60,019 nt of DNA. Origin: Nitrososphaeraceae archaeon. Lineage in GTDB: Archaea > Thermoproteota > Nitrososphaeria > Nitrososphaerales > Nitrososphaeraceae. Location of the stretch: the NCBI GenBank assembly GCA_013114725.1, contig QCWD01000002.1, positions 1-60,019 of the forward strand, written 5' to 3'. Position numbers and translations under genes: made by a program. Shown here one piece after another: positions 1-60,019 of the stretch. The notes below the pieces were generated by a model. The model made no database searches. It was not told the DNA's origin and was given only the letters and a program-made list of their open reading frames with translations. The stretch's first letter is position 1. Each line of letters opens with the position of its first letter.

Positions 1-12
1 ATTATTACTACT

Positions 13-291
13 ATGTATTTTAGTATGGTGTTTCTTGCTCCCGCTATAATCTCTACCACTGTAATGATTTGGCTATTTGGTGTATGGATACTTGGTATGC
101 TTTTAGCACCATTTAGTAAAGAAAAAACAATTCTAAAAAAAGTAACGCAATATGGCGGACTAGTAGCAGTTGGCTCCTTATTGGTTGCATCATTGATACC
201 ACAATTACAAGTATATGGACAATCGTTTGCTATGGGAGCCATTATCAGTAGTCTTATGAGTATTTTTGGTGCTGGAAGGATACACACATAA
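13..291 (+). CDS. Small membrane protein, possibly cut by the window edge
   Basis: The 92-residue product is mostly hydrophobic. Membrane segments are likely at about residues 3-34 and 47-65, with a third weak one at 72-88, and a short Lys-rich loop (KEKTILKK) lies between the first two. The frame stays open from base 1 to the ATG at 13, so the real gene may begin upstream of the window. I do not recognise the family. A perfect inverted repeat follows at 351-373. Confidence 0.5.
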   Translation: MYFSMVFLAPAIISTTVMIWLFGVWILGMLLAPFSKEKTILKKVTQYGGLVAVGSLLVASLIPQLQVYGQSFAMGAIISSLMSIFGAGRIHT

Positions 292-350
292 ATTTTGTTC
301 TATATATAAAGATAAGTAATGTATTTGTGTCTAATTAGTTTGGGTTCTGT

Positions 351-373
351 ATTTGGTTCGGTTTTAACCAAAT
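351..373. terminator. Inverted repeat downstream of the first gene
   Basis: ATTTGGTT (351-358) and AACCAAAT (366-373) form a perfect 8-bp stem with a 7-nt loop, in the 304-nt gap between a plus-strand and a minus-strand gene. It could be a terminator or RNA hairpin. There is no strong T-tract right after it, so the role is uncertain. The rest of the gap (292-595) shows only AT-rich sequence and the 16-mer at 424-439, which recurs at 4608-4623. Confidence 0.3.
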
Positions 374-595
374 AGAAATACCTGATTTGTAACTTTTTAT
401 TTTCAGGAAGAGAAAAAATAAGGATTTATCTTACAAAATAACGTATCTAGAGTACAGATCATTTATAATTCAAAATTCTTGTAAAGATTTTGATTTTTTT
501 GAAAAAAAGAGATACTAAATTTGATTTTGGTAAATAAAAAAGTAAGATAGATAGGAAAGAAAATGATCTTTGATCTTTATAAAAAATGATTATAT

Positions 596-913
596 TTAAT
601 TTATTTTCTTGTGTGTTTCAATTTGACTGGTTCCATATTTGTATGTAATCTCTAATTTATCACCTACATTATAATTGCAATTTGAAATGCCTCTTGGATG
701 GTCTTGACTGTTTACAACACATTGTCCATCACTTTTGCTTACTATCGTGACTTGTTCTGTAATTAATTCTGGAAATAGATTTTTTATAGGGAAAATGAAT
801 AAAGCAAATACTACAAAAATTCCTAATATAGCAGTACCAAATATCAATCCTAATTGTCTGTTAGATAGGCCATGATGTTCTTCATTAGCTATTTCATATC
901 CACCGTAATCCAT
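596..913 (-). CDS. Single-span membrane protein with two extracytoplasmic cysteines
   Basis: The 105-residue product has a soluble N-terminus rich in E, H and N (about residues 1-20), one transmembrane segment at about residues 22-44 (LGLIFGTAILGIFVVFALF), and a C-terminal domain of about 60 residues containing two cysteines (QCVVNS and SNCNYN) that could pair outside the membrane. The family is not recognised. The ATG at 913 is the only sensible start. The gene stands alone and points toward the left end of the window. Confidence 0.55.
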   Translation of the reverse strand: MDYGGYEIANEEHHGLSNRQLGLIFGTAILGIFVVFALFIFPIKNLFPELITEQVTIVSKSDGQCVVNSQDHPRGISNCNYNVGDKLEITYKYGTSQIETHKKIN

Positions 914-1070
914 ATGGGTATTAGTATCTTAAATTTCTATATAAGCTAATATACAGATCAATTATGGTGCCTAATATTTAGTGGTAAAAATGCGACAGTA
1001 AGCATAAAATAAAATATACAAGAAAATAGAACAAAATTAATTCTATTAAATAATCAATCTATAAAACCGA

Positions 1071-1483
1071 TTAATTTGCCATAGGACTTTTAATATCAAC
1101 ATCTTTCATCCTATTTGAATAATCATATGAAAACATATTTACTGGCTGTATCTCAATTGCCACCTCATTTTCATTCCTGCTTATCAAGAATTTAGCTAAT
1201 GATGAATTGGTATCCTTCAGGTATTTCCACGATCATCATCTAATTTTACATTGCCATATCCTCGTACTCCTTTATATGGTGGATTATCAGAGGCGATTTC
1301 AAAACCGCATTTTGTATTTTTTGATAGATATTCCACTATCTTGGCGCTCCTCTGTGTGGCACAGAATATTTTATTATCCATGTATACATACCATAACGAA
1401 ATTGTTATTGGCCAGTTGACAGAATTAATACATGCCAGTCTTATCGGTATTATAGAATTGTGTAAATATTGATCTATGTTCAT
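1071..1483 (-). pseudogene. Broken pyridoxamine-5'-phosphate-oxidase-like FMN-binding protein
   Basis: From the ATG at 1483 the frame reads like a PNPOx split-barrel protein: MNIDQYLHNSIIPIRLACIN, then SLWYVYMDNKIFCATQRSAK, and KCGFEIASDNPPYKGVRGYG. It meets a stop at 1217-1219. Downstream, in a different frame, the family's C-terminus resumes (SLAKFLISRNENEVAIEIQP, then VNMFSYDYSNRMKD) and ends at the TAA at 1071-1073. At the junction the usual helix of about 8-10 residues after the RGN motif is missing, which points to a small out-of-frame deletion rather than a one-base error. Identification is from remembered family patterns. Confidence 0.75.
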
Positions 1484-1705
1484 TGTCGATCATCTATCAA
1501 TAGTATATGAAAAAGAAAAACTTATCTCTTTAGATATTAAACCAATTATTTAGAAGTGATAATCAATTACTATTTTTTATTTTTAACAGTAAAAAAATAG
1601 AGAAATAGAAATGGAAGTTTTTATTTATTTTCTAACAAACTATAACCAAAAGTTGGTTTGATGAGATTAATAAAGAATTTAATACGCAATATTTTATATT
1701 AAAAT

Positions 1706-3106
1706 ATTAGAAAATATAGAAAAACTGCATTCATATTTAGAAGAGATTTAAGATTAGATGATAATACGGGATTAATAGAAGCAATTAAAAATTCTGAATT
1801 AATAATATGTTGTTTTATACTTGACCCATGGATATTGAACAATCCTTCCTTTCATAGACCAAATATGTTTCAGTTTTTCAGAGAATCTTTACTAGACCTA
1901 GAAAGAAAAATTTCTTCACTAAATGGAAAACTATTTTATTTTTATGATAGCAATAATAAGGTAATCGATTCTCTTGTAGAGTTTGAAAAAATTGAAGCAA
2001 TATATTGTAACAGAGACTACACAAAATATAGCATTAATCGTGACATTGAAATACTAGAATCATGTAAAAAAAACAATACAGATTTCTATCAATACAACGA
2101 TCTACTACTAACCGAACCAGAAAAGATCAAAAATAAATATGGACAGCCTTATACAATTTTTTCTTATTTTTATCGATCTGCACTAAAAATCCCTGTAAAT
2201 CGTCCACAAATACTTGTAACAAATCAAAAGCATTTTCGTTTGGAATCATCGATAAAAAAGGATTATGATGTTCCTTCAATCGATTTCTTTGGGTCTTTTA
2301 ATCCGTCAATAGACCAGCATGGAGGACGGGCAGTATGTGAAAAGATTTTAGCAGGGATAGAGAAATTCAAAAATTATAAAGAAAATAGAGATTTTCCGTA
2401 TCTTGATTCTACAACGAAACTATCGCCACATATAAAATTTGGAAACTGTTCTATTAGAGAAATCTATTATAAAATTTTAGACCATTTTGGAAATAGTCAT
2501 CCATTAATTCGTCAGCTATATTGGAGAGATTTTTTTACCCATATTGGCTACCATTTCCCCCATGTGTTTAAAAAACCATTTAAAGTGAAATTCCAAAAGG
2601 TAAAATGGATTTATAATAAAAATAAATTCCTGTCCTGGTGTAATGGTATGACAGGATTTCCTATTGTAGATGCAGGAATGCGTCAATTAAATTCTACTGG
2701 CAACATGCACAACAGGGTAAGAATGATTACCGCTTCATTTTTGGTTAAAGACCTCCGCATAAATTGGATGCAAGGTGAACGATATTTTGCATCAAAATTG
2801 ATAGATTATGATCCTTGTGTGAATAATGGTAACTGGCAGTGGGTCTCTTCCACTGGTTGTGATTCTCAGCCGTATTTTCGAATTTTTAATCCTTGGCTAC
2901 AACAGAAAAAATTTGATCCAGATTGTATGTACATAAAAAAATGGATACCAGAACTACGAAATATTTCAAATGAAGTAATTCATAATTGGAATGAAAAACA
3001 GATTAATTTATATCATAATATAAATTATCCAAAACCCATGCTAGAGCATGATTTTGAAAGTAAGGTAACAAAGGAAATTTTTTCAGCTACTACCAGATAT
3101 ACTTAG
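1706..3106 (+). CDS. phr: Deoxyribodipyrimidine photolyase (class I photolyase/cryptochrome family)
   Basis: A light-driven, FAD-dependent repair enzyme that splits cyclobutane pyrimidine dimers. The N-terminal antenna domain begins KTAFIFRRDLRLDDNTGLIE and includes FILDPWILNNPSF. The FAD domain shows TTKLSPHIKFGNCSIREIYY, IRQLYWRDFF, GFPIVDAGMRQL, MHNRVRMITASFLVKD, DYDPCVNNGNWQW and YFRIFNPW, all hallmarks of the family. The first ordinary start codon is TTG at 1835, which would cut off about 43 essential residues. The frame is open from 1703 with no ATG, GTG or TTG before 1835, so either ATT at 1706 is the start or the start codon has been lost. The full-length product would be about 466 aa, normal for the family. 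Confidence 0.85.
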   Translation: MRKYRKTAFIFRRDLRLDDNTGLIEAIKNSELIICCFILDPWILNNPSFHRPNMFQFFRESLLDLERKISSLNGKLFYFYDSNNKVIDSLVEFEKIEAIYCNRDYTKYSINRDIEILESCKKNNTDFYQYNDLLLTEPEKIKNKYGQPYTIFSYFYRSALKIPVNRPQILVTNQKHFRLESSIKKDYDVPSIDFFGSFNPSIDQHGGRAVCEKILAGIEKFKNYKENRDFPYLDSTTKLSPHIKFGNCSIREIYYKILDHFGNSHPLIRQLYWRDFFTHIGYHFPHVFKKPFKVKFQKVKWIYNKNKFLSWCNGMTGFPIVDAGMRQLNSTGNMHNRVRMITASFLVKDLRINWMQGERYFASKLIDYDPCVNNGNWQWVSSTGCDSQPYFRIFNPWLQQKKFDPDCMYIKKWIPELRNISNEVIHNWNEKQINLYHNINYPKPMLEHDFESKVTKEIFSATTRYT

Positions 3107-3380
3107 TTAAAATTTGTATAAAGAATTAAATACATTTTTTAATTATATTTTATTTTTACTGGTACTTCATTTTTACCTTTTAAATAGTCTTTAAAGTCAA
3201 AATGTCTATAGAAAAATAAGTGTTTGGTTAAATATACACATTTTTGTATCAATATATACAATATGCAAAAAAATGGTTTAATGTGTCTTAGAATAGTATT
3301 TTTTTATTTCTCAGTATACAAGATAATCTATCAGCCCTGAATTTCAATATAACTATAAAAATTTATCTTATACATGATTT

Positions 3381-3418
3381 GTTAGCACTAACTGCATATA
3401 TTAGCACTAGTTTAAATA
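3381..3418 (+). promoter_or_regulatory. Tandem TTAGCAC operator plus TATA box of the B12-binding gene
   Basis: TTAGCACTA occurs at 3382-3390 and again at 3401-3409 (19-nt step). The second copy directly abuts a TATA-like TTTAAATA at 3411-3418. The same layout stands before two other genes in the next 4 kb. The start codon lies about 98 nt downstream, which leaves an untranslated leader of roughly 70 nt. The rest of the 409-nt gap (3107-3515) shows nothing else clear. Confidence 0.7.
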
Positions 3419-3515
3419 CTATTGTCAAGTAAAATATAATGATAATAATGGAAGTTTTTCAGAATCAAGATAAGATTTTAGTGTACAATATTAAAAACTA
3501 CGGAGGTATTGAGAT

Positions 3516-4379
3516 TTGGTATTTATAAGAACAAAGAACATAAAAGGACATCAATACGCATACCTTGTAAAAAATATATGGAATGAAGATTCTAAAAAGG
3601 TTCAGCAAGTTACGATCAAATATTTGGGAAATGTTTCAAAATTAAAAATTGAACATATTCCAAAAGAATATGAAAGTAATCCCTATGTAAAAGAATTTTT
3701 AGATACATATTATAATAAAGGTAAAGAAGATGGAAAATTTGACGATAGTATTAAAGAAAAGGTCTTTAAATATCTGAGTGTTCATGATATAGAGTCGTTA
3801 ATTGAAATTTATGAAGACTATGTAAAGTATCATCAGCTTGATACATTTTATGACAAAATAATGATTCCGATATTACATGAGATCGGTGACCTTTGGCAAT
3901 CAGGTAAATTAGATGTGGTTACAGAACATATATGCAGTAATGCGGTACTGTCTTTAATAAAAATAATAAACGAAAAGACATTAAAGCTTAGAAAAACCCA
4001 TCTTGCTAAAAAAGTTCTAATTTGTACTCCTCAGGGAGAATTACATATTATAGGATGCTCAATGATCGAATCACTTTTGTTAAAAAAAGGATATATAGTA
4101 TACAACGCCTCTCCCTCTGCACCGTCAGATTCAATAATCTCATATCTGCGATCAAAAGATATTGATCTTTTGATTATTTCATTCACATTAATGGAACATA
4201 AGAGGATGGTGAAAAAAATGGTTAAAGAAATCAGAGATGGAATAAAAATACCAATCATCATTGGAGGACGTGGAGTCTCTTCTTTGGCAAATGATAGTGA
4301 ATTATCAGGTATTTCAGATATCCACCCATTAGAAAAACCAGTAGGGGAGATTGTGCAAATAGTAAATAAAATAATTTAG
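3516..4379 (+). CDS. CarH-like cobalamin-binding sensor with a non-MerR N-terminus
   Basis: Residues about 80-280 match the B12-binding module of CarH/MerR-type photoreceptors: a four-helix cap with the Wx9EH signature (W127, E137, H138) and a Rossmann B12 domain with ExHxxG (E175, H177, G180; H177 would be the lower cobalt ligand), a Ser/Pro loop (NASPSAPS) and IIGGRG (from 248). There is no MerR helix-turn-helix. The first 45 residues (IRTKNIKGHQYAYLVKN...VTIKYLG) instead resemble the N-terminal beta domain seen on some archaeal transposase-like proteins and might bind DNA (inference). The residue after W127 is Gln, where Thermus CarH has the His that ligates cobalt after light. The TTG start is chosen because GGAGGT at 3502-3507 sits 8 nt upstream. 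It stands next to the photolyase and behind a tandem operator. Confidence 0.75.
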   Translation: MVFIRTKNIKGHQYAYLVKNIWNEDSKKVQQVTIKYLGNVSKLKIEHIPKEYESNPYVKEFLDTYYNKGKEDGKFDDSIKEKVFKYLSVHDIESLIEIYEDYVKYHQLDTFYDKIMIPILHEIGDLWQSGKLDVVTEHICSNAVLSLIKIINEKTLKLRKTHLAKKVLICTPQGELHIIGCSMIESLLLKKGYIVYNASPSAPSDSIISYLRSKDIDLLIISFTLMEHKRMVKKMVKEIRDGIKIPIIIGGRGVSSLANDSELSGISDIHPLEKPVGEIVQIVNKII

Positions 4380-4698
4380 ATTTAGAGGTATAGACGAAGA
4401 GATCATGTACAACACTACAGTATAGGATTAATTACCATATGAACATTATATACGATATATCTGAAAATCAGTATGTTATTTTACTGAATAAAAGATGCAT
4501 CATTTGCTGTAAATCTTCTATGTATAACGTATTCAGATTGATTTTTTTATCTCATTTTTTCATTTTCAGAATATGATTTTTCAACTCAATCTAGAATAAT
4601 AATATGAATTTATCTTACAAAATTCAGATGAATTTTATATATTTGATAGATAATAAATATATTTTTCATTTATATTCATCATTTGTTTTTTAAAATAT
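4380..4698. other. Intergenic stretch, no gene recognised
   Basis: This AT-rich 319-nt gap holds a possible 45-codon reading frame from 4439 with no recognisable features, and the 16-mer ATTTATCTTACAAAAT at 4608-4623, which also occurs at 424-439. No TTAGCAC motif is present here. Confidence 0.3.
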
Positions 4699-5325
4699 GT
4701 GTTAAAAATTGAACCAGTAACTTTGGAAGGAAAATACGTTATTCTACGACCTCCCTCGCTTGATGATGTAGAGGGTCTGACTAAAGCAGCAAGAGATGGT
4801 GAAATTTGGAACAATCCTTATGCATTTTTTCCTCATCCAGACGAAATGTGTATGTATATACAAGAAATGTTAGATTTGAGTTCGGATGGTTCAATATTAC
4901 CATTTATTACTATATCTAAAAAAACCAATACGATAGTTGGTACAACTCGGTATCTAAATATTGATCGTGAAAATAATCGTCTTCAAATAGGTCACACCTG
5001 GATTGCTAAATCTTGGCGTAAAACATCAATTAATACAGAGGCAAAATTTTTGATGTTGCAACATGCTTTCGAGAAACTAGGTTGTATTGCAGTAGAAATA
5101 CGAACTGATGTTTTAAATACAATTTCACGACAAGCTATAGAAAGACTAGGAGCAAAACAAGATGGAATATTACGTTACCACAAGATAATGAAACATGGCA
5201 GAATAAGAGATACTGTATGTTATAGTATAATAGAACCAGAATGGACTGCAACAGTTAAAGAGAGATTAAAACAAAAATTAAAAGAAGATAATAGTAATTA
5301 CAATAAGTTTCAATCATTGTTTTGA
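4699..5325 (+). CDS. GNAT-family N-acetyltransferase, RimJ/RimL type
   Basis: The 208-residue product follows the RimJ/RimL fold. The N-terminal strand is VTLEGKYVILRPPSLDDVEG, the central strand is IVGTTRYLNIDRENNRLQIG, and the C-terminal half has AFEKLGCIAVEIRTDVLN and SRQAIERLGAKQDGILRYH, the usual end of the acetyl-CoA binding core. Family members acetylate ribosomal protein N-termini or small substrates, but the substrate cannot be read from sequence. The GTG at 4699 fits the family's normal N-terminus. It is monocistronic and converges on the next gene across a structured inverted-repeat region. Confidence 0.85.
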   Translation: MLKIEPVTLEGKYVILRPPSLDDVEGLTKAARDGEIWNNPYAFFPHPDEMCMYIQEMLDLSSDGSILPFITISKKTNTIVGTTRYLNIDRENNRLQIGHTWIAKSWRKTSINTEAKFLMLQHAFEKLGCIAVEIRTDVLNTISRQAIERLGAKQDGILRYHKIMKHGRIRDTVCYSIIEPEWTATVKERLKQKLKEDNSNYNKFQSLF

Positions 5326-5342
5326 TGGATTTCAATTTTTGA

Positions 5343-5408
5343 CATGGTAAAGGATCTAGAATTCATTACGAATGAATTTATAAAATACCATGTTAGGGCT
5401 TTACCATG
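5343..5408. repeat. Nested inverted repeat between convergent genes
   Basis: CATGGTAAAG (5343-5352) is perfectly complemented by CTTTACCATG (5399-5408). Inside lies a second hairpin, ATTCATT-acg-AATGAAT. A third small stem (TCTCCA...TGGAGA) follows near 5441-5460. It could act as a bidirectional terminator or be a small mobile-element relic. Confidence 0.45.
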
Positions 5409-5521
5409 GTTGGTGGCAAATGGTAAAATGTAGATTAAAGTCTCCACAGTAATTGGAGAGAATAAAATCCCTCTTGAAAAATAATTGATTCAGTAAGGAC
5501 TTTTTCATCCAAAAATAGTTA

Positions 5522-5845
5522 TCATGAATGTTGATATTCTATACTCATAGATGTGGGAAGGTCATCAAAGAGAATGGTTGTTAGAAAATCATCATATATC
5601 TCTATCCAGTCATATCCTATTTCTGCTTTACAGTATAATTTTATCTCTTTTCCATTTTTTGTATAAAAATACAAAGTGACGTATTCGGATAGACATAATT
5701 CTTTTGGGAGTTTAATTCCCAAACTCCCTCCTTGGATATTGATCTTGTAAATAGAGTTCAATCCAATGGCATTTCCTTCTATATAGCTCTCACCATATGT
5801 CATCTCTAGATTAAATAAAATGGAGCTGACTTTTGATGTACTCAT
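5522..5845 (-). CDS. Unknown 107-aa protein under the TTAGCAC operator
   Basis: A small soluble protein, apparently all beta: alternating short hydrophobic strands such as SIYKINIQGGSLGIKLP, VTLYFYTKNGKEIKLYC and AEIGYDWIEIYDDFL, two cysteines, no membrane segment. I do not recognise the family. Its promoter (5867-5904) has the same paired TTAGCAC sites as the CarH-like gene about 2.4 kb away, so it is probably controlled by the same factor. The ATG at 5845 is 21 nt downstream of the TATA box at 5867-5876, so the transcript would be leaderless or nearly so. Confidence 0.6.
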   Translation of the reverse strand: MSTSKVSSILFNLEMTYGESYIEGNAIGLNSIYKINIQGGSLGIKLPKELCLSEYVTLYFYTKNGKEIKLYCKAEIGYDWIEIYDDFLTTILFDDLPTSMSIEYQHS

Positions 5846-5866
5846 AAGGATTTATTGGTATCATTT

Positions 5867-5904
5867 TATTTAAATATAGTGCTAATATAGTTTATGGTGC
5901 TAAC
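5867..5904 (-). promoter_or_regulatory. Tandem TTAGCAC operator plus TATA box of the 107-aa gene
   Basis: Read on the minus strand, GTTAGCACC (5896-5904) is followed 18 nt later by TTAGCACTA (5877-5885) and then immediately by TATTTAAATA (5876-5867), an archaeal TATA box. The arrangement matches the sites at 3381-3418 and 7054-7090. Confidence 0.7.
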
Positions 5905-5978
5905 TGATCTTTTTATGATTCGTAAAGAACAAAGTAACCCGAGAAAGATATGATAAAGTTTAGTCGGACAAATTGAAA

Positions 5979-6779
5979 TTACTGATATATTCGTTCTTTA
6001 CCTACAGGTACATTATTGATATTGTTTGTGTGGATATTTTTTTCCAAGATATCGGCTTCCTTTAAAAGATTATTTGTATCACAATACAGGTTTGGAACTA
6101 TTTGGGATATTATTTCTGAAACCTTTGCGGCAGCTCTGAAATTGGGAATACCTGAAATGACGTCTACAGCAAAGACGATTACATCTATTTTTGCCAGCAT
6201 ACCCTCATTTAACAGAATTCCAGGTATTCCGCGTATGCTGCCTTCTATAATGGGTATAACTCCGGTGTCTTTTAACTTTAAAAATCCACCTTTGGAATTA
6301 ACTGCAGCATAAATTTTTGTTGGTAACACGGCAGCTGCTTGTAGATTGCCTGATGATAATGCCTGTTGTTTGGTATTTCCTATGACACTGATTATAGTCT
6401 TGCATTTATTCAATTTTGCCCATTGTATCATTTTTTTAGCTATTGGCTTGTGGAATCTGGTATCAAACACGAGTTCAGATGTAAAAAATGCCAATTTGTG
6501 TTCTTCATTTCCATATATTCGGATTGGAAAATTTGCAGTAGAATTATAGATTATAGAAATTGGTGGCAGAGATGGTGAATCTAAAACACCAATCAGTTCT
6601 GTTTTTATAGAATTAATGAAGCAACTGCATGCAATCGTCCCTGTTAATCCATAACTTTGAAATCCATCAAAAAGAACTCCACCTTCCAAGTTACAATTTT
6701 TTACTTTTCTCAGTTCTATTTTTGGTTCCACAAAATTAGACCAATTGTTTTCTCTTTCAGATATCTCGTATTGTTCCAT
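5979..6779 (-). CDS. PAC2 (proteasome assembly chaperone 2) family protein
   Basis: 266 aa. The N-terminal part has the PAC2 opening (GGVLFDGFQSYGLTGTIACS, then LIGVLDSPSLPPISIIYN), followed by FHKPIAKKMIQWAKLNKCKT and the core IISVIGNTKQQ. Near the C-terminus come GVIPIIEGSIRGIPGILLNE, typical of archaeal PAC2/COG1938-like proteins. Eukaryotic members help assemble 20S proteasomes; the archaeal role is not settled. The ATG at 6779 lies 8 nt after the stop of the upstream small membrane protein, so the two form an operon driven by the TTAGCAC promoter at 7054-7090. Confidence 0.8.
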   Translation of the reverse strand: MEQYEISERENNWSNFVEPKIELRKVKNCNLEGGVLFDGFQSYGLTGTIACSCFINSIKTELIGVLDSPSLPPISIIYNSTANFPIRIYGNEEHKLAFFTSELVFDTRFHKPIAKKMIQWAKLNKCKTIISVIGNTKQQALSSGNLQAAAVLPTKIYAAVNSKGGFLKLKDTGVIPIIEGSIRGIPGILLNEGMLAKIDVIVFAVDVISGIPNFRAAAKVSEIISQIVPNLYCDTNNLLKEADILEKNIHTNNINNVPVGKERIYQ

Positions 6780-6787
6780 CTTTTATG

Positions 6788-7030
6788 TCACCTCAAACTC
6801 TCCACAAGACCTCTATCTATGGTTTTCATCTTTTTATCGTTAAAATATCTGTACAGAAAAAATAATGATATAATAATAGGTCCTAAAATTATACTTGCTT
6901 TTCCTGTCATGCTATTAATATTTAAAAATCCAGATAGCATTAAAATTACTGATGAATAAAGTACAATATTGGGTATCAGAATTCTTTTTATTGTTCTGTA
7001 TTTTTTGTTTGTTTTGGAATATAATTTCAT
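6788..7030 (-). CDS. Small two-span membrane protein, first gene of the PAC2 operon
   Basis: 80 aa. It has a basic N-terminus (KLYSKTNKKYRTIKR), membrane segments at about residues 18-37 and 43-62, and a short basic C-terminal tail. No family is recognised. It is co-directional with the PAC2 gene and separated from it by 8 nt. Its promoter holds the paired TTAGCAC sites. Confidence 0.6.
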   Translation of the reverse strand: MKLYSKTNKKYRTIKRILIPNIVLYSSVILMLSGFLNINSMTGKASIILGPIIISLFFLYRYFNDKKMKTIDRGLVESLR

Positions 7031-7053
7031 ATTATTTATATCTCATTTTTAGT

Positions 7054-7090
7054 ATATAAACTAGTGCTAATTTTGTATCTTAGTGCTAAC
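7054..7090 (-). promoter_or_regulatory. Tandem TTAGCAC operator plus TATA box of the PAC2 operon
   Basis: On the minus strand, GTTAGCACTA (7090-7081) is followed 19 nt later by TTAGCACTA (7070-7062), then by TTTATATA (about 7060-7053), the TATA box. The architecture is the same as at 3381-3418 and 5867-5904. Confidence 0.7.
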
Positions 7091-7125
7091 TTTATTTCAT
7101 GGTGTGATCATGATAATGGCAAAAT

Positions 7126-7156
7126 GTTAGTCACCTAAAATAAAACGTTAGTCACC
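7126..7156 (+). promoter_or_regulatory. Direct repeat GTTAGTCACC x2 before the 136-aa gene
   Basis: GTTAGTCACC occurs at 7126-7135 and 7147-7156 (21-nt step), followed at once by AT-rich ATAAATTTTAAT (7157-7168). It looks like a one-base-longer variant of the GTTAGCACC box, in the same intergenic region as the TTAGCAC pair but reading toward the plus-strand gene. It may be an operator for a related factor. Confidence 0.5.
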
Positions 7157-7206
7157 ATAAATTTTAATTGTTATTATTTTTATAGTTAGTTGGCATCATA
7201 AATGGT

Positions 7207-7617
7207 ATGAAAAAAAATAACGGAAGTACATCGATGGTAATTATTTCCGGCTCCTGTATTAACTTTGATAAAGAGAGAAACAAAATTGTTCGGGTTATAG
7301 AAGAGTTGCAGATGGATTTACATATAAAAACAGAGTATGAAGTATATTCAAACGGAAGTGCACTTGGTTGGGATTTTTTTTTAATTCATTTAAATCCATC
7401 ACTTTTAGAAGAGGCATCTTTTATAATTCCAAAAATCAATAAACAAGAAGGAGACAATCTGGAACAAAAATTTGTAATTTGGCTTTCAAAAGTGTTTAAA
7501 GAAAAAAAAGATAATTATTTTTTAAAAATAGTAGATAAACCATATGAAACTGTAAGTGGTTTTAGATTGGACCCCAATAACTATCGTAATGATAATATGC
7601 TTAAAGACCTGAGATAA
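7207..7617 (+). CDS. Unknown 136-aa soluble protein
   Basis: A mixed alpha/beta protein with no membrane segment and no motif I can assign. The first strand, SMVIISGSCINFDKERNKIV, has a nucleotide-binding look but no complete P-loop. A charged region LEQKFVIWLSKVFKEKKD precedes the C-terminus. It is followed by the membrane protein at 7678, and its promoter has the GTTAGTCACC repeats. It may be co-transcribed with the next genes (60-nt gap). Confidence 0.55.
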   Translation: MKKNNGSTSMVIISGSCINFDKERNKIVRVIEELQMDLHIKTEYEVYSNGSALGWDFFLIHLNPSLLEEASFIIPKINKQEGDNLEQKFVIWLSKVFKEKKDNYFLKIVDKPYETVSGFRLDPNNYRNDNMLKDLR

Positions 7618-7677
7618 TTTTATTTATTTTTTGAAATTGATTGGTTGATAGAATATAGAATAAAGCTGTGTTGGAAA

Positions 7678-8178
7678 ATGTTTGATATTTACTCTATTTT
7701 ACAATTATTTTTGCTTGGCATTACTAGCGGTGCTGTTTCGACTACCGTGATGTCGATATTTGAGATAATACCATGGAAGCGGTGGGGAATTGAGGGAGTG
7801 TATGAATGGCATGAAAATCAGATACTTGTTAAAAAATATTTCAAAGATATCTTTTCCAGAGAAGATACATTAAATTTCAAGGGAATATTTTTGCTACATT
7901 ATATAAACGGAATACTAGGATCTATAACTTATGTTTTTTTGATTTGGTATCTTATTGAAGGAGGAATGATTGGAGATAGTTTTTCTAATTTGTTTATGGC
8001 AGGAATTGTGTATGCTATCTTTTTATGGGCGGTAACTTTATTTCCGATTCACAAACCGATAACTGGACGAGACCCTTTAAAGCATCCATTAGGATACGGC
8101 CCTCTTTTTTATAGTCTTACAGGTCATTTCATTTACGCTATAGTGCTTAGTATATGGGTATGGGTATTTATTTTGTAG
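7678..8178 (+). CDS. Four-span membrane protein of unknown function
   Basis: 166 aa from the ATG at 7678 (a TTG at 7645 would add 11 polar residues and is less convincing). Membrane segments are at about residues 4-24, 68-88, 98-120 and 142-164, with a cytoplasmic loop containing WHENQILVKKYFKDIF and a conserved-looking HKPITGRDPLKHPLGYG loop before the last segment. No family is recognised. The stop lies 15 nt before the SDR-like gene, so the two are probably translated from one transcript. Confidence 0.6.
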   Translation: MFDIYSILQLFLLGITSGAVSTTVMSIFEIIPWKRWGIEGVYEWHENQILVKKYFKDIFSREDTLNFKGIFLLHYINGILGSITYVFLIWYLIEGGMIGDSFSNLFMAGIVYAIFLWAVTLFPIHKPITGRDPLKHPLGYGPLFYSLTGHFIYAIVLSIWVWVFIL

Positions 8179-8193
8179 GAAGGAATAGGATGT

Positions 8194-9564
8194 ATGAAGA
8201 TGAAAGAAGATAGTGATAAATTGAGGATATTGGTTACCGGGGCAACCGGTTTTATTGGAAGTAGATTAGTAAAAAGATTACTTGCTTCCCACGATTACAA
8301 AGTAGTATGCATGTCCAGAAATCCATCGGAAGTTGATGAACTGTTCCAAACTACGGGCGAGATTTTAGAAGTTGTTAAAGCCAATGCTTTGAATTATTCT
8401 GAGCTTGTGCAGGCACTTAAAGGAGTGGATATTGCATATTATCTAATTCATTCTATGGAAGGCTCCTCTAAGGATTGGAAAAAATTTGCGGAACGTGACA
8501 GAATTGCAGCAGAAAATTTTGCCAAGGCAGCATCAGAGAATCATGTTAAAAGAATAATCTATTTGAGTGGACTGACTTTTCCAAAGGAAGAAAATTTGTC
8601 TGAACATATGAGAAGCAGAAGAGAGGTCGGAGAGATTTTGAAAAAATCAACTGCAAAAGTTACAATCTTTAGAGCTGCTGTGATATTAGGACAGGGAGGA
8701 GGTTCTTTTCAGATGCTACAACATCTGGTCGAGAGACTTCCAGTGATGATATGTCCAAAATGGATTTCCACCAAATCACAACCCATATATGTTGATGATG
8801 TGGTTACATATTTGATAAAGGCCGTAGAGGTTCCAGAAACTATAGGCAGGGAATTTGATATTGGAGGTCCGGAGATATTAAGCTATTATGAGATGATGAA
8901 AAGATATGCAAAAATACTGAACAAATCTTTGAAAATTGTAATTATACCAGTTTTGACTCCGAGACTATCGTCGTATTGGATTGACCTGATAACTCCGATA
9001 AAGGCGTCCCTTGCAAGGCCGTTGATTGACAGTTTAAAACATGAAGCGGTGGTATACGATAATTCAATTCAAAAGATAGTTCCAATAGAATTGAAGGGAT
9101 TTGAAGATTCTATTAGTTCTGCAATTAAGGAAGGAAAAAGGATTAAAAAAGTTATCAAAAAACAAAAGACTTCAGAATCGATAAACAAGAAAATTCTGAT
9201 AATTTCGTTGATAGCATTAGCTGTTGTAGGTGCAACCTACTACTTTATTGATGATCGTAATGATGTCTACGAGCCCATTTGGCTTGTATTATCAGGACTG
9301 TGGTATTTTGGAATAGCGGTTTCGTTATTTTTTGTTAAAAATGGTGCAAGGCTTGGTTCTATGATAGCAGGCATACTGGGATGGATGACACTTGCTTTTT
9401 GGCTTGTTGATAATATCTATTTGATCGATAAAGATTCAGCAATTGTTTCAGAAGCACCAAATATAGTGATGACGATAAGAAATTTTGTTGGAGCGGTGGT
9501 AGCATCACTGGTAATTGCGTCATCTCACAATCTGTTTCACAAAATAAGATTGTTGTCTATATGA
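8194..9564 (+). CDS. NAD(P)-binding atypical SDR fused to a four-span membrane domain
   Basis: Residues about 10-300 form an extended/atypical SDR of the NDUFA9/NmrA-like type: nucleotide motif VTGATGFIGSRLVKRLL, VDIAYYLIHSMEG, RIIYLSGLTFP, VTIFRAAVILGQGG and the late PIYVDDVVTYLIKAVE. Residues about 328-456 add four hydrophobic segments (for example ILIISLIALAVVGATYYF). The classic YxxxK pair is not evident, so it may bind a dinucleotide for a non-dehydrogenase role such as quinone or lipid chemistry at the membrane (inference). The Shine-Dalgarno-like GGAAGGAATAGG precedes the ATG at 8194. Confidence 0.75.
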   Translation: MKMKEDSDKLRILVTGATGFIGSRLVKRLLASHDYKVVCMSRNPSEVDELFQTTGEILEVVKANALNYSELVQALKGVDIAYYLIHSMEGSSKDWKKFAERDRIAAENFAKAASENHVKRIIYLSGLTFPKEENLSEHMRSRREVGEILKKSTAKVTIFRAAVILGQGGGSFQMLQHLVERLPVMICPKWISTKSQPIYVDDVVTYLIKAVEVPETIGREFDIGGPEILSYYEMMKRYAKILNKSLKIVIIPVLTPRLSSYWIDLITPIKASLARPLIDSLKHEAVVYDNSIQKIVPIELKGFEDSISSAIKEGKRIKKVIKKQKTSESINKKILIISLIALAVVGATYYFIDDRNDVYEPIWLVLSGLWYFGIAVSLFFVKNGARLGSMIAGILGWMTLAFWLVDNIYLIDKDSAIVSEAPNIVMTIRNFVGAVVASLVIASSHNLFHKIRLLSI

Positions 9565-9667
9565 AAATAGTTATGACAATAAGGAAAAATTGATATTATT
9601 GATGATAAGAGATATTAGATTAAAAAGAATGTTCATTATTGTTATAATTTGAGAACGAGTGACAACT

Positions 9668-9895
9668 ATGAGTGAATATATTATCCTATGTGGATTGATA
9701 GTAGACCTTATTGGCGCTATACTGATGTATTATGGAAAAATATTTCGAAGCTCTGAAACCATAGAACAAATGTCCAAACACAGTGACCATGAAATTAGAC
9801 ATAGAATATTTGAAACAAAGTTGGCGAGAATAGGAGCAATTTTTTTAATTATTGGTTTTGGTATCCAGATAATAGGATATATTGTAAGATATTAA
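9668..9895 (+). CDS. Small two-span membrane protein
   Basis: 75 aa from the ATG at 9668; an in-frame GTG at 9659 would add three residues. Membrane segments lie at about residues 3-22 and 52-73, joined by a charged loop, KHSDHEIRHRIFETKLAR. No family is recognised. It is co-directional with the SDR fusion gene, about 100 nt downstream of it. Confidence 0.5.
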   Translation: MSEYIILCGLIVDLIGAILMYYGKIFRSSETIEQMSKHSDHEIRHRIFETKLARIGAIFLIIGFGIQIIGYIVRY

Positions 9896-10078
9896 AATTC
9901 AGTACATTATCAATATAATTCCTAATTTAAGCAAAATATTGTTGTATAATAAAAAACTTTCAACGGTTACATGTATTTCCACAACTTTATTGTTTACTTT
10001 GCAGAAATAGATTTTTTACCAAAGATAGATAAATTTTAGGTGAAAGTTTCAAGGAATATGAATTATAATTATAAGAAG

Positions 10079-10798
10079 GTTCTGTTAAGTTAATTTCAAT
10101 TCGCCTCATAATTCTATTTTGAATTTATTATTTTTAGTATCGTTGTACATTGAAACAAAGAAGGATATCCAATTGTAAATGTGTACTAAATTACAGTCTT
10201 TTTTCACACATTGGTAGTAATCATCAAAACCTTCAATTCTGTCTTTTAGGTACTGGTTTACTCTTTTGATGATGCTTTTTTCATACGGTGAGTGTAGATA
10301 GTGTTTTAGTCCCAATGCAATGCAGGCCTCAGGGTACCAAATACCTCCATCAGAATAAATAGGATGTTTTCCATATTTGCTAATCAAAGATTCAATGAAT
10401 TGCGCTGCAACAAGCATATTTCTACGCTCAGATCTTTAGTTAAAAGATTCCGAGGATAGAATGATTTACTGGTTCAGTAGCAATCCACAGATAGTAGTGT
10501 TTCCAGCCAATCTTTTTTGACAAAAATTCATAAATGATAAATACAGATCTTACTTTACGTCTATAGACAGTACCGGATCAAAAACGTTGTACCCAGTTCC
10601 AGATAGACACGTAACTTTGTTTACCATCAGAAAAAATAGATAATGCTTTACTGGTATTTCGTAAACTCAGACCCAAAAAAATAGATACAAAGAGTACATT
10701 ACTACTATTGTGGATGTTCTATTTCGTTCAAATCTAATAGCCATAGATTAGAAATAGGACATTCACAGCTATAGATCTTTCGTTAAATTAACAGAAAC
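10079..10798 (-). mobile_element. Degenerate IS6-like insertion sequence, copy 1
   Basis: About 720 bp bounded by imperfect terminal inverted repeats: TTCTGTTAAGTTAA at the left (from 10080) and the complement of TTCTGTTAATTTAA at the right (to about 10797). The transposase lies on the minus strand. Fragments include [31 protein letters not shown] and YSDGGIWYPEACIALGLKHY, which match archaeal IS6/ISH-type DDE transposases. No target duplication was seen. Sequence relatives lie at 30549-31243 and 59800-59934. Confidence 0.8.
10106..10741 (-). pseudogene. Inactive DDE transposase (IS6/IS240 type)
   Basis: The only long open part (10106-10417, 103 codons) is the C-terminal third, with the YSDGG motif holding the second catalytic Asp. 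The third catalytic residue is Lys (SIIKRVNQYL) where the family has Glu. Upstream, the expected first Asp is Tyr (VFIIYEF), the frame has a stop after WNWVQRF, and a frameshift with stop codons follows NHSILGIF near 10430-10445. The protein cannot be active. Confidence 0.8.
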
Positions 10799-11019
10799 AT
10801 TATCTGATCATCGATCATAATACACTGTAGTATATAGAGTGGGACCTAATAAAGAACCGTTTTTGGAATGTAGTCAATGGTTTACGTTGTAATATTGTTA
10901 CTAAAAAAAAGATTCAAATTCTATTAGGTGATAAGAGATATAACTTTTTTTAAATCAAAATGACGAAGTTTTTAATTGTACAAATTAATGTTTATATTAA
11001 ATCAAATTAAAGAGATATT

Positions 11020-11481
11020 CTATAAACTATATTTCCTGATGGATTTTTTAGTTACCTTATCAATATTTATAGGATCTGGATTTTCAAATATCTGATCACC
11101 GCAATATTTCATAGAGAACAATGCCATTTGTTCCAATATTGGCTGTAATGCCTTTCCCTTCTCAGTCAAGTAATATTCTATTCTTATTGGAGTTTCATTG
11201 TATACCTGACGTTTTATTATCCCTTCCTTTTCCATCTCTTTTAGTCGTATCGATAAAGTTTTGGGATTTATCTCCTCGATAGAATTTAAAAATTCATTGA
11301 ATCTTTTTTGTTTTAGAAAAATCATGTTACGCAATATTAAAGATGTAAATTTTTTACCAATTATGTTGAATGTGTTAAAAACTGGGCAACATTTACATTT
11401 CATGCCTTCTATTATAATTGACGGATTATCATTTTCTAATTTTTTAAAGGTTTTAGACTCTAACACTCTTTGTTCTGTCAA
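11020..11481 (-). CDS. HxlR-family winged-helix transcriptional regulator
   Basis: 153 aa. The HxlR core runs from about residue 29: KCKCCPVFNTFNIIGKKFTS, LILRNMIFLKQKRFNEFLNS, INPKTLSIRLKEMEKEGII, and the wing YNETPIRIEYYLTEKGKALQ. The family represses or activates divergent genes, often sensing electrophiles or oxidants through N-terminal cysteines. Here three cysteines cluster (CKCC), which could sense thiol stress or metal (inference). It is divergent from the Cys-rich gene at 11571 over an operator array that begins at its own start codon, so autoregulation is likely. Confidence 0.88.
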   Translation of the reverse strand: MTEQRVLESKTFKKLENDNPSIIIEGMKCKCCPVFNTFNIIGKKFTSLILRNMIFLKQKRFNEFLNSIEEINPKTLSIRLKEMEKEGIIKRQVYNETPIRIEYYLTEKGKALQPILEQMALFSMKYCGDQIFENPDPINIDKVTKKSIRKYSL

Positions 11482-11564
11482 CTTACCAGTATTTCACCTA
11501 CTTACCGTTTTTCCACTTACTAATTTATATACTTACCTTTCTATAGTATCTTACACAAGGTAAG
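11482..11564. promoter_or_regulatory. CTTACC operator array between HxlR and the Cys-rich gene
   Basis: The box CTTACC or CTTACT occurs at 11482, 11501, 11516 and 11532 (steps of 19, 15 and 16 nt), and its complement GGTAAG at 11559-11564. The last two form ACTTACC...GGTAAGT facing arms. Such multiple half-sites between a divergent regulator and target suit a dimeric winged-helix factor. The array covers essentially the whole 89-nt spacer. Confidence 0.7.
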
Positions 11565-11570
11565 TATGAT

Positions 11571-11963
11571 ATGAAAGAAAATCAATGTGAATCAAATTGT
11601 TCAATTCATGAATCGACAAATGCATATACAGACGATAGTAGTAGTAATGCCTGCGGATGTGAATGTGGATGTGAAAATACAAACAATAACGATAACTGTC
11701 ATTGTTGTAGTACAGACCCAGTTAATGCTGCAAAATCGCTATTGGAAAGTTCCTTTTTTGCTGCACTAAAAGAAGTACATGTGGAAAAATTAAAAAAGTT
11801 AATTGAAAAAGAATGGGGAAGTACAATTGACAAAGGAGTGGAACTAACCTTTAGAGTAATGGAAAAACAATGGCAGTCATCTATATCAAAATCAGTTGCA
11901 AATAAAGAGTTCTACAGTGAACTAGAGAAAATATTCGCCTCTGGCAAACCAACTAGTAAATAA
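11571..11963 (+). CDS. Cysteine-rich small protein, likely target of the HxlR regulator
   Basis: 130 aa. The first 48 residues carry ten cysteines (two in the first ten residues, then CGCECGC, then CHCC), suggesting metal or thiol chemistry, like a short metallothionein-type tail. The rest is a charged helical domain (residues about 53-130, for example LKKLIEKEWGSTIDKGVELT) with no cysteine. No family is recognised. The ATG at 11571 is 6 nt after the last operator box, so a leaderless transcript is likely. A hairpin terminator follows. Confidence 0.7.
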   Translation: MKENQCESNCSIHESTNAYTDDSSSNACGCECGCENTNNNDNCHCCSTDPVNAAKSLLESSFFAALKEVHVEKLKKLIEKEWGSTIDKGVELTFRVMEKQWQSSISKSVANKEFYSELEKIFASGKPTSK

Positions 11964-11974
11964 ATAAAAAATTA

Positions 11975-11994
11975 ACAGCAATATTTGTTGCTGT
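11975..11994 (+). terminator. Hairpin terminator of the Cys-rich gene
   Basis: ACAGCAA (11975-11981) pairs with TTGCTGT (11988-11994) around a 6-nt loop, followed by ACCCCTTATTTTTT. It starts 12 nt after the stop codon. Confidence 0.6.
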
Positions 11995-12383
11995 ACCCCT
12001 TATTTTTTAAAATTGATATAGCCAAGATCATATACGTGTAGGTAATTCGCACAAGATAAAACAATACATAGGGACGACAAACTATGATAACAGAATAAGA
12101 GAAATACAGATTCAAAACAACAGAATTTTCCTCATTTACTTAGATTTAATCAGATGAGGTAAAGCATTTGGAATATACAAACAATATTGAAAACCAAAAC
12201 ACGATTAGCAATAAAAATAAGGTATGTGTTAGAAAATGTAAAAACAATTGTGGTTTCTATCCCTATTGAGTGTGATGGCTTATTAGAAATAAAGGTACAC
12301 CATCACAGACCTTTCATTACTTTAATAGAACTTAATTTTTTATTAAAATAACAATCAAATACGATCATTTATTACATTGACCT
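11995..12383. other. Intergenic stretch with two inverted repeats
   Basis: This gap of 389 nt holds no convincing gene. TGTGATGG (12271-12278) and CCATCACA (12300-12307) form a perfect 8-bp stem with a 21-nt loop. CCTCAT...ATGAGG lies near 12131-12160. The function is unknown: these could be leader RNA structure of the glycosyltransferase gene or relics of a mobile element. Confidence 0.35.
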
Positions 12384-13496
12384 ATGAAAATTCTCCATTT
12401 ATCACATTCTACACTAGAGGATTGGAGGATAATTAAATCAGCTATATCCTCATCCAAATTTGATAACGATGTTTACTTTTGTGGGATGAAATCATTTTCT
12501 TATCCAAATATATTCAAAAAACAATATCAAGTAATTTGGACGGCAAAGGCCAGATGGGGAATACCATATTACTGGTATGCAGTAAAAAAACAGATAAAAA
12601 AAATTTTAGACGAGCTTAGACCAGACATAATTCATGCGCATAACATTTATGCTGCCAAGATGGCATCCGAATTTGATATTCCATTTGTATATAATGACCA
12701 TGAACATTGGATTAAATATGCAAAAATAATTGCGGAAGTAAGTAAATCCAAAAATGAAACAAACAAAATAAAAAGTGTTTTACGAAAGGGGTTAAAACAA
12801 TATGGAATATACTTATGTGCAAAATGGGAGAAAGAAATATTGTCTAAAAATCCCACAATTACGGTATCAGATAGAATTGCAAATGACCTAAAGGACTTGG
12901 TGAAAACATCCAAGATATTTGTTATTCCAAATTTTCCTCAGAAGCAGGAAATAGTGGATTTATTACCCCCTAAACTTTCCAAAGAAATTTCATGTGTATA
13001 CCAAGGAAGAGATGGATATAATATTGATTTTTTACCTCATAAAAATTTTGATGGGCTAATAGAATTTTTTCAAAATAATGATTTAGGTGAGCTGACCTTT
13101 GTAGGATGGAAGAATGGATCTACGGATAAGATAAAATATACGGGTTTACTTTCCAGAAAAGAAATGTTTTTAGCTATGGCACAACATTCAATAGGTTTGC
13201 TCCCATGGCACAAACATTGGTCACATTATTATTTAAATCCCAATAAAGCTTTTGAATATGCGCATTCAGGATCATTCCTGATATGTACCTCTTCACTAGA
13301 AACTGTTAAAGATATTTTAAAGGATAATTGTGATACTATTGAAAATTACAATGATTTAAAATCAAAATTATTATACTACAAACAAAATCTTAATGAACTT
13401 TATTCAAAAAGATTAAAAATATATGAATTTGCAAGAAAGAACTTGATATGGGAAAATTATGAAGATAATATAAAAATGGCATATAATGCGATATGA
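12384..13496 (+). CDS. Glycosyltransferase, GT-B fold (family 4-like)
   Basis: 370 aa. The N-terminal Rossmann half begins MKILHLSHSTLEDWRI and includes LRPDIIHAHNIYAAKMASEF and YNDHEHW. The linker region has TITVSDRIANDLKD and IFVIPNFPQ. The C-terminal donor half has GELTFVGWKNGS, KYTGLLSRKEMFLAMAQHSI, GLLPW and PNKAFEYAHSGSFLICTSS, which replaces the usual EX7E region. It probably transfers a sugar for surface glycans or glycoproteins; donor and acceptor are unknown. It is isolated, with no other surface-polysaccharide genes beside it. Confidence 0.85.
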   Translation: MKILHLSHSTLEDWRIIKSAISSSKFDNDVYFCGMKSFSYPNIFKKQYQVIWTAKARWGIPYYWYAVKKQIKKILDELRPDIIHAHNIYAAKMASEFDIPFVYNDHEHWIKYAKIIAEVSKSKNETNKIKSVLRKGLKQYGIYLCAKWEKEILSKNPTITVSDRIANDLKDLVKTSKIFVIPNFPQKQEIVDLLPPKLSKEISCVYQGRDGYNIDFLPHKNFDGLIEFFQNNDLGELTFVGWKNGSTDKIKYTGLLSRKEMFLAMAQHSIGLLPWHKHWSHYYLNPNKAFEYAHSGSFLICTSSLETVKDILKDNCDTIENYNDLKSKLLYYKQNLNELYSKRLKIYEFARKNLIWENYEDNIKMAYNAI

Positions 13497-13667
13497 TGGT
13501 ATGAATAGATTTTGAATCATATAAGTCATGATGATATTCTTGCGTGCCCTGCCTTCTTTCGATAGTATTTGAACAGTTATAGATCTTGTTTTATCCGAAT
13601 CTAAAAGTTACGTCTAAAAATATGTTTAGAATTAGAAGAAAAAATCATCTTCAATTAATAGAACCGG

Positions 13668-16600
13668 TTATGATATAGAGATATTGATTTTGCGCCCGTC
13701 CAGGTCAATAGTTTTGTATTCCACACGGTCAATCAATTCTTTGCTAAATTGAATTGTTTTTACTCTAACAAGATATTTTAGTTCATCGACCATTGAAGAA
13801 AGATAGGTTATATCTTCGGTATCTAAATCGGAAATATAAGCGTCGGAAAGAATCTCGGTGGGATTATATGATTTTTCCTTTCGTAGTTGTTGCAAATTTC
13901 TGGCAATATCTCGTAGAAATCCTTTCATTATTAATTCTTTGTTCCTTTCAATAGGTACAAATATAACAATATCCATGCTATCTGCTACAACAAAACCACC
14001 AGAAGCATCAATTGAAAAATCGAGATCATCTACAGATAAAGATATATTTTTATTTCCACCATATTCAAGATTATAAATATTGTTTTCGGTCAAATTCTGA
14101 AGCAATGTCAATCTATCTATTTTTTCAAAAGCATCAGAAACCAAATTTATATCAGCTCTGGCCCGGGGTGCAATTTTTTTCCGATTCAAGGAAACAACAG
14201 GAGATACTGGTAAATTATTATCAAGAAGATTGATTATTTTATTGGGTATATTAGTCACAGAAATTGGAATGATGCGAAGTTTTTCAGAATTAAGTTGATT
14301 TTTTAACAATTCTTGAAATTTGTTGTAATTAAATGATTTTGTATCGTTGATACAAATTATTATCTCTTCTATTGGCCATCGTCTTTTTAATTGGGCCTTC
14401 ATACGTGCAGAATTAGCCAGAGAGATAATTTCCTGAAACAAATTCATATCATCTTCAAGAGAAACGTCAACAAAAGATGGTTGGGTTTTAGGCCAAGTCT
14501 CAGATAGAATACTTTCTTTATTTTTGAAAGAATTTATATAAAGAAATTCTGTGATAAACGGACTGACAGGATGTAACATAACATCTATGCAAAAAAGTAC
14601 ATGGGATAAAATCGAGTATATTGTAAGTCTTCTATTTAGTTTTAACGGATCGTCAGACCATATTTCATGTCGGGTATAAGGAATATAAGTTTGACTAACA
14701 TCATTGATAATAATATCCTCCAACATCTTTGTTGCTTCATGAAATTTACATTTATCAAATGCATGTGTTACTTTTGTTATACAATTATTTAGTCTTGATA
14801 AAATCCATAAATCAACCGATTCCAGTAGTTTGTTTTCAATCAACCAATCGATATTATGGATTTTAAAATCAAAATTGTCCAAAACACTATTTTGATTAAG
14901 ATAAATGTGAATATAGTACAAAGTGCTCAAAATCTGATATGTTCTGGATTTCATCTCCTTTAGGCTGAAATTAAGTGATTCAATTGGTGAAGATTTCCAC
15001 ATAAAATAAAAACGTATTAAATCTACCGGATTATCTTCTAAGAGGGTAATAGCATCTAAAACATTCCCAGCACTTTTACTCATCTTGTTTCCATTTTCAT
15101 CAAGAACATGACCCTGAAATAAAAAAGATTTAAATGGAGAGATTGGTTCCTGGTTATAAATTACATTTTCCATTAATAATGTATAAGCCCAACCTCGTGT
15201 TTGATCGATGCCTTCGGTTAAAAATGCGGCAGGAATTAAACTTTCATATTCATGATCTTGTAATGAAGATAACGGAGCCGCACCGCTATTATGCCATGTA
15301 TCTAATACAAATTGTTCTCTATGCATTATATGACCACATTTCCGACAGTTTATGATTAATTCATCAATCCACGGTCTATGTAATTCAAAATCTTCTGGAA
15401 TAGGATTCTTGATTCGTTTTAAAATTTCGTTTTTTGACCATAATAATTCCTTAATATTACATACTGGACAAACCCAGATAGGCAGTGGTGTTCCCCATAA
15501 CCGTTCTCTAGAAATACACCATGGAACCTTTTCTTTTATAATTTCCAAGAATCTGTTTCGTGGAGCTTCAAAATAGTAGTCAACTTTCGATGCAGCATCT
15601 AATGGTTTGTCACCTAATTTATCGATCATATAAAAGTATTCTCTTCTTGCAAGCCATACAAGTTTGTGATGAGACCTCCAACATGTAGGATACGAATGTT
15701 TGATCTTACCAATTTTAACAGTACTTCTCAAGTCACTCATAAGTTCAACTACTTTTTCATCCGCATCTCTAACAAACATGCCTTTAAATATTTCACCTGC
15801 ATCTTCAGTAAATTTTACTTTATCATCTATAGGCACATAAATCGGGATTTTGCGTTCGATAGCTATTTTAAAGTCTTCTTCTCCATTTGCAGGAGATAAA
15901 TGAACTAATCCACTCCCAGTAGAAATGTCGACAAAATCTTCAGCCACTACAAAATGTATTAAACCTTGATTCGCATATTCGGCAAGTTTTGGAATATATT
16001 CAAGTAACGGATGAATGTATTTTTTTCCGTCCAGATCATTTCCATTTACTAACTGTACTATTTCGTATTTTTCTATGTCAAGTTCTTTTATTAGATCATT
16101 TAATCTATTTTCTCCAATTACCCATATTTCATTACCAATTTTTACATATGCATATTTGGCTGAAGGATTGACCCCAATTAATTCATCAGTTATTAATGTA
16201 AATGGCATTGTTGTCCAAACTATTAGAAATATATTTTTTTCATCACTTAATTTGACTTTATAGTAAAAAGATGGATCTGATACAATTTCGTATCCTTGAT
16301 TTACCTCTGCATTACTCAGTGAAGTTTGACATGAAGGACAAAAAGCAACTACTCTGAACCACTCTTTTAGAATACCGCTGTCCCAGGCCTTTTTCAAATA
16401 CCTCCATTCTCTTTCAATATAATTATCAGTAAAAGTCCAGTAGCTATTTTGATAATCAAAGGACATTCCCAATAATTTATCCATATTTATCCACTTTGCA
16501 TGATACTTGTTGACAATTTTTTTGCAAGTTTCTACAATAGTCCTGATGCCAACTTTTTGTACATTTTCTGTCTTGCTTCCAGTTAATCCCAACTCCTTTT

Positions 16601-16877
16601 CTGCCTGCAATTCTACGGGTAGACCCTGTGTGTCCCATCCAGGCCTAAAAACAATATTTCTCTTTTGAAGTATATTAAAACGGTGCCATAAATCCTTGAT
16701 AATCCTACCCCGTAAATGACCTGCATGTGGGTCTCCGTTCATAGTGGGAGGACCGTCAATATATCCGATGAGATTTGTTGTAAAACTTTTTTTTAGGTCC
16801 TCTATGTTGATAGAGGTTAATTGATAATTACGAATGAAATTTTCAATTGATTTTGGATCAAACTTGTCACTAATCAT
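13668..16877 (-). CDS. ileS: Isoleucyl-tRNA synthetase
   Basis: A class I aminoacyl-tRNA synthetase that charges tRNA-Ile. At 1069 aa it is the normal archaeal/eukaryotic-type length. The HIGH box is HAGH (residues 51-54) inside YIDGPPTMNGDPHAGHLRG. Next come FRPGWDTQGLPVELQAEKEL, the editing (CP1) domain with VWTTMPFTLITDELIGVNP, and a zinc-type CPSCQ and CPVCN pair. KMSKSAGNV is near residue 600. An anticodon-binding domain and a long C-terminal extension follow. The ATG at 16877 gives the usual N-terminus. It is monocistronic. Confidence 0.97.
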   Translation of the reverse strand: MISDKFDPKSIENFIRNYQLTSINIEDLKKSFTTNLIGYIDGPPTMNGDPHAGHLRGRIIKDLWHRFNILQKRNIVFRPGWDTQGLPVELQAEKELGLTGSKTENVQKVGIRTIVETCKKIVNKYHAKWINMDKLLGMSFDYQNSYWTFTDNYIEREWRYLKKAWDSGILKEWFRVVAFCPSCQTSLSNAEVNQGYEIVSDPSFYYKVKLSDEKNIFLIVWTTMPFTLITDELIGVNPSAKYAYVKIGNEIWVIGENRLNDLIKELDIEKYEIVQLVNGNDLDGKKYIHPLLEYIPKLAEYANQGLIHFVVAEDFVDISTGSGLVHLSPANGEEDFKIAIERKIPIYVPIDDKVKFTEDAGEIFKGMFVRDADEKVVELMSDLRSTVKIGKIKHSYPTCWRSHHKLVWLARREYFYMIDKLGDKPLDAASKVDYYFEAPRNRFLEIIKEKVPWCISRERLWGTPLPIWVCPVCNIKELLWSKNEILKRIKNPIPEDFELHRPWIDELIINCRKCGHIMHREQFVLDTWHNSGAAPLSSLQDHEYESLIPAAFLTEGIDQTRGWAYTLLMENVIYNQEPISPFKSFLFQGHVLDENGNKMSKSAGNVLDAITLLEDNPVDLIRFYFMWKSSPIESLNFSLKEMKSRTYQILSTLYYIHIYLNQNSVLDNFDFKIHNIDWLIENKLLESVDLWILSRLNNCITKVTHAFDKCKFHEATKMLEDIIINDVSQTYIPYTRHEIWSDDPLKLNRRLTIYSILSHVLFCIDVMLHPVSPFITEFLYINSFKNKESILSETWPKTQPSFVDVSLEDDMNLFQEIISLANSARMKAQLKRRWPIEEIIICINDTKSFNYNKFQELLKNQLNSEKLRIIPISVTNIPNKIINLLDNNLPVSPVVSLNRKKIAPRARADINLVSDAFEKIDRLTLLQNLTENNIYNLEYGGNKNISLSVDDLDFSIDASGGFVVADSMDIVIFVPIERNKELIMKGFLRDIARNLQQLRKEKSYNPTEILSDAYISDLDTEDITYLSSMVDELKYLVRVKTIQFSKELIDRVEYKTIDLDGRKINISIS

Positions 16878-17157
16878 TTAGTCTTTATTCACGAAAGTGT
16901 TCTAATTGGCCGTCTTTATATTTTTGGATATTGGTTAGTAAATAAGAATACTATTTGAAAAAATATTTCAGATTTTGGTGATGCTATTTAAATCTTGATT
17001 TGATAATGACTTCAACGTTAGTTTGGAAAAGATTATTTTTATTTTAGAAAACAGGAAAAAGTAGTAAATATTTCACCTAAAGTGATCGCTATTACTGCAA
17101 TTATGTCAAAAACGTTAAGTTTATCGCCAGTAAACAATCATAATAACTAGAAATATT

Positions 17158-18030
17158 TTGGAAAATTCATTTAAAACTATTGATGAAAGTTTTATTAAAA
17201 GTATATTCAAACCTAGGAAGATTTCTTCAAGGAAGGGAGATAATGGAATAGCATTGGTAGTAGGAGGAAATAGGTTTTACCATGGTGCACCAATTTTAGC
17301 GACGTTGGCGGCATTAAGAACTGGAACTGACCTTGTGTATACCGCCGTTCCTAAATCTAATTTATTACCTACCAAGTCTTTTTCTCCCGACTTTATAGTA
17401 TTACCACTTGCCGACGAAAAACTAACAACAGGGGCTTCAAATAAATTGATTAATGCTATTCCAAAAATTCCTCATTCTGCAACGATTGGCATGGGATTGA
17501 GTGTAAGACCAGAAGCATTAAAAAATCTCATTGAAAAATTACTCGATAAAGGAACTAAACTGGTTCTTGATGCGTCTTCATTAATTCCAGAAATTCTTCC
17601 CACAATACAAGACACCCATACTATAATAACTCCGCATGGCGGTGAGTTTATCAGAATATTTCAAGAACAATTGTCAAATAATATCAATGAACAGGCATCT
17701 AAAGTAAAATCTCTTGCAAAAAATTATGGAATAAATATTGTATTAAAAGGATACAACAATATCATAAGTGATGGGTCAGATACTGTAGTAATTAAACGAA
17801 GTACTCCTGCAATGACTGTGGGAGGAATTGGGGACATACTTGCAGGATTGATAGCAGGAAATCTAACAAAAAACAATCAAATGGAGTCATCAATTTTAGG
17901 CGTTTTTATTAATGGCAAAGCATGTTTTAATGCATTTAAAAAATTTGGATTACATATACTAGCATCAGATGTGATTAAGGAGTTGCCGTTAGTAATGAAA
18001 GAATATGACATTATCGACCATGAAGAATAG
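17158..18030 (+). CDS. nnrD: ADP/ATP-dependent NAD(P)H-hydrate dehydratase
   Basis: A ribokinase-fold repair enzyme that converts damaged NAD(P)H hydrates back to NAD(P)H. 290 aa. Signature pieces are KGDNGIALVVGGNRFYHGAP, ALRTGTDLVYTAVPK, ATIGMGLSVRPEA, VLDASSLIPE, TIITPHGGEFIRIF, NIVLKGYNNIISDG and the nucleotide/catalytic TPAMTVGGIGDILAGLIAG. The epimerase half (NnrE), fused in bacterial Nnr, is absent. The start is TTG at 17158. Confidence 0.88.
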   Translation: MENSFKTIDESFIKSIFKPRKISSRKGDNGIALVVGGNRFYHGAPILATLAALRTGTDLVYTAVPKSNLLPTKSFSPDFIVLPLADEKLTTGASNKLINAIPKIPHSATIGMGLSVRPEALKNLIEKLLDKGTKLVLDASSLIPEILPTIQDTHTIITPHGGEFIRIFQEQLSNNINEQASKVKSLAKNYGINIVLKGYNNIISDGSDTVVIKRSTPAMTVGGIGDILAGLIAGNLTKNNQMESSILGVFINGKACFNAFKKFGLHILASDVIKELPLVMKEYDIIDHEE

Positions 18031-18249
18031 AATAATCGAAAAAAATGGGGAAAAACATGCTGACAAATTATTAAACCAACTATAAAATCAAAATCAGATG
18101 CTATTTACCGAAATCTAAATTGCATTAATATAAAAAAAATTAAAAATCTCAGTGCATATTGAAAGTATATATTTTCATTGGATTAAAACTATTATTTTAA
18201 TTTTTTTCTCTACTCTACATAAGGAATGATAAAAACTGTCGTGGTCTTA

Positions 18250-19047
18250 CTAGTTTGTTTTATCAAAATTATTTATATCTAGGCCATTTGTCCATTCTCT
18301 ATTAAATGCTCTCAAATAAGAATTTCCAAAAACATCTAATGATGAGAATAAAGCTCCCCTGCCATTACTCTCATCTATATTAAATAGTTTATTGGAATCT
18401 ATAATTATCATATTTGAAAAAACATTTCCGATTCTGATTTGAATATCTTTAGAAAACGAATGTGTCGATTCATTATTCAAACATTTATGGCATAAAAGAA
18501 TTTTAATTTCTATTTCTTTTGATAGTGAATTTAATAGATAATTGTACTTAGATAGAATCTTCAAACCCCACTGGTCGACAATAGCGTAAATTGAATACCT
18601 AGTTTTTTGAATCATATCGTAAAGTTGTTCAGAAACTTTTCTTGCCTCAAAAATATGATATTTTTTTTCCTCCGTACCTATCGTGTTTGTTCCATTATCA
18701 TTTTTTTTCTGCAATTCTTCGATAATCCTTTTCATATTTTTCAGACGTCGTTCGTATAAGAGAACCATTTCGCCAAAAGCATCTCTAGGGGCAATAGCAT
18801 TACATATCAAAGGTTTTTGTTGCGTGATGTTGGATAATTTCTTTTTCTCTAATTTTTTTAATGTTAGATATATTTTAGTTCTGGGCAAATTTGAATAATA
18901 TGCAACTTCGCTGGCAGATAGTGAACCTCTTCCAACAAGTGTTGTATATGCTCGTGCTTCATATTTGGACAATCCAAATTCTTCAAGGCTGGAAGCCAGT
19001 TCATCTTCGTTTAGTTTTTCTGATTCGGAAGAATTTACCAACATCAT
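18250..19047 (-). CDS. TrmB-family transcriptional regulator
   Basis: About 265 aa from the ATG at 19047; the frame extends to a TTG at 19086 with a hydrophobic, unlikely prefix. An N-terminal winged helix (LEEFGLSKYEARAYTTLVGR, SASEVAYYSNLPRTKIYLTL) is followed by a basic coiled segment and an effector domain (RYSIYAIVDQWGLKIL, then IEIKILLCHKCLN). TrmB proteins bind sugars or other metabolites and control divergent genes. The divergent neighbour is the ESCRT-III-like gene at 19201, across palindromic boxes at 19122-19166. Confidence 0.85.
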   Translation of the reverse strand: MMLVNSSESEKLNEDELASSLEEFGLSKYEARAYTTLVGRGSLSASEVAYYSNLPRTKIYLTLKKLEKKKLSNITQQKPLICNAIAPRDAFGEMVLLYERRLKNMKRIIEELQKKNDNGTNTIGTEEKKYHIFEARKVSEQLYDMIQKTRYSIYAIVDQWGLKILSKYNYLLNSLSKEIEIKILLCHKCLNNESTHSFSKDIQIRIGNVFSNMIIIDSNKLFNIDESNGRGALFSSLDVFGNSYLRAFNREWTNGLDINNFDKTN

Positions 19048-19121
19048 GGTTTCTACAAAAATTATAATAGTAAATACAATAGTCAATTAGATTATATCAA
19101 AATAAAAAAAAATACTAAGCT

Positions 19122-19166
19122 GTAACCACCATACACGGTTACCATAGTTACAATAATCCATGTAAC
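19122..19166. promoter_or_regulatory. Palindromic GTAAC/GTTAC boxes between TrmB and the ESCRT-III-like gene
   Basis: Four half-sites occur: GTAACC at 19122-19127, GGTTAC at 19137-19142, GTTAC at 19147-19151 and GTAAC at 19162-19166 (steps of 15, 10 and 15 nt). They make two inverted pairs of equal spacing in the 153-nt divergent region. It is a good candidate operator for the adjacent TrmB protein. A TATA-like AATTATAAAAAAT follows toward the plus-strand gene. Confidence 0.6.
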
Positions 19167-19200
19167 ATAGATGTATTAATTATAAAAAATAATATAAAAC

Positions 19201-19848
19201 ATGGAAATGAGGTCTGATTCAAAATGGATAAAAGCTGAATCTAACTATCAGATAAAGATAGTGGGAAATTCCAGATATGGCAGTCAGGAATTGGATTTTA
19301 TGAATAATACCGTAGCGATATCTGTAAAGATCAATGTTATAAAAGAACTTTTAAACAGACAAATATTAAAACTGCAGGAAAAATTCAATCAACTTATATC
19401 ACAAGATAATACTGTATTGGAAAAATTAATTGTTTCCAATAATGAAAACAACATTCAATATTCAACTTTATTGTTATCTGAATTATATAATATAAGAGAT
19501 ACTTGTAAGGCAATACTAGTTTCAAAAATAATTTTAGAAGACATGACCAAGAAAATAGATAATTTTGATGATTGTAAAAAGGTGACAGAGAATCTTTCAA
19601 TATTATTTTCTAGTGTTTGTAGTATCAATTCACTATTAATACGAGTTAGCGAATTTAGCGGATCTATCAAATTGATATCAAATGTTTTAAAGGATTTGCT
19701 TATAGATATGGGACACCTTGGAGGAAATGTAATAGATTTTATGGAATCAAACAGTCAAGTAAAAAAACTGATGGATTGTGCAAACGCACTTGCGGAAACT
19801 AAAATTAAAAATCAAGTCAGAGAAATAAATAATATTAATATTCCCTAA
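19201..19848 (+). CDS. Divergent ESCRT-III/CdvB-like protein
   Basis: 215 aa, almost entirely helical. The spacing of features follows the CdvB/Snf7 core: a first long helix (IKELLNRQILKLQEKFNQLI), then LLLSELYNIRDTCKAILVSK, a region corresponding to the conserved LAEIRK...KLALEQ stretch, then VCSINSLLIRVSEFSGSIKL and LLIDMGHLGG. It lacks the Pro/Gly-rich C-terminal motif region. ESCRT-III proteins polymerise on membranes in cell division and vesicle formation. Compared with the clearer CdvB at 36222 it is strongly diverged, so the assignment rests on pattern only. Confidence 0.5.
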   Translation: MEMRSDSKWIKAESNYQIKIVGNSRYGSQELDFMNNTVAISVKINVIKELLNRQILKLQEKFNQLISQDNTVLEKLIVSNNENNIQYSTLLLSELYNIRDTCKAILVSKIILEDMTKKIDNFDDCKKVTENLSILFSSVCSINSLLIRVSEFSGSIKLISNVLKDLLIDMGHLGGNVIDFMESNSQVKKLMDCANALAETKIKNQVREINNINIP

Positions 19849-19887
19849 ATTTAGTATTCAAAAATGGTAAAATAAAAAAATTAAATG

Positions 19888-21741
19888 TTATTTAGAAACT
19901 TCATCGATATAGAAAATTGATTCGTGTCTGTGAATAGAAGATCCTGCTAGAAGGTTAAGAACACTATTTTCTAAATTTTCTGATTTTGATTCAATTCCTT
20001 CATTATTTCCTGCAAAAATCAGGTTTAGTTTTATTTTTGAACCAAGAACATCTGACAACTCTTGATTGACTGTTGCAGTAAACGGTCTTAGTGCTCCTCT
20101 AAAAATCTCAGAACGTGCTCTTATCTCGCCAGAAATTTTCTTTCCAACAGGAGCATCTGGTCCAACCAATACAACGATTCCTTTTGAACCCTTGAATTTG
20201 GATGGTTCTTCAGCTGCATTTGGAACCATTGCCTTTACAGATTCTCTTGTAACAAGTGCAGGAATATAGATGAAATTTTCAACCAATTTCTCCCATGTTT
20301 GTCTGGATATAGAAGAGATAGGAATGTTGTAATCATAGTCTCCTGTGATATGTACAATTCCGTCAAGGCTACCAAACTTTGTTATTACAGTAGCAAAGAT
20401 CCTTTTCACATTTTCTTCATTTATCAAATTAATTGAATGACTGTGAAAGTCTTTAAAATGAATCAGATCGTTTTGATTATTTGTAAGTACTATAACTTGT
20501 TTAATACCATGTAAGTTAAGAGAACTAGCTATTGTTTGGACTCTTTTGATATCGCGTTCATGTGACGAAGTTGTAGTTATAACAAATACCTTATTTTGTA
20601 AATTTGAAAAATCAGATATGCTGTCAACAGAAGTAGCAATTACAGGTCGTACGGGATAAAATACACGATCATTTGGTACAATTCTACCGTTTATCAATTT
20701 GCTTATCTTGTCATCAGAAAGAGTCAAGACCATATCAGCTACCTCTTCTTGAGTCAAAAATTCGTTATCAACAATCATTTTGCTTGTATTGGTTTGGACT
20801 TTTTCAGCTATTTCTTGGATCTTTTTTAGCATGCCTGATAATATTTTTGTCAGATTTGTAAGATGAGTATCAAAATTTTCTTTTATTACATCTGTATCTG
20901 TATTATCGTTTATACGTAATTGCAGTATTTCTTTTGCAATTTCAACCAGACCGGAATTAACAGTCTCGTCTGATTCACCTAGCAATAGCAGCGCTTTAGT
21001 AGCTGCATTTTCAATTTCAACTGAGGAAAGTCCTTCGTAGCCGCCAATCCTAATAAATTCGGCTGCTGCTTTTGGATATACTGTTTTATATATTCTGTCT
21101 GAATGAACCGGACCTGGATTTGTACAAACTGATTTTATCTGGTTTCCAACTAACTCCCATGCTAATGCTTCAGAAAGACGATTTTTTGCTCCCTGAGCTG
21201 CAGTATAAGGAGTTCTAAACCTATATGGGCGTTGTTCAAATTTATTTTCTTCTGTGAAAAAGGTTGCGATTGTAACGATTTTGCTTTGCGGTTTCATTAT
21301 TTTAAGTCCCTGTACAGATGTCCAAAATGTTCCAGTGAGATGAATACTCACACAATCTTTAAAGTCTTTAAAGTCAGAATTTGTAAAAACTTTAACAGGT
21401 CCTGAAACACCTGCGTTATTGACAATAATATCAACCTGACCAAATTCGTCTTTGATTGATTCAAACATCGAATTAATACCTTCTTCATCGGACACATCAA
21501 TTCCTGCATATGCACGTACCTTTGCGTTTAAATTATTTTTTTGAAAAATTTCGTTTAGTATCTGTGAGGTTTGTTCAAGTGGTTCCTTACGTCTTCCCAT
21601 AATTATTATATTTGCACCATTTTGAGCAAATTTTTTTGCTATAGTCTGTCCAATACCTGTCCCACTTCCTGTAATGACAACAACCTTATCAGAAAATTTT
21701 AATGGGGCTGATGAAGAACTATTTTCCATAGGTTGGCTCAT
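19888..21741 (-). CDS. Tandem SDR protein resembling the N-terminal half of bifunctional malonyl-CoA reductase
   Basis: About 617 aa from the ATG at 21741 (a GTG at 21753 is also possible). Domain 1 is a classical-looking SDR: VVITGSGTGIGQTIAKKFAQ, NIIIMGRRKEPLEQ, IVNNAG and CTNPGPVHSDRIYKTVYPK, with a closing block FLTQEEVADMVLTLSDDKIS. Domain 2 is a degenerate SDR (KVFVITTTSSHERDIKRVQT, FGSLDGIVHITGDYDYN, IVVLVGPDAPVGKKISGEIR). The PGPxxSDRIxxTV and EVADxxLxL pieces recall the N-terminal, semialdehyde-reducing half of Chloroflexus Mcr. The active-site Tyr is followed by YTAAQGAKN, so the usual YxxxK lysine position is Gln. Substrate unknown. Confidence 0.7.
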   Translation of the reverse strand: MSQPMENSSSSAPLKFSDKVVVITGSGTGIGQTIAKKFAQNGANIIIMGRRKEPLEQTSQILNEIFQKNNLNAKVRAYAGIDVSDEEGINSMFESIKDEFGQVDIIVNNAGVSGPVKVFTNSDFKDFKDCVSIHLTGTFWTSVQGLKIMKPQSKIVTIATFFTEENKFEQRPYRFRTPYTAAQGAKNRLSEALAWELVGNQIKSVCTNPGPVHSDRIYKTVYPKAAAEFIRIGGYEGLSSVEIENAATKALLLLGESDETVNSGLVEIAKEILQLRINDNTDTDVIKENFDTHLTNLTKILSGMLKKIQEIAEKVQTNTSKMIVDNEFLTQEEVADMVLTLSDDKISKLINGRIVPNDRVFYPVRPVIATSVDSISDFSNLQNKVFVITTTSSHERDIKRVQTIASSLNLHGIKQVIVLTNNQNDLIHFKDFHSHSINLINEENVKRIFATVITKFGSLDGIVHITGDYDYNIPISSISRQTWEKLVENFIYIPALVTRESVKAMVPNAAEEPSKFKGSKGIVVLVGPDAPVGKKISGEIRARSEIFRGALRPFTATVNQELSDVLGSKIKLNLIFAGNNEGIESKSENLENSVLNLLAGSSIHRHESIFYIDEVSK

Positions 21742-22404
21742 TTCAATTTCCACTATAAATCTTTTCCCTTAGATGCATTAGAGAATGTAGTTCAAAAATC
21801 TTTTGGATATCAAAAAAATAGTGAAAGTAGGATTTTTATTAAAAATATTGGATTGATTGGACTTGTTTCGTTCTTTTTGTTTGCAAGTAGTGTTATTAGT
21901 GTTTATCCACACAGTCTGTTTAATTCAGCAGGCCAAAAAATTGGAAATTATTATGTCCAGATTGCTACTGACCCAGAAGTTCCTACCACAGGCCAGGAAG
22001 TGAAAATACTTCTCAGAATATCATCAAATAATGGAGACGTTTTAGCAGATGTTCCAATAACAATAAGATTGACAACAAGCGTAGTAGAAAATGGGAAATT
22101 TATTAGTTCGGAAGTCGATAGAATACGTGCAGTAGTTGCTAATGGTCATTATGAATTCAACCATCTATTTAGTAAGGCTGGAAATTACATAGTTTATGTT
22201 GATTTAGAAGATATTTACTATACAGGGAAAACGATAACCTATTCATTTAATCTCAGTACACTGAACCCTTTTGGATACATTTTTTACTCATTGATTAGTT
22301 TTGCTTCTATTACACCATTTGCAGTGATTGGTGTTCTTTTTTATAAAAATAAAAGAGATAAAAAGAGAAGAGAGTTAATGAAAGAGAAAGTAGATAAAGA
22401 ATAA
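21733..22404 (+). CDS. Membrane-anchored exported beta-sandwich protein
   Basis: About 223 aa with an uncleaved signal segment (IGLIGLVSFFLFASSVISV), an extracytoplasmic Ig/CopC-like domain (YVQIATDPEVPTTGQEVKIL, GDVLADVPITIRLTTSV, FSKAGNYIVYVDLED) and a C-terminal membrane helix with a basic tail (YKNKRDKKRRELMKEK). Such domains in Thaumarchaeota often accompany copper or respiratory proteins, and the oxidase operon converges on this gene. The only start before the signal segment is TTG at 21733, which overlaps the 5' end of the divergent SDR gene by 9 nt. Confidence 0.65.
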   Translation: MAHFNFHYKSFPLDALENVVQKSFGYQKNSESRIFIKNIGLIGLVSFFLFASSVISVYPHSLFNSAGQKIGNYYVQIATDPEVPTTGQEVKILLRISSNNGDVLADVPITIRLTTSVVENGKFISSEVDRIRAVVANGHYEFNHLFSKAGNYIVYVDLEDIYYTGKTITYSFNLSTLNPFGYIFYSLISFASITPFAVIGVLFYKNKRDKKRRELMKEKVDKE

Positions 22405-22476
22405 TTTAAATTTTGATTTTGAAAATAAATAAGCAGGTAGTTTATGGAGATAGTTTATTTATTGATTGTTTAGTCA

Positions 22477-22968
22477 CTAATACTGTTTTTCTGATTCTGA
22501 TATGGATTTATTTTTATTAGTAATATTATCGGTCTTATTTTTATCCAGCTTCCATGCATAAAGTGTAGTAATCAGTACCATGGAAAATAATGTGATCCCA
22601 AGACCAAGATGAATAGTTATCAGTATAGCATGTAATCTTTCAATAATGACAAAGGCTCCTAAAGTTATCTGTCCAACTACAGCTAAAGAACCTATTATTG
22701 AAGCAATTTTCATTCCTCTTGGAGCAATCTGAGTTTTTAAAGTAAAAATCATTGTAACGATAACCATTAGACCTGTTAACGCTGCTATGGTTCTGTGAAA
22801 ATATTCTATAATAAATTCTTCTTGGGGTACCAGTCCAGCAGGACACATTGGCCAATCAGGACATGAAAGTCCTACGCCCGTAGCACTAACGTATCCGCCG
22901 ATAAATATGAGTGTAAAAAGAATTGAAAGGGTAGCAAATGCAAGATATTTTAAAATCATTGAATTCAA
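22477..22968 (-). CDS. ctaA: Heme A synthase, half-size COX15/CtaA type
   Basis: 163 aa, four membrane helices. It oxidises heme O to heme A for the terminal oxidase. The first external loop has the cysteine pair SCPDWPMCPAG. Conserved histidines occur in EYFHRTIAALTG and in RLHAILITIHLGLG. Bacterial CtaA has eight helices from two such halves; archaeal members are commonly four-helix, so this is not a truncation. It is the last gene of the oxidase operon, 17 nt after the plastocyanin gene. A second paralogue is at 47657. Confidence 0.9.
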   Translation of the reverse strand: MNSMILKYLAFATLSILFTLIFIGGYVSATGVGLSCPDWPMCPAGLVPQEEFIIEYFHRTIAALTGLMVIVTMIFTLKTQIAPRGMKIASIIGSLAVVGQITLGAFVIIERLHAILITIHLGLGITLFSMVLITTLYAWKLDKNKTDNITNKNKSISESEKQY

Positions 22969-22985
22969 AAAAATAGTGAGTTTAT

Positions 22986-23287
22986 TTATTGCACCTTCAA
23001 TGTTCCGGTCATATACGGATGTACCATGCAGTAATATGCATAATCACCGGCTGTCAGACTGTCTGTTTTCAACACTGCAGATTCACCACCATTTATTATG
23101 CCAGTATCAAACTGTTTTGCTGAATTTGCATCTTGTGGTCCTGTTCCGCTTGTGACTGTATGTGGAACGGTATCAGCATTTTTCACCTCAATTGTATTTC
23201 CTTTTGTTACAGTAAGAACATCAGGATCATAATCAGGACTTCCCTGAACTGAGGAGCCTAGTAGTATGGTTAATAGAGCATCGGCCT
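22986..23287 (-). repeat. Plastocyanin-domain repeat, copy A
   Basis: This 302-bp segment is 300/302 identical to 25144-25445. The differences are at 23091/25249 and 23226/25384, both silent. The match starts at the stop codon and ends abruptly after ADAL-encoding sequence. Confidence 0.95.
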
Positions 23288-23555
23288 TAACTGCAGGTAC
23301 TGGTGCCTTTGCAGACTCTTGTGGAGCATGTTGACTGCCACTCTCAATGTCGGTAACCATTGCTTGCCCCAAGCGCTCTATATGGATAGGTGGCATCGGC
23401 ATCTTTGCCACAGGTGGCGGATATTTTGCCATGTCGTGCCAGTAAAACACCATATAGACAGAGCCTATAATGATAAGCCCTATCATGATTGCCAGTCCCT
23501 TCAACATGCGTGAAGGGGTAGTTCTAATGATGTGGTTCTCGTCTGGTGTAGTCAT
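22986..23555 (-). CDS. Membrane-anchored plastocyanin-like blue copper protein
   Basis: About 189 aa from MTTPDENHII at 23555. One N-terminal membrane helix (KGLAIMIGLIIIGSVYMVFY), a Pro/Met-rich linker, then a plastocyanin/azurin domain. The copper ligands are visible: His in TVPHTVTSG, and Cys, His and Met in YYCMVHPYM. It is probably the electron donor to the oxidase. Its start overlaps the end of coxA by about 30 nt, indicating coupled translation. The last 100 residues are identical to the C-terminal domain of CoxII. Confidence 0.9.
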   Translation of the reverse strand: MTTPDENHIIRTTPSRMLKGLAIMIGLIIIGSVYMVFYWHDMAKYPPPVAKMPMPPIHIERLGQAMVTDIESGSQHAPQESAKAPVPAVKADALLTILLGSSVQGSPDYDPDVLTVTKGNTIEVKNADTVPHTVTSGTGPQDANSAKQFDTGIINGGESAVLKTDSLTAGDYAYYCMVHPYMTGTLKVQ

Positions 23556-25047
23556 AGTATATCTCACCTATATGGAACGGGTCTTTCATGTTTGCAAATT
23601 TGCCTTTCATTGAACTGATTATCAAATTAATAACAAACAGCAAGTAACCGGTACCTGCTATAAACGCACCTGTGGATGCTATTTGGTTCATGATAATCCA
23701 TTCAGGAATTGGAACATAATCAAAGTACCTTCTGGGCATTCCATACAACCCAAGAATGTGCTGTGTCATGAAGACTATCAATACACCGGATATTGCCATT
23801 CCAAAATGTATCCTACCTAGTCTTTCATTATACATCCTTCCAGTTATCAACGGGAATATGTAGTAGATATAGCCGGTAAATGCCAATGAAACTGTTCCCA
23901 TTAGAATAAGATGGAAGTGTCCGACTACCCAATAGCTATCATGTGTCACATAATCCAAAGGTAATGCAGTGTTTACCACACCTCCTGAGCCAGCTGCGAA
24001 GAATAGCAATATTGAACCTATTGCAAAAAGCATTGGAGTTGCGAACTTTATTCTTCCACCCCACATCGTAGCTATCCAATTAAAGACATGCATGGCAGAT
24101 GCTGGTACCGCAGCTAATGTTCCTACCATAAAGACTGTCTTTTCGGTGAAGCTCATTCCAGTGGAAAGCATGTGATGTGCCCATGACATGAATCCTATAG
24201 TCCCCAACAAAATAAACGCGGTGACTCCGGATTGATAGCTAAAGATCGGTTTTCGGGAGAACTTTGGTATCATCTCATATAACATACCCACTCCAGGCAA
24301 CAGGAAGATATAGACTTCTGGATGGAATGTAAACCAGAACAGATGTTGATATGCTACAGGGTCCCCACCCATAGCAGGGTTGAAGAATCCAGTAATTCCC
24401 AACCTGTCAGTATATGTCATTATTAATGCGGCGGCAAACGTTGGGATTGCTACCAATATCATGAAAGAGATAATCAATATGGACCATGCGAATAGAGACA
24501 TCTTCATTATTGGCAAATCAGGGTGTTTACATCTTAACATGGTTACGATGAAATTTATCGCTCCCAATACCGAGGAAACACCAAGTATCTTTAATCCAAA
24601 TATCCAAAGCTCAGCTGCTGGTCCTGGAGCTTTCATTGTAGAATATGGAGGATATGCTGTCCAAGCAGTATCAGAAAATCCCAACCATATCATAGCAGCT
24701 CCTACAGGTATCATCCAAAATGCCACTGCGTTAAGCTTTGGCCATGCCATATCTTTGTATCTGACCATAATTGGAATTAGATAATTTCCAATACCAGAGC
24801 CAAATGGAATGGCCCATAAGAAAAGCATTGTGGTACCATGAACTGTAAAGAATCTATGAAATGTTTGTGGGTCTGGAATTATTTGCTGTCCAGGAAAGAA
24901 TAATTCTGCTCTTATGCTTAGAGCTAAAGCTCCACCAATCATCAATGCAGTTATGGAGAAAAATACATACAGTAAGCCAATGTCAGTATGATGAGTAGAA
25001 AATAGAATTTCCCATATGGGTCTTGGTTGTTTAACTTCTAAAACCAT
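23524..25047 (-). CDS. coxA: Heme-copper oxidase subunit I
   Basis: 507 aa, 12 membrane helices. It reduces O2 to water and pumps protons. Visible ligands: H70 (TVHGTTMLF) and H379 for the low-spin heme, H377 (VGHFHL) for the high-spin heme, and H242, H291 and H292 (FHPEVY, SWAHHM) for CuB. Y246 sits in HPEVY, as in the His-Tyr cross-link of A-type oxidases. The ATG at 25047 is followed by MVLEVKQPRP. It lies between CoxII and the plastocyanin gene in a five-gene minus-strand operon. Confidence 0.97.
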   Translation of the reverse strand: MVLEVKQPRPIWEILFSTHHTDIGLLYVFFSITALMIGGALALSIRAELFFPGQQIIPDPQTFHRFFTVHGTTMLFLWAIPFGSGIGNYLIPIMVRYKDMAWPKLNAVAFWMIPVGAAMIWLGFSDTAWTAYPPYSTMKAPGPAAELWIFGLKILGVSSVLGAINFIVTMLRCKHPDLPIMKMSLFAWSILIISFMILVAIPTFAAALIMTYTDRLGITGFFNPAMGGDPVAYQHLFWFTFHPEVYIFLLPGVGMLYEMIPKFSRKPIFSYQSGVTAFILLGTIGFMSWAHHMLSTGMSFTEKTVFMVGTLAAVPASAMHVFNWIATMWGGRIKFATPMLFAIGSILLFFAAGSGGVVNTALPLDYVTHDSYWVVGHFHLILMGTVSLAFTGYIYYIFPLITGRMYNERLGRIHFGMAISGVLIVFMTQHILGLYGMPRRYFDYVPIPEWIIMNQIASTGAFIAGTGYLLFVINLIISSMKGKFANMKDPFHIGEIYYDYTRREPHH

Positions 25048-25143
25048 TACAAAGTCCTCCCATTGTTATTGATGATAGTATTGATACAATATAAATAAAA
25101 GGATTTTGCTTTTTGGTTATTTGTGTACAAAATCTTTGACATA

Positions 25144-25445
25144 TTATTGCACCTTCAATGTTCCGGTCATATACGGATGTACCATGCAGTAATATGCATA
25201 ATCACCGGCTGTCAGACTGTCTGTTTTCAACACTGCAGATTCACCACCGTTTATTATGCCAGTATCAAACTGTTTTGCTGAATTTGCATCTTGTGGTCCT
25301 GTTCCGCTTGTGACTGTATGTGGAACGGTATCAGCATTTTTCACCTCAATTGTATTTCCTTTTGTTACAGTAAGAACATCAGGGTCATAATCAGGACTTC
25401 CCTGAACTGAGGAGCCTAGTAGTATGGTTAATAGAGCATCGGCCT
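25144..25445 (-). repeat. Plastocyanin-domain repeat, copy B
   Basis: Partner of 22986-23287 at an offset of 2158 nt, with two silent mismatches in 302 bp. The flanks are unrelated on both sides. Confidence 0.95.
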
Positions 25446-25962
25446 GAATTGCTGGTTCAGAACTTGTAGTTTGTGCAGTTTCTGAAGCAACACTGGCTGT
25501 TTGAGGAGAGTTATCTGCAAGTAATGCGGCAACTTCTTGAGGGGTAGTATCTTCTACAATCAGATTTGCTTTCATATTATAATGAGAATAACCGCAATAT
25601 TCCCGGCATTGAATTAGATATATGCCAGGAACATCAAAAGTACTCCATATGGTATTTAATCTTCCAGGAATAACATCCAACGTCATTGTAAAATCTGGAA
25701 CATTGAAAGCATGGTTGACATCTTGAGATATCAAATCAAATTTGTATGGAATTCCTTTCTTTACATGAACTTCTCCAACTTCCTTGGTTCCGTCTTCATG
25801 TTCAAAGGTCCAGAACCATTGTTGTCCAATAACTTTAATGGTTTTTGCCTCTACAGGCGCTTTTTCTAGCAGACGTTCAGCGTCCCATGCCTCTGCACCA
25901 ACCCATACCAAAAGTGCAATTACCGCTCCAATGTATATCCATTCAGGCATTGCATGACCCAT
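25144..25962 (-). CDS. coxB: Oxidase subunit II with C-terminal plastocyanin domain
   Basis: 272 aa. One N-terminal helix, then the CuA cupredoxin domain: H84 (DVNHAFNVPDF) and C119, C123, H127, M130 (CREYCGYSHYNM) bind the binuclear CuA that accepts electrons. IGQQWFWTFEHEDG is the family's aromatic motif. After a Ser/Thr/Ala-rich linker (about 145-170) a second cupredoxin follows, a type 1 copper plastocyanin with its own His, Cys, His and Met, identical to the separate protein at 22986. The fusion would tie the electron donor to the oxidase. The upstream gene's stop codon overlaps this ATG. Confidence 0.95.
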   Translation of the reverse strand: MGHAMPEWIYIGAVIALLVWVGAEAWDAERLLEKAPVEAKTIKVIGQQWFWTFEHEDGTKEVGEVHVKKGIPYKFDLISQDVNHAFNVPDFTMTLDVIPGRLNTIWSTFDVPGIYLIQCREYCGYSHYNMKANLIVEDTTPQEVAALLADNSPQTASVASETAQTTSSEPAIQADALLTILLGSSVQGSPDYDPDVLTVTKGNTIEVKNADTVPHTVTSGTGPQDANSAKQFDTGIINGGESAVLKTDSLTAGDYAYYCMVHPYMTGTLKVQ

Positions 25963-26234
25963 TAGTGCTTGGCATCCTCCTTAGTTGCTGGAAATTTATT
26001 ATGTTTGTTATTCTCACTGTATCTGAAACAAACATAAAAGATTACGCCTGTAACAACAGCACCTACTATAAATGCACTCACCATAAGTTTGTAAAACAAT
26101 TGCCAGACAGCTACTCTTCTGTTTAAAAATTCAGGGACTTCTTCTTGTCCAAAAGCTAACTGTATTACTAAACTAAGTAGTGGTACAACCAATATTGGCA
26201 TAAAAATAGCAAACAATATGTATTTTTGATTCAT
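25962..26234 (-). CDS. Small two-span membrane subunit at the head of the oxidase operon
   Basis: About 90 aa from MNQKYILFAIF at 26234 (GTG at 26243 is in frame). Two membrane helices, about residues 4-28 and 44-67, flank a short external loop (GQEEVPEFLNRRVAVWQ), and a basic/polar tail follows. Its position, and overlap of its last base with the coxB ATG, suggest it supplies the transmembrane hairpin region that is fused to CoxII elsewhere (inference), or is a small accessory subunit. Confidence 0.7.
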   Translation of the reverse strand: MNQKYILFAIFMPILVVPLLSLVIQLAFGQEEVPEFLNRRVAVWQLFYKLMVSAFIVGAVVTGVIFYVCFRYSENNKHNKFPATKEDAKH

Positions 26235-26304
26235 TACTACCACTTATTTTAGCTGAAAATGATTACTTTTCTTATTTAAGGTTTTTGAATTTTAATACTT
26301 ACAT

Positions 26305-26931
26305 TTATTCGTGAAGATATCTTTTTGAACTCATAAAATTCACTCCAGATAATGACCAGTAGCCGTGATCGTTTTTTAGGATGGTCAAAGCTGCATTACG
26401 CATATGCCAGCTATAAAGAGCGTTTGGAGATAGTTCAAGTATATTTGAAATTGCTGCCTTGATGGGGTCCAGGTGAGTTACTAAAAGAATATTTTTTGAA
26501 TGATGCCGTTCCATGATTTCATCCAATAAATTTTTAATTCTTTCACGTACTGATGAGAAGGATTCGACGTTATGGCTTTCAAGAACTGAATTTTTTTTGT
26601 TTAGATAAAACTCCAAAAAAAGATCACCATGTTTTTCAATTACTTCATCATACTGTGTTCCTGCCAGTGTACCTAAATCTATTTCATAAAGTCTATCATC
26701 AATACTATATTCCATATTAAGGATTTTAGATACAATTTCAGTAGTTTCTATTGTTCGAGTAACGGGACTGCTGATTATTTTGTCAACTGACATATTTTTT
26801 AACAATTCTGCTGTTTCTGAAACTTGTTGTTTGCCCTCTTCAGTCAAATGTGATTCTTTGTACCTTCCAACTAGGATCCTTTTGATATTGTTTTCTGCCT
26901 GTCCATGGCGCATGAAAATAGCTAGGGGCAA
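26305..26931 (-). CDS. Histidine phosphatase (phosphoglycerate mutase-like)
   Basis: 208 aa. The RHG signature (FMRHGQAENN) carries the catalytic His near residue 8. Other family parts are LTEEGKQQVSETAELL, DKIISSPVTRTIETTEIVS, YEIDLGTLAGTQYDEVI, and the second catalytic His in LLVTHLDPIKAA. Substrates of this family range from sugar phosphates to alpha-ribazole phosphate, and cannot be chosen here. The start is TTG at 26931. It is followed on the same strand by the oxidase operon's first gene, about 60 nt away. Confidence 0.88.
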   Translation of the reverse strand: MPLAIFMRHGQAENNIKRILVGRYKESHLTEEGKQQVSETAELLKNMSVDKIISSPVTRTIETTEIVSKILNMEYSIDDRLYEIDLGTLAGTQYDEVIEKHGDLFLEFYLNKKNSVLESHNVESFSSVRERIKNLLDEIMERHHSKNILLVTHLDPIKAAISNILELSPNALYSWHMRNAALTILKNDHGYWSLSGVNFMSSKRYLHE

Positions 26932-27049
26932 TATCTTTTTAAATAAAAGAAACAGAATATTAATTTTATTTACTGTATAACCTGAAATTAAAAAGATAAA
27001 GCTATACTATAAAACTTAATATCTTGTTAATGAATTTAGCTATACTGTA

Positions 27050-27724
27050 ATGAAGATAGGAATTATTGGCGGTACAGGTGGAATGGGGGAAGGATTTGCT
27101 TTGAGATGGTGTACAAATCATGAAATTATTATCGGTTCACGTGACAAGGCCAAAGCTCAAGAAGCCGCGGAAAGATATCACGGTATAGCCAAGGAAGTTT
27201 ATAAAAAAATAAAAGGAAACATCACAGGTGAGGATAACTCGACTTTAGCAAAGAACTCTGATATTTTATTATTGTCTATTCCTTATGAAACAATTAATGA
27301 TACCTGTAGCAAAATAGCAGATGATGTTCGGGAAAGTTGTATTGTAGTATCACCAATCGTTCCTATGACAAGAGTGCCTGAGAAAGGATGGATATATCTT
27401 CCGTTTGAAAATGGGACTAAAACTGCAGCAGAACTTGTAGCAGCCAATTTTAGACCCGGTACAAAAGTTGTGTCCGCGTTTCACACCATATCTGAGGTAA
27501 AACTTAGGGATATCAAATATGATATTGATGGAGACACCTATGTATGTTCTAATGATTTAGATTCTGTAAAGATAATTAATCAATTGATATACGAACTCAG
27601 TTTAAGGCCCATATATCTTGGACAGCTTTCGCTAACATATCAGGCAGAGGTTATGACTCCGATGATTTTAAATGCTGCAAGACGAAACAGGTTAAAACAA
27701 CCAGGATTAAAATTAACAAACTAG
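27050..27724 (+). CDS. npdG: F420H2:NADP+ oxidoreductase
   Basis: 224 aa. It transfers hydride between coenzyme F420 and NADP. The N-terminal dinucleotide fold is MKIGIIGGTGGMGEGFALRW and EIIIGSRDKAKAQEAAERYH. Then come DILLLSIPYETI, VVSPIVPMTRVP, the family's AFHTISEVKLRDI, and the C-terminal LGQLSLTYQAEVMTPMILNA. All are typical of archaeal Fno/NpdG. The ATG follows a TATA-like AAAACTTAATATC region. It is monocistronic. Confidence 0.92.
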   Translation: MKIGIIGGTGGMGEGFALRWCTNHEIIIGSRDKAKAQEAAERYHGIAKEVYKKIKGNITGEDNSTLAKNSDILLLSIPYETINDTCSKIADDVRESCIVVSPIVPMTRVPEKGWIYLPFENGTKTAAELVAANFRPGTKVVSAFHTISEVKLRDIKYDIDGDTYVCSNDLDSVKIINQLIYELSLRPIYLGQLSLTYQAEVMTPMILNAARRNRLKQPGLKLTN

Positions 27725-27830
27725 GAAATCTTTCGTTGAGATATTTTATTTTTTTATTTGATTTGCATAATGCACGAATGACGATGATTTTTGTTTTGGT
27801 TTATGCTAATAGATTTTAAATTGGAGGGTA

Positions 27831-28136
27831 ATGAAAATATCTAATAATAATGTAAATTCTTCAAAAAGGAAAAACGGTGATGACAACAATCCGTTTAGAA
27901 AAAACTGGATGTTCACCATGGGAATTATGTTCTTGGTAATGGCAGTAATTATAGCTCTTAGAAACCTTTATTTTGTAACCACACAACTATCTTTTGAATT
28001 TTATTTGGACAATTATTTCAATAATGAAATAAACAATGAAAAATTTGTTATCGGTATGCTAATATTTGGTGCGATATTGATGTTTTTTGGAAAACGAAGT
28101 AAAAAAAGATATTCCGATCCAGAATCTTTGAAATGA
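27831..28136 (+). CDS. Small two-span membrane protein
   Basis: 101 aa. A polar, Asn/Lys-rich N-terminus (about 25 residues) precedes membrane segments at about residues 28-52 and 75-90 and a basic tail (GKRSKKRYSD). No family is recognised. GGAGGGT a few bases before the ATG is a plausible ribosome binding site. It converges on htpX across a hairpin at 28199-28218. Confidence 0.55.
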   Translation: MKISNNNVNSSKRKNGDDNNPFRKNWMFTMGIMFLVMAVIIALRNLYFVTTQLSFEFYLDNYFNNEINNEKFVIGMLIFGAILMFFGKRSKKRYSDPESLK

Positions 28137-28198
28137 TAATAACAAGTTTTGTCATATATAAATTTATATATTAGTCACATATATATTAAAAATATAAT

Positions 28199-28218
28199 AC
28201 AAATATGTAAATATTTGT
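28199..28218. terminator. Hairpin between convergent genes
   Basis: ACAAATA (28199-28205) pairs with TATTTGT (28212-28218) around 6 nt. It lies in the 115-nt AT-rich spacer between the small membrane protein and htpX. Confidence 0.4.
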
Positions 28219-28251
28219 TATATTTGAAAATTTGAAAATCAAATATAGTAA

Positions 28252-29163
28252 TTAACCGTATTTTTGTAATTCCATTTCTTTTAATTTTTCTATTCGTTTT
28301 TCTACTGGAGGGTGAGTGGATAAAACATTCATTAAAGTACCAGAAGATATGTCGGGTATAATAAAGAAAGCATTCAGACTTTCTGATGCCTTTAAATTTT
28401 TCTCTGGTATAGACTTCATACTACCGCTGATTTTGGCCAGTGCATCTGCAAGTTTTAATGGCTTTCCAGTCAGTTGTGCAGAATTTCTATCAGCAACATA
28501 TTCTCTATAGCGAGATATTGCCCTAATGATTAAAAAACTGATTACCCATGTTATTAGACCAACTACAATGATAAGTCCTATTCCTGCATTATTGTTATCT
28601 CGTGTATTTCGTCGTCCATAAAGAGTAGAAAAAGTACCAAACCTCACAAGATACATAGCCATAGTCGAAAAAATACTTGCAAGTGTTAAAACTAAAACAT
28701 CTCTGCTTTTGATGTGAGATAGCTCATGTCCAATTACTCCTTCAAGTTCTTGGTCATCTAAAAGAGACATCAAGGACGTAGAAACAGCTACTATAGAGCT
28801 GGAATGATTTTTGCCTGTGGCAAAAGCATTAGGAACTGGTGAATTCATTATAGCAATTTTTGGTTTTGGAAGGTTTGCTACCTTGCATAGGTTTTCTACT
28901 AGTATGTGTAATTTGGGATTTTGTTCTTTTGACACCACCTTTGCTCCAGAACTCCATAAAACTATACGGTCAGAAAAATACCATTGTGATAGCATCATAA
29001 TAACAGACACGATCATTGTTGGAAAAAAGCCAAAACCAAAGTACAAAAGAACTGAAATAAAGACAACATATAATGCACCCATTATGAGATAACATATGAA
29101 CATTCTAGTTACAAGGCCATGGTCTTGTTGAAACTGGTACGGTTTGTTTGGAAGCGATGACAA
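28252..29163 (-). CDS. htpX: HtpX-like membrane zinc metalloprotease (M48)
   Basis: 303 aa. Two N-terminal membrane helices (about 15-55), then the M48 catalytic motif HELSHIKSRD (HExxH near residue 145) with upstream NSPVPNAFATGKNHSS. Two more membrane segments follow (LTLASIFSTMAMYLV, then IGLIIVVGLITWVISFLII), and the third zinc ligand region is YREYVADRNSAQLTG. HtpX proteins degrade misfolded membrane proteins. The C-terminal LSTHPPVEKRIEKLK is also typical. The start is TTG at 29163. Confidence 0.92.
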   Translation of the reverse strand: MSSLPNKPYQFQQDHGLVTRMFICYLIMGALYVVFISVLLYFGFGFFPTMIVSVIMMLSQWYFSDRIVLWSSGAKVVSKEQNPKLHILVENLCKVANLPKPKIAIMNSPVPNAFATGKNHSSSIVAVSTSLMSLLDDQELEGVIGHELSHIKSRDVLVLTLASIFSTMAMYLVRFGTFSTLYGRRNTRDNNNAGIGLIIVVGLITWVISFLIIRAISRYREYVADRNSAQLTGKPLKLADALAKISGSMKSIPEKNLKASESLNAFFIIPDISSGTLMNVLSTHPPVEKRIEKLKEMELQKYG

Positions 29164-29209
29164 TTGATTTTATGGCATAATATATATAAAAAGATGAATT
29201 AATATCTAT

Positions 29210-30391
29210 CTATCTTTTATTCATAAAACTTTCCATTTTATTCATTGCATTTTCTAAAATTTCTTCATGTGGTAAATACACTATTCGAAAATGATTTGAA
29301 CCAAATGTGTGTCCAAACCCAGAACCATGAACAGTCAGAATGCCTGTATTGTTTAGTAGATCCAGAACAAAATCTTTGTCATTTTTCCATCTTGTTCCAA
29401 GGTCTATTTTTGGAAATACGTAAAAAGCGCCTCGTGGCAGATTACAGGTAATTCCATTAATCGCATTTAATCTTTTTACAATATAGTCACGTCTATTTTT
29501 TAATTTGTGTACCATCTGTGGGATATGTTCCTGTGGACCGCGCAATGCCTCTACTGCAGCAATTTGAACTGGAAGATTTGTAGATATACGGACCCTAGCC
29601 AGTTTGGGAATATTTACTCGAAGATCGTCTAATTCTTTGCAATTGCTGTTCATACAAATGTAGCCACATCGCCACCCAGTCATTAGATATACTTTAGAAA
29701 ATCCGTTCAGCAAAATTATAGGCAAATCCTTGGACAATTTTCCAATACCAGAAAATGTGTCATCAAAAACTATTTTATCGTAAATTTCATCACAAATAAT
29801 GTAGAGGTTGTGCTCTGCTGCAATATCTATTATCTGCTGAAGGCTTTTTGCATCAAATACTTCACCAGTTGGATTATTTGGATTTAAAATACATATTGCT
29901 CTTGATTTTGGGGATAGTTTTGACCTTAGGTAGTCAATATCCGGTTTTCCATCATCTTGGATTTTAAACTCTGCTACCGTTCCACCATAAAATTTTACGT
30001 AGGAGGCATATGGTGGATAATGCGGTCCGGGCATAAGAATCTCTGAACCTGGTTCAACAATAGAAGCCATAGTCATGTCCAGACCTTCTGACACTCCGTT
30101 TGTAACTAAAATATCGTTAATATCAAGTGCAAGTCCTTTCTTTTCTTCTTTTTCTTTTATTGCAGCTCTAAGTTCTGGAAGTCCTTCAGAATCTGTATAA
30201 TAGTTTTCATCATTTCTAACTGCGTTTATTAATGCATTTTTTATGTGTTCTGGGGTTTTGAAATCAAATTGTACCGGGTCACCAATGTTTAGGTAAATCA
30301 GTTCTTTTCCAGTTTTTTGATATTCTCGTGCATATTGAATTATATCACGGATTGCGTATTCTACTTGCCTAGTTCTGTCAGAAATTTTCAT
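29210..30391 (-). CDS. PLP-dependent aminotransferase, class I (aspartate/alanine type)
   Basis: 393 aa, fold type I. The substrate and cofactor motifs are YLNIGDPVQFDFKTPEHI, NPNNPTGEVFDAKSLQQI, ICDEIYDKIVFDD, and the PLP lysine in LLNGFSKVYLMTGWRCGY (near residue 231). The C-terminal Arg motif is NHFRIVYLPHEE. It is similar to archaeal AspC/AlaA-like enzymes that make or break alanine and aspartate; the exact amino acid is not decidable. Monocistronic. Confidence 0.9.
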   Translation of the reverse strand: MKISDRTRQVEYAIRDIIQYAREYQKTGKELIYLNIGDPVQFDFKTPEHIKNALINAVRNDENYYTDSEGLPELRAAIKEKEEKKGLALDINDILVTNGVSEGLDMTMASIVEPGSEILMPGPHYPPYASYVKFYGGTVAEFKIQDDGKPDIDYLRSKLSPKSRAICILNPNNPTGEVFDAKSLQQIIDIAAEHNLYIICDEIYDKIVFDDTFSGIGKLSKDLPIILLNGFSKVYLMTGWRCGYICMNSNCKELDDLRVNIPKLARVRISTNLPVQIAAVEALRGPQEHIPQMVHKLKNRRDYIVKRLNAINGITCNLPRGAFYVFPKIDLGTRWKNDKDFVLDLLNNTGILTVHGSGFGHTFGSNHFRIVYLPHEEILENAMNKMESFMNKR

Positions 30392-30529
30392 GAATGTAAT
30401 AACACAATAATATATGAGGATAGCCTAGATAATCGTTATGTCTGTTTGTTATTATTTTGTTTAATGTTTGGTGTCTGTTATGTGTATCTGTGTAGTTATA
30501 TTGGTTAGATTGATTTTAAACTCGGATTA

Positions 30530-30548
30530 CCCCCCCCCTCTCTCTCTT
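30530..30548. repeat. C9 tract followed by a (TC)n tract
   Basis: Nine C residues (30530-30538) run into TCTCTCTCTCTT at the left edge of IS copy 2. This is very unlike the AT-rich surroundings. It may be a slippage-prone scar of insertion, and its length may be uncertain in sequencing. Confidence 0.7.
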
Positions 30549-31243
30549 AACGAAAGATCTTTAGCTGTGAATGTCTTATCTCTAATAGAGGATCAGATTC
30601 AATAGAAACAGAACGTCCAAAGTAGTAGTAATGTATTCTTTATATCTATATTTTTTGGGTTCAAGTTTAAGAAATACCAATAAAGCACTATCTATTTTCA
30701 CAGGTCAGAAAAGAAGTTACGTGTCTGTATGAAATTGGATACAACGTGTTGGTACATACCATGCATACAGGAGGAAAAGAGTATCTGCATTTATCAATGA
30801 TAATTTTTGTCAAAAAAGATTGGCTGGAAACACTACTATCTGTGGATTGCTACCAAACCAGTAAATCATTCTATCCTCGGAATCTTTTAACTAAAGATCT
30901 GAGCGTAGAAATATGCTAGTTGCATGGAAATTTATTGAATCATTGATTAGCAAGTATAGACATCATCCAGTCTACTCTGATGGTGGTACCTGGTATCCAG
31001 AGGCCTGCATTGCACTGTGACTAAAAAACCATCTGCATTCATCTTATGAAAAAATATCATAGAGAGTCAACCAGTATTTCAAGATCTTGATTGAAAATTT
31101 CGATGATTATTATCATTGTGTTAAAAAATAACATTATTTGGTACACATATACAATTATATATCATTCTATGTTCCAACATACAACGATACATTAAAGGAT
31201 TATTTCACTCCAAAATCAGGAGGTAAAGAGATTATCTTAACTT
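30549..31243 (+). mobile_element. Degenerate IS6-like insertion sequence, copy 2
   Basis: About 695 bp in the opposite orientation to copy 1. The left end reads AACGAAAGATCTTTAGCTGT, matching copy 1's outer end. The body includes [15 protein letters not shown]-frame debris and, in the transposase frame, YRHHPVYSDGGTWYPEACIA followed by stops (TGA for Gly, TAG for the catalytic Glu, TAA). The segment near 30820-30915 is almost identical to copy 1, including its frameshift and stop. Confidence 0.8.
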
Positions 31244-31333
31244 AAAATTGCAATTTTATCTATACACTAATGAAATAACACCAATATATTAACAAGCTTA
31301 AAATTTAGATGTAGAGAAAATATAGTTTTAACA

Positions 31334-31681
31334 TTGTCCAAGATAAAAATAAAAAGTAAGAATAAAGAAAAATGTGTAATTATTATATCTACATTTCCCA
31401 GTAAAAATATAATAGAATCAAAGATTAATGATATGATAATAACAAAAAAAATATGCGCTTGTATAAGTTACTTCAAAATAAGATCTTTTTATAGTTGGGA
31501 AAACAAAATTGAAAATCATGATGAAATGATGGTGTTATTTAAAACCACAAAAACAAATTCAGAAAAATTAAAAAAAGAAATAAAGACGATTCATCCATAC
31601 GAAGTACCTGAAATAATAGAATTGGTTGCGTCTGATGTTGAAAATACGTATATGAAATGGATGATAGAGTCTATGAAATGA
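31334..31681 (+). CDS. cutA: CutA1-like divalent-cation tolerance protein
   Basis: 115 aa. It matches the trimeric CutA1 fold: CVIIISTFPSKNIIESKIND, the middle KKICACISYFKIRSFYSWEN, MMVLFKTTKTNSEKLKKEI and the highly typical HPYEVPEIIELV. The family binds copper and other ions, but its cellular job is not settled. The start is TTG at 31334. It is convergent with pelota, 14 nt apart. Confidence 0.9.
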   Translation: MSKIKIKSKNKEKCVIIISTFPSKNIIESKINDMIITKKICACISYFKIRSFYSWENKIENHDEMMVLFKTTKTNSEKLKKEIKTIHPYEVPEIIELVASDVENTYMKWMIESMK

Positions 31682-31695
31682 CATTGTTATTGAGA

Positions 31696-32766
31696 TTATC
31701 GCAATTGATAACGAAGCAATGCTATAATCCCTCCCAAAGAAGAAACTCGCAGTCCAATATCGGTACTAGAATCCACAGCGTATATTTTGGCTCCAAATTT
31801 TTCTGCAGTATTTAATAAAGAGATCAAAGATTCCTCGTCAACATTTTTAAGAACGTTATCAGAAAAAATGATTGATTCTACCGCATTTAACAAGACAGAG
31901 CTCGAAACGTCATTAAATCCAATAGAGAATTTCTCTTCATTTCTATTCACATAAAATAATAATTTATCAATTAAAGATGATACTATTGAAATTTTGCTTG
32001 AACTTAGAACTTCTTTTAATTGTGACGACCTGAGAAATAAAAAAATTCCATCCTCTCCTCCAGAATCTATCCCTTCAATAATAACAATTTTATTTTTATT
32101 TAAAATAGACTTTTCAATCAGATAATTTGAAAGACGTCTTTTTGTTTCTCCCGGTCCGAAGATAATAATTTCATGGTCAGCATCTTGAAGTTGTGAGGAA
32201 ATAGAATAAGAAATACTATTGAAATAACTTTCCACACTATGCCCAGATTTTGTTGATTCAGCATAGTACTTTCCACTTTTTCCTGAATAGATATTAGGTA
32301 TGATCTGAAGATGTGTTCCAGACAATTTAGCAACGGATGACTCATTTTGATCAATAGAAATAAGAATATAATTTCCAGAATCTTTAGAATTTAAAATATT
32401 TAATTCAAATGTATTCCATTTTCTTTTTTTTTCGAGTATAAAATGAGTTCCTGGGTTAATCATTATAGAATGATTTGTACCTTTTGAAACTAAATCATTA
32501 TTGGAATCAATAATTATTCCTGAAACTCGTAATTTATCAATCGAATTATCAAGATTTATTTTGTCTACTTTAAGAGAAATTTTTATATGAATTCTTTCTC
32601 TATCAGGACGTGAGTATTCTTTATCGTATTTAATAACACGAGTTGTATTAGAAACTATAATATCACCAGGTTCTATAATTCTTCTTAATGCAAAAAGATC
32701 GTCAGGTTCTTGGGGAACTATATGGTATGCTTTTCCCGAAAAACCAAGTGTTTCTTTACTTATCAT
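31696..32766 (-). CDS. pelA: Pelota (Dom34) mRNA surveillance factor
   Basis: 356 aa. An eRF1-like protein that rescues stalled ribosomes together with an aIF1-alpha/Hbs1-type GTPase and ABCE1. Domain 1 (residues about 1-130) is Sm-like, with EPDDLFALRRIIEPGDIIVS and RERIHIKISLKVDKI. The central domain has EIIIFGPGETKRRLSNYLIE, and the C-terminal domain has AEKFGAKIYAVDSSTDIGLR and LGGIIALLRYQLR. It lacks the GGQ motif, as Pelota should. The upstream small gene ends 13 nt before it. Confidence 0.92.
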   Translation of the reverse strand: MISKETLGFSGKAYHIVPQEPDDLFALRRIIEPGDIIVSNTTRVIKYDKEYSRPDRERIHIKISLKVDKINLDNSIDKLRVSGIIIDSNNDLVSKGTNHSIMINPGTHFILEKKRKWNTFELNILNSKDSGNYILISIDQNESSVAKLSGTHLQIIPNIYSGKSGKYYAESTKSGHSVESYFNSISYSISSQLQDADHEIIIFGPGETKRRLSNYLIEKSILNKNKIVIIEGIDSGGEDGIFLFLRSSQLKEVLSSSKISIVSSLIDKLLFYVNRNEEKFSIGFNDVSSSVLLNAVESIIFSDNVLKNVDEESLISLLNTAEKFGAKIYAVDSSTDIGLRVSSLGGIIALLRYQLR

Positions 32767-32779
32767 TTACAAGAAATAT

Positions 32780-33238
32780 TTACGTGTTAATTTTAGAATC
32801 AGAATAATTTTTTTCTTTTGTATTGATCTTGACATCCTTATCTAAGACTTGTTTCTGTGAATTTTTTAAATAGTCCTCAACCCATTCACGTGTAAGGACA
32901 CCAGATTCAACTAGATTTACCAAAGCGTTAGCTGATGCTGTACCTTGGACCCTGCCGGATTTCTTACGAACCTGTCTCCACTTTAGTTGTGTGTTTCCGC
33001 TTTTTGACGAATAGAGTATTCCCAATACATCCTTGGCATTAACAAAGGTCATCTCCCTTATTCTTTTCAAGGTTACCTTATCTACGGCTTCAATGTAAAT
33101 TGCTCCAGGTCCTTCTTCCCTTTCTGGAAAAACGTCAAAATCATGAAAATAACTATCAGGAATAAATGATCTGCATGTACTAACAATAATAAATTTTCTA
33201 AAGCTTTCTAATGAAGATGTGGTATTAATATTTACCAA
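32780..33238 (-). CDS. Conserved-looking protein of unknown function upstream of pelota
   Basis: 152 aa, soluble. It has an acidic stretch (FDVFPEREEGPGAIYIEAVD), a basic centre (KSGNTQLKWRQVRKKSGR) and a helical C-terminus (LVNLVESGVLTREWVEDYLK). No known motif is recognised. A TTG at 33238 is used as start. It is tightly placed before pelota (13 nt), so a shared transcript is likely; a link to translation or RNA is only suggested by that and the basic patch. Confidence 0.6.
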   Translation of the reverse strand: MVNINTTSSLESFRKFIIVSTCRSFIPDSYFHDFDVFPEREEGPGAIYIEAVDKVTLKRIREMTFVNAKDVLGILYSSKSGNTQLKWRQVRKKSGRVQGTASANALVNLVESGVLTREWVEDYLKNSQKQVLDKDVKINTKEKNYSDSKINT

Positions 33239-33309
33239 GTTAATTTTAAATTTATTTAGTTATTTATCAAGGTTATGAATAATTATTTTTACCCAGATTT
33301 GAAAGGAAA

Positions 33310-33660
33310 TTAGGTGTAAACACTACCATAATCTACTTTCTTTATTTCAATCGAAACTTTATCTCCTACCTTTATTCCCATATCTTCGTAATCTTTCATA
33401 CTAATTTTAAATGTTGGGCCATCAGACTGCATAGCACCTCCCATTCCACCGGAAAACATCTTTGAAATATCACCCATTGCTTTTGGTAAATTTTTCATTA
33501 AATCATCAGGAGATGTAAATGTCATAACATTTGGTCCAAATGGATTGAATTTTTTCTCAGAACTTGATTTATAGTCATTTGGGTCTGTAAACGAAATTAA
33601 AACATAAGGACCTCCATCACCAGCAGCCTCTATTCTAGAAGCAATAAACTCTTTTTTCAT
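33310..33660 (-). CDS. Unknown protein with arcadin-1-like layout
   Basis: About 116 aa from MKKEFIASRIEAAGDGGPY at 33660 (the frame extends nine codons upstream). It has an N-terminal beta segment (YVLISFTDPNDYKSSSEKKF), a Met/Gly-rich linker (ISKMFSGGMGGAMQ) and a C-terminal strand pair TFKISMKDYEDMGIKVGDKV. The plan of beta strands, flexible linker and VGDKVSIEI ending resembles crenarchaeal arcadin-1, a partner of crenactin. The resemblance is loose and no crenactin is in the window. Confidence 0.45.
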   Translation of the reverse strand: MKKEFIASRIEAAGDGGPYVLISFTDPNDYKSSSEKKFNPFGPNVMTFTSPDDLMKNLPKAMGDISKMFSGGMGGAMQSDGPTFKISMKDYEDMGIKVGDKVSIEIKKVDYGSVYT

Positions 33661-33726
33661 TACAAAGTATATACTATTATATTTCAATTTATAATTTTGG
33701 TTTTAATAAAATTAAATTGAAATAAA

Positions 33727-35217
33727 TCAGTTGTCTGTTATTTCATCTATAAATGCGACACTATTGAGTTTAGAAAAGGTTAGGTCTATCTCAGCACCAT
33801 CATTCATTAACTTTTTCAAATATTTTCCGGAATTTTTATCAGACCACCACATATCACCAAATTCAGAAACAAGAATTGTTTCTAGTTCTTTTGCCCTGAC
33901 TGCTGCTATTAAATAGCTGGGAACGTACATTACAGATTCTGGTAGTATATGATGGAGCATCCAATATTCTCCAGGTAAATCAATATTAGTAAATTTTTTT
34001 ACAAGTTTGTTATACAGTGAATTGGTTTTCTTTATTGACAAATGCTGCTTCCAGAATTCCATTTTCATCAAAGAGTTGGCTGCATAGAATGTAACAAAAA
34101 ATAATTCCATAAAATTAGTTCGTTGTTGAAGTTTTTCAAAAAAAACGTTGTCGATTTTAGTTGTAGAAAGAATGGATTTTAAATAAATTGGATTTTTGGT
34201 AAGACGTTCCATTAAAATGGAAAATATTTCTGCTACACCCATAGGTAAAAAATATTTATTCCAATAATCTAGGTCGGGAGCAATTGATGAAGCATGCATA
34301 GCATGTCCTGATTCATGAAAACAGCTTTGAATGTCAAAATAAGGATTTTCGCTCTTGTAGAGTATTCGTATATCGGTTGGAATTTTTACAAAAAAACATA
34401 TCGGTGAGGGATATTTGTTGGGTCTATCAACATTATCAAAAGAAATTCTTGAGAGATTAAAATTCATAGATTTGAGAATTTTTTTCACTTCAACTATTGG
34501 ATTTATTTTATGAAAAATATTTTCATAGTCAGCAAAAATTTTATTTCTAAAAAAATAAAAATCATCATGATATTCTGCAGCCCTGTTTAAGATTAAGTTT
34601 GAGAAAAAATCTAGTTTTTCGATAAAAGGTTTTCGTGCTTTTAAACCTAAACGTTGAACGAATTGATAAAGTTGGTTGTATGAAAATTTTTCATCAAAAA
34701 GGTATCCCTTTAGAGGATCAAGATCTAGATGTTCAAAAAATTGATTCTTGCGACTGAATTTTTCATATACATTAGAGATTTTTTTGAATCTGAAATCAAT
34801 ATACGGTGCAATATGATTTGTCTTTATGATAAATTCATCAAATACTTCTTTCCTGAAATTAGAACTATTCTCATAATTATTAAATTGTCTCCAATTACTC
34901 CAGTTTACATATTTGTCTTTAAATTTGTGTTTTTTTGTCATAATTTTTTTATTTCTAGTAATATGTAAATTAATTTCTAGGTTTTTGGTATATGAGTTAG
35001 CATATGTTTCCAATATATTAGTAATAAGCGATTTAGGTGTATCTTCAGAACAATATTCTTTTAAAAACAATTGTGTGTTTTCCATACGAAGAAAAGATAG
35101 TTTTTTTAAAATGTTAATATTAAAATTTAAACCGGCGTATTGTTTGTACTGCTGGTCCGTTTCGGCTATGTAAATATTTTCGTCTAAATTACACCAATAT
35201 TTATACAAATTAAACAC
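33727..35217 (-). CDS. M3-like zinc metallopeptidase (oligoendopeptidase)
   Basis: 496 aa, almost all helical, with HESGHAMHAS at about residue 302, the HExxH zinc site of gluzincins. A probable third ligand Glu lies downstream in VAEIFSILMERL. The N-terminal part (EYCSEDTPKSLITNILETYA) and the C-terminal helix bundle fit M3/oligoendopeptidase F but are divergent and shorter than the usual 560-600 aa. No signal peptide, so it is cytoplasmic peptide turnover. It sits in a minus-strand gene row between the sulfurtransferase and the arcadin-like gene. Confidence 0.75.
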   Translation of the reverse strand: MFNLYKYWCNLDENIYIAETDQQYKQYAGLNFNINILKKLSFLRMENTQLFLKEYCSEDTPKSLITNILETYANSYTKNLEINLHITRNKKIMTKKHKFKDKYVNWSNWRQFNNYENSSNFRKEVFDEFIIKTNHIAPYIDFRFKKISNVYEKFSRKNQFFEHLDLDPLKGYLFDEKFSYNQLYQFVQRLGLKARKPFIEKLDFFSNLILNRAAEYHDDFYFFRNKIFADYENIFHKINPIVEVKKILKSMNFNLSRISFDNVDRPNKYPSPICFFVKIPTDIRILYKSENPYFDIQSCFHESGHAMHASSIAPDLDYWNKYFLPMGVAEIFSILMERLTKNPIYLKSILSTTKIDNVFFEKLQQRTNFMELFFVTFYAANSLMKMEFWKQHLSIKKTNSLYNKLVKKFTNIDLPGEYWMLHHILPESVMYVPSYLIAAVRAKELETILVSEFGDMWWSDKNSGKYLKKLMNDGAEIDLTFSKLNSVAFIDEITDN

Positions 35218-35327
35218 ATTTTATCATTCATGCTAATAACTATTTATCCTCTAAAATAATAAATAAATTTCAGAAAGTTTTAGAAATTTGATAGAGCATT
35301 GAGGTATACAAAAGAGGCCACACCATG

Positions 35328-36095
35328 CTAACGAAGAGGGTTTCGTCTTTGTGCCCAATCTATAATGGAACCATCATACACTTTCACATTTTTAAAAGAT
35401 GCGTATTTAAATTGGAAAAATTTATGAGAGGCCCTTGTCCCAGAATGACAATAACAAATGATCTCACTATTATCTGGTATGTTTTCATTATTGAAGATTT
35501 TTTGAAGTTCATCATCTGATAGAAAAATCCTTCCGTTTAGTCCGATGCCTTCTTCCCAATTTTGAAGACGTGAATTAGGAATTCTAGCTTGAAAGTGTTC
35601 TTGAGGAGTCCTTGAATCTACAATTATTGTAGATGGGTCATTTAATTTGGATTTAACATAACTTTCATCTGCCCTAATGGAATTATCAATATTGGATACA
35701 AAATCAGAATTAATAATTTTGGGTATTTCTTTCGTTATGGGTAGTAAACCTGATCCATGAATTGTACTAAAACCCAAATCTAGGATTGATATATTTTTAT
35801 GTCCGTGATACAATAACGTCCAGGCAACTCTTGCCAGAGATGGGTCCATAGGCTCACCATATACAACAACATGTTTTGTATCATCTATTCCCATTGAACC
35901 AAAAAGATTTTGAGCTTGCATAGAATCTAGAACTAGATTTGAGCCATTATTTGATATACTGATCACTTTTTCTATTGGAAGAGAAAGTGCATTTTCTAAA
36001 TGTCCAAAACGATAAAGAAAAGTTCCACGAGTATCAACTATGACCAAATCATTATTAAAATTTAATTTTAACCATTCAATACTTACTTTATTCAT
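35328..36095 (-). CDS. Two-domain rhodanese-type sulfurtransferase
   Basis: 255 aa. The first rhodanese domain (residues about 1-110) has DLVIVDTRGTFLYRFGHLEN and VVVYGEPMDPSLARVAWTLL, lacks the catalytic Cys and is structural. The second (about 130-255) has TIIVDSRTPQEHFQARIPNS and the active loop CYCHSGTRASHKFFQF, with the persulfide Cys in CHSGTR. The loop differs from thiosulfate (CRKGVT) and mercaptopyruvate (CGSGVT) enzymes, so the sulfur donor is uncertain. Monocistronic. Confidence 0.88.
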   Translation of the reverse strand: MNKVSIEWLKLNFNNDLVIVDTRGTFLYRFGHLENALSLPIEKVISISNNGSNLVLDSMQAQNLFGSMGIDDTKHVVVYGEPMDPSLARVAWTLLYHGHKNISILDLGFSTIHGSGLLPITKEIPKIINSDFVSNIDNSIRADESYVKSKLNDPSTIIVDSRTPQEHFQARIPNSRLQNWEEGIGLNGRIFLSDDELQKIFNNENIPDNSEIICYCHSGTRASHKFFQFKYASFKNVKVYDGSIIDWAQRRNPLR

Positions 36096-36221
36096 AAATA
36101 AAAAATTGTGTTTACTGCCAACATATATTTTATTTTAGGAAAAGAGAATCATCTAAAATTTACTTTTTGGTTATTCAAAAATGACATTGGGATTTAATCT
36201 GTAAGAAATCAATTAACTTTT

Positions 36222-36887
36222 ATGAATTCGTTCAACAAAGGTTGGGTCAAACAGGTTAAAAATAAAAATGGTGCTTCAAATATAATAAAGGATAGTCTAA
36301 AATCACAGCAGCCGTTAAAACCTAAAATTGAAGTTGCAAAAAACCGAATCCAGACTCAGAACAGGAAACTGGAGGTCATGCTAGACAAATTAAGAAACAA
36401 AGAAAAATATTATTTTGACCAGATAGTTAATTCTTTACAAAATCATGATTCACAGCAGGGAAAAATGTTATCTACTGAACTAGCTCAGGTAAAAAAAACC
36501 ACAAAAACTATGTCTCAATTAAAATTGGCTATGGAACAGGTGCATTTACGTTTAGAATCAACAGTTGATGTAGGAGATGCCATGTCAGCTCTAGCTCCCG
36601 CATTAGGTACCCTTTCAAATGTAAAATCAAGATTATCAAATGTAATGCCTGAATTTGATATAGAACTAGATAATATGAATAATGCGTTTAATGAAATGCT
36701 AGTTGATGTTAGCGGTATAGGAAACAACAACAATTCATTCATGTTTAACAATACTGGCGATGATGTTGATAAAATACTAGCCGAGGCAAGTGTAATAGCT
36801 GATCAGAGAACCAGTTTAAATTTTCCAGATATACCAAATAATCAATACAATCGAAATAGGTCATCTACCGGCGAGCATACCTTGTAA
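36222..36887 (+). CDS. cdvB: ESCRT-III-like cell division protein CdvB
   Basis: 221 aa. The Snf7/CdvB core is clear: PKIEVAKNRIQTQNRKLEVM, LDKLRNKEKYYFDQIVNSLQ, KMLSTELAQVKKTTKTMSQL, MEQVHLRLESTVDVGDAMSA, LAPALGTLSNVKSRLSNVMP and FNEMLVDVSGIG, with a polar C-terminal tail (about 165-221) for partner binding. It forms filaments for membrane constriction, recruited by CdvC in crenarchaea. The ATG at 36222 overlaps no other gene. A second, weaker paralogue is at 19201; cdvA and cdvC are not in the window. Confidence 0.9.
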   Translation: MNSFNKGWVKQVKNKNGASNIIKDSLKSQQPLKPKIEVAKNRIQTQNRKLEVMLDKLRNKEKYYFDQIVNSLQNHDSQQGKMLSTELAQVKKTTKTMSQLKLAMEQVHLRLESTVDVGDAMSALAPALGTLSNVKSRLSNVMPEFDIELDNMNNAFNEMLVDVSGIGNNNNSFMFNNTGDDVDKILAEASVIADQRTSLNFPDIPNNQYNRNRSSTGEHTL

Positions 36888-36935
36888 TTTTAAACCATAA
36901 ATAAAAACTCTGAAATACTCCAATTTTTTTAATAA

Positions 36936-37613
36936 TTAATTGCAAGGATTGTTAAATAAATTTCCAAAGTAGTTTGATAAATCATTAAAAGGATTCCAAG
37001 AGGAATTTTTTTCATAATTTACTTTTTCATCTATTTGCGGTAACAATGATGATTTATTGTCGTTTTTATTTTCTGTATTAGAATATTGCATTATTTCCGT
37101 TTTATTAGTTATGATTTCAGGTTTCAAATCAATTTCTTCTTTTTGGAGATGCTTTTCGTTTAACGATGTAACAGAAACAAAATTATCAGAATTGTTTTGA
37201 TATGTATAATTCTCATGTGAGTTTTCATTTTCAGTAGAAATATTATTCATCTCTTTTAAAATGTCGTTAGTATTTATCAGATTGGGAATTTTATTCAAAT
37301 CAGATAGATCAGAAAGATCGTTTTGACCATTAAAATATTCGCTACCCTGAACATTGACTGGATTGTCTGAAGGTTTGGAATTTGAAGTTGTAATGCTTAT
37401 GGTATCTTCCATTAGTTTTGACCAAGTATTTCCTATGACCTTATCAATTTCATTTTGAATGTCACTGGTAAATGTATCATTATTAGTTGGAGAGAAGGCC
37501 ATATTCTGTGCAGATACAAAAGATAATCCATAATAATTAGAGGCAAACAAAAACATGCTCAGAAAAATGATGCTACAAAATTGAATGAAAAAAACATGAC
37601 TTAAGTGTAACAT
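36936..37613 (-). CDS. Exported Asn/Ser-rich protein of unknown function
   Basis: 225 aa. An N-terminal signal peptide (FFIQFCSIIFLSMFLFASNY) is followed by a low-complexity, Asn-, Ser-, Asp- and Glu-rich chain without cysteines, probably unstructured on the cell surface. No family is recognised. It ends 49 nt from the convergent cdvB stop. The base composition is as AT-rich as its surroundings. Confidence 0.6.
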   Translation of the reverse strand: MLHLSHVFFIQFCSIIFLSMFLFASNYYGLSFVSAQNMAFSPTNNDTFTSDIQNEIDKVIGNTWSKLMEDTISITTSNSKPSDNPVNVQGSEYFNGQNDLSDLSDLNKIPNLINTNDILKEMNNISTENENSHENYTYQNNSDNFVSVTSLNEKHLQKEEIDLKPEIITNKTEIMQYSNTENKNDNKSSLLPQIDEKVNYEKNSSWNPFNDLSNYFGNLFNNPCN

Positions 37614-37724
37614 GATTTTGATTGTATTTATTTTTTTTAAGTAGATTAGTCCAATTGTTCATGGCATATTGTAAATATTGTTATATCAAGATATTTTGAA
37701 TTATTATAAAAAGATGTTTGATAT

Positions 37725-38405
37725 ATGAATAGTAATAAAAAATCTTTGAAAGATATACTAGATGCAATGAAAAAGGTCTTGTTTGATGAAACCAATCTGG
37801 CGAGGACAACTGCGTTAAAAGAATTACAATTATCTGAAGAAGGAAATCCTTTTAAAATCCTTATAGGAACCATCCTTTCGGCTAGAACCAGAGATGAAAA
37901 TACATCAAAGGTTGTTAGAAAACTATTTCAGAGATATAAAAACGCAGAAGAACTGGCATCGGCAGATGTTAATGAAATCAAGGAACTGATCCGCAGTATT
38001 GGATTTTTTAACATCAAGGCAGAGAGAATTAAAAAAACCGCCATAATTATTAATGAAAAGTTCAAAGGCAAAGTCCCTGACAATATCGAAGATTTAATAA
38101 AACTTCCAGGAGTTGGGAGAAAAACAGCAAATTGTGTTTTAGTCTATGCATATAATAAATCAGTAATCCCTGTAGATATTCATGTTCATAGAATTTCCAA
38201 CAGATTAGGATTGGTAAATAGTAAGAATCCAGAAGAAACAGAACAGCAATTAATGAAAATCGCAGATAAGAAATACTGGAATGAAATAAATAATATTTTT
38301 GTAATGTACGGACAAAATGTTTGTACTCCCATTAAACCAAAATGCAGTATATGCATTCTGAAAAAAAATTGTGAATTTTATAATCAAACATTCAATACCA
38401 ATTAA
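37725..38405 (+). CDS. nth: Endonuclease III (DNA glycosylase/AP lyase)
   Basis: 226 aa. It removes oxidised pyrimidines in base excision repair. It has the HhH motif with catalytic Lys (LPGVGRKTANCVLVYA), the catalytic Asp in VIPVDIHVHRISNRL, and the 4Fe-4S loop CTPIKPKCSICILKKNC, exactly Cx6Cx2Cx5C. The GTILSARTRDENT motif near residue 51 is also typical. The ATG is at 37725. It is divergent from the exported protein gene. Confidence 0.95.
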   Translation: MNSNKKSLKDILDAMKKVLFDETNLARTTALKELQLSEEGNPFKILIGTILSARTRDENTSKVVRKLFQRYKNAEELASADVNEIKELIRSIGFFNIKAERIKKTAIIINEKFKGKVPDNIEDLIKLPGVGRKTANCVLVYAYNKSVIPVDIHVHRISNRLGLVNSKNPEETEQQLMKIADKKYWNEINNIFVMYGQNVCTPIKPKCSICILKKNCEFYNQTFNTN

Positions 38406-38421
38406 AGATAATAAAAGGAAA

Positions 38422-39150
38422 CTATGAATCTCTTTTCTTTTTATACAATAAAATAGCCAATACTCCGCCTACTAGACCTAACATAATAAATGGAAGAAAA
38501 TAGGTGGGAGAATCGCGTGGATTTCCAAAAAATAACTCAAAATCCATCGTACCGCTATAAACATTATTTATTGAATCAGAATCTTCCTTTCCGTATATAG
38601 AAAGTGATGCCAGATTAAATCCATCCAATGACAATCGGTCTATAATTATTCTTTTGCCATTCGTAATTGTTAATCCCTGATTATTTCCATAGCTTATAAC
38701 CATAGGTTTTTCGGTTGTCCACCCACCTGTAGTAGCTTCATAAATTCGCAAATATCCAGTTGAATTTGTGTTCACACCTACCCAAAATCTAGACTGGTCA
38801 CCGGACATTCCAACCTCGATAAATTTTTCACTAGGCAACATCTCATTTAATTTTATAATAGTTTTAACTTCCGGAGAATCATAGTAACTTAGATTATTTC
38901 TTATATTTAATATCCAATTACCTTCGATAGGAGAATCAAATTTGTAAGTATATGAATTCTTTCTATCAAAATCACCAATATCAAAAGGGAGAGAAAATAT
39001 TTCACTATTTTTGTTTTTGAATACATGTAATGGCGTGATTGCTGTAGTGGATGGATTTGAATTTATTTGGCCAAAAGAAACAACTGGAACAGATATGGAA
39101 AAAACAAGAAAAAACAAAAAAGAGAATAATATTGCAATATTATAGTACAT
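38422..39150 (-). CDS. Exported beta-rich protein with a C-terminal membrane anchor
   Basis: 242 aa. It has a signal peptide (IAILFSFLFFLVFSISVPVV), an extracytoplasmic beta-sandwich (YKFDSPIEGNWILNIRNNLS, then FIEVGMSGDQSRFWVGVNTN and YLRIYEATTGGWTTEKPMVI), and a C-terminal helix LPFIMLGLVGGVLAILLY with a basic stop KKKRDS. No family is recognised. It lies between nth and sat on the opposite strand to nth. Confidence 0.65.
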   Translation of the reverse strand: MYYNIAILFSFLFFLVFSISVPVVSFGQINSNPSTTAITPLHVFKNKNSEIFSLPFDIGDFDRKNSYTYKFDSPIEGNWILNIRNNLSYYDSPEVKTIIKLNEMLPSEKFIEVGMSGDQSRFWVGVNTNSTGYLRIYEATTGGWTTEKPMVISYGNNQGLTITNGKRIIIDRLSLDGFNLASLSIYGKEDSDSINNVYSGTMDFELFFGNPRDSPTYFLPFIMLGLVGGVLAILLYKKKRDS

Positions 39151-39204
39151 ATATATCTGTCCTCTATTGATTAGACATATTAACTTACAAGAGAGATATT
39201 TTAG

Positions 39205-40348
39205 TTATTCTACGAATGGATTTTTGTAAGATAAAATAAGTTTAGATATTTCAGGTCTCATCAAATGTTCTCTAGGTATCTCGCCAGAATTTATCATTTT
39301 TCTCATTCTAGTTCCACTCAACTCTTCGTGAAATTCAATAGAATGAGGGCATGTTCTTTCATTTGAATATCCCAGACATTTTTTACAATAATAGAACGCA
39401 GGAAAGAAAATCGGTATAATCCCTAAATCTTCATAATCATTAAAAATTTGATGAGCCGCAAAAGGATGATAAAAATTCCCAACTCCGGCATGGTCACGGC
39501 CTACAATAAAGTGACTGCACCCAAAATTTTTTCGCATGATAGCATGATGAATTGCTTCTTTTGGTCCGGCATATCTCATTTCCGTATGGAGAGAAACGAA
39601 AATAACCCGATTTGCTGGATAATAGTTATTTATTAGTTGTTCATAAGACTGTAAAATAACCTCGTCTTTAAAATCTCCGGATTTTTTTTTGCCAATCAAA
39701 GGATTAATAAACAGCCCATCAAAAATATTAAGTGCCGCTTTTTGTAACATTTCATGAGCTATATGTGGAATATTTCGTGTTTGAAAGCCAACTATTGATT
39801 TCCATCCTTTTTGTTTTATCTCATGACGAGTTTCTATGGGAGTCATTCTCCTGTAGCGCAAAGAATTGTCTGTTATTTTTTTTAATAAATTAATTTTACC
39901 GGATACCAAATAGTCATTCATTTTATTTGTTTTAGATACACCTGGATGTGTGATATCGAGGGTACCGTAAAGTGAGCGGGCTAGATTTTTTTTGTCATAA
40001 TCAAAAATCTCCTCGACATCAAGGATCGCAAATAATTCATTGTTTATTACGCAATACAATCTCTTTGTAATCTTTTATCTGATTCTTAGTGAGTTCATCT
40101 ACATCAAGTATAATTGGAATGGTCCACGGTAAACCATTTGTGAGCCTTCCGGTTTTCAATATTGTATCAAAATCATCGGAATTAACGAATCCCTCTAAAG
40201 GACTAAAAATGCCATCGGCTATATTTTCGACATCATTTCTTTGGTCGTCACTGACATCTAATGTAAACGTTCCTTCTATATTTTTTCTTTCATCGACTAT
40301 TCTATTAATTAAAATATTTCCATGTGGTTTTGGAATTTCGTTATTCAT
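39205..40348 (-). pseudogene. sat: Sulfate adenylyltransferase (ATP sulfurylase) broken by a one-base frameshift
   Basis: ATP sulfurylase makes APS from sulfate and ATP. The N-terminal part (40348 to 40037) reads IADGIFSPLEGFVNSDDFDT and ends ...IVLRNKQ-stop. The rest continues in another frame as NNELFAILDVEEIFDYDKKN to 39205, with QTRNIPHIAHEMLQKAAL (nucleotide site), GRDHAGVGNFYHPF and the C-terminal ELSGTRMRKMINSGEIPREH. Removing one base from the T3 run at 40043-40045 (coding strand AAA) restores one frame of about 380 aa, with RNNNELFAIL at the junction. It could be a real mutation, a programmed frameshift or a sequencing slip. It follows cysH by 43 nt. Confidence 0.85.
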
Positions 40349-40391
40349 GACTACATCCAGTTACAATATGAAATGCCAAATAATATCAACA

Positions 40392-41144
40392 TTATTGATT
40401 TTTTGAATTTAGATGTATTCCGCATTCTTTATGGCTGGATTCTTCCCACCACCAACGTCCAGCCCGTGGGTCTTCATCTGATTTTATCGCCCTAGTGCAT
40501 GGCTCGCATCCAATACTTGGATATCCAGTGTCATGTAACTTGTTATAAGGTACGTCATTTTTATGGATATAATCCCAAACCATTTCATTTGTCCAATCAG
40601 ATAATGGATTGACCTTGATGATATTGTTATGAGTAGAATCAATTTCTATTTTTTTGATATTGAAACGTGTGAATGTTTGTTCTCGACGCAATCCGGTTAT
40701 CCAAGCATCAAATTTTTCTAAAGCTCTATTAAGTGGTTTTACCTTTCTTATCTCACAACAAAGTTTACGATTTTCTATACTTTTGTACATTAGATTAAAT
40801 CCCTTTTCTGCAACCATATTTTCCACTTCAGAAAAGTATGGAAAGTAAACGTCAATGGGTATGGAATATCTTTCTTTAATCTCATCCATTAGATGATACG
40901 TCTCTTGATTCAATCTTCCAGTATCAAGCGTAAAAATACGAATATTATTTTTGTCAAGTTTGGATATCATGTCTATTAAAACTACATCCTCTGCTCCAAA
41001 ACTGGAAGCCAAACCAATTTTTTTCGCGTATGTATTTAATGCCCATCTTAAAATTTCTTCACTTGACTTACTTTCAAATGATAAAGATAATTCGTCAAAA
41101 CTTTTTAAATATTCAGGAGATAAATTCTTCAAATTATCATTGTT
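40392..41144 (-). CDS. cysH: Assimilatory APS/PAPS reductase with 4Fe-4S cluster
   Basis: 250 aa from MNNDNLKNLSPEYLK at 41144. Nucleotide site IGLASSFGAEDVVLIDMISK, then FTLDTGRL. The iron-sulfur cysteines are in RKLCCEIRKVKPL and IGCEPCTRAI, the pattern of APS-type reductases, and the catalytic cysteine sits in KECGIH near the C-terminus. Reduces APS (or PAPS) to sulfite using thioredoxin-like donors. Together with sat it makes an assimilatory sulfate module; no APS kinase is seen, consistent with direct APS reduction. Confidence 0.93.
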   Translation of the reverse strand, partial: NNDNLKNLSPEYLKSFDELSLSFESKSSEEILRWALNTYAKKIGLASSFGAEDVVLIDMISKLDKNNIRIFTLDTGRLNQETYHLMDEIKERYSIPIDVYFPYFSEVENMVAEKGFNLMYKSIENRKLCCEIRKVKPLNRALEKFDAWITGLRREQTFTRFNIKKIEIDSTHNNIIKVNPLSDWTNEMVWDYIHKNDVPYNKLHDTGYPSIGCEPCTRAIKSDEDPRAGRWWWEESSHKECGIHLNSKNQ

Positions 41145-41345
41145 CATAATTATCATTATTTTTATATCTGATATTAATTTGTATAATATTTTATTTTCAA
41201 TTTGATAATTCAGTAAACTTGAACATGTTAATTATTGTTAATAAATGATTTTATAATATAGCATAAGCAACTAATTTATTTATTTTAAAGATAGTTTTAT
41301 TAATCTAGTATTTGATAAAGTAAAATAGTAAAGCAAATCGATCGA

Positions 41346-42764
41346 GTGATAAAAGTGGGACAAGATTTTTGGAATTTGATTAATGAATATAGACAAATAG
41401 GATTCGAGCCTTTAAGATTTCTCGGCAATCTTAATCAAATTAACTCCAAATTGTTTTTTTCACAATACGATTTGAAAAAGACTAATATAAAAATAACTCC
41501 TAAATGGTATGATTTTTTCCACAAAAATGAAGGAAAAAGTATAGAGGTTACAAGAAGAATATATCCGGACCTTATTAATCCAAAATCACATATTGAAATA
41601 GATAGTAAGAAAGCTTGTGTCATTTTTAATATCTCTGAGAATTTGAGCGATTTGGATAAAATAACAGGCATCGATATAGTTCAAAACTTTTTAAATGATT
41701 TCCCCACAAAATGTGCAGTCAATAGAATTATTACAAACAAAGCAAACGAAAATAATCAATTTGTTTTGATGGATTTTATAAAATCTCAAAGAGGAACAAA
41801 AGTGGGGTATAATTGCATAAATAACTTTATATTAAATATAACCGATATTCGACAACCGCTTGATTCTGAAATACACTCTAACATTAATTTTACTGGAGCC
41901 CTAGAGAATTTACTTTTACTTGGTTGTACATCAGAATTTCAATTATTTCCTGCGTATGATGCACCTAATGAGGACACTTTAGATACTATGAGAAAAAATT
42001 TTGATAATTTTGCTTTAAAGTATAACCTGGTCGTGGTAGATTTTAGCTCTTTAAAAAAAGGTAGATGGTTTTATGCTTCAACTGCAACTGCTAAAACAGA
42101 TAATGAATTGCCATTAAAGTATGATGAATTAACCGAAGATATGGAAATAATTTTATCAGATAAATTTGGAACCTTATTACCTATACATATGTTTTATTTT
42201 TCCAAAATTGATGATCAAAATATATCAATTTTAGAAAAAAACGGGATAGAATATAATGATTTATGTCAATTAAATGACAAAGTTTTTAATAAAATGAATG
42301 AACCCAAATTTTCTTTTGGGAAAATCATTTCAAAATATTGTCCGAAGTATGGAAATAATTTTTCAAAAACATCAAATATTTATGCAGTATTTCCAGTAAT
42401 GGAATCTGGAATCTATGCGATGAAAGAACTGGCTGAGTATACAAATTCTGAGATCATTATTAATAAAATTCCAATAAAATATGAAGAACTAAGAAGATTT
42501 GCAATAAATGAGTTCATTGTTGAAAATACAACGTCGTCAATAAACGGATGTCATTTTATAATTGCGCACAAGGATGTTACAAATTTGATATTAGAGGATT
42601 TGAAAAAAATAAATCTCGAACCTCAAATAATAGGAAAAATAGGAAAAAGAGGAGAGCCAAAAATCACACTTGTTAATGAAAATATAAACGACTATACATT
42701 ATCAAAAAATAAACTAAGAATTTTCAGGGCTAACAAAGTAATAGCAGATAAACAAGATCATTAA
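41346..42764 (+). CDS. SelD/PurM-like (AIR synthase-related) protein
   Basis: 472 aa. The middle region follows the PurM/SelD fold: NINFTGALENLLLLGCTSEF, KYNLVVVDFSSLKKGRWFYA, then TATAKTDNELPLKYDELTED and MEIILSDKFGTLLPIHMF, corresponding to the hydrophobic 'GD-hIhhT+hhG' strand of selenophosphate synthetase. The C-terminal HFIIAHKDVTNLILEDLKKI and EPQIIGKIGKRGEPKITL resemble the PurM end domain. No obvious SelD catalytic Cys/Sec-Lys motif is present, so selenophosphate synthesis is doubtful. ATP binding is likely. The start is probably TTG/GTG at 41346. It converges with pyrK, overlapping by 4 nt. Confidence 0.5.
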   Translation: MIKVGQDFWNLINEYRQIGFEPLRFLGNLNQINSKLFFSQYDLKKTNIKITPKWYDFFHKNEGKSIEVTRRIYPDLINPKSHIEIDSKKACVIFNISENLSDLDKITGIDIVQNFLNDFPTKCAVNRIITNKANENNQFVLMDFIKSQRGTKVGYNCINNFILNITDIRQPLDSEIHSNINFTGALENLLLLGCTSEFQLFPAYDAPNEDTLDTMRKNFDNFALKYNLVVVDFSSLKKGRWFYASTATAKTDNELPLKYDELTEDMEIILSDKFGTLLPIHMFYFSKIDDQNISILEKNGIEYNDLCQLNDKVFNKMNEPKFSFGKIISKYCPKYGNNFSKTSNIYAVFPVMESGIYAMKELAEYTNSEIIINKIPIKYEELRRFAINEFIVENTTSSINGCHFIIAHKDVTNLILEDLKKINLEPQIIGKIGKRGEPKITLVNENINDYTLSKNKLRIFRANKVIADKQDH

Positions 42765-43582
42765 TAATGTGACTTTATTCCTGATTTGTTTCTATATATT
42801 AATCCAAAATCAGTCATCATTTTAAGTTCTTTATTATTAAATACAGTACCATCTGTACAAACTAATTTATCATTAATGCAACAGCTTGCACAAATGCCTA
42901 CCCCACATTTCATATATCTTTCAAGACTTGCTTGTAAGGACAAATCATAAGAAATAGAAATATCATAAACTTTTTTCATCATCAATTCTGGTCCACATGT
43001 ATATGCCATATCAAATTTATCATGTTCTAGAATTTTTATTAATGCATCTGTAGGATAGCCTTTAATTCCAAAACTTCCGTCCTCGGTGGTTACTATTATT
43101 TTGTGTTTTGTATTTTGAAGAATTTTTTTTGCAAAATTATAAAAAAGTATTTCAGGCTTTGATCTTGCACCTATAATTAAAGTACAAGAGATTTGCATTT
43201 TGTTTAGTATTACTGATAGGCGCATAAGAGGAACAAGTCCTGTACCACCTCCAATCAAGATCACCTTTTTTTGTTTCTTTGAAACTCTAAAATAATTTCC
43301 ATATGGACCTCTTATTCCAATAACGTCACCTTTTTTCTTTTGAAATAGAGCAGTTGATCCTATTCCATACTTTTTTACGGTTATGGCGGCATTATCATTT
43401 GTATTAGATACCATAACACTCATAGGCAATTCCTCTACTCCAGGAATCCAGACCATCAGAAATTGTCCCGGTTTTGCTTTAAAAGAAAGATTATCTTGAA
43501 AGATAAGAGTTTTTACGTTAGGAGTTTCTAGTGTATCCTCACATATAGAAACAATCCTATGGGTATCAATATTTGTGTGCAT
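42761..43582 (-). CDS. pyrK: Dihydroorotate dehydrogenase electron transfer subunit
   Basis: About 273 aa from MHTNIDTHRIV at 43582. It has an FAD domain (PGQFLMVWIPGVEELPMSVM), an NAD domain (KVILIGGGTGLVPLMRLSVI, AYTCGPELMMKKV) and the 2Fe-2S loop MKCGVGICASCCINDKLVC. PyrK passes electrons from dihydroorotate, via PyrD type 1B, to NAD. Its start overlaps the end of pyrD by 17 nt, so the pair is translationally coupled. Confidence 0.93.
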   Translation of the reverse strand: MHTNIDTHRIVSICEDTLETPNVKTLIFQDNLSFKAKPGQFLMVWIPGVEELPMSVMVSNTNDNAAITVKKYGIGSTALFQKKKGDVIGIRGPYGNYFRVSKKQKKVILIGGGTGLVPLMRLSVILNKMQISCTLIIGARSKPEILFYNFAKKILQNTKHKIIVTTEDGSFGIKGYPTDALIKILEHDKFDMAYTCGPELMMKKVYDISISYDLSLQASLERYMKCGVGICASCCINDKLVCTDGTVFNNKELKMMTDFGLIYRNKSGIKSHY

Positions 43583-44489
43583 TACCAATAATCTCCATGA
43601 TATTTTTCAAATCCTTCTTTTTAATATAGTCCATTATACCTTTTTTTATTTCTTTAAAAACTGACATTCCAAGATACCCTATTGAACTTCCAATTTGAAC
43701 TGCCGAAGACCCTGCTAACATATATTCAATCACATCTTCCCAACTAAATATTCCACCACAGCCTACGACAGGTATGTTCAGGTTCTTTGATATTTCATAG
43801 ACACTACGAATCCCAATTGGTTTGATAGCCTTTCCTGAAAGTCCCCCAAATTTATTACTAAGGATTGGTCTTTCCGTTTTAATATCAATTTTCATTGCAC
43901 GAATTGTGTTAATTGCTGTTATTGCATTAGCTCCTGCGTCCTGCGCTATTTCTGCTATTTTTACGATATTGGTGTTTCCAATGCCTATCTTTATAATTAC
44001 TGGTTTGGTAGTCACGCTTTTGATCCTTTTAATAATTCGGTATACCAATTCGATATCATCGCCGACTTCCATCCCCATTTTCGCTACGTGAGGACATGAA
44101 AGATTTACTTCATAACCTAAAATACAAAGTTTATCAAATTTTTTAATTAATTTAGGAAATTCATTCTCTTGTGATCCTACTAAACTAACTAGTAATGGAA
44201 CATCATTATTTTTAATTTCATTGGAGAAAGAATCAGAACCAGGATTGGATAATCCAACTGCATTAAGAAAATTGAAATTTTCAAGAGGAACAACGGTAGG
44301 GCCACGATATCCTTCCATTGGATTAAGACTTATCGATTTACTTACAATTGCGCCTACTTCAAACTCATGGTAAAGCCTTGTAAATATTTCTTGTGAGATT
44401 CCCAAAAAACCTGAAGCCAAAATAAGTGGATTATCAAGAGAAATTCCGGCCAGATTAACGGCAAGTATATCTTTTGTTGATCTTTTCAA
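43566..44489 (-). CDS. pyrD: Dihydroorotate dehydrogenase, type 1B
   Basis: 307 aa, FMN-binding TIM barrel for pyrimidine synthesis. It has the N-terminal NLAGISLDNPLILASGFLGI, the substrate loop ENFNFLNAVGLSNPG, the catalytic Cys in EVNLSCPHVAKMG (type 1B, not Ser), KIGIGNTNIVKIAEIAQDAG, NAITAINTIRAMKIDI, KFGGLSGKAIKPI, and the FMN-phosphate GCGGIFSWEDVIEYMLAGSS. It runs with PyrK immediately downstream. Confidence 0.95.
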   Translation of the reverse strand: MKRSTKDILAVNLAGISLDNPLILASGFLGISQEIFTRLYHEFEVGAIVSKSISLNPMEGYRGPTVVPLENFNFLNAVGLSNPGSDSFSNEIKNNDVPLLVSLVGSQENEFPKLIKKFDKLCILGYEVNLSCPHVAKMGMEVGDDIELVYRIIKRIKSVTTKPVIIKIGIGNTNIVKIAEIAQDAGANAITAINTIRAMKIDIKTERPILSNKFGGLSGKAIKPIGIRSVYEISKNLNIPVVGCGGIFSWEDVIEYMLAGSSAVQIGSSIGYLGMSVFKEIKKGIMDYIKKKDLKNIMEIIGNAHKY

Positions 44490-44675
44490 GTAATAAATGG
44501 AATTTAATTTAGTAAATATTAGTTGTTCGATCAGGTTTATTTTATACCCACAATACGTAATTACTATAAAAAATATAATATAAAATTGATATAATCATAT
44601 AAAAATAATTTTACAGGATATTATGATTTCTTAACCATTATATATTGTAAGTCAAGATTTATTATAAAACAACCA

Positions 44676-45488
44676 ATGTCGAGATTTTTTGATCCCCATA
44701 TTCATATGTATTCTAGAACGACAGATGATTATGAAGCTATGTCAAAAGCAGGTATTGAAGTAATAGTTCAGCCATCGTTCTGGTTAGGAAGTCCAAGAAC
44801 TTCAGTAGGATCGTTTATTGATTATTGGGAACATATGATCTCATTTGAATCTTCCAGAGCAAAAGAATATGGTATAGAACATTTTGTATGTATATCAGTT
44901 AATCCTAAAGAAGCGATAGAAAGACCACTTGCAGTAGACGCTATGAAACCAATGATCAATTTTTTGAATAGAGATAGAGTAGTAGCCATTGGTGAAATAG
45001 GATATAACTTAATTAATGAATTGGAAGAAGAGATTTTCATTCATCATATGGAAATTGCGTTTGAAAAAGATATGTTAATGATGATTCATCTGCCACATGA
45101 AAACAAAAAAGTAGGAATGGAAAAAATAGAAAACATATTTGTATCTGGAATTGGAAAAAAATACGATCGAAACAAAATCCTAATTGATCATAATACAGAA
45201 GAAACTATAAAAAAAACATTGGAATTAGGTTTATGGGCAGGATTGTCAGTATATCCTCATACAAAACTAAGTCCTCAACGTGCAATAAACATCATCAACG
45301 AAAATGGCTCAGATAAGATAATGATAAATAGTGCTGCAGATTGGGGAATTTCAGATCCATTAAGTGTCCCACTTGTTGCTCGCGAAATGAGAATGAAAAG
45401 TATTACAAGAAACGAAATAGAAAAAGTGACCTTTTATAATGCCTATGAATTTTACAAACAATCTACAAAATTCACTTGGAAACCATGA
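44676..45488 (+). CDS. TatD-like metal-dependent hydrolase
   Basis: 270 aa, amidohydrolase-fold. It has the first metal site SRFFDPHIHMYSR (HxH), VVAIGEIGYNLINELEEEIF, MMIHLPHENKKVGMEKIENI, DHNTEETIKKTLELGLWAGL, and late SAADWGISDPLSVPLVAREM with the Asp ligand. The substrate is unknown. It is 14 nt upstream of a TIM-barrel isomerase-like gene. In some bacteria and algae TatD-like and sugar-isomerase-like proteins pair in eboB/eboE metabolite-export clusters; that link here is only a suggestion. Confidence 0.8.
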   Translation: MSRFFDPHIHMYSRTTDDYEAMSKAGIEVIVQPSFWLGSPRTSVGSFIDYWEHMISFESSRAKEYGIEHFVCISVNPKEAIERPLAVDAMKPMINFLNRDRVVAIGEIGYNLINELEEEIFIHHMEIAFEKDMLMMIHLPHENKKVGMEKIENIFVSGIGKKYDRNKILIDHNTEETIKKTLELGLWAGLSVYPHTKLSPQRAINIINENGSDKIMINSAADWGISDPLSVPLVAREMRMKSITRNEIEKVTFYNAYEFYKQSTKFTWKP

Positions 45489-45502
45489 GGAATTAGTTAT
45501 AT

Positions 45503-46357
45503 ATGAAATTAGCATTTAGTACAAATGCATTTAAAAAATATAGATTAGAAAAATCAATTGAGATTATAGGAAATATCGGTTATGAAGGTGTGGAATTATT
45601 ATGTGATATACCTCATGCATATCCTAAAAATATGAATGAAAGGTCAATTCAAAATTTGAAATTTTTAGTAGAAAAGTCAAAAATGAAAATATCAAATCTT
45701 AATGCATTTACTCTGTATGCTATATCTGATGTTTATCATCCATCATGGATAGAACATAATGATAATTTTAGAAATATCAGAGTTGATCATACAATAGAAT
45801 GTATAAAGATGGCAAAGAAACTTGGTGCAAAAAATATTTCAACTGAACCAGGAGGGCCGATTTATGAAAATAATGTTAAATTATCAAATGGAGAAATAAA
45901 GGAGTTAAAGAAAAAGTTCTTTCTAGGAATTGAGGAAGTATTGCCATTTGCAGAAAAGGAAAAAATAAAAATTTTAATTGAACCTGAGCCAAGTTTACTA
46001 TTAGAAAATTCTAAAGATTTTTTAGAATTTATGAAAATGTTTGGTCCTTCGGATTATTTGAAATTAAATTTCGATATAGGACATTTTTATTGTGTTGGAG
46101 AAAATCTTGAGGCAACAATATACAAATTGGCAGACTACATAGAGCATTTTCATCTTGAAGATATAGGAGAAGATAGGGTACATAAACATCTTATTCCAGG
46201 AACAGGTTCTATAGATTTTCAATCGGTGTTTAAAGCCATAAATGAAATCGGATATAGAAATTTTGTTACTATTGAATTGTATCCGTATCAAGATAACCCT
46301 AAAGAAGCGGCTGAAAAATCATTCGGTTATATTAAAAAAATTTTATCCGATATATGA
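45503..46357 (+). CDS. Sugar phosphate isomerase/epimerase-type TIM barrel protein
   Basis: 284 aa, AP endonuclease 2/xylose isomerase-like barrel. It opens with MKLAFSTNAFKKYRLEKSIE, then IGYEGVELLCDIPHAYPKNM, AKKLGAKNISTEPGGPIYEN, IKILIEPEPSLLLENSKDFL, LNFDIGHFYCVGENLEATIY, HFHLEDIGEDRVHKHLIPG and NFVTIELYPYQDNPKEAAEK. These carry the metal-binding Glu, Asp and His residues of the family. The exact substrate is unknown. It follows the TatD-like gene by 14 nt and must be co-transcribed. Confidence 0.85.
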   Translation: MKLAFSTNAFKKYRLEKSIEIIGNIGYEGVELLCDIPHAYPKNMNERSIQNLKFLVEKSKMKISNLNAFTLYAISDVYHPSWIEHNDNFRNIRVDHTIECIKMAKKLGAKNISTEPGGPIYENNVKLSNGEIKELKKKFFLGIEEVLPFAEKEKIKILIEPEPSLLLENSKDFLEFMKMFGPSDYLKLNFDIGHFYCVGENLEATIYKLADYIEHFHLEDIGEDRVHKHLIPGTGSIDFQSVFKAINEIGYRNFVTIELYPYQDNPKEAAEKSFGYIKKILSDI

Positions 46358-46443
46358 TCTTTATAATTTAAGAATTTAAGAGAGGTTATTAAATAATATT
46401 TTTATCCCAAAACTCTAATAATGGGAACAAGAATATACCATAT

Positions 46444-46785
46444 ATGATTTCAACTACCAAATCGATAAAATATCTAAGATATAGAGATTTTGAGGATTTA
46501 TTTAAAATTATTTTAGCTCATTCACAATCTGCACTAGGTTTAATTCCGTTGGTATATCATGTAAAACTTAATGACATAGAGATATTGTTTATCCAAAATG
46601 GACCTCTTGGTAATGGAACAGTTCATTTTATTATTTGTAAGGAGGAAGTGAAAGGGAGATTCATAGATTTGCACAAAATGACAGGGGAATACAAATTTGT
46701 AGATGTAATAGGTTCTGATACCAAATCAATTTATGTACCAGTTTTAGAATTGGAAAAAACAACATTACAGTTTCCCATCCAATAG
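46444..46785 (+). CDS. Unknown 113-aa soluble protein
   Basis: A mixed alpha/beta protein with no cysteine-rich or membrane part except one Cys in IICKEEVKG. Strand-like stretches include LVYHVKLNDIEILFIQNGPL and EYKFVDVIGSDTKSIYVPVL. No family is recognised. It sits 86 nt after the TIM-barrel gene on the same strand, so it may belong to the same transcript. Confidence 0.55.
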   Translation: MISTTKSIKYLRYRDFEDLFKIILAHSQSALGLIPLVYHVKLNDIEILFIQNGPLGNGTVHFIICKEEVKGRFIDLHKMTGEYKFVDVIGSDTKSIYVPVLELEKTTLQFPIQ

Positions 46786-46867
46786 ATAAAAGAGATAATT
46801 GTTAAATACAATGTAATTTATTGATGGATAATGATATATCCAAATCCAATTTTTAATTTGAAGAGAT

Positions 46868-47641
46868 ATGAATTATTCTGAATTAATAACTGAATTAAAA
46901 AATTATAAAAAATATAATTTAACAGATGAAGAGAAATCTTTTATATATAAATTAATTACTGGACATGAAAGAACATTTAACATAAAGTCGTATTTAAGAA
47001 TCAAGAATCAGGAAACAAATTCTAGAGGTATTAACGAGAGAGCATTAAATCTTGAAAAGTATAACTTTATTGAAAATACAAAAGGAAAGTTCCTTACAAA
47101 AAGTACGAATTACAAAATAACATCATATGGTATTTTTTATATATTAACAAACATTAGCAATTATCCACCCCAATTTTTATCAAGATATAGTGAAAATATA
47201 ATTCTGCAATCATTGTTATTTCAATATTTTGATACAGGTACAATAAATTCCTGTACTTCAGAATTTTATTCCATAGTTACACATTATTTAAAACAATGTA
47301 CTAATCTGTTAAGTAATTTATTTGGAGAATTACTCAGTCAGGAGAATAATAAAGAGGATAAAGAGAAAAAAATTTTAAAAAAAATAGAAAAGGAATTGAC
47401 ATTTTATGCCAAATATTTGGTATTTAGAATAGTACTAACATACAGTGATTCTAATTTATTAGAGTTTGATAGAAACGTCACAGATGATACAAAGGTAATA
47501 ATTTACGAGATGGAAAACAAGATGAAATTATTACTCTCCAGAGATAGTAAATTTATCAAGCAATTAGAGATCGTCAATAAAGAATTTAATGAAGGATGTA
47601 AAGAAATTTTTGAAAATAACAGACTTAATGAATCATTATAA
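46868..47641 (+). CDS. Winged-helix-like protein with a helical C-terminus
   Basis: 257 aa. Residues about 15-95 look like a winged helix: LTDEEKSFIYKLI, NSRGINERALNLEKYNFIE, and a wing with TKSTNYKITSYGIFYILTNI. The remaining 160 residues are alpha-helical and highly charged. Related thaumarchaeal proteins are probable DNA-binding regulators, but no known family is identified. It is convergent with the second heme A synthase gene. Confidence 0.5.
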   Translation: MNYSELITELKNYKKYNLTDEEKSFIYKLITGHERTFNIKSYLRIKNQETNSRGINERALNLEKYNFIENTKGKFLTKSTNYKITSYGIFYILTNISNYPPQFLSRYSENIILQSLLFQYFDTGTINSCTSEFYSIVTHYLKQCTNLLSNLFGELLSQENNKEDKEKKILKKIEKELTFYAKYLVFRIVLTYSDSNLLEFDRNVTDDTKVIIYEMENKMKLLLSRDSKFIKQLEIVNKEFNEGCKEIFENNRLNESL

Positions 47642-47656
47642 AATTTTATAATGTTT

Positions 47657-48115
47657 TTAAAAAAGTATTGATTTTTTGATATTCCGGTATGAAAAAAGAA
47701 AAGTCATGAGCAAAGCCGAAAATAAAAGGATTCCTGTTGATAAATGTATTGCAACCAATATTGCATGTAATTTTGAATTGACTACCAACATTCCCATTAA
47801 AATCTGAATGATTACTAAAATACATGCAATTATTGCAGGCTTTTTTACATTTTTCACGTTTCTTTTAATTGAATATAAAGTGGTAACAAAAATTAATATT
47901 CCAGTTACAATAACAAGAGTCCTATGCACATGTTCAAAAAAATATTCTGGAGGGGGCAAGTTAAAACCATTTGGACATAAAGGCCAATCAGGACAAGATA
48001 AACCCTGATGTGATGAGGATATATAAACTCCAAGTAGCATGACAGAAAATAATAAAGACAATGATAGAAATGATAGCCAAACTAGTGATCTTGATATTGA
48101 AATCTGTTTATCCAT
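47657..48115 (-). CDS. ctaA: Second half-size heme A synthase (COX15/CtaA)
   Basis: 152 aa, four membrane helices. It has the same layout as the copy at 22477: loop motif LSCPDWPLCPNGF with a cysteine pair, EHVHRTLVIVTG, and KLHAILVAIHLSTGILLF. The two differ enough to be old paralogues. Possible roles are a homodimer like the first copy, or a heterodimer rebuilding the eight-helix bacterial enzyme. It is not in an oxidase operon. Confidence 0.88.
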   Translation of the reverse strand: MDKQISISRSLVWLSFLSLSLLFSVMLLGVYISSSHQGLSCPDWPLCPNGFNLPPPEYFFEHVHRTLVIVTGILIFVTTLYSIKRNVKNVKKPAIIACILVIIQILMGMLVVNSKLHAILVAIHLSTGILLFSALLMTFLFSYRNIKKSILF

Positions 48116-48197
48116 TTGAGATGTAGATAAAATAAGATTGTTATTAATCTTGGGATCTAGATAGTTGTAAAAAATTTCAGATATGATTTAGCATAGT

Positions 48198-48824
48198 TTA
48201 TTTTCTCCTTGGAAGATTCCACCCATACTTCATAGAGATAAATCTAAACAAAATAATGATCCCAATTCCTATCAAACTGGAAATATTATAGTCCATTCCA
48301 ATATACAACAACATAAAAAAGATAGTGATTCCTATAAATGAAGAAGTAACGTACAACTCCTTTACAAAAATAAGAGGAGTTTCATTTACCAAGATATCTC
48401 TAATAATACCTCCACCAATTGCGGTAATAATTCCTGATAAGGCCATAATAATATAATTGAGGCCAAATAAGTTAAATGCGATGCCTGACCCTATTATACT
48501 AAAAACACCTAAACCGATAGCATCTAGTTTTATGAACAGGTCTTTATATTTTAATAAAGGATATATGTAAAATGTCAAAATTCCTGTCAATACGGTCATA
48601 ATTATATAAAAAGGATCAACAAAGGCATAAGGAGGAATTTTTCCTAATAATACGTCACGCATTACTCCACCAAAAAAACCGGTTATACTCGATAATACAA
48701 TAATCCCAAATAGATCATATTTATTCTCAATCGCTTTAAATGCACCAGTAAATGCAAAAATAATGGTACCGATAAGATCGAGAACATGGATAAAAAAAGG
48801 TAATGAAAAAAAGAAATCAGACAA
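48198..48824 (-). CDS. TRIC/YicG-type (UPF0126) channel family protein
   Basis: 208 aa, about seven membrane helices in two repeats of three. Each repeat carries the family's glycine-rich RD motif: SSITGFFGGVMRDVLLGKIP and IITAIGGGIIRDILVNETP. The prokaryotic TRIC family conducts potassium or other cations as trimers; individual members are little studied. The N-terminal FTGAFKAIENKYDLFGI is typical. It starts at the ATG at 48824 and stands alone. Confidence 0.88.
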   Translation of the reverse strand: MSDFFFSLPFFIHVLDLIGTIIFAFTGAFKAIENKYDLFGIIVLSSITGFFGGVMRDVLLGKIPPYAFVDPFYIIMTVLTGILTFYIYPLLKYKDLFIKLDAIGLGVFSIIGSGIAFNLFGLNYIIMALSGIITAIGGGIIRDILVNETPLIFVKELYVTSSFIGITIFFMLLYIGMDYNISSLIGIGIIILFRFISMKYGWNLPRRK

Positions 48825-48919
48825 AATAATTATTATTATGAAAAAATATTATTAATATTAAGTTATATTATTGACAAATAGTAAAATTTCATCAAATAAA
48901 TAAAATTAAGGTTAACAAG

Positions 48920-50497
48920 TCATTGGATAATGGTCTGGTTTTGTTCCCGCATAAATTGAGTCAAATAGTAAGGTCCTCCGGAACCTTTACCTGTTGTGCC
49001 TGAATCTTTCCAACCACCAAAGGACTGACATCCTACCATTGCACCAGTTGTAGAACTATGAGGTCTATTTACATAAACAACTCCAGATTCGATTGATGTT
49101 AAAAATTCATTGATTTCGGATTTATTCTTGCTGTAAAGGCCAGCTGTCAATCCGTACTCTGATGAATTACATTTTTTGATCGCATCAGAAAATTTTTCAT
49201 AACCAAATACGCATAAAATTGGTAAGAATAATTCTTGTTTAAAATGAATATGATCGGTGTTTTTTTCATCAACTTTAATAATCGTGGGTTCCACATAGTA
49301 ACCAAATTTTAATTCGTTGTCTTTTTTTATCGAGCCACCGAGCAGTACTTTCCCATATTTCTGTACTAATTTCATATATTTGATATACCTTGAATAAGAT
49401 TCTGAATTTATCACTGGACCCATATAGGTTTGAGAGTATAACGGATTTCCAACTTTTATTGATTTTGTCTTTTCAACCAAACTTGAAATGAATTTTTCTT
49501 TAATATCATTTTGCACGTATATTCTGGAACATGCACTACATTTTTGACCAGAATAAGAAAACGCGGCCTGCATTACTCCAGAGGCAGCCATGTTTATATT
49601 TGCATTCTCTGTTACTATTGTAGGATTTTTACCACCAAGTTCAGCGATAATTGGTTTTGGTTTTATCATTATCGATTGCTGCATTAATTTATGACCTGTT
49701 TCTTTAGAACCTGTAAAAGCAATGCCAGAAATTTTTGGATTTTCAACTATTGTTTTACCGATTTCTTCACTATTTCCGGTAATATAGTTCACTACCCCAG
49801 GAGGTAATCCATTTTCGATCATAATTTCAATTATTTTATAACCTACAATAGGTGTAAGACTAGAAGGTTTAATTAATACGGTATTACCTGTTATTAAAGC
49901 TCCTACACTCATACCAACTAAAATAGCAACTGGAAAATTAAACGGAGAAATAATTGCCCATACCCCATACGGTTTCATAACACTTTTGTTATGTTCTCTT
50001 TTATTATTACTATTTGTATCGTTTATAAATCCGTTATTTCTTTTTAATTGATCACAATAATAAAGAATAAAATCTATTGCTTCATCAACGTCGGCCATAG
50101 CTTCAAGTCGATTTTTTCCGTTTTCATATGTCATCAATGCTGTCAGTTCAAATTTTTTTGATCTCATAACATTGGCAATTTTAGTGAAAAGTTTTACTCT
50201 AGTTTTATAATCTAGACTACCCCAACTTTTAAATGCCTTTTCTGCACAATTAATTGCATCAATAGTATTATTTGAAGTACATTTTTGTACCTTTCCCAAA
50301 GATATCCTACTATCAATAGGAGAAATTACTTCAGAAACATTTTCGGTAGTAATTTTTTTATTATCTATAATTAAGGGATATATTTGTCCAAATTGAGAAG
50401 ATATCAACTTTGTAGCGTAATCATATTTTTGATCAAATAGTTTTTCCTTACCTTGTTTAACATATTTGAAAAATGTTTGTTCATTAGAAAATGTCAT
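48920..50497 (-). CDS. 1-Pyrroline-5-carboxylate dehydrogenase (aldehyde dehydrogenase family)
   Basis: 525 aa. It oxidises glutamate semialdehyde/P5C to glutamate with NAD. Visible are the cofactor region VWAIISPFNFPVAILVG and NTVLIKPSSLTP, ISGIAFTGSKETGHKL, the catalytic Glu in IIAELGGKNPTIV, and the catalytic Cys in AFSYSGQKCSACSRIYV (near residue 317). The C-terminal VYVNRPHSSTTGAMVGCQSF and GGWKDSGTTGKGSGGPYYL fit P5CDH/RocA rather than general ALDH. It is divergent from a class III aminotransferase that could feed it. Confidence 0.88.
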   Translation of the reverse strand: MTFSNEQTFFKYVKQGKEKLFDQKYDYATKLISSQFGQIYPLIIDNKKITTENVSEVISPIDSRISLGKVQKCTSNNTIDAINCAEKAFKSWGSLDYKTRVKLFTKIANVMRSKKFELTALMTYENGKNRLEAMADVDEAIDFILYYCDQLKRNNGFINDTNSNNKREHNKSVMKPYGVWAIISPFNFPVAILVGMSVGALITGNTVLIKPSSLTPIVGYKIIEIMIENGLPPGVVNYITGNSEEIGKTIVENPKISGIAFTGSKETGHKLMQQSIMIKPKPIIAELGGKNPTIVTENANINMAASGVMQAAFSYSGQKCSACSRIYVQNDIKEKFISSLVEKTKSIKVGNPLYSQTYMGPVINSESYSRYIKYMKLVQKYGKVLLGGSIKKDNELKFGYYVEPTIIKVDEKNTDHIHFKQELFLPILCVFGYEKFSDAIKKCNSSEYGLTAGLYSKNKSEINEFLTSIESGVVYVNRPHSSTTGAMVGCQSFGGWKDSGTTGKGSGGPYYLTQFMREQNQTIIQ

Positions 50498-50641
50498 AAG
50501 ATATAATCCAGATTCGCTCTTAAAAATATTTGTAAATATTTGAAAGGAACCAGCCCAGAGATTTTATACATTAAAAATAGTTTGTTTAATGTGAATAATT
50601 AATAATTTAAATGTGATTACCGTGACTTACAATTTAGGATT

Positions 50642-51856
50642 TTGAATAATTTTACAAGGAAAAAGTCAAATAAAATGATAAATGATTTTAAGAAGATAAT
50701 TTATGATTCAACTTTCTGTTACAATTTGGTAATCAGAAATGGTGAAGGTTGCATAATTGAAGATATTGATGGTAACAAGTATATTGATTTCACATCCAAT
50801 ATTGCGGCATCACCATTAGGATATGCGCATCCTGAGGTCATGAGAGTATTAAAAGAATATGCAAATAACGGCGTGAATAAAATAGCAGGTCAGGATTTTT
50901 ATTGTGAAGAACACTTTCAGATTGCAAAAAAATTATTATCAATTTCTCCTAACGGTTTTAAAGCTTTTCTAGTCAATTCCGGTGCTGAAGCGGTAGAGAA
51001 TTCATTAAAACTTGCGTACAAGAAAAAAGGTCCTTTGCCTGGAATATCTTTTGAAAAGAGTTTTCATGGTAGAACTCTGGGAGCATTAAGTGTCACATCA
51101 AGTAAAGATGTACAAAAAAACAATTTTCCTGAACTTCCAGTTAAACGATTAAAATTCTGCACAAATGAAATAGATCCAGAGATAGATAGAATAGAAAGAA
51201 TAATAAAAAATAATAAAATTGCGTTTATCATAACTGAAATAATTCAAGGAGAAGGAGGAATATTTATTGCAAGTAATAGATTTATCAAAGAAATTTCAAA
51301 GATAGCAAAAAATTATGATGTACCACTAATTTTTGACGAAGTACAAACTGGATTGGGTAGAACGGGCAAATGGTGGGCATATCAACATTATGGCGTATTA
51401 CCAAATATTATAACGACTGCAAAGGCGTTACAGGTAGGTGCTGTAACTTTCGAAAATAAATATGATCCTATGGAAAGAGGAGTATTATCAAGTACTTGGG
51501 GAGGTGGCGGTAGAATAGACATGGCAATAGGGGCCAAAATGATCGATGTAATAGAAAGAGATGGTCTACTAGAGAATTCCTGTAAAATGGGAAATAAAAT
51601 AATAAAACAATTAATGGAATTTACTGGCCAAGAAATCATCCATGATGTTAGAGGAAAAGGTTTGATGATAGGAATAGAAGTCTCAAAGCAAGATTTTCGA
51701 GACAAGATAATTTTGAATTTGTTTAAAAAAGGGCTATTGGTTTTGCCTGCCGGAGAAAAAACGATTAGAATACTTCCCCCTTTAATAATAGATGAAAAAA
51801 CTATCTCAGAAGGATTGGAAATATTTCATCAGGTAATAAAAAAATTTAATAGATAA
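50642..51856 (+). CDS. Class III aminotransferase (ornithine/4-aminobutyrate type)
   Basis: 404 aa, PLP fold type I. It has IEDIDGNKYIDFTSNIAASP, FKAFLVNSGAEAVENSLKLA, FEKSFHGRTLGALSVTS, ITEIIQGEGGIFIASNRFIK, PLIFDEVQTGLGRTGKWWAY and the PLP Lys in IITTAKALQVGAVTF. Its divergent partner is P5C dehydrogenase, so ornithine to glutamate semialdehyde is the most economical reading, with GABA or lysine transamination as alternatives. Start TTG at 50642 or ATG at 50675. Confidence 0.88.
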   Translation: MNNFTRKKSNKMINDFKKIIYDSTFCYNLVIRNGEGCIIEDIDGNKYIDFTSNIAASPLGYAHPEVMRVLKEYANNGVNKIAGQDFYCEEHFQIAKKLLSISPNGFKAFLVNSGAEAVENSLKLAYKKKGPLPGISFEKSFHGRTLGALSVTSSKDVQKNNFPELPVKRLKFCTNEIDPEIDRIERIIKNNKIAFIITEIIQGEGGIFIASNRFIKEISKIAKNYDVPLIFDEVQTGLGRTGKWWAYQHYGVLPNIITTAKALQVGAVTFENKYDPMERGVLSSTWGGGGRIDMAIGAKMIDVIERDGLLENSCKMGNKIIKQLMEFTGQEIIHDVRGKGLMIGIEVSKQDFRDKIILNLFKKGLLVLPAGEKTIRILPPLIIDEKTISEGLEIFHQVIKKFNR

Positions 51857-51878
51857 TTTAATTTCTGGTAAAAATCAA

Positions 51879-53138
51879 TTAATAGGAAGAATAGTCGTTT
51901 CCAAGAATTGCAGATGCAATTTTTAATTCCAAGACTTCGTTAGTTCCTTCGTAAATAGTCGTCGCTCGAGTATCTAAAAAATGTTTTGCAACCCTAGAAG
52001 TTTTTTTGTATCCTGCAGAACCAAAAATTTGAATTGATCGATTTGCACAATCAAATGCAGTATTAGTTGCATGAAATTTTGCTATAGCAGCTAACCTATC
52101 AGCTTCAAATCTTAATTTTTTGTAAATTTCGTTATCTCGATTCAACTTTGAAATCCATGTTTTATTATTTGTCTTAAATTCTATCAAATATTCATGTAAT
52201 TTTTGTCTTGCACAACCTGCTCTATAAACTAACCATTTTGAGGTTTCTATCGAAATTGCTATTTGGGAAATATGATGTTGAATCAATTGTTTTTTGGCTA
52301 TAACAGAACCATGTTGTTTCCTTGATTTACTATAAGTTACTACTTCATTAAGGCAATCTTGCATTACACCGATAGATCCCGCGGCTACACTTAATCGCCC
52401 GTCGATTAAAGCACTATATGCTATATTCAACCCTTGACCTTTTAAGCCAATCAGGTTTTTTTTTGGAATAATACAATTATTGAAAAAAATTTCTGCATTT
52501 TTAACCGTAAGCAATCCCATTTTATTTTTCATTTCAATGGTTTCGATATTTTGAGAATCCATTTCAACAATAAATGCAGAAATTTTATTAGTTCCCTTTT
52601 CTCTTGCATATGTTGTTATTATTTTTGCAAATGTACCATTTCCAATCCAATGCTTTTTTCCACGTAAAACAAAATAAGTTCCACAATCTTCATATTCAGT
52701 TACCAAAGATGCGGGGTCACTTCCCGCTTCTGGTTCTGTTAGGGCAAATCCCATTATAGATTTGCCATTTGTTGTATTTGTCAAGTATTCTTTATTTTGT
52801 TCTTCGTTACCCCAATTTTGAAGTACGAGTTGTCCTATTGAGGTATGAGCGGATAAAAACGTCCGTATAGAACTTCCTTCCTCTCCGATACGTTCAATTG
52901 ATAAAAGATATGTTAGCATATCATAGCCAAGACCGCCATATTGTTTTGAAATAGGACATCCAAGCATTCCAATTTTATTAAATTCAGGTATAAGTTTTTC
53001 ATTAAATTTTTCTAAAAGATAGGATTCCTCTTCAAATTTTCGTAAATTTCTACATGAATTATCAACTTTGGATATAAAATCAATTTGAGATTTACTCATC
53101 TCAAAATTCATTCTTGATAAATTCAGATAATCTTTCAT
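51879..53138 (-). CDS. Acyl-CoA dehydrogenase
   Basis: 419 aa, FAD flavoenzyme that makes an enoyl-CoA. It has GFALTEPEAGSDPASLVTEY, the second beta motif FVLRGKKHWIGNGTFA, GRLSVAAGSIGVMQDCLNEV, and the C-terminal catalytic Glu in TTIYEGTNEVLELKIA with FGSAGYKKTSRVAKHFLDTR. A stretch of about 27 extra residues (KLHEYLIEFKTNNKTWISKL...) is inserted after LVYRAGCARQ. The acyl chain is unknown; with the neighbouring aminotransferase and P5CDH it suggests amino-acid breakdown. The electron acceptor (ETF) is not in the window. Confidence 0.9.
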   Translation of the reverse strand: MKDYLNLSRMNFEMSKSQIDFISKVDNSCRNLRKFEEESYLLEKFNEKLIPEFNKIGMLGCPISKQYGGLGYDMLTYLLSIERIGEEGSSIRTFLSAHTSIGQLVLQNWGNEEQNKEYLTNTTNGKSIMGFALTEPEAGSDPASLVTEYEDCGTYFVLRGKKHWIGNGTFAKIITTYAREKGTNKISAFIVEMDSQNIETIEMKNKMGLLTVKNAEIFFNNCIIPKKNLIGLKGQGLNIAYSALIDGRLSVAAGSIGVMQDCLNEVVTYSKSRKQHGSVIAKKQLIQHHISQIAISIETSKWLVYRAGCARQKLHEYLIEFKTNNKTWISKLNRDNEIYKKLRFEADRLAAIAKFHATNTAFDCANRSIQIFGSAGYKKTSRVAKHFLDTRATTIYEGTNEVLELKIASAILGNDYSSY

Positions 53139-53240
53139 AAACCTATAATAAATAATAAGTATAAAAATTTAAAATCGTAAAAAAAAGACTCAACATATGT
53201 TATATATATCTAATTTACAAAATAAATAATTGATAATCAC

Positions 53241-53807
53241 ATGGATCTTTCTAGAAACATAGTTTATCTTGAAATAATGATAATAGCATCTATTTCAACG
53301 ATAGCAGTTATATACTCAAACCAGTTCGAGATTTTTGCCCAACAATTAGGCGATGGCCATAACATGCCAACATCAAGTATTGGAGATAGACAAATAATGT
53401 TTAATTTTACAACTGAACCATCCGAACTAAAAGCGGGATCTCAATTATTTCTAGATTTTGCATTAATGGACAACAAAACTGGAGAAAATGTACCACATAC
53501 TACATATCTTACTAGTATTTTAAAGGATGAAACAAGACTATTTACTGGAACGTTACATTCACATGATGGTCAAATAAAAGTACAATTTGTACCATCTGAA
53601 ATAGAATCATATAAAATTAACGCAAACTACGATTTGCTATCAGCTAGTTATGTTTCGGATTTTGGCAGTCCTATAAAAGTGGATGGAAATGTATTTCTGA
53701 CACCGGGAGATTACACAGTGATAGTAGAAGTAACAGGAGTTGATTTTGATAATTTATTCTTACCAGAGCCAATAAAATATGAATTTCAAATCAAAGTCAA
53801 TCCGTAA
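53241..53807 (+). CDS. Exported single-domain beta protein (FixH/CopC-like)
   Basis: 188 aa. It has a signal segment (IVYLEIMIIASISTIAVIYS) and then one beta-sandwich domain: IMFNFTTEPSELKAGSQLFL, FALMDNKTGENVPHTTYLTS, LFTGTLHSHDGQIKVQFVP and FLTPGDYTVIVEVTGVDFD. The layout resembles YtkA/CopC-like exported domains, and the HSHDG piece could bind metal (inference). It stands before the BASS transporter and the HtrA/MCO cluster on the same strand. Confidence 0.6.
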   Translation: MDLSRNIVYLEIMIIASISTIAVIYSNQFEIFAQQLGDGHNMPTSSIGDRQIMFNFTTEPSELKAGSQLFLDFALMDNKTGENVPHTTYLTSILKDETRLFTGTLHSHDGQIKVQFVPSEIESYKINANYDLLSASYVSDFGSPIKVDGNVFLTPGDYTVIVEVTGVDFDNLFLPEPIKYEFQIKVNP

Positions 53808-53955
53808 GGATTAATAAAAATATAGTACTGACGAAATAATAAAATAAATTATTTTTTGACAGTTTAGTCTCAATATAATTTGAGGTTGCAAGATACATTA
53901 CTTAATTTCTTTTGACTAAAATAATTAAATCAAATGAAAGAAAAAGAATGAATCG

Positions 53956-54879
53956 ATGACGAAACAAATTACATCGATTTTATTCATTTCTTTGCCGATA
54001 ACAATTACTATGGGAATATTATTTCCTTCTATTGGTAAGATATTATCACATAATCTATTACTAATGTTAGCGATATTACTATTTTTAAATCTTTTAAAAT
54101 TAGATTTAAAAGATCTCTTGACTTTTTTCCTAAAACCAAAATTTTTATTATTATTTACTTGTCTGAAGTTGATAATAATACCATTATTTTTTTTGTGGGT
54201 GTTTAATTTAATTTATCCAAGCATGTCTTTGGCAGTTTTTTTATTAGCTGGGATTTCCACTGGATTAGGAGCACCATTTGTGGCAAATTTTACTGGAGCA
54301 AAACTATCAATTGTGGTAGGAACCACAATAATCAGTTCATTATTTGTACCTATAAGTTTACCTACTTTAACATACATAATATTTCAAGAAAATTTTTCTA
54401 TTCCCTATCTTGAAATGATTGCTTTATTATTTTTTGCATTGATATTGCCATTAATGGTCAGTTTCCTAAGTCAAAAATATTTACCAAAATTCATAACAAA
54501 ATTAGAGAAATGCTCCTTTCAGTTATCGATTGTTTTGATAATAATTATAAACTATACAGTTTTTTCTATGTATTCGGAATTATTTACATTAAATCCCAAA
54601 CAAGTAATTATTACTTTGTTTATTGCATCAACTCTATTCATCATCTTTGGAATAATAGGATTTTATTTTGTAAAAATAATTAAAAATTATTCTAGAGATG
54701 AGCAATTTGGTGGATTTATTAGTATGGCATATATAAATAATCTTGTCGTAATAGTTTTTACTACGAATTTTTTTGATTGGCAAATTGCGGCATTAGCTGC
54801 TATGTATAATTTACCATACTACATTGGAATAATTGTGTTAAGAGAGATTAGTGAGAAGGTTTATGGAAAAAAGTTGTAA
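53956..54879 (+). CDS. BASS/ACR3-type sodium-dependent transporter
   Basis: 307 aa, about nine to ten membrane helices. The family's core is visible: LRLDLKDLL-like stretch at LLKLDLKDLLTFFLKPK, FLLAGISTGLGAPFVANFTG (the crossover region) and IGFYFVKIIKNYSRDEQFGG, with YINNLVVIVFTTNFF near the end. Members carry bile acids, pantoate, arsenite or other organic anions with Na+. The substrate is unknown. Monocistronic or the first gene of a row with htrA (88 nt gap). Confidence 0.82.
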   Translation: MTKQITSILFISLPITITMGILFPSIGKILSHNLLLMLAILLFLNLLKLDLKDLLTFFLKPKFLLLFTCLKLIIIPLFFLWVFNLIYPSMSLAVFLLAGISTGLGAPFVANFTGAKLSIVVGTTIISSLFVPISLPTLTYIIFQENFSIPYLEMIALLFFALILPLMVSFLSQKYLPKFITKLEKCSFQLSIVLIIIINYTVFSMYSELFTLNPKQVIITLFIASTLFIIFGIIGFYFVKIIKNYSRDEQFGGFISMAYINNLVVIVFTTNFFDWQIAALAAMYNLPYYIGIIVLREISEKVYGKKL

Positions 54880-54967
54880 CAATACAATCTATTTTAAAGA
54901 ATTATGAACAAAATGCAAGAAATAGATAAAAAAAAATAGAAGGTAATACAAACTACCAATACCAGAG

Positions 54968-56068
54968 ATGCATAGTTTAAAAATACTTATTCTAATTATG
55001 GCAGTAGCAGTTATTGTACCGGTACATGAAAGTTTTTTTGCTAAAACGCATGCGTTCAACGAACCAAACTCAGATATCGGTAGCAAATCACTTAATACAT
55101 TATTTGAATCGGTGAAGAATTCCATAGTACAGATAACAAAATCTATTCCTTCCACTAATCCAGCAGATCCTATCAATGAAAATAAAACTTCATTAGGAAC
55201 AGGATTTATATACGATAATCTAGGTCACATTGTTACAAACAATCATGTAGTAGAAAATGCAAAATTAGTTGATGTAACATTTATGAACGGTGACAGATAT
55301 GTTGCAAATGTTACCGGTACAGATTTGTATAGTGACCTTGCTGTGATTAAAATTATTGATAATACGACGTCATTACCGCAACCACTATTAATTGGAAATT
55401 CTTCTGAACTTAGAGTTGGTGACCAGGTAATAGCTATTGGAAATCCGTTTGGATTAGAAGGCTCAATGACTACAGGCATAGTTAGTCAAATCGGAAGATT
55501 ATTGTCAGTGGATCAAAAAGGATTTTCAATACCAAATGCTATCCAAACTGATGCCCTTATAAATCCAGGAAATTCAGGAGGTCCGTTGTTAAATACAAAT
55601 GGCGAAGTTGTGGGAGTTAATACTGCGGGTATTTTTCCTAGTGGAATTGGTTTAGCAGTTCCATCAAATGCAGTAACTAAAATAATTCCAATTTTGATCA
55701 AGGATGGAAACTATTCACATCCTTGGTTAGGCATTACAGGTAGCACTGTTTCAAACGATATTGTAAAAAGAGAAGGATTAGATAAGAAGGTTAAAGGAAT
55801 TATTGTGGATTCAATTATAAAATCAAGTCCAGCAGATAAAGCAGGCATAAATGGTACTATAATTAATCAATACAGGGAAAAACATGGAGGAGATGTAGTT
55901 ATAGCAATGGATGGAAAACAGATAATAAAGATCGAGGATTTGATTTCATATCTTGAGACTGATAAATCTGTAAATGACAATATTACCTTATCTATAATCA
56001 GAGATTCTAATTTGATAAACAAAACCATACAGTTAGAGGAAAGACCTAAGAATAATGCTACAAAATAA
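54968..56068 (+). CDS. HtrA/DegP-type serine protease with PDZ domain
   Basis: 366 aa. An N-terminal signal segment (KILILIMAVAVIVPV) marks it as exported. The trypsin-like triad is H93 (IVTNNHVVENA), D123 (TDLYSDLAVIKI) and S203 (ALINPGNSGGPLLN). A PDZ domain follows (about 255-355): HPWLGITGSTVSNDIVKREG, SSPADKAGINGTII, GGDVVIAMDGKQIIKIEDLI. Such enzymes remove damaged exported proteins. It lies directly upstream of the copper oxidase operon, separated by a palindromic operator. Confidence 0.93.
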   Translation: MHSLKILILIMAVAVIVPVHESFFAKTHAFNEPNSDIGSKSLNTLFESVKNSIVQITKSIPSTNPADPINENKTSLGTGFIYDNLGHIVTNNHVVENAKLVDVTFMNGDRYVANVTGTDLYSDLAVIKIIDNTTSLPQPLLIGNSSELRVGDQVIAIGNPFGLEGSMTTGIVSQIGRLLSVDQKGFSIPNAIQTDALINPGNSGGPLLNTNGEVVGVNTAGIFPSGIGLAVPSNAVTKIIPILIKDGNYSHPWLGITGSTVSNDIVKREGLDKKVKGIIVDSIIKSSPADKAGINGTIINQYREKHGGDVVIAMDGKQIIKIEDLISYLETDKSVNDNITLSIIRDSNLINKTIQLEERPKNNATK

Positions 56069-56084
56069 AGATATTTGGTAAATA

Positions 56085-56125
56085 ATGTTAGATTATACTA
56101 ACATTTATTTACTTGTTTAACAAAT
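56085..56125 (+). promoter_or_regulatory. Palindromic operator and TATA box of the MCO-ZIP-DtxR operon
   Basis: ATGTTAG (56085-56091) and CTAACAT (56098-56104) form a perfect 7-bp palindrome with a 6-nt spacer; the arms extend imperfectly with flanking AAATA/TTTATT. A TATA-like AAATATAAATA follows at about 56122-56132, 10-20 nt before the ATG at 56142. Its position suits repression by the DtxR/MntR-type regulator encoded last in the operon. Confidence 0.6.
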
Positions 56126-56141
56126 ATAAATACATCTATAC

Positions 56142-57203
56142 ATGAAATTATCACTAGTAACTTTTGTTATAATAGTACTTAACATAACCATATTTCTTAA
56201 TATTAATTCAGTTAAGACTAGTTTTGCTGATGATTTTGAAAACAGTATCACCAATAGACATGTTACAGGCTATAATATCCCAAAAACAACAGGAGAAATA
56301 CTTGATCCCACAACATCATCCATAAAAGAAATTGACGGTGTGATAGAGCCTAATAAATATCTGAGAGAATTTAACTATGGCAAAGTATCTGTATTAGAAA
56401 ATGGAACTACGTTAAGAGAATTTACGTTGATTGCAAATGATAATCTAATAAAAGAAATTTCTCCTGGAGTATATTTTAATGTATGGACATTTAATGGAAC
56501 AGTCCCCGGCCCCACAATTAGAGCCACAGAAGGAGATATAGTAAAAATAAATTTTGTTAATAATGGAGCAAAATTTCATACATTTCATACACATGGAATT
56601 CATAAATCAGAAATGGATGGAGTTTTCGAATTAGTAGGTCCTGGAGGAAAGTTTACGTATGAATTTATTGCAGAACCATATGGGATATTTCCATATCATT
56701 GTCACGTTCAACCATTAGAGGAACATATAAACCATGGATTATATGGAGCCTTCATAATTGATCCCAAGACACCAAGAGAAACTGCTGATGAATTAGTAAT
56801 GATAATGAATGGATATGATACCGATTTTGATATGGAAAATAACTTTTACACGGTTAATGGTATCCCATACTATTACATGCATCATCCTATACAAATTGAA
56901 AAAAACAAATTGATAAGGATCTATCTTGTAAACATGCTAGAATATGATCAAATAAATAATTTTCATTTACATGCCAATATGTTTAATTTTTATAATAGTG
57001 GAACAAAGAAAACGCCTGATCTATATACAGATATCGTAACTATGAGTCAGGGTGAGAGAGGAATTATAGAATTTAGTTATAAATATCCCGGAGCTTATAT
57101 GTTTCATGCCCATAAAACAGAGTTTGCAGAAAAGGGATGGATGTCATTATTCATGGTGAAAGATATGCAAAATTCGAGTAAATTTGTAAATAGTAATAAT
57201 TGA
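56142..57203 (+). CDS. Exported two-domain multicopper oxidase
   Basis: 353 aa with a signal peptide (VTFVIIVLNITIFLNI). Domain 1 has FNGTVPGPTIRATEGDIV, HTFHTHGIH (HxH copper ligands) and IFPYHCHVQPLEEHINHGLY, whose Cys and flanking His bind type 1 and trinuclear copper. Domain 2 has NNFHLHANMFNFYNS and GAYMFHAHKTEFAEKGWMS, giving HxH pairs but no Cys. The type 1 site is therefore only in domain 1. Length and pattern fit two-domain laccase-like oxidases, common in Nitrososphaerota. It heads an operon with a ZIP transporter and a DtxR-type regulator, which suggests metal handling. Confidence 0.9.
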   Translation: MKLSLVTFVIIVLNITIFLNINSVKTSFADDFENSITNRHVTGYNIPKTTGEILDPTTSSIKEIDGVIEPNKYLREFNYGKVSVLENGTTLREFTLIANDNLIKEISPGVYFNVWTFNGTVPGPTIRATEGDIVKINFVNNGAKFHTFHTHGIHKSEMDGVFELVGPGGKFTYEFIAEPYGIFPYHCHVQPLEEHINHGLYGAFIIDPKTPRETADELVMIMNGYDTDFDMENNFYTVNGIPYYYMHHPIQIEKNKLIRIYLVNMLEYDQINNFHLHANMFNFYNSGTKKTPDLYTDIVTMSQGERGIIEFSYKYPGAYMFHAHKTEFAEKGWMSLFMVKDMQNSSKFVNSNN

Positions 57204-57227
57204 ATATACGGAGATAGATAAATACAA

Positions 57228-58493
57228 TTGAACTATGATGAACAGAATAGTTTAACTCTAAAGATTAGAAACATAATACTTATTTTTATTCCAATAATAA
57301 TTATGTTTCTAATGATAATTTCATTATTTGGACCATTTGGTCAATCACTTTTAAATATTGGAATAGCCTTACCAAAAATAGATATAGAGAAAGTTGAATT
57401 TTATGAAGATAATACAATTTTTGCTTTTGTAAGAAATGTTGGACAAAATACAATAAACATTTCACAAGTCGATATCAACGATAGAATTTTACCTGCAGTA
57501 ATCGAACCAGATAGAAGTTTGCAAAGATTGGAAGGATCAAAAATAATCATTCCTTTCTCATGGAACAGAGGAGAAAGTTACGAAGTAGGAGTTACTACTG
57601 ATGATGGTACTAGATTTAGCAAAATTGTTAGTGCAGCAATTGAAACTCCAAAAATAGGTCTATCACAATTTGGTGCATATGCATTAATTGGAATATATGT
57701 AGGAGTAATTCCGGTTTTTGCAGGATTGTTATGGTATCCAATTATGAGAGGTCTTGACAAAAACAAATATAATTTTATTATGAGTATCACCGTGGGATTA
57801 TTGTTTTTTTTAGGAATAGATGCAATGATAGAATCTAACGAATTAGCTGTAAAAAATTTTCCTGATCCATCAAAGATCCAATTATTAATAATAATAACAA
57901 CATTAATTTCTTTAATTAGTCTTATTTTCATATCTAGTAAACTAATTAAAAAGAAAAGTAATCGTAATGAAAATCATGATAAAAACAATGTACATGAAGT
58001 AATTAAATCAGACAGAGCAGTGGAATCAGAATCCAAATACTTGAATCCGTTTTCATTATCACTTATGATATCTATAGGAATTGGATTACATAATTTCGGG
58101 GAAGGATTGATAATAGGTTCGTCCATATTGCTTGGAGAACTAGCACTTACTATATTTCTCATAATAGGATTCACTATTCATAATACAACTGAAGGATTGG
58201 CAATAGTTTCTCCATTATCAAAAACAAAATCGAGGAATATTAAGAGACTTATTATTTACGGATTGATAGCAGGCATCCCAACAATAGGTGGTACGTGGAT
58301 AGGAGGTTTTTCATTTTCTAATCTAACTACAATATTATTTTTAGCTGTAGGGTCCGGCGCCATATTTCAAGTAATATACTATATTACAATTGATTTAATA
58401 AATAAAAATAAAGATATACTTTCCAATGGTTACATAATTAGTGGTTTTATTATTGGAATTATTTTCATGTATGCTACAGGCATATTCTTATAA
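57228..58493 (+). CDS. ZIP-family metal transporter with an extracytoplasmic domain
   Basis: 421 aa. The N-terminal part (about 1-130) has one membrane helix and a beta domain outside (DIEKVEFYEDNTIFAFVRNV, then VGVTTDDGTRFSKIV). The C-terminal 290 residues are the ZIP core with the metal motifs GIGLHNFGEGLIIGSSI and IIGFTIHNTTEGLAIVSP and a charged cytoplasmic loop (KKSNRNENHDKNN). It imports Zn, Mn or Fe. The start is TTG at 57228, 24 nt after the oxidase stop. Confidence 0.9.
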   Translation: MNYDEQNSLTLKIRNIILIFIPIIIMFLMIISLFGPFGQSLLNIGIALPKIDIEKVEFYEDNTIFAFVRNVGQNTINISQVDINDRILPAVIEPDRSLQRLEGSKIIIPFSWNRGESYEVGVTTDDGTRFSKIVSAAIETPKIGLSQFGAYALIGIYVGVIPVFAGLLWYPIMRGLDKNKYNFIMSITVGLLFFLGIDAMIESNELAVKNFPDPSKIQLLIIITTLISLISLIFISSKLIKKKSNRNENHDKNNVHEVIKSDRAVESESKYLNPFSLSLMISIGIGLHNFGEGLIIGSSILLGELALTIFLIIGFTIHNTTEGLAIVSPLSKTKSRNIKRLIIYGLIAGIPTIGGTWIGGFSFSNLTTILFLAVGSGAIFQVIYYITIDLINKNKDILSNGYIISGFIIGIIFMYATGIFL

Positions 58494-58511
58494 TTGTAAA
58501 GTGATAGTGGC

Positions 58512-59021
58512 ATGAATAAGAATATAGGACATTATAAAAAGATAAATCAAGGAAGTAATATTCTAAATAATAATTTGGATATTACAAGGTTAGAATCCAT
58601 AAAGAATGCGAATTCTTCCAAGAAAGTATATGACAGTACTGCAAGAATGGAGGATTACTTAGAGGTAATATTCGAATTAGTACAGAATAAAGGTTATGCA
58701 ACAACTGTAGATATTTCCAAATATTTGAATGTAAGATCACCTAGTGTTACAAAAATGGTACAACGATTAGACGAAAACGGATTATTAGAATATGAAAAAT
58801 ATCGCGGTATTAGATTAACAGAAAAAGGAATACAGATTGCAATAAGCACTCGTAAGAAACATGAATTGTTGTCAGAATTTTTTCGATTAATTGGAGTAGA
58901 TAAAGAAACAGCAGACAAAGATGCAGAAGGACTTGAACACCATTTACATCCGGAGAGTATCAAGAAACTTGAGAAATTTGTAAACTTTTTAAAAAAAAAT
59001 CAAGAATTATTTAATAATTGA
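58512..59021 (+). CDS. DtxR/MntR-family metal-dependent repressor
   Basis: 169 aa. After a 40-residue polar extension the DtxR core begins: RMEDYLEVIFELVQNKGYAT, the helix-turn-helix TVDISKYLNVRSPSVTKMVQ, RLDENGLLEYEKYRGIRLTE and the dimer domain EFFRLIGVDKETADKDAEGL with EHHLHPESIKKLEKF. In MntR/IdeR proteins Asp, Glu and His residues of these helices bind the metal. It lies 18 nt after the ZIP gene and probably represses its own operon through the palindrome at 56085. Confidence 0.9.
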   Translation: MNKNIGHYKKINQGSNILNNNLDITRLESIKNANSSKKVYDSTARMEDYLEVIFELVQNKGYATTVDISKYLNVRSPSVTKMVQRLDENGLLEYEKYRGIRLTEKGIQIAISTRKKHELLSEFFRLIGVDKETADKDAEGLEHHLHPESIKKLEKFVNFLKKNQELFNN

Positions 59022-59221
59022 TAATGAAAGAAAATTCAAAAATCGGTTTTGTAAAAATCATCATGTATTAACAAATTTATCATTCTATGAACATTATACG
59101 CAATACACCTTTATCAATTCCTTATTTTGCATTCTTATTATAAATGGCATAATGATACATTCACTTGATGTATGTTTTGCATACTCTGAGTGACACAATA
59201 GTTTCATCTACGTCACTCTGG

Positions 59222-59554
59222 TCATATAGAATCTTTTGTATCAATTTTTATTACATTTGCATATTTAGAGTCGTCCATACCAGTGTCCTCATACAATGGA
59301 TTTGTGTCCAAGCAATGGAATAATGGTCATTGCCACCACTTCTTAGTCCAGTCGACATATGAAATATTAAAAGGATTTGAATTTATGTCGTAGATTAAAT
59401 TAGAAATGTCAAGATTTGTGCTATTTACAAATGTAGTTTTATGGAAATTTCCCGCACCACATGTCCTTAAATTCACAGAATTTAAAAGTAAAATTAAAAT
59501 CATTATAAAAAACTTGTAACCTGAAAAAATTTTCTCATCATAAACACTAAACAA
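59222..59554 (-). pseudogene. Decayed exported protein gene
   Basis: From the ATG at 59554 a signal-like segment (FFIMILILLLNSVNL) leads to ISYVDWTKKWWQ and then a TGA at 59327-59329. Reading through, the same frame continues PLFHCLDTNPLYEDTGMDDS to a second stop at 59222. WTKKWWQW and NPLxxDTG match a family of thaumarchaeal exported proteins that I recall only by pattern; a Trp codon to TGA change would explain the break. The rest of the domain is gone. Confidence 0.4.
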
Positions 59555-59799
59555 ATTAAATTTAATGAACTTTATTCTTTCCCAACCATGAATGTTATAT
59601 ATTATTAAAGGCTTGTTAAATTCATAAGAGATAGAATATTAACAATAATGATAATGTTTTTATTTCAAAATTTGTGTTAATAGGAGTAAGATTTATAATT
59701 TTAGTATATCAAAATAGATATGTTAATGTAGGATAATTTTCACACCGCTGTAGTTTTCTAGCCTAAATTTTTTTTCATGATATCATGTTACATCGTTAC
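59555..59799. other. AT-rich intergenic stretch
   Basis: Neither this stretch nor 59022-59221 contains a convincing gene, RNA or operator. Both show only scattered AT-rich sequence. A promoter for the decayed gene could lie just above 59554. Confidence 0.3.
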
Positions 59800-59934
59800 A
59801 AAAACAGTATCCAAAAAAATCGATATCGGATATTTTATAATAATAGTGGACGTTCTATTTCTTTCAAATTTGATAGTCACAGATAAGAAATAGGACATTC
59901 AAAGCTATAGATCTTTTGTTAAATTCACAGAATC
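59800..59934 (-). mobile_element. IS6-like insertion sequence fragment, copy 3
   Basis: Sequence from about 59838 to 59934 matches the outer end and 5' part of copies 1 and 2 (for example GGACGTTCTATTTC, AGAAATAGGACATTC and CTATAGATCTTTTGTTAAAT on the plus strand). Similarity fades left of about 59800, so only the N-terminal fifth of the element remains. Confidence 0.7.
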
Positions 59935-60019
59935 CGAAAAAGTGATATTGTTCTTTAGTTCGGTATTTTTATGATTGATTTTGTTTCAGATTCTTCAGAT
60001 AATGTTACTGAAAAAAAAG

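Follow-up and report, generated by a model that had tools for sequence, protein, structure and literature searches.

The window, by which we mean the whole stretch of DNA analysed (60,019 nucleotides of a soil Nitrososphaeraceae archaeon, contig QCWD01000002.1), carries a gene for a B12-binding protein, inferred to be a regulator, together with paired repeats that abut TATA boxes. The genes and promoter features are the following:

1835..3106, plus strand: DNA photolyase (8-HDF type like; PF03441/PF00875, TIGR03556), directly 5' of the B12 gene
3382..3409, plus strand: putative operator 1, TTAGCACTA-N10-TTAGCACTA direct repeat, 19 bp apart, 5' of the B12 gene
3411..3418, plus strand: TATA box TTTAAATA, one base past operator 1
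3516..4379, plus strand: B12-binding protein, the inferred regulator, 287 aa (Pfam B12-binding and B12-binding_2)
5522..5845, minus strand: 107-aa protein of unknown function, no Pfam match
5867..5874, minus strand: TATA box TTTAAATA, two bases past operator 2
5877..5903, minus strand: putative operator 2, TTAGCACCA...TTAGCACTA, 18 bp apart, 5' of the 107-aa gene
5979..6779, minus strand: PAC2-family protein (proteasome assembly chaperone type; PF09754, TIGR00161 below cut-off), 3' of the small membrane protein gene
6788..7030, minus strand: 80-aa hydrophobic protein, a probable two-helix membrane protein and conserved regulon member; ATG 22 nt past the end of the site
7053..7060, minus strand: TATA box TTTATATA, one base past operator 3
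7062..7089, minus strand: putative operator 3, TTAGCACTA-N10-TTAGCACTA, 19 bp apart, 5' of the small membrane protein and PAC2 genes
7126..7156, plus strand: candidate diverged fourth operator, GTTAGTCACC twice, 21 bp apart (7126/7147), before genes for a 136-aa protein, the 177-aa protein and the reductase (7207-9564)
7645..8178, plus strand: 177-aa membrane protein; in other ammonia-oxidising archaea (AOA), Nitrosocaldus among them, its gene neighbours the B12 gene
8194..9564, plus strand: NmrA/epimerase-type SDR reductase with a C-terminal membrane part, site-bearing in other species even when unlinked

The initial annotation, made from sequence alone, had reported pairs of TTAGCAC at 3382/3401 (plus), 5897/5879 (minus) and 7083/7064 (minus), spaced 19, 18 and 19 nt, in front of genes for a CarH-like protein, a 107-aa unknown and a membrane-protein/PAC2 operon. 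The positions, spacings and genes all held, apart from a domain correction to the CarH-like protein given below. Its claim that the gene-proximal copy ends one or two bases before a TATA box held for the 9-mer TTAGCACTA, whose proximal copies end 1, 2 and 1 bases before the boxes of operators 1, 2 and 3; the distal copy of operator 2 (5895-5903) reads TTAGCACCA in place of the 9-mer found elsewhere. The further claim that the window holds no other copy was correct only in part, as a lone unpaired TTAGCAC lies within an ORF at 103 (plus), with no further pair.

Single TTAGCAC 7-mers were no commoner than chance (7 versus 4.5 expected), and the significance rests in their pairing. In the 1,908,834-base genome the pattern TTAGCACN{9,14}TTAGCAC had three matches and no more, all of them within the same 3.7 kb, against about 0.03 pairs expected genome-wide from the 7-mer rate; the reversed pattern had no match in the whole genome. 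A site model of 43 positions, TATA box included, scored operators 1, 2 and 3 at 40.5, 29.9 and 39.4 bits and returned no comparable fourth site in the window (next best, 7.2 bits) or in the whole genome (next best, a partial match with an E value of 0.046). The GTTAGTCACC pair fell below the threshold of this model and was confined to its own genome among 70 genomes; its membership in the regulon is a possibility resting on inference only. A TTAGTCAC pair was rejected as a second family-wide motif, being present in its own genome only, and the photolyase of the window was rejected as a regulon member, since the site model found no operator in front of it.

The pair and its TATA box also precede B12 orthologs in several Nitrososphaeraceae genera, with no match for the reversed pattern. 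A matrix trained on Nitrososphaeraceae recovered the pair in front of 55 of 57 orthologous B12 genes from other AOA, with a spacing of 19 in 53 cases and 18 in 2. The site is present in orthologous promoters of Nitrososphaeraceae, Nitrosopumilaceae, Nitrosotenuis and Nitrosocaldus; in its conserved form it abuts a TATA box and consists of two direct copies of TTAGCACTA set 18-20 bp apart. In the other-AOA upstream regions the proximal repeat was less conserved than the distal one (10.5 versus 11.9 bits). Other AOA genomes contained 3-11 matches each, the best of which cluster near the B12 gene in several of them. On a Nitrosopumilus chromosome, 18 sampled 20 kb regions had no TATA-adjacent site, versus 7 matches in the B12 cluster and reductase locus. 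Two outcomes that would have refuted the original proposal, random occurrence throughout the genome and absence from orthologous promoters, were checked, and neither was observed. These data also bear on the view that the repeat is a general AOA promoter element (an extended BRE) or arises by chance. It always abuts a TATA box, as such an element would, but the genome-wide counts refute both versions: there are three sites in 1.9 Mb, the Nitrosopumilus samples were empty and the reversed controls gave nothing. We regard this explanation as all but ruled out.

Within the family, across 70 genomes, a strong site was found in 26 of the 31 that encode the regulator versus 2 of the 39 that do not (P = 4.5e-12); in those two the operon is cut by a contig end, and leaving both out gave P = 3.9e-14 (Fisher tests, uncorrected for shared ancestry). 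In one genus the regulator occurs in 1 of 18 genomes, and the site in that genome only. Five genomes had no strong site by the site model despite having the regulator. Exact-pattern matches in G025, G028, G037, G039 and G040 were set aside for want of a strong site-model match with a TATA box; the strong site of G025 sits elsewhere than its exact-pattern match. The small membrane protein family was restricted to genomes with the regulator (15/15, P = 4e-7). Of its 22 profile matches, 20 had a site on their 5' side, in 16 cases at 21-23 nt from the start of the match, and its site-bearing genes are often unlinked to the regulator gene, the site lying mostly 22 nt before the ATG. On a Nitrosopumilus chromosome the reductase bears a site about 340 kb away from the regulator gene, and in eight genomes that lack the regulator the reductase is still encoded, with no strong site by the site model. 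Homologs of the 107-aa protein in Nitrososphaeraceae likewise bear the site and stand before an NmrA-type reductase gene (L065, L066, L142). Besides the reductase, the targets found comprise membrane proteins and one oxidase of the FAD desaturase-like type, with no B12 synthesis or uptake genes among them. The same operator stands at the regulator's own gene and at unlinked targets and is lost with the regulator, as required of an autoregulated transcription factor with a defined regulon.

The proposal that one factor, the B12 protein itself, acts at all these promoters and on its own gene is thus strongly supported by co-occurrence, unlinked targets and site-less reductases; its identity as the regulator remains a strong inference, as there are no binding data. 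By contrast, the sites, their layout, conservation and co-occurrence with the protein, and the domain and motifs of the protein, are shown. Another factor, for instance a dedicated TFB, could bind the repeat, the B12 gene being merely one of its targets. The lack of binding data leaves room for this, and most marine-type loci (38 of 57) have a TFB gene close to that for the B12 protein, but just 4 of 23 soil-type loci do. Moreover, the B12 protein tracks the site over 70 genomes, unlinked sites included, the reductase persists without a site where the protein is missing, and 55 of 57 loci carry the repeat ahead of the B12 gene. We therefore consider another factor very unlikely.

The regulator consists of a predicted N-terminal three-stranded sheet and helix (residues ~1-70), a helical bundle and a Rossmann B12 domain. 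Its AF2 model (pLDDT 83) matched photocobilin and CarH in Foldseek (E ~1e-11); for 5c8d and others the E value was ~3e-11 and the TM score 0.56-0.83 by target length. The best NCBIfam match was CarH, below cut-off (47.8 bits versus 400) and over residues 78-255 only. Orthologs in named genomes were missed by a single-sequence search and recovered by an alignment-based one. The Wx9EH motif, at residues 127-138, is present in 79/79 orthologs. Residues 175-251 (E175xH177xxG180-x41-S222xT224-x25-GG251) match exactly the CarH/LitR cobalamin-binding motif, D/ExHx2G/P-x41-SxT/V-x22-27-GG (PMC9304148), which is kept in 61/79 orthologs in strict form and 76/79 in relaxed form. These motifs show a potential for B12 binding, not light sensing. 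H132, the second His cobalt ligand of Thermus CarH after photolysis, was absent in 79/79 orthologs, also by alignment to the TtCarH H132A chain; after the Trp of Wx9EH, every one of them has A, E, Q, K, S, D or M. Because of this absence, the light chemistry may differ from that of CarH.

The N-terminal domain had no Pfam match, no PDB sequence match and no Foldseek fold match. A MerR or other known fold was accordingly rejected, and a resemblance to IS1634-type transposase N-termini was not supported, there being no plasmid match. In 70 genomes the domain was seen only in the B12 protein and its fragments. We infer from its position and co-occurrence, without binding data, that these ~70 AOA-specific residues most likely bind DNA. 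The label "CarH-like" thus holds for the helical-bundle and B12 domains only.

CarH/LitR proteins, MerR-family AdoCbl-dependent light-responsive repressors of bacteria, resemble the regulator in their helical bundle and B12 Rossmann domain, Wx9EH and ExHxxG-x41-SxT-x25-GG motifs, promoter operator of direct repeats, apparent autoregulation and photolyase neighbour. They differ in that the archaeal protein has an AOA-specific N-terminal sheet domain instead of a MerR domain and lacks H132, its promoter is of the TATA/BRE type, and its operator is made of TTAGCACTA repeats 18-20 bp apart rather than 11-bp tandem repeats nnnnTnnACAn; no carotenoid operon, another point of comparison with CarH/LitR, was seen. 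The best sequence and fold match to the B12 module was photocobilin (Saccharothrix 8j2w/8j2x; also 8j2y), which shares Wx9EH with a non-His residue after Trp but has other output domains and is, by sequence, not a DNA-binding regulator. The CarH-like protein of Chloracidobacterium thermophilum (8jbs/8jbt), with dark and light structures of its B12 module, also has a non-His residue after Trp but is of the MerR family by PDB title. Archaeal BRE/TATA-region regulators likewise have operators that abut the TATA box and are expected to govern TBP/TFB access; to our knowledge, none carries a B12 light-sensing module.

Neighbours of the B12 gene in relatives include a photolyase-associated DUF1722 and the FAD desaturase-like oxidase, and these, with the photolyase, fit an inferred role in light. 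The same regulator and sites could instead respond to cobalamin status or to the redox state of alkyl-cobalamin, the AdoCbl pool setting a small stress/membrane programme. The motifs indicate binding potential only, no ortholog has H132, cobalamin is made by AOA (PMC8123684) and 14 of 57 marine-type loci have a BtuF-like gene close to that for the B12 protein. Against this, the targets are not genes of B12 synthesis or uptake, photolyase and DUF1722 are neighbours, and Wx9EH, part of the CarH signature, is universal among the orthologs; photocobilin and the Chloracidobacterium protein also lack His after Trp, yet have dark- and light-state PDB entries. A cobalamin signal thus appears unlikely, and light is our preferred signal. 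Both light and repression by the bound form are inferred, in the absence of light or expression data.

We propose, as the likely mechanism, that the window holds the local copy of an AOA regulon run by one autoregulated B12-based photoreceptor that controls TBP/TFB access; regulator binding, the light signal and dark repression are inferred. The C-terminal two thirds of the protein would correspond to the module with which CarH and photocobilins bind cobalamin and sense light. The two TTAGCACTA half-sites, 18-20 bp apart, would lie on the same face of the helix, each contacted by one subunit or by one dimer of a tetramer. As the proximal half-site would sit at the BRE, immediately ahead of the TATA box, the bound form would control access of TFB/TBP. 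In the dark, by analogy with CarH, the protein would carry AdoCbl, occupy its sites and repress; in the light, the Co-C bond would break and the protein would be released. Release would switch on the genes for the regulator, the 107-aa protein, the small membrane protein and PAC2 in the window and, in relatives, also those for the reductase and FAD oxidase. It remains possible that the regulator is an activator, which a TATA-abutting site would suit too: the rigid spacing to TATA and start suits direct TFB/TBP contact, and archaeal activators are often located directly 5' of the BRE. However, occlusion is favoured because the proximal repeat covers the BRE itself. The proximal repeat is also less conserved than the distal one, as expected if it doubles as the BRE, and known CarH proteins are repressors (PMC9304148).

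On a bolder reading, towards which we lean only slightly, a CarH-type sensor fused to a DNA-binding domain that belongs to no known family, AOA-wide and acting at the TATA/BRE region through an 18-20 bp direct repeat, would be a dedicated light response of light-inhibited nitrifiers. AOA are among the most abundant microbes of soil and sea, and light inhibits nitrification. Within the limits of our search, no account of a light-sensing transcription factor in AOA was found in the literature. The candidate protein is now named, with its operator at base resolution and its targets across many species, some of them cultured relatives, which makes light sensing in AOA directly testable. If the proposal is true, these nitrogen-cycling archaea would possess a light (or B12) switch that has not been described before, one that couples a CarH-type photoreceptor to the archaeal TBP/TFB system by way of a DNA-binding domain with no known relative.

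The initial annotation had described six copies of TTAGCAC in the window, arranged as three direct-repeat pairs with spacings of 19, 18 and 19 nt, each beside a TATA box, upstream of the genes for a 287-aa B12-binding protein (operator 1), a 107-aa protein (operator 2), and an 80-aa membrane protein and PAC2 protein (operator 3). All six positions, the spacings and the placement of the TATA boxes were confirmed. The claim that the window contains no other copy failed for the single motif, since a lone TTAGCAC at 103 had been overlooked. Single 7-mers were at chance level (7 observed, 4.5 expected). Pairs numbered exactly 3 in the 1.9-Mb genome, all inside the window, with ∼0.03 expected by chance from the 7-mer rate and 0 found with the reversed-pattern control. 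A sequence-only model covering repeat, spacer, repeat and TATA box scored the three sites at 30 to 40 bits versus 7 bits for the runner-up in the window, and a genome-wide search with this model gave no fourth site, the best remaining hit being a partial match (E = 0.046).

Other features were observed beside operators 1 and 3:
Window 3439-3528, plus strand: 29-aa leader ORF, MIIMEVFQNQDKILVYNIKNYGGIEIWYL, beginning ∼20 nt past operator 1.
Window 7126-7156, plus strand: second paired motif, GTTAGTCACC, copies 21 bp apart, divergent to operator 3.

The leader ORF overlaps with the beginning of the B12 gene; the latter has a GGAGGT of its own, and the distance from operator 1 to this gene is the greatest site-gene distance among those inspected. 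The GTTAGTCACC pair, found in this genome alone when 70 genomes were compared, precedes the genes for a 136-aa protein, a 177-aa membrane protein and an NmrA-type reductase; the last two partner the B12 gene elsewhere. Upstream of TTG 1835, the plus-strand photolyase frame extends to ∼1709 with sequence typical of photolyases, and this extension contains no ATG, GTG or TTG start; either initiation at an atypical codon or an error in the assembly could account for this.

Across the 70 Nitrososphaeraceae genomes, exact pairs lay mostly 30 to 110 bp upstream of the B12 gene ortholog. With up to 2 mismatches in total, 28 pairs were found near B12 orthologs versus 0 for the reversed motif; their spacings were 18, 19 and 20 only, and most had a TATA box directly after them. 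In one relative (locus L044), the distal half-site of the B12 promoter is TTAGTCACTA. A matrix trained on this family alone detected a pair upstream of 55 of 57 B12 genes in other ammonia-oxidizing archaea (AOA), with a spacing of 19 in 53, and its median score was 24.8 bits before those genes versus 0.8 for other ORFs nearby. B12 orthologs with the same N terminus occur in Nitrosocosmicus, Nitrosopolaris, Nitrosopumilus, Nitrosarchaeum, Nitrosotenuis and Nitrosocaldus. Since the element is kept at B12 orthologs across AOA, we conclude that both the element and its association with this gene are ancient within the group. Among 57 marine-type loci, 14 have a BtuF-like gene (vitamin B12 binding protein type) close to that of the regulator (e.g., L195 3243-4170).

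The element marks a regulon rather than a single promoter. Within the family, it precedes the B12 gene or its operon (membrane protein-reductase-B12-membrane protein), genes for homologs of the 107-aa protein with the reductase gene downstream, and genes for hydrophobic proteins of 62 to 80 aa, including the 80-aa protein of the window. The hydrophobic family is present in regulator-bearing genomes only (15/15), has a site upstream of 20 of 22 profile hits and keeps it even on a separate contig or distant from the regulator gene. The site lies 21 to 23 nt before the start of the hit in 16 of the 20 site-bearing cases, and 22 nt before the ATG of the 80-aa protein; this fixed distance suggests that transcription begins at the ATG or close to it. 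Outside the family, eight AOA genomes had 3 to 11 element matches each, many of the top ones near the B12 gene. Site-bearing genes of Nitrosopumilaceae encode a FAD desaturase-like oxidase, secreted-looking WVKNNAGWW proteins, and the divergent reductase or the small membrane protein. When a Nitrosopumilus chromosome was sampled at intervals (400 kb in all), TATA-adjacent sites were confined to the B12 cluster and one locus ∼340 kb distant, which contains the same reductase.

Secreted-looking proteins with WVKNNAGWWADG repeats, without a Pfam family, carry the operator in many Nitrosopumilaceae (loci L178, L195, L187, L193 and others). The flanks of the Nitrosopumilus B12 gene (L195 6844-10113, L178 5319-8678) encode a FAD desaturase-like oxidase, small uncharacterized proteins, a TFB paralog and DUF1722, a photolyase-associated family. 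These neighbors may have a light-controlled lipid or pigment function.

The B12 protein had been proposed as its own regulator and the binder of the element, which is supported by co-occurrence, binding itself being inferred. A strong site was present in 26 of 31 regulator-bearing genomes versus 2 of 39 lacking the regulator, and in those two the operon ends at a contig edge before the expected place of the B12 gene. Fisher tests gave values of 4.5e-12 and below but ignore shared ancestry; however, the pattern recurs inside genera. In genus g7, the regulator is found in 1 of 18 genomes and the site in that genome alone, and in genus g5, sites occur in 8 of 10 genomes with the regulator versus 0 of 5 without. 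Eight regulator-less genomes retain the reductase with no strong site anywhere in the genome, the pattern that operator loss after regulator loss would produce. It remains possible that another factor binds the element, which cannot be excluded without binding data; we favor the B12 protein. A Nitrosocosmicus-type genome (G008) has three regulator paralogs (L074, L080 and L081), not all of them with a strong site.

The initial label "CarH-like" held only in part. Residues ∼80 to 287 form a B12-binding-2 helical bundle and a B12-binding Rossmann domain, and an AlphaFold2 model (pLDDT 83) had photocobilin and CarH as top structural matches (E ∼1e-11). Of the two motifs that serve to recognize CarH proteins (PMC9304148), Wx9EH is present in 79/79 orthologs and the cobalamin motif in 76/79. 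In contrast, three CarH traits were checked and not matched: the MerR domain, the operator type and H132, a residue that serves illuminated Thermus CarH as second cobalt ligand and is not conserved in the orthologs; we therefore class the regulator as a B12-photoreceptor variant and not as a CarH member. The H132 equivalent is also missing, by alignment, from photocobilin and a Chloracidobacterium CarH-like protein. The N-terminal ∼70 residues are predicted to form three strands and a helix (confidence 88), with invariant residues including K7, Y14, W22, Q31, Y36 and G38. Searches with this domain against Pfam, PDB sequences and known folds gave no match, and in the 70 genomes no protein other than the B12 regulator contained it. 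In a phylum sample, the domain was present in the regulator's own genome and in 19 of 23 genomes from one further family within the same order, versus 0 of 127 genomes outside the order. By elimination, and without binding data, we infer that it is the DNA-binding domain. Our literature search, which did not cover most subscription journals and preprints, found no paper linking AOA with CarH or a B12 photoreceptor.

The proximal repeat sits at the BRE position, immediately ahead of the TATA box, and is somewhat less conserved than the distal repeat (10.5 versus 11.9 bits), as expected if TFB has to read it as well. In the simplest view, regulator bound there would block TFB. The direct repeats, separated by roughly two turns of the helix, call for a dimer or a tetramer made of two dimers, bound to a single face. 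AOA are cobalamin producers (PMC8123684). We infer that light is likely the signal and, with slightly less confidence, that repression occurs in the dark. Because the regulator has a CarH-type module, a cycle of dark repression and light release is likely: AdoCbl-bound regulator would repress on DNA in the dark, and light would break the Co-C bond and open the oligomer, so that the promoters would fire and the regulator level would rise.
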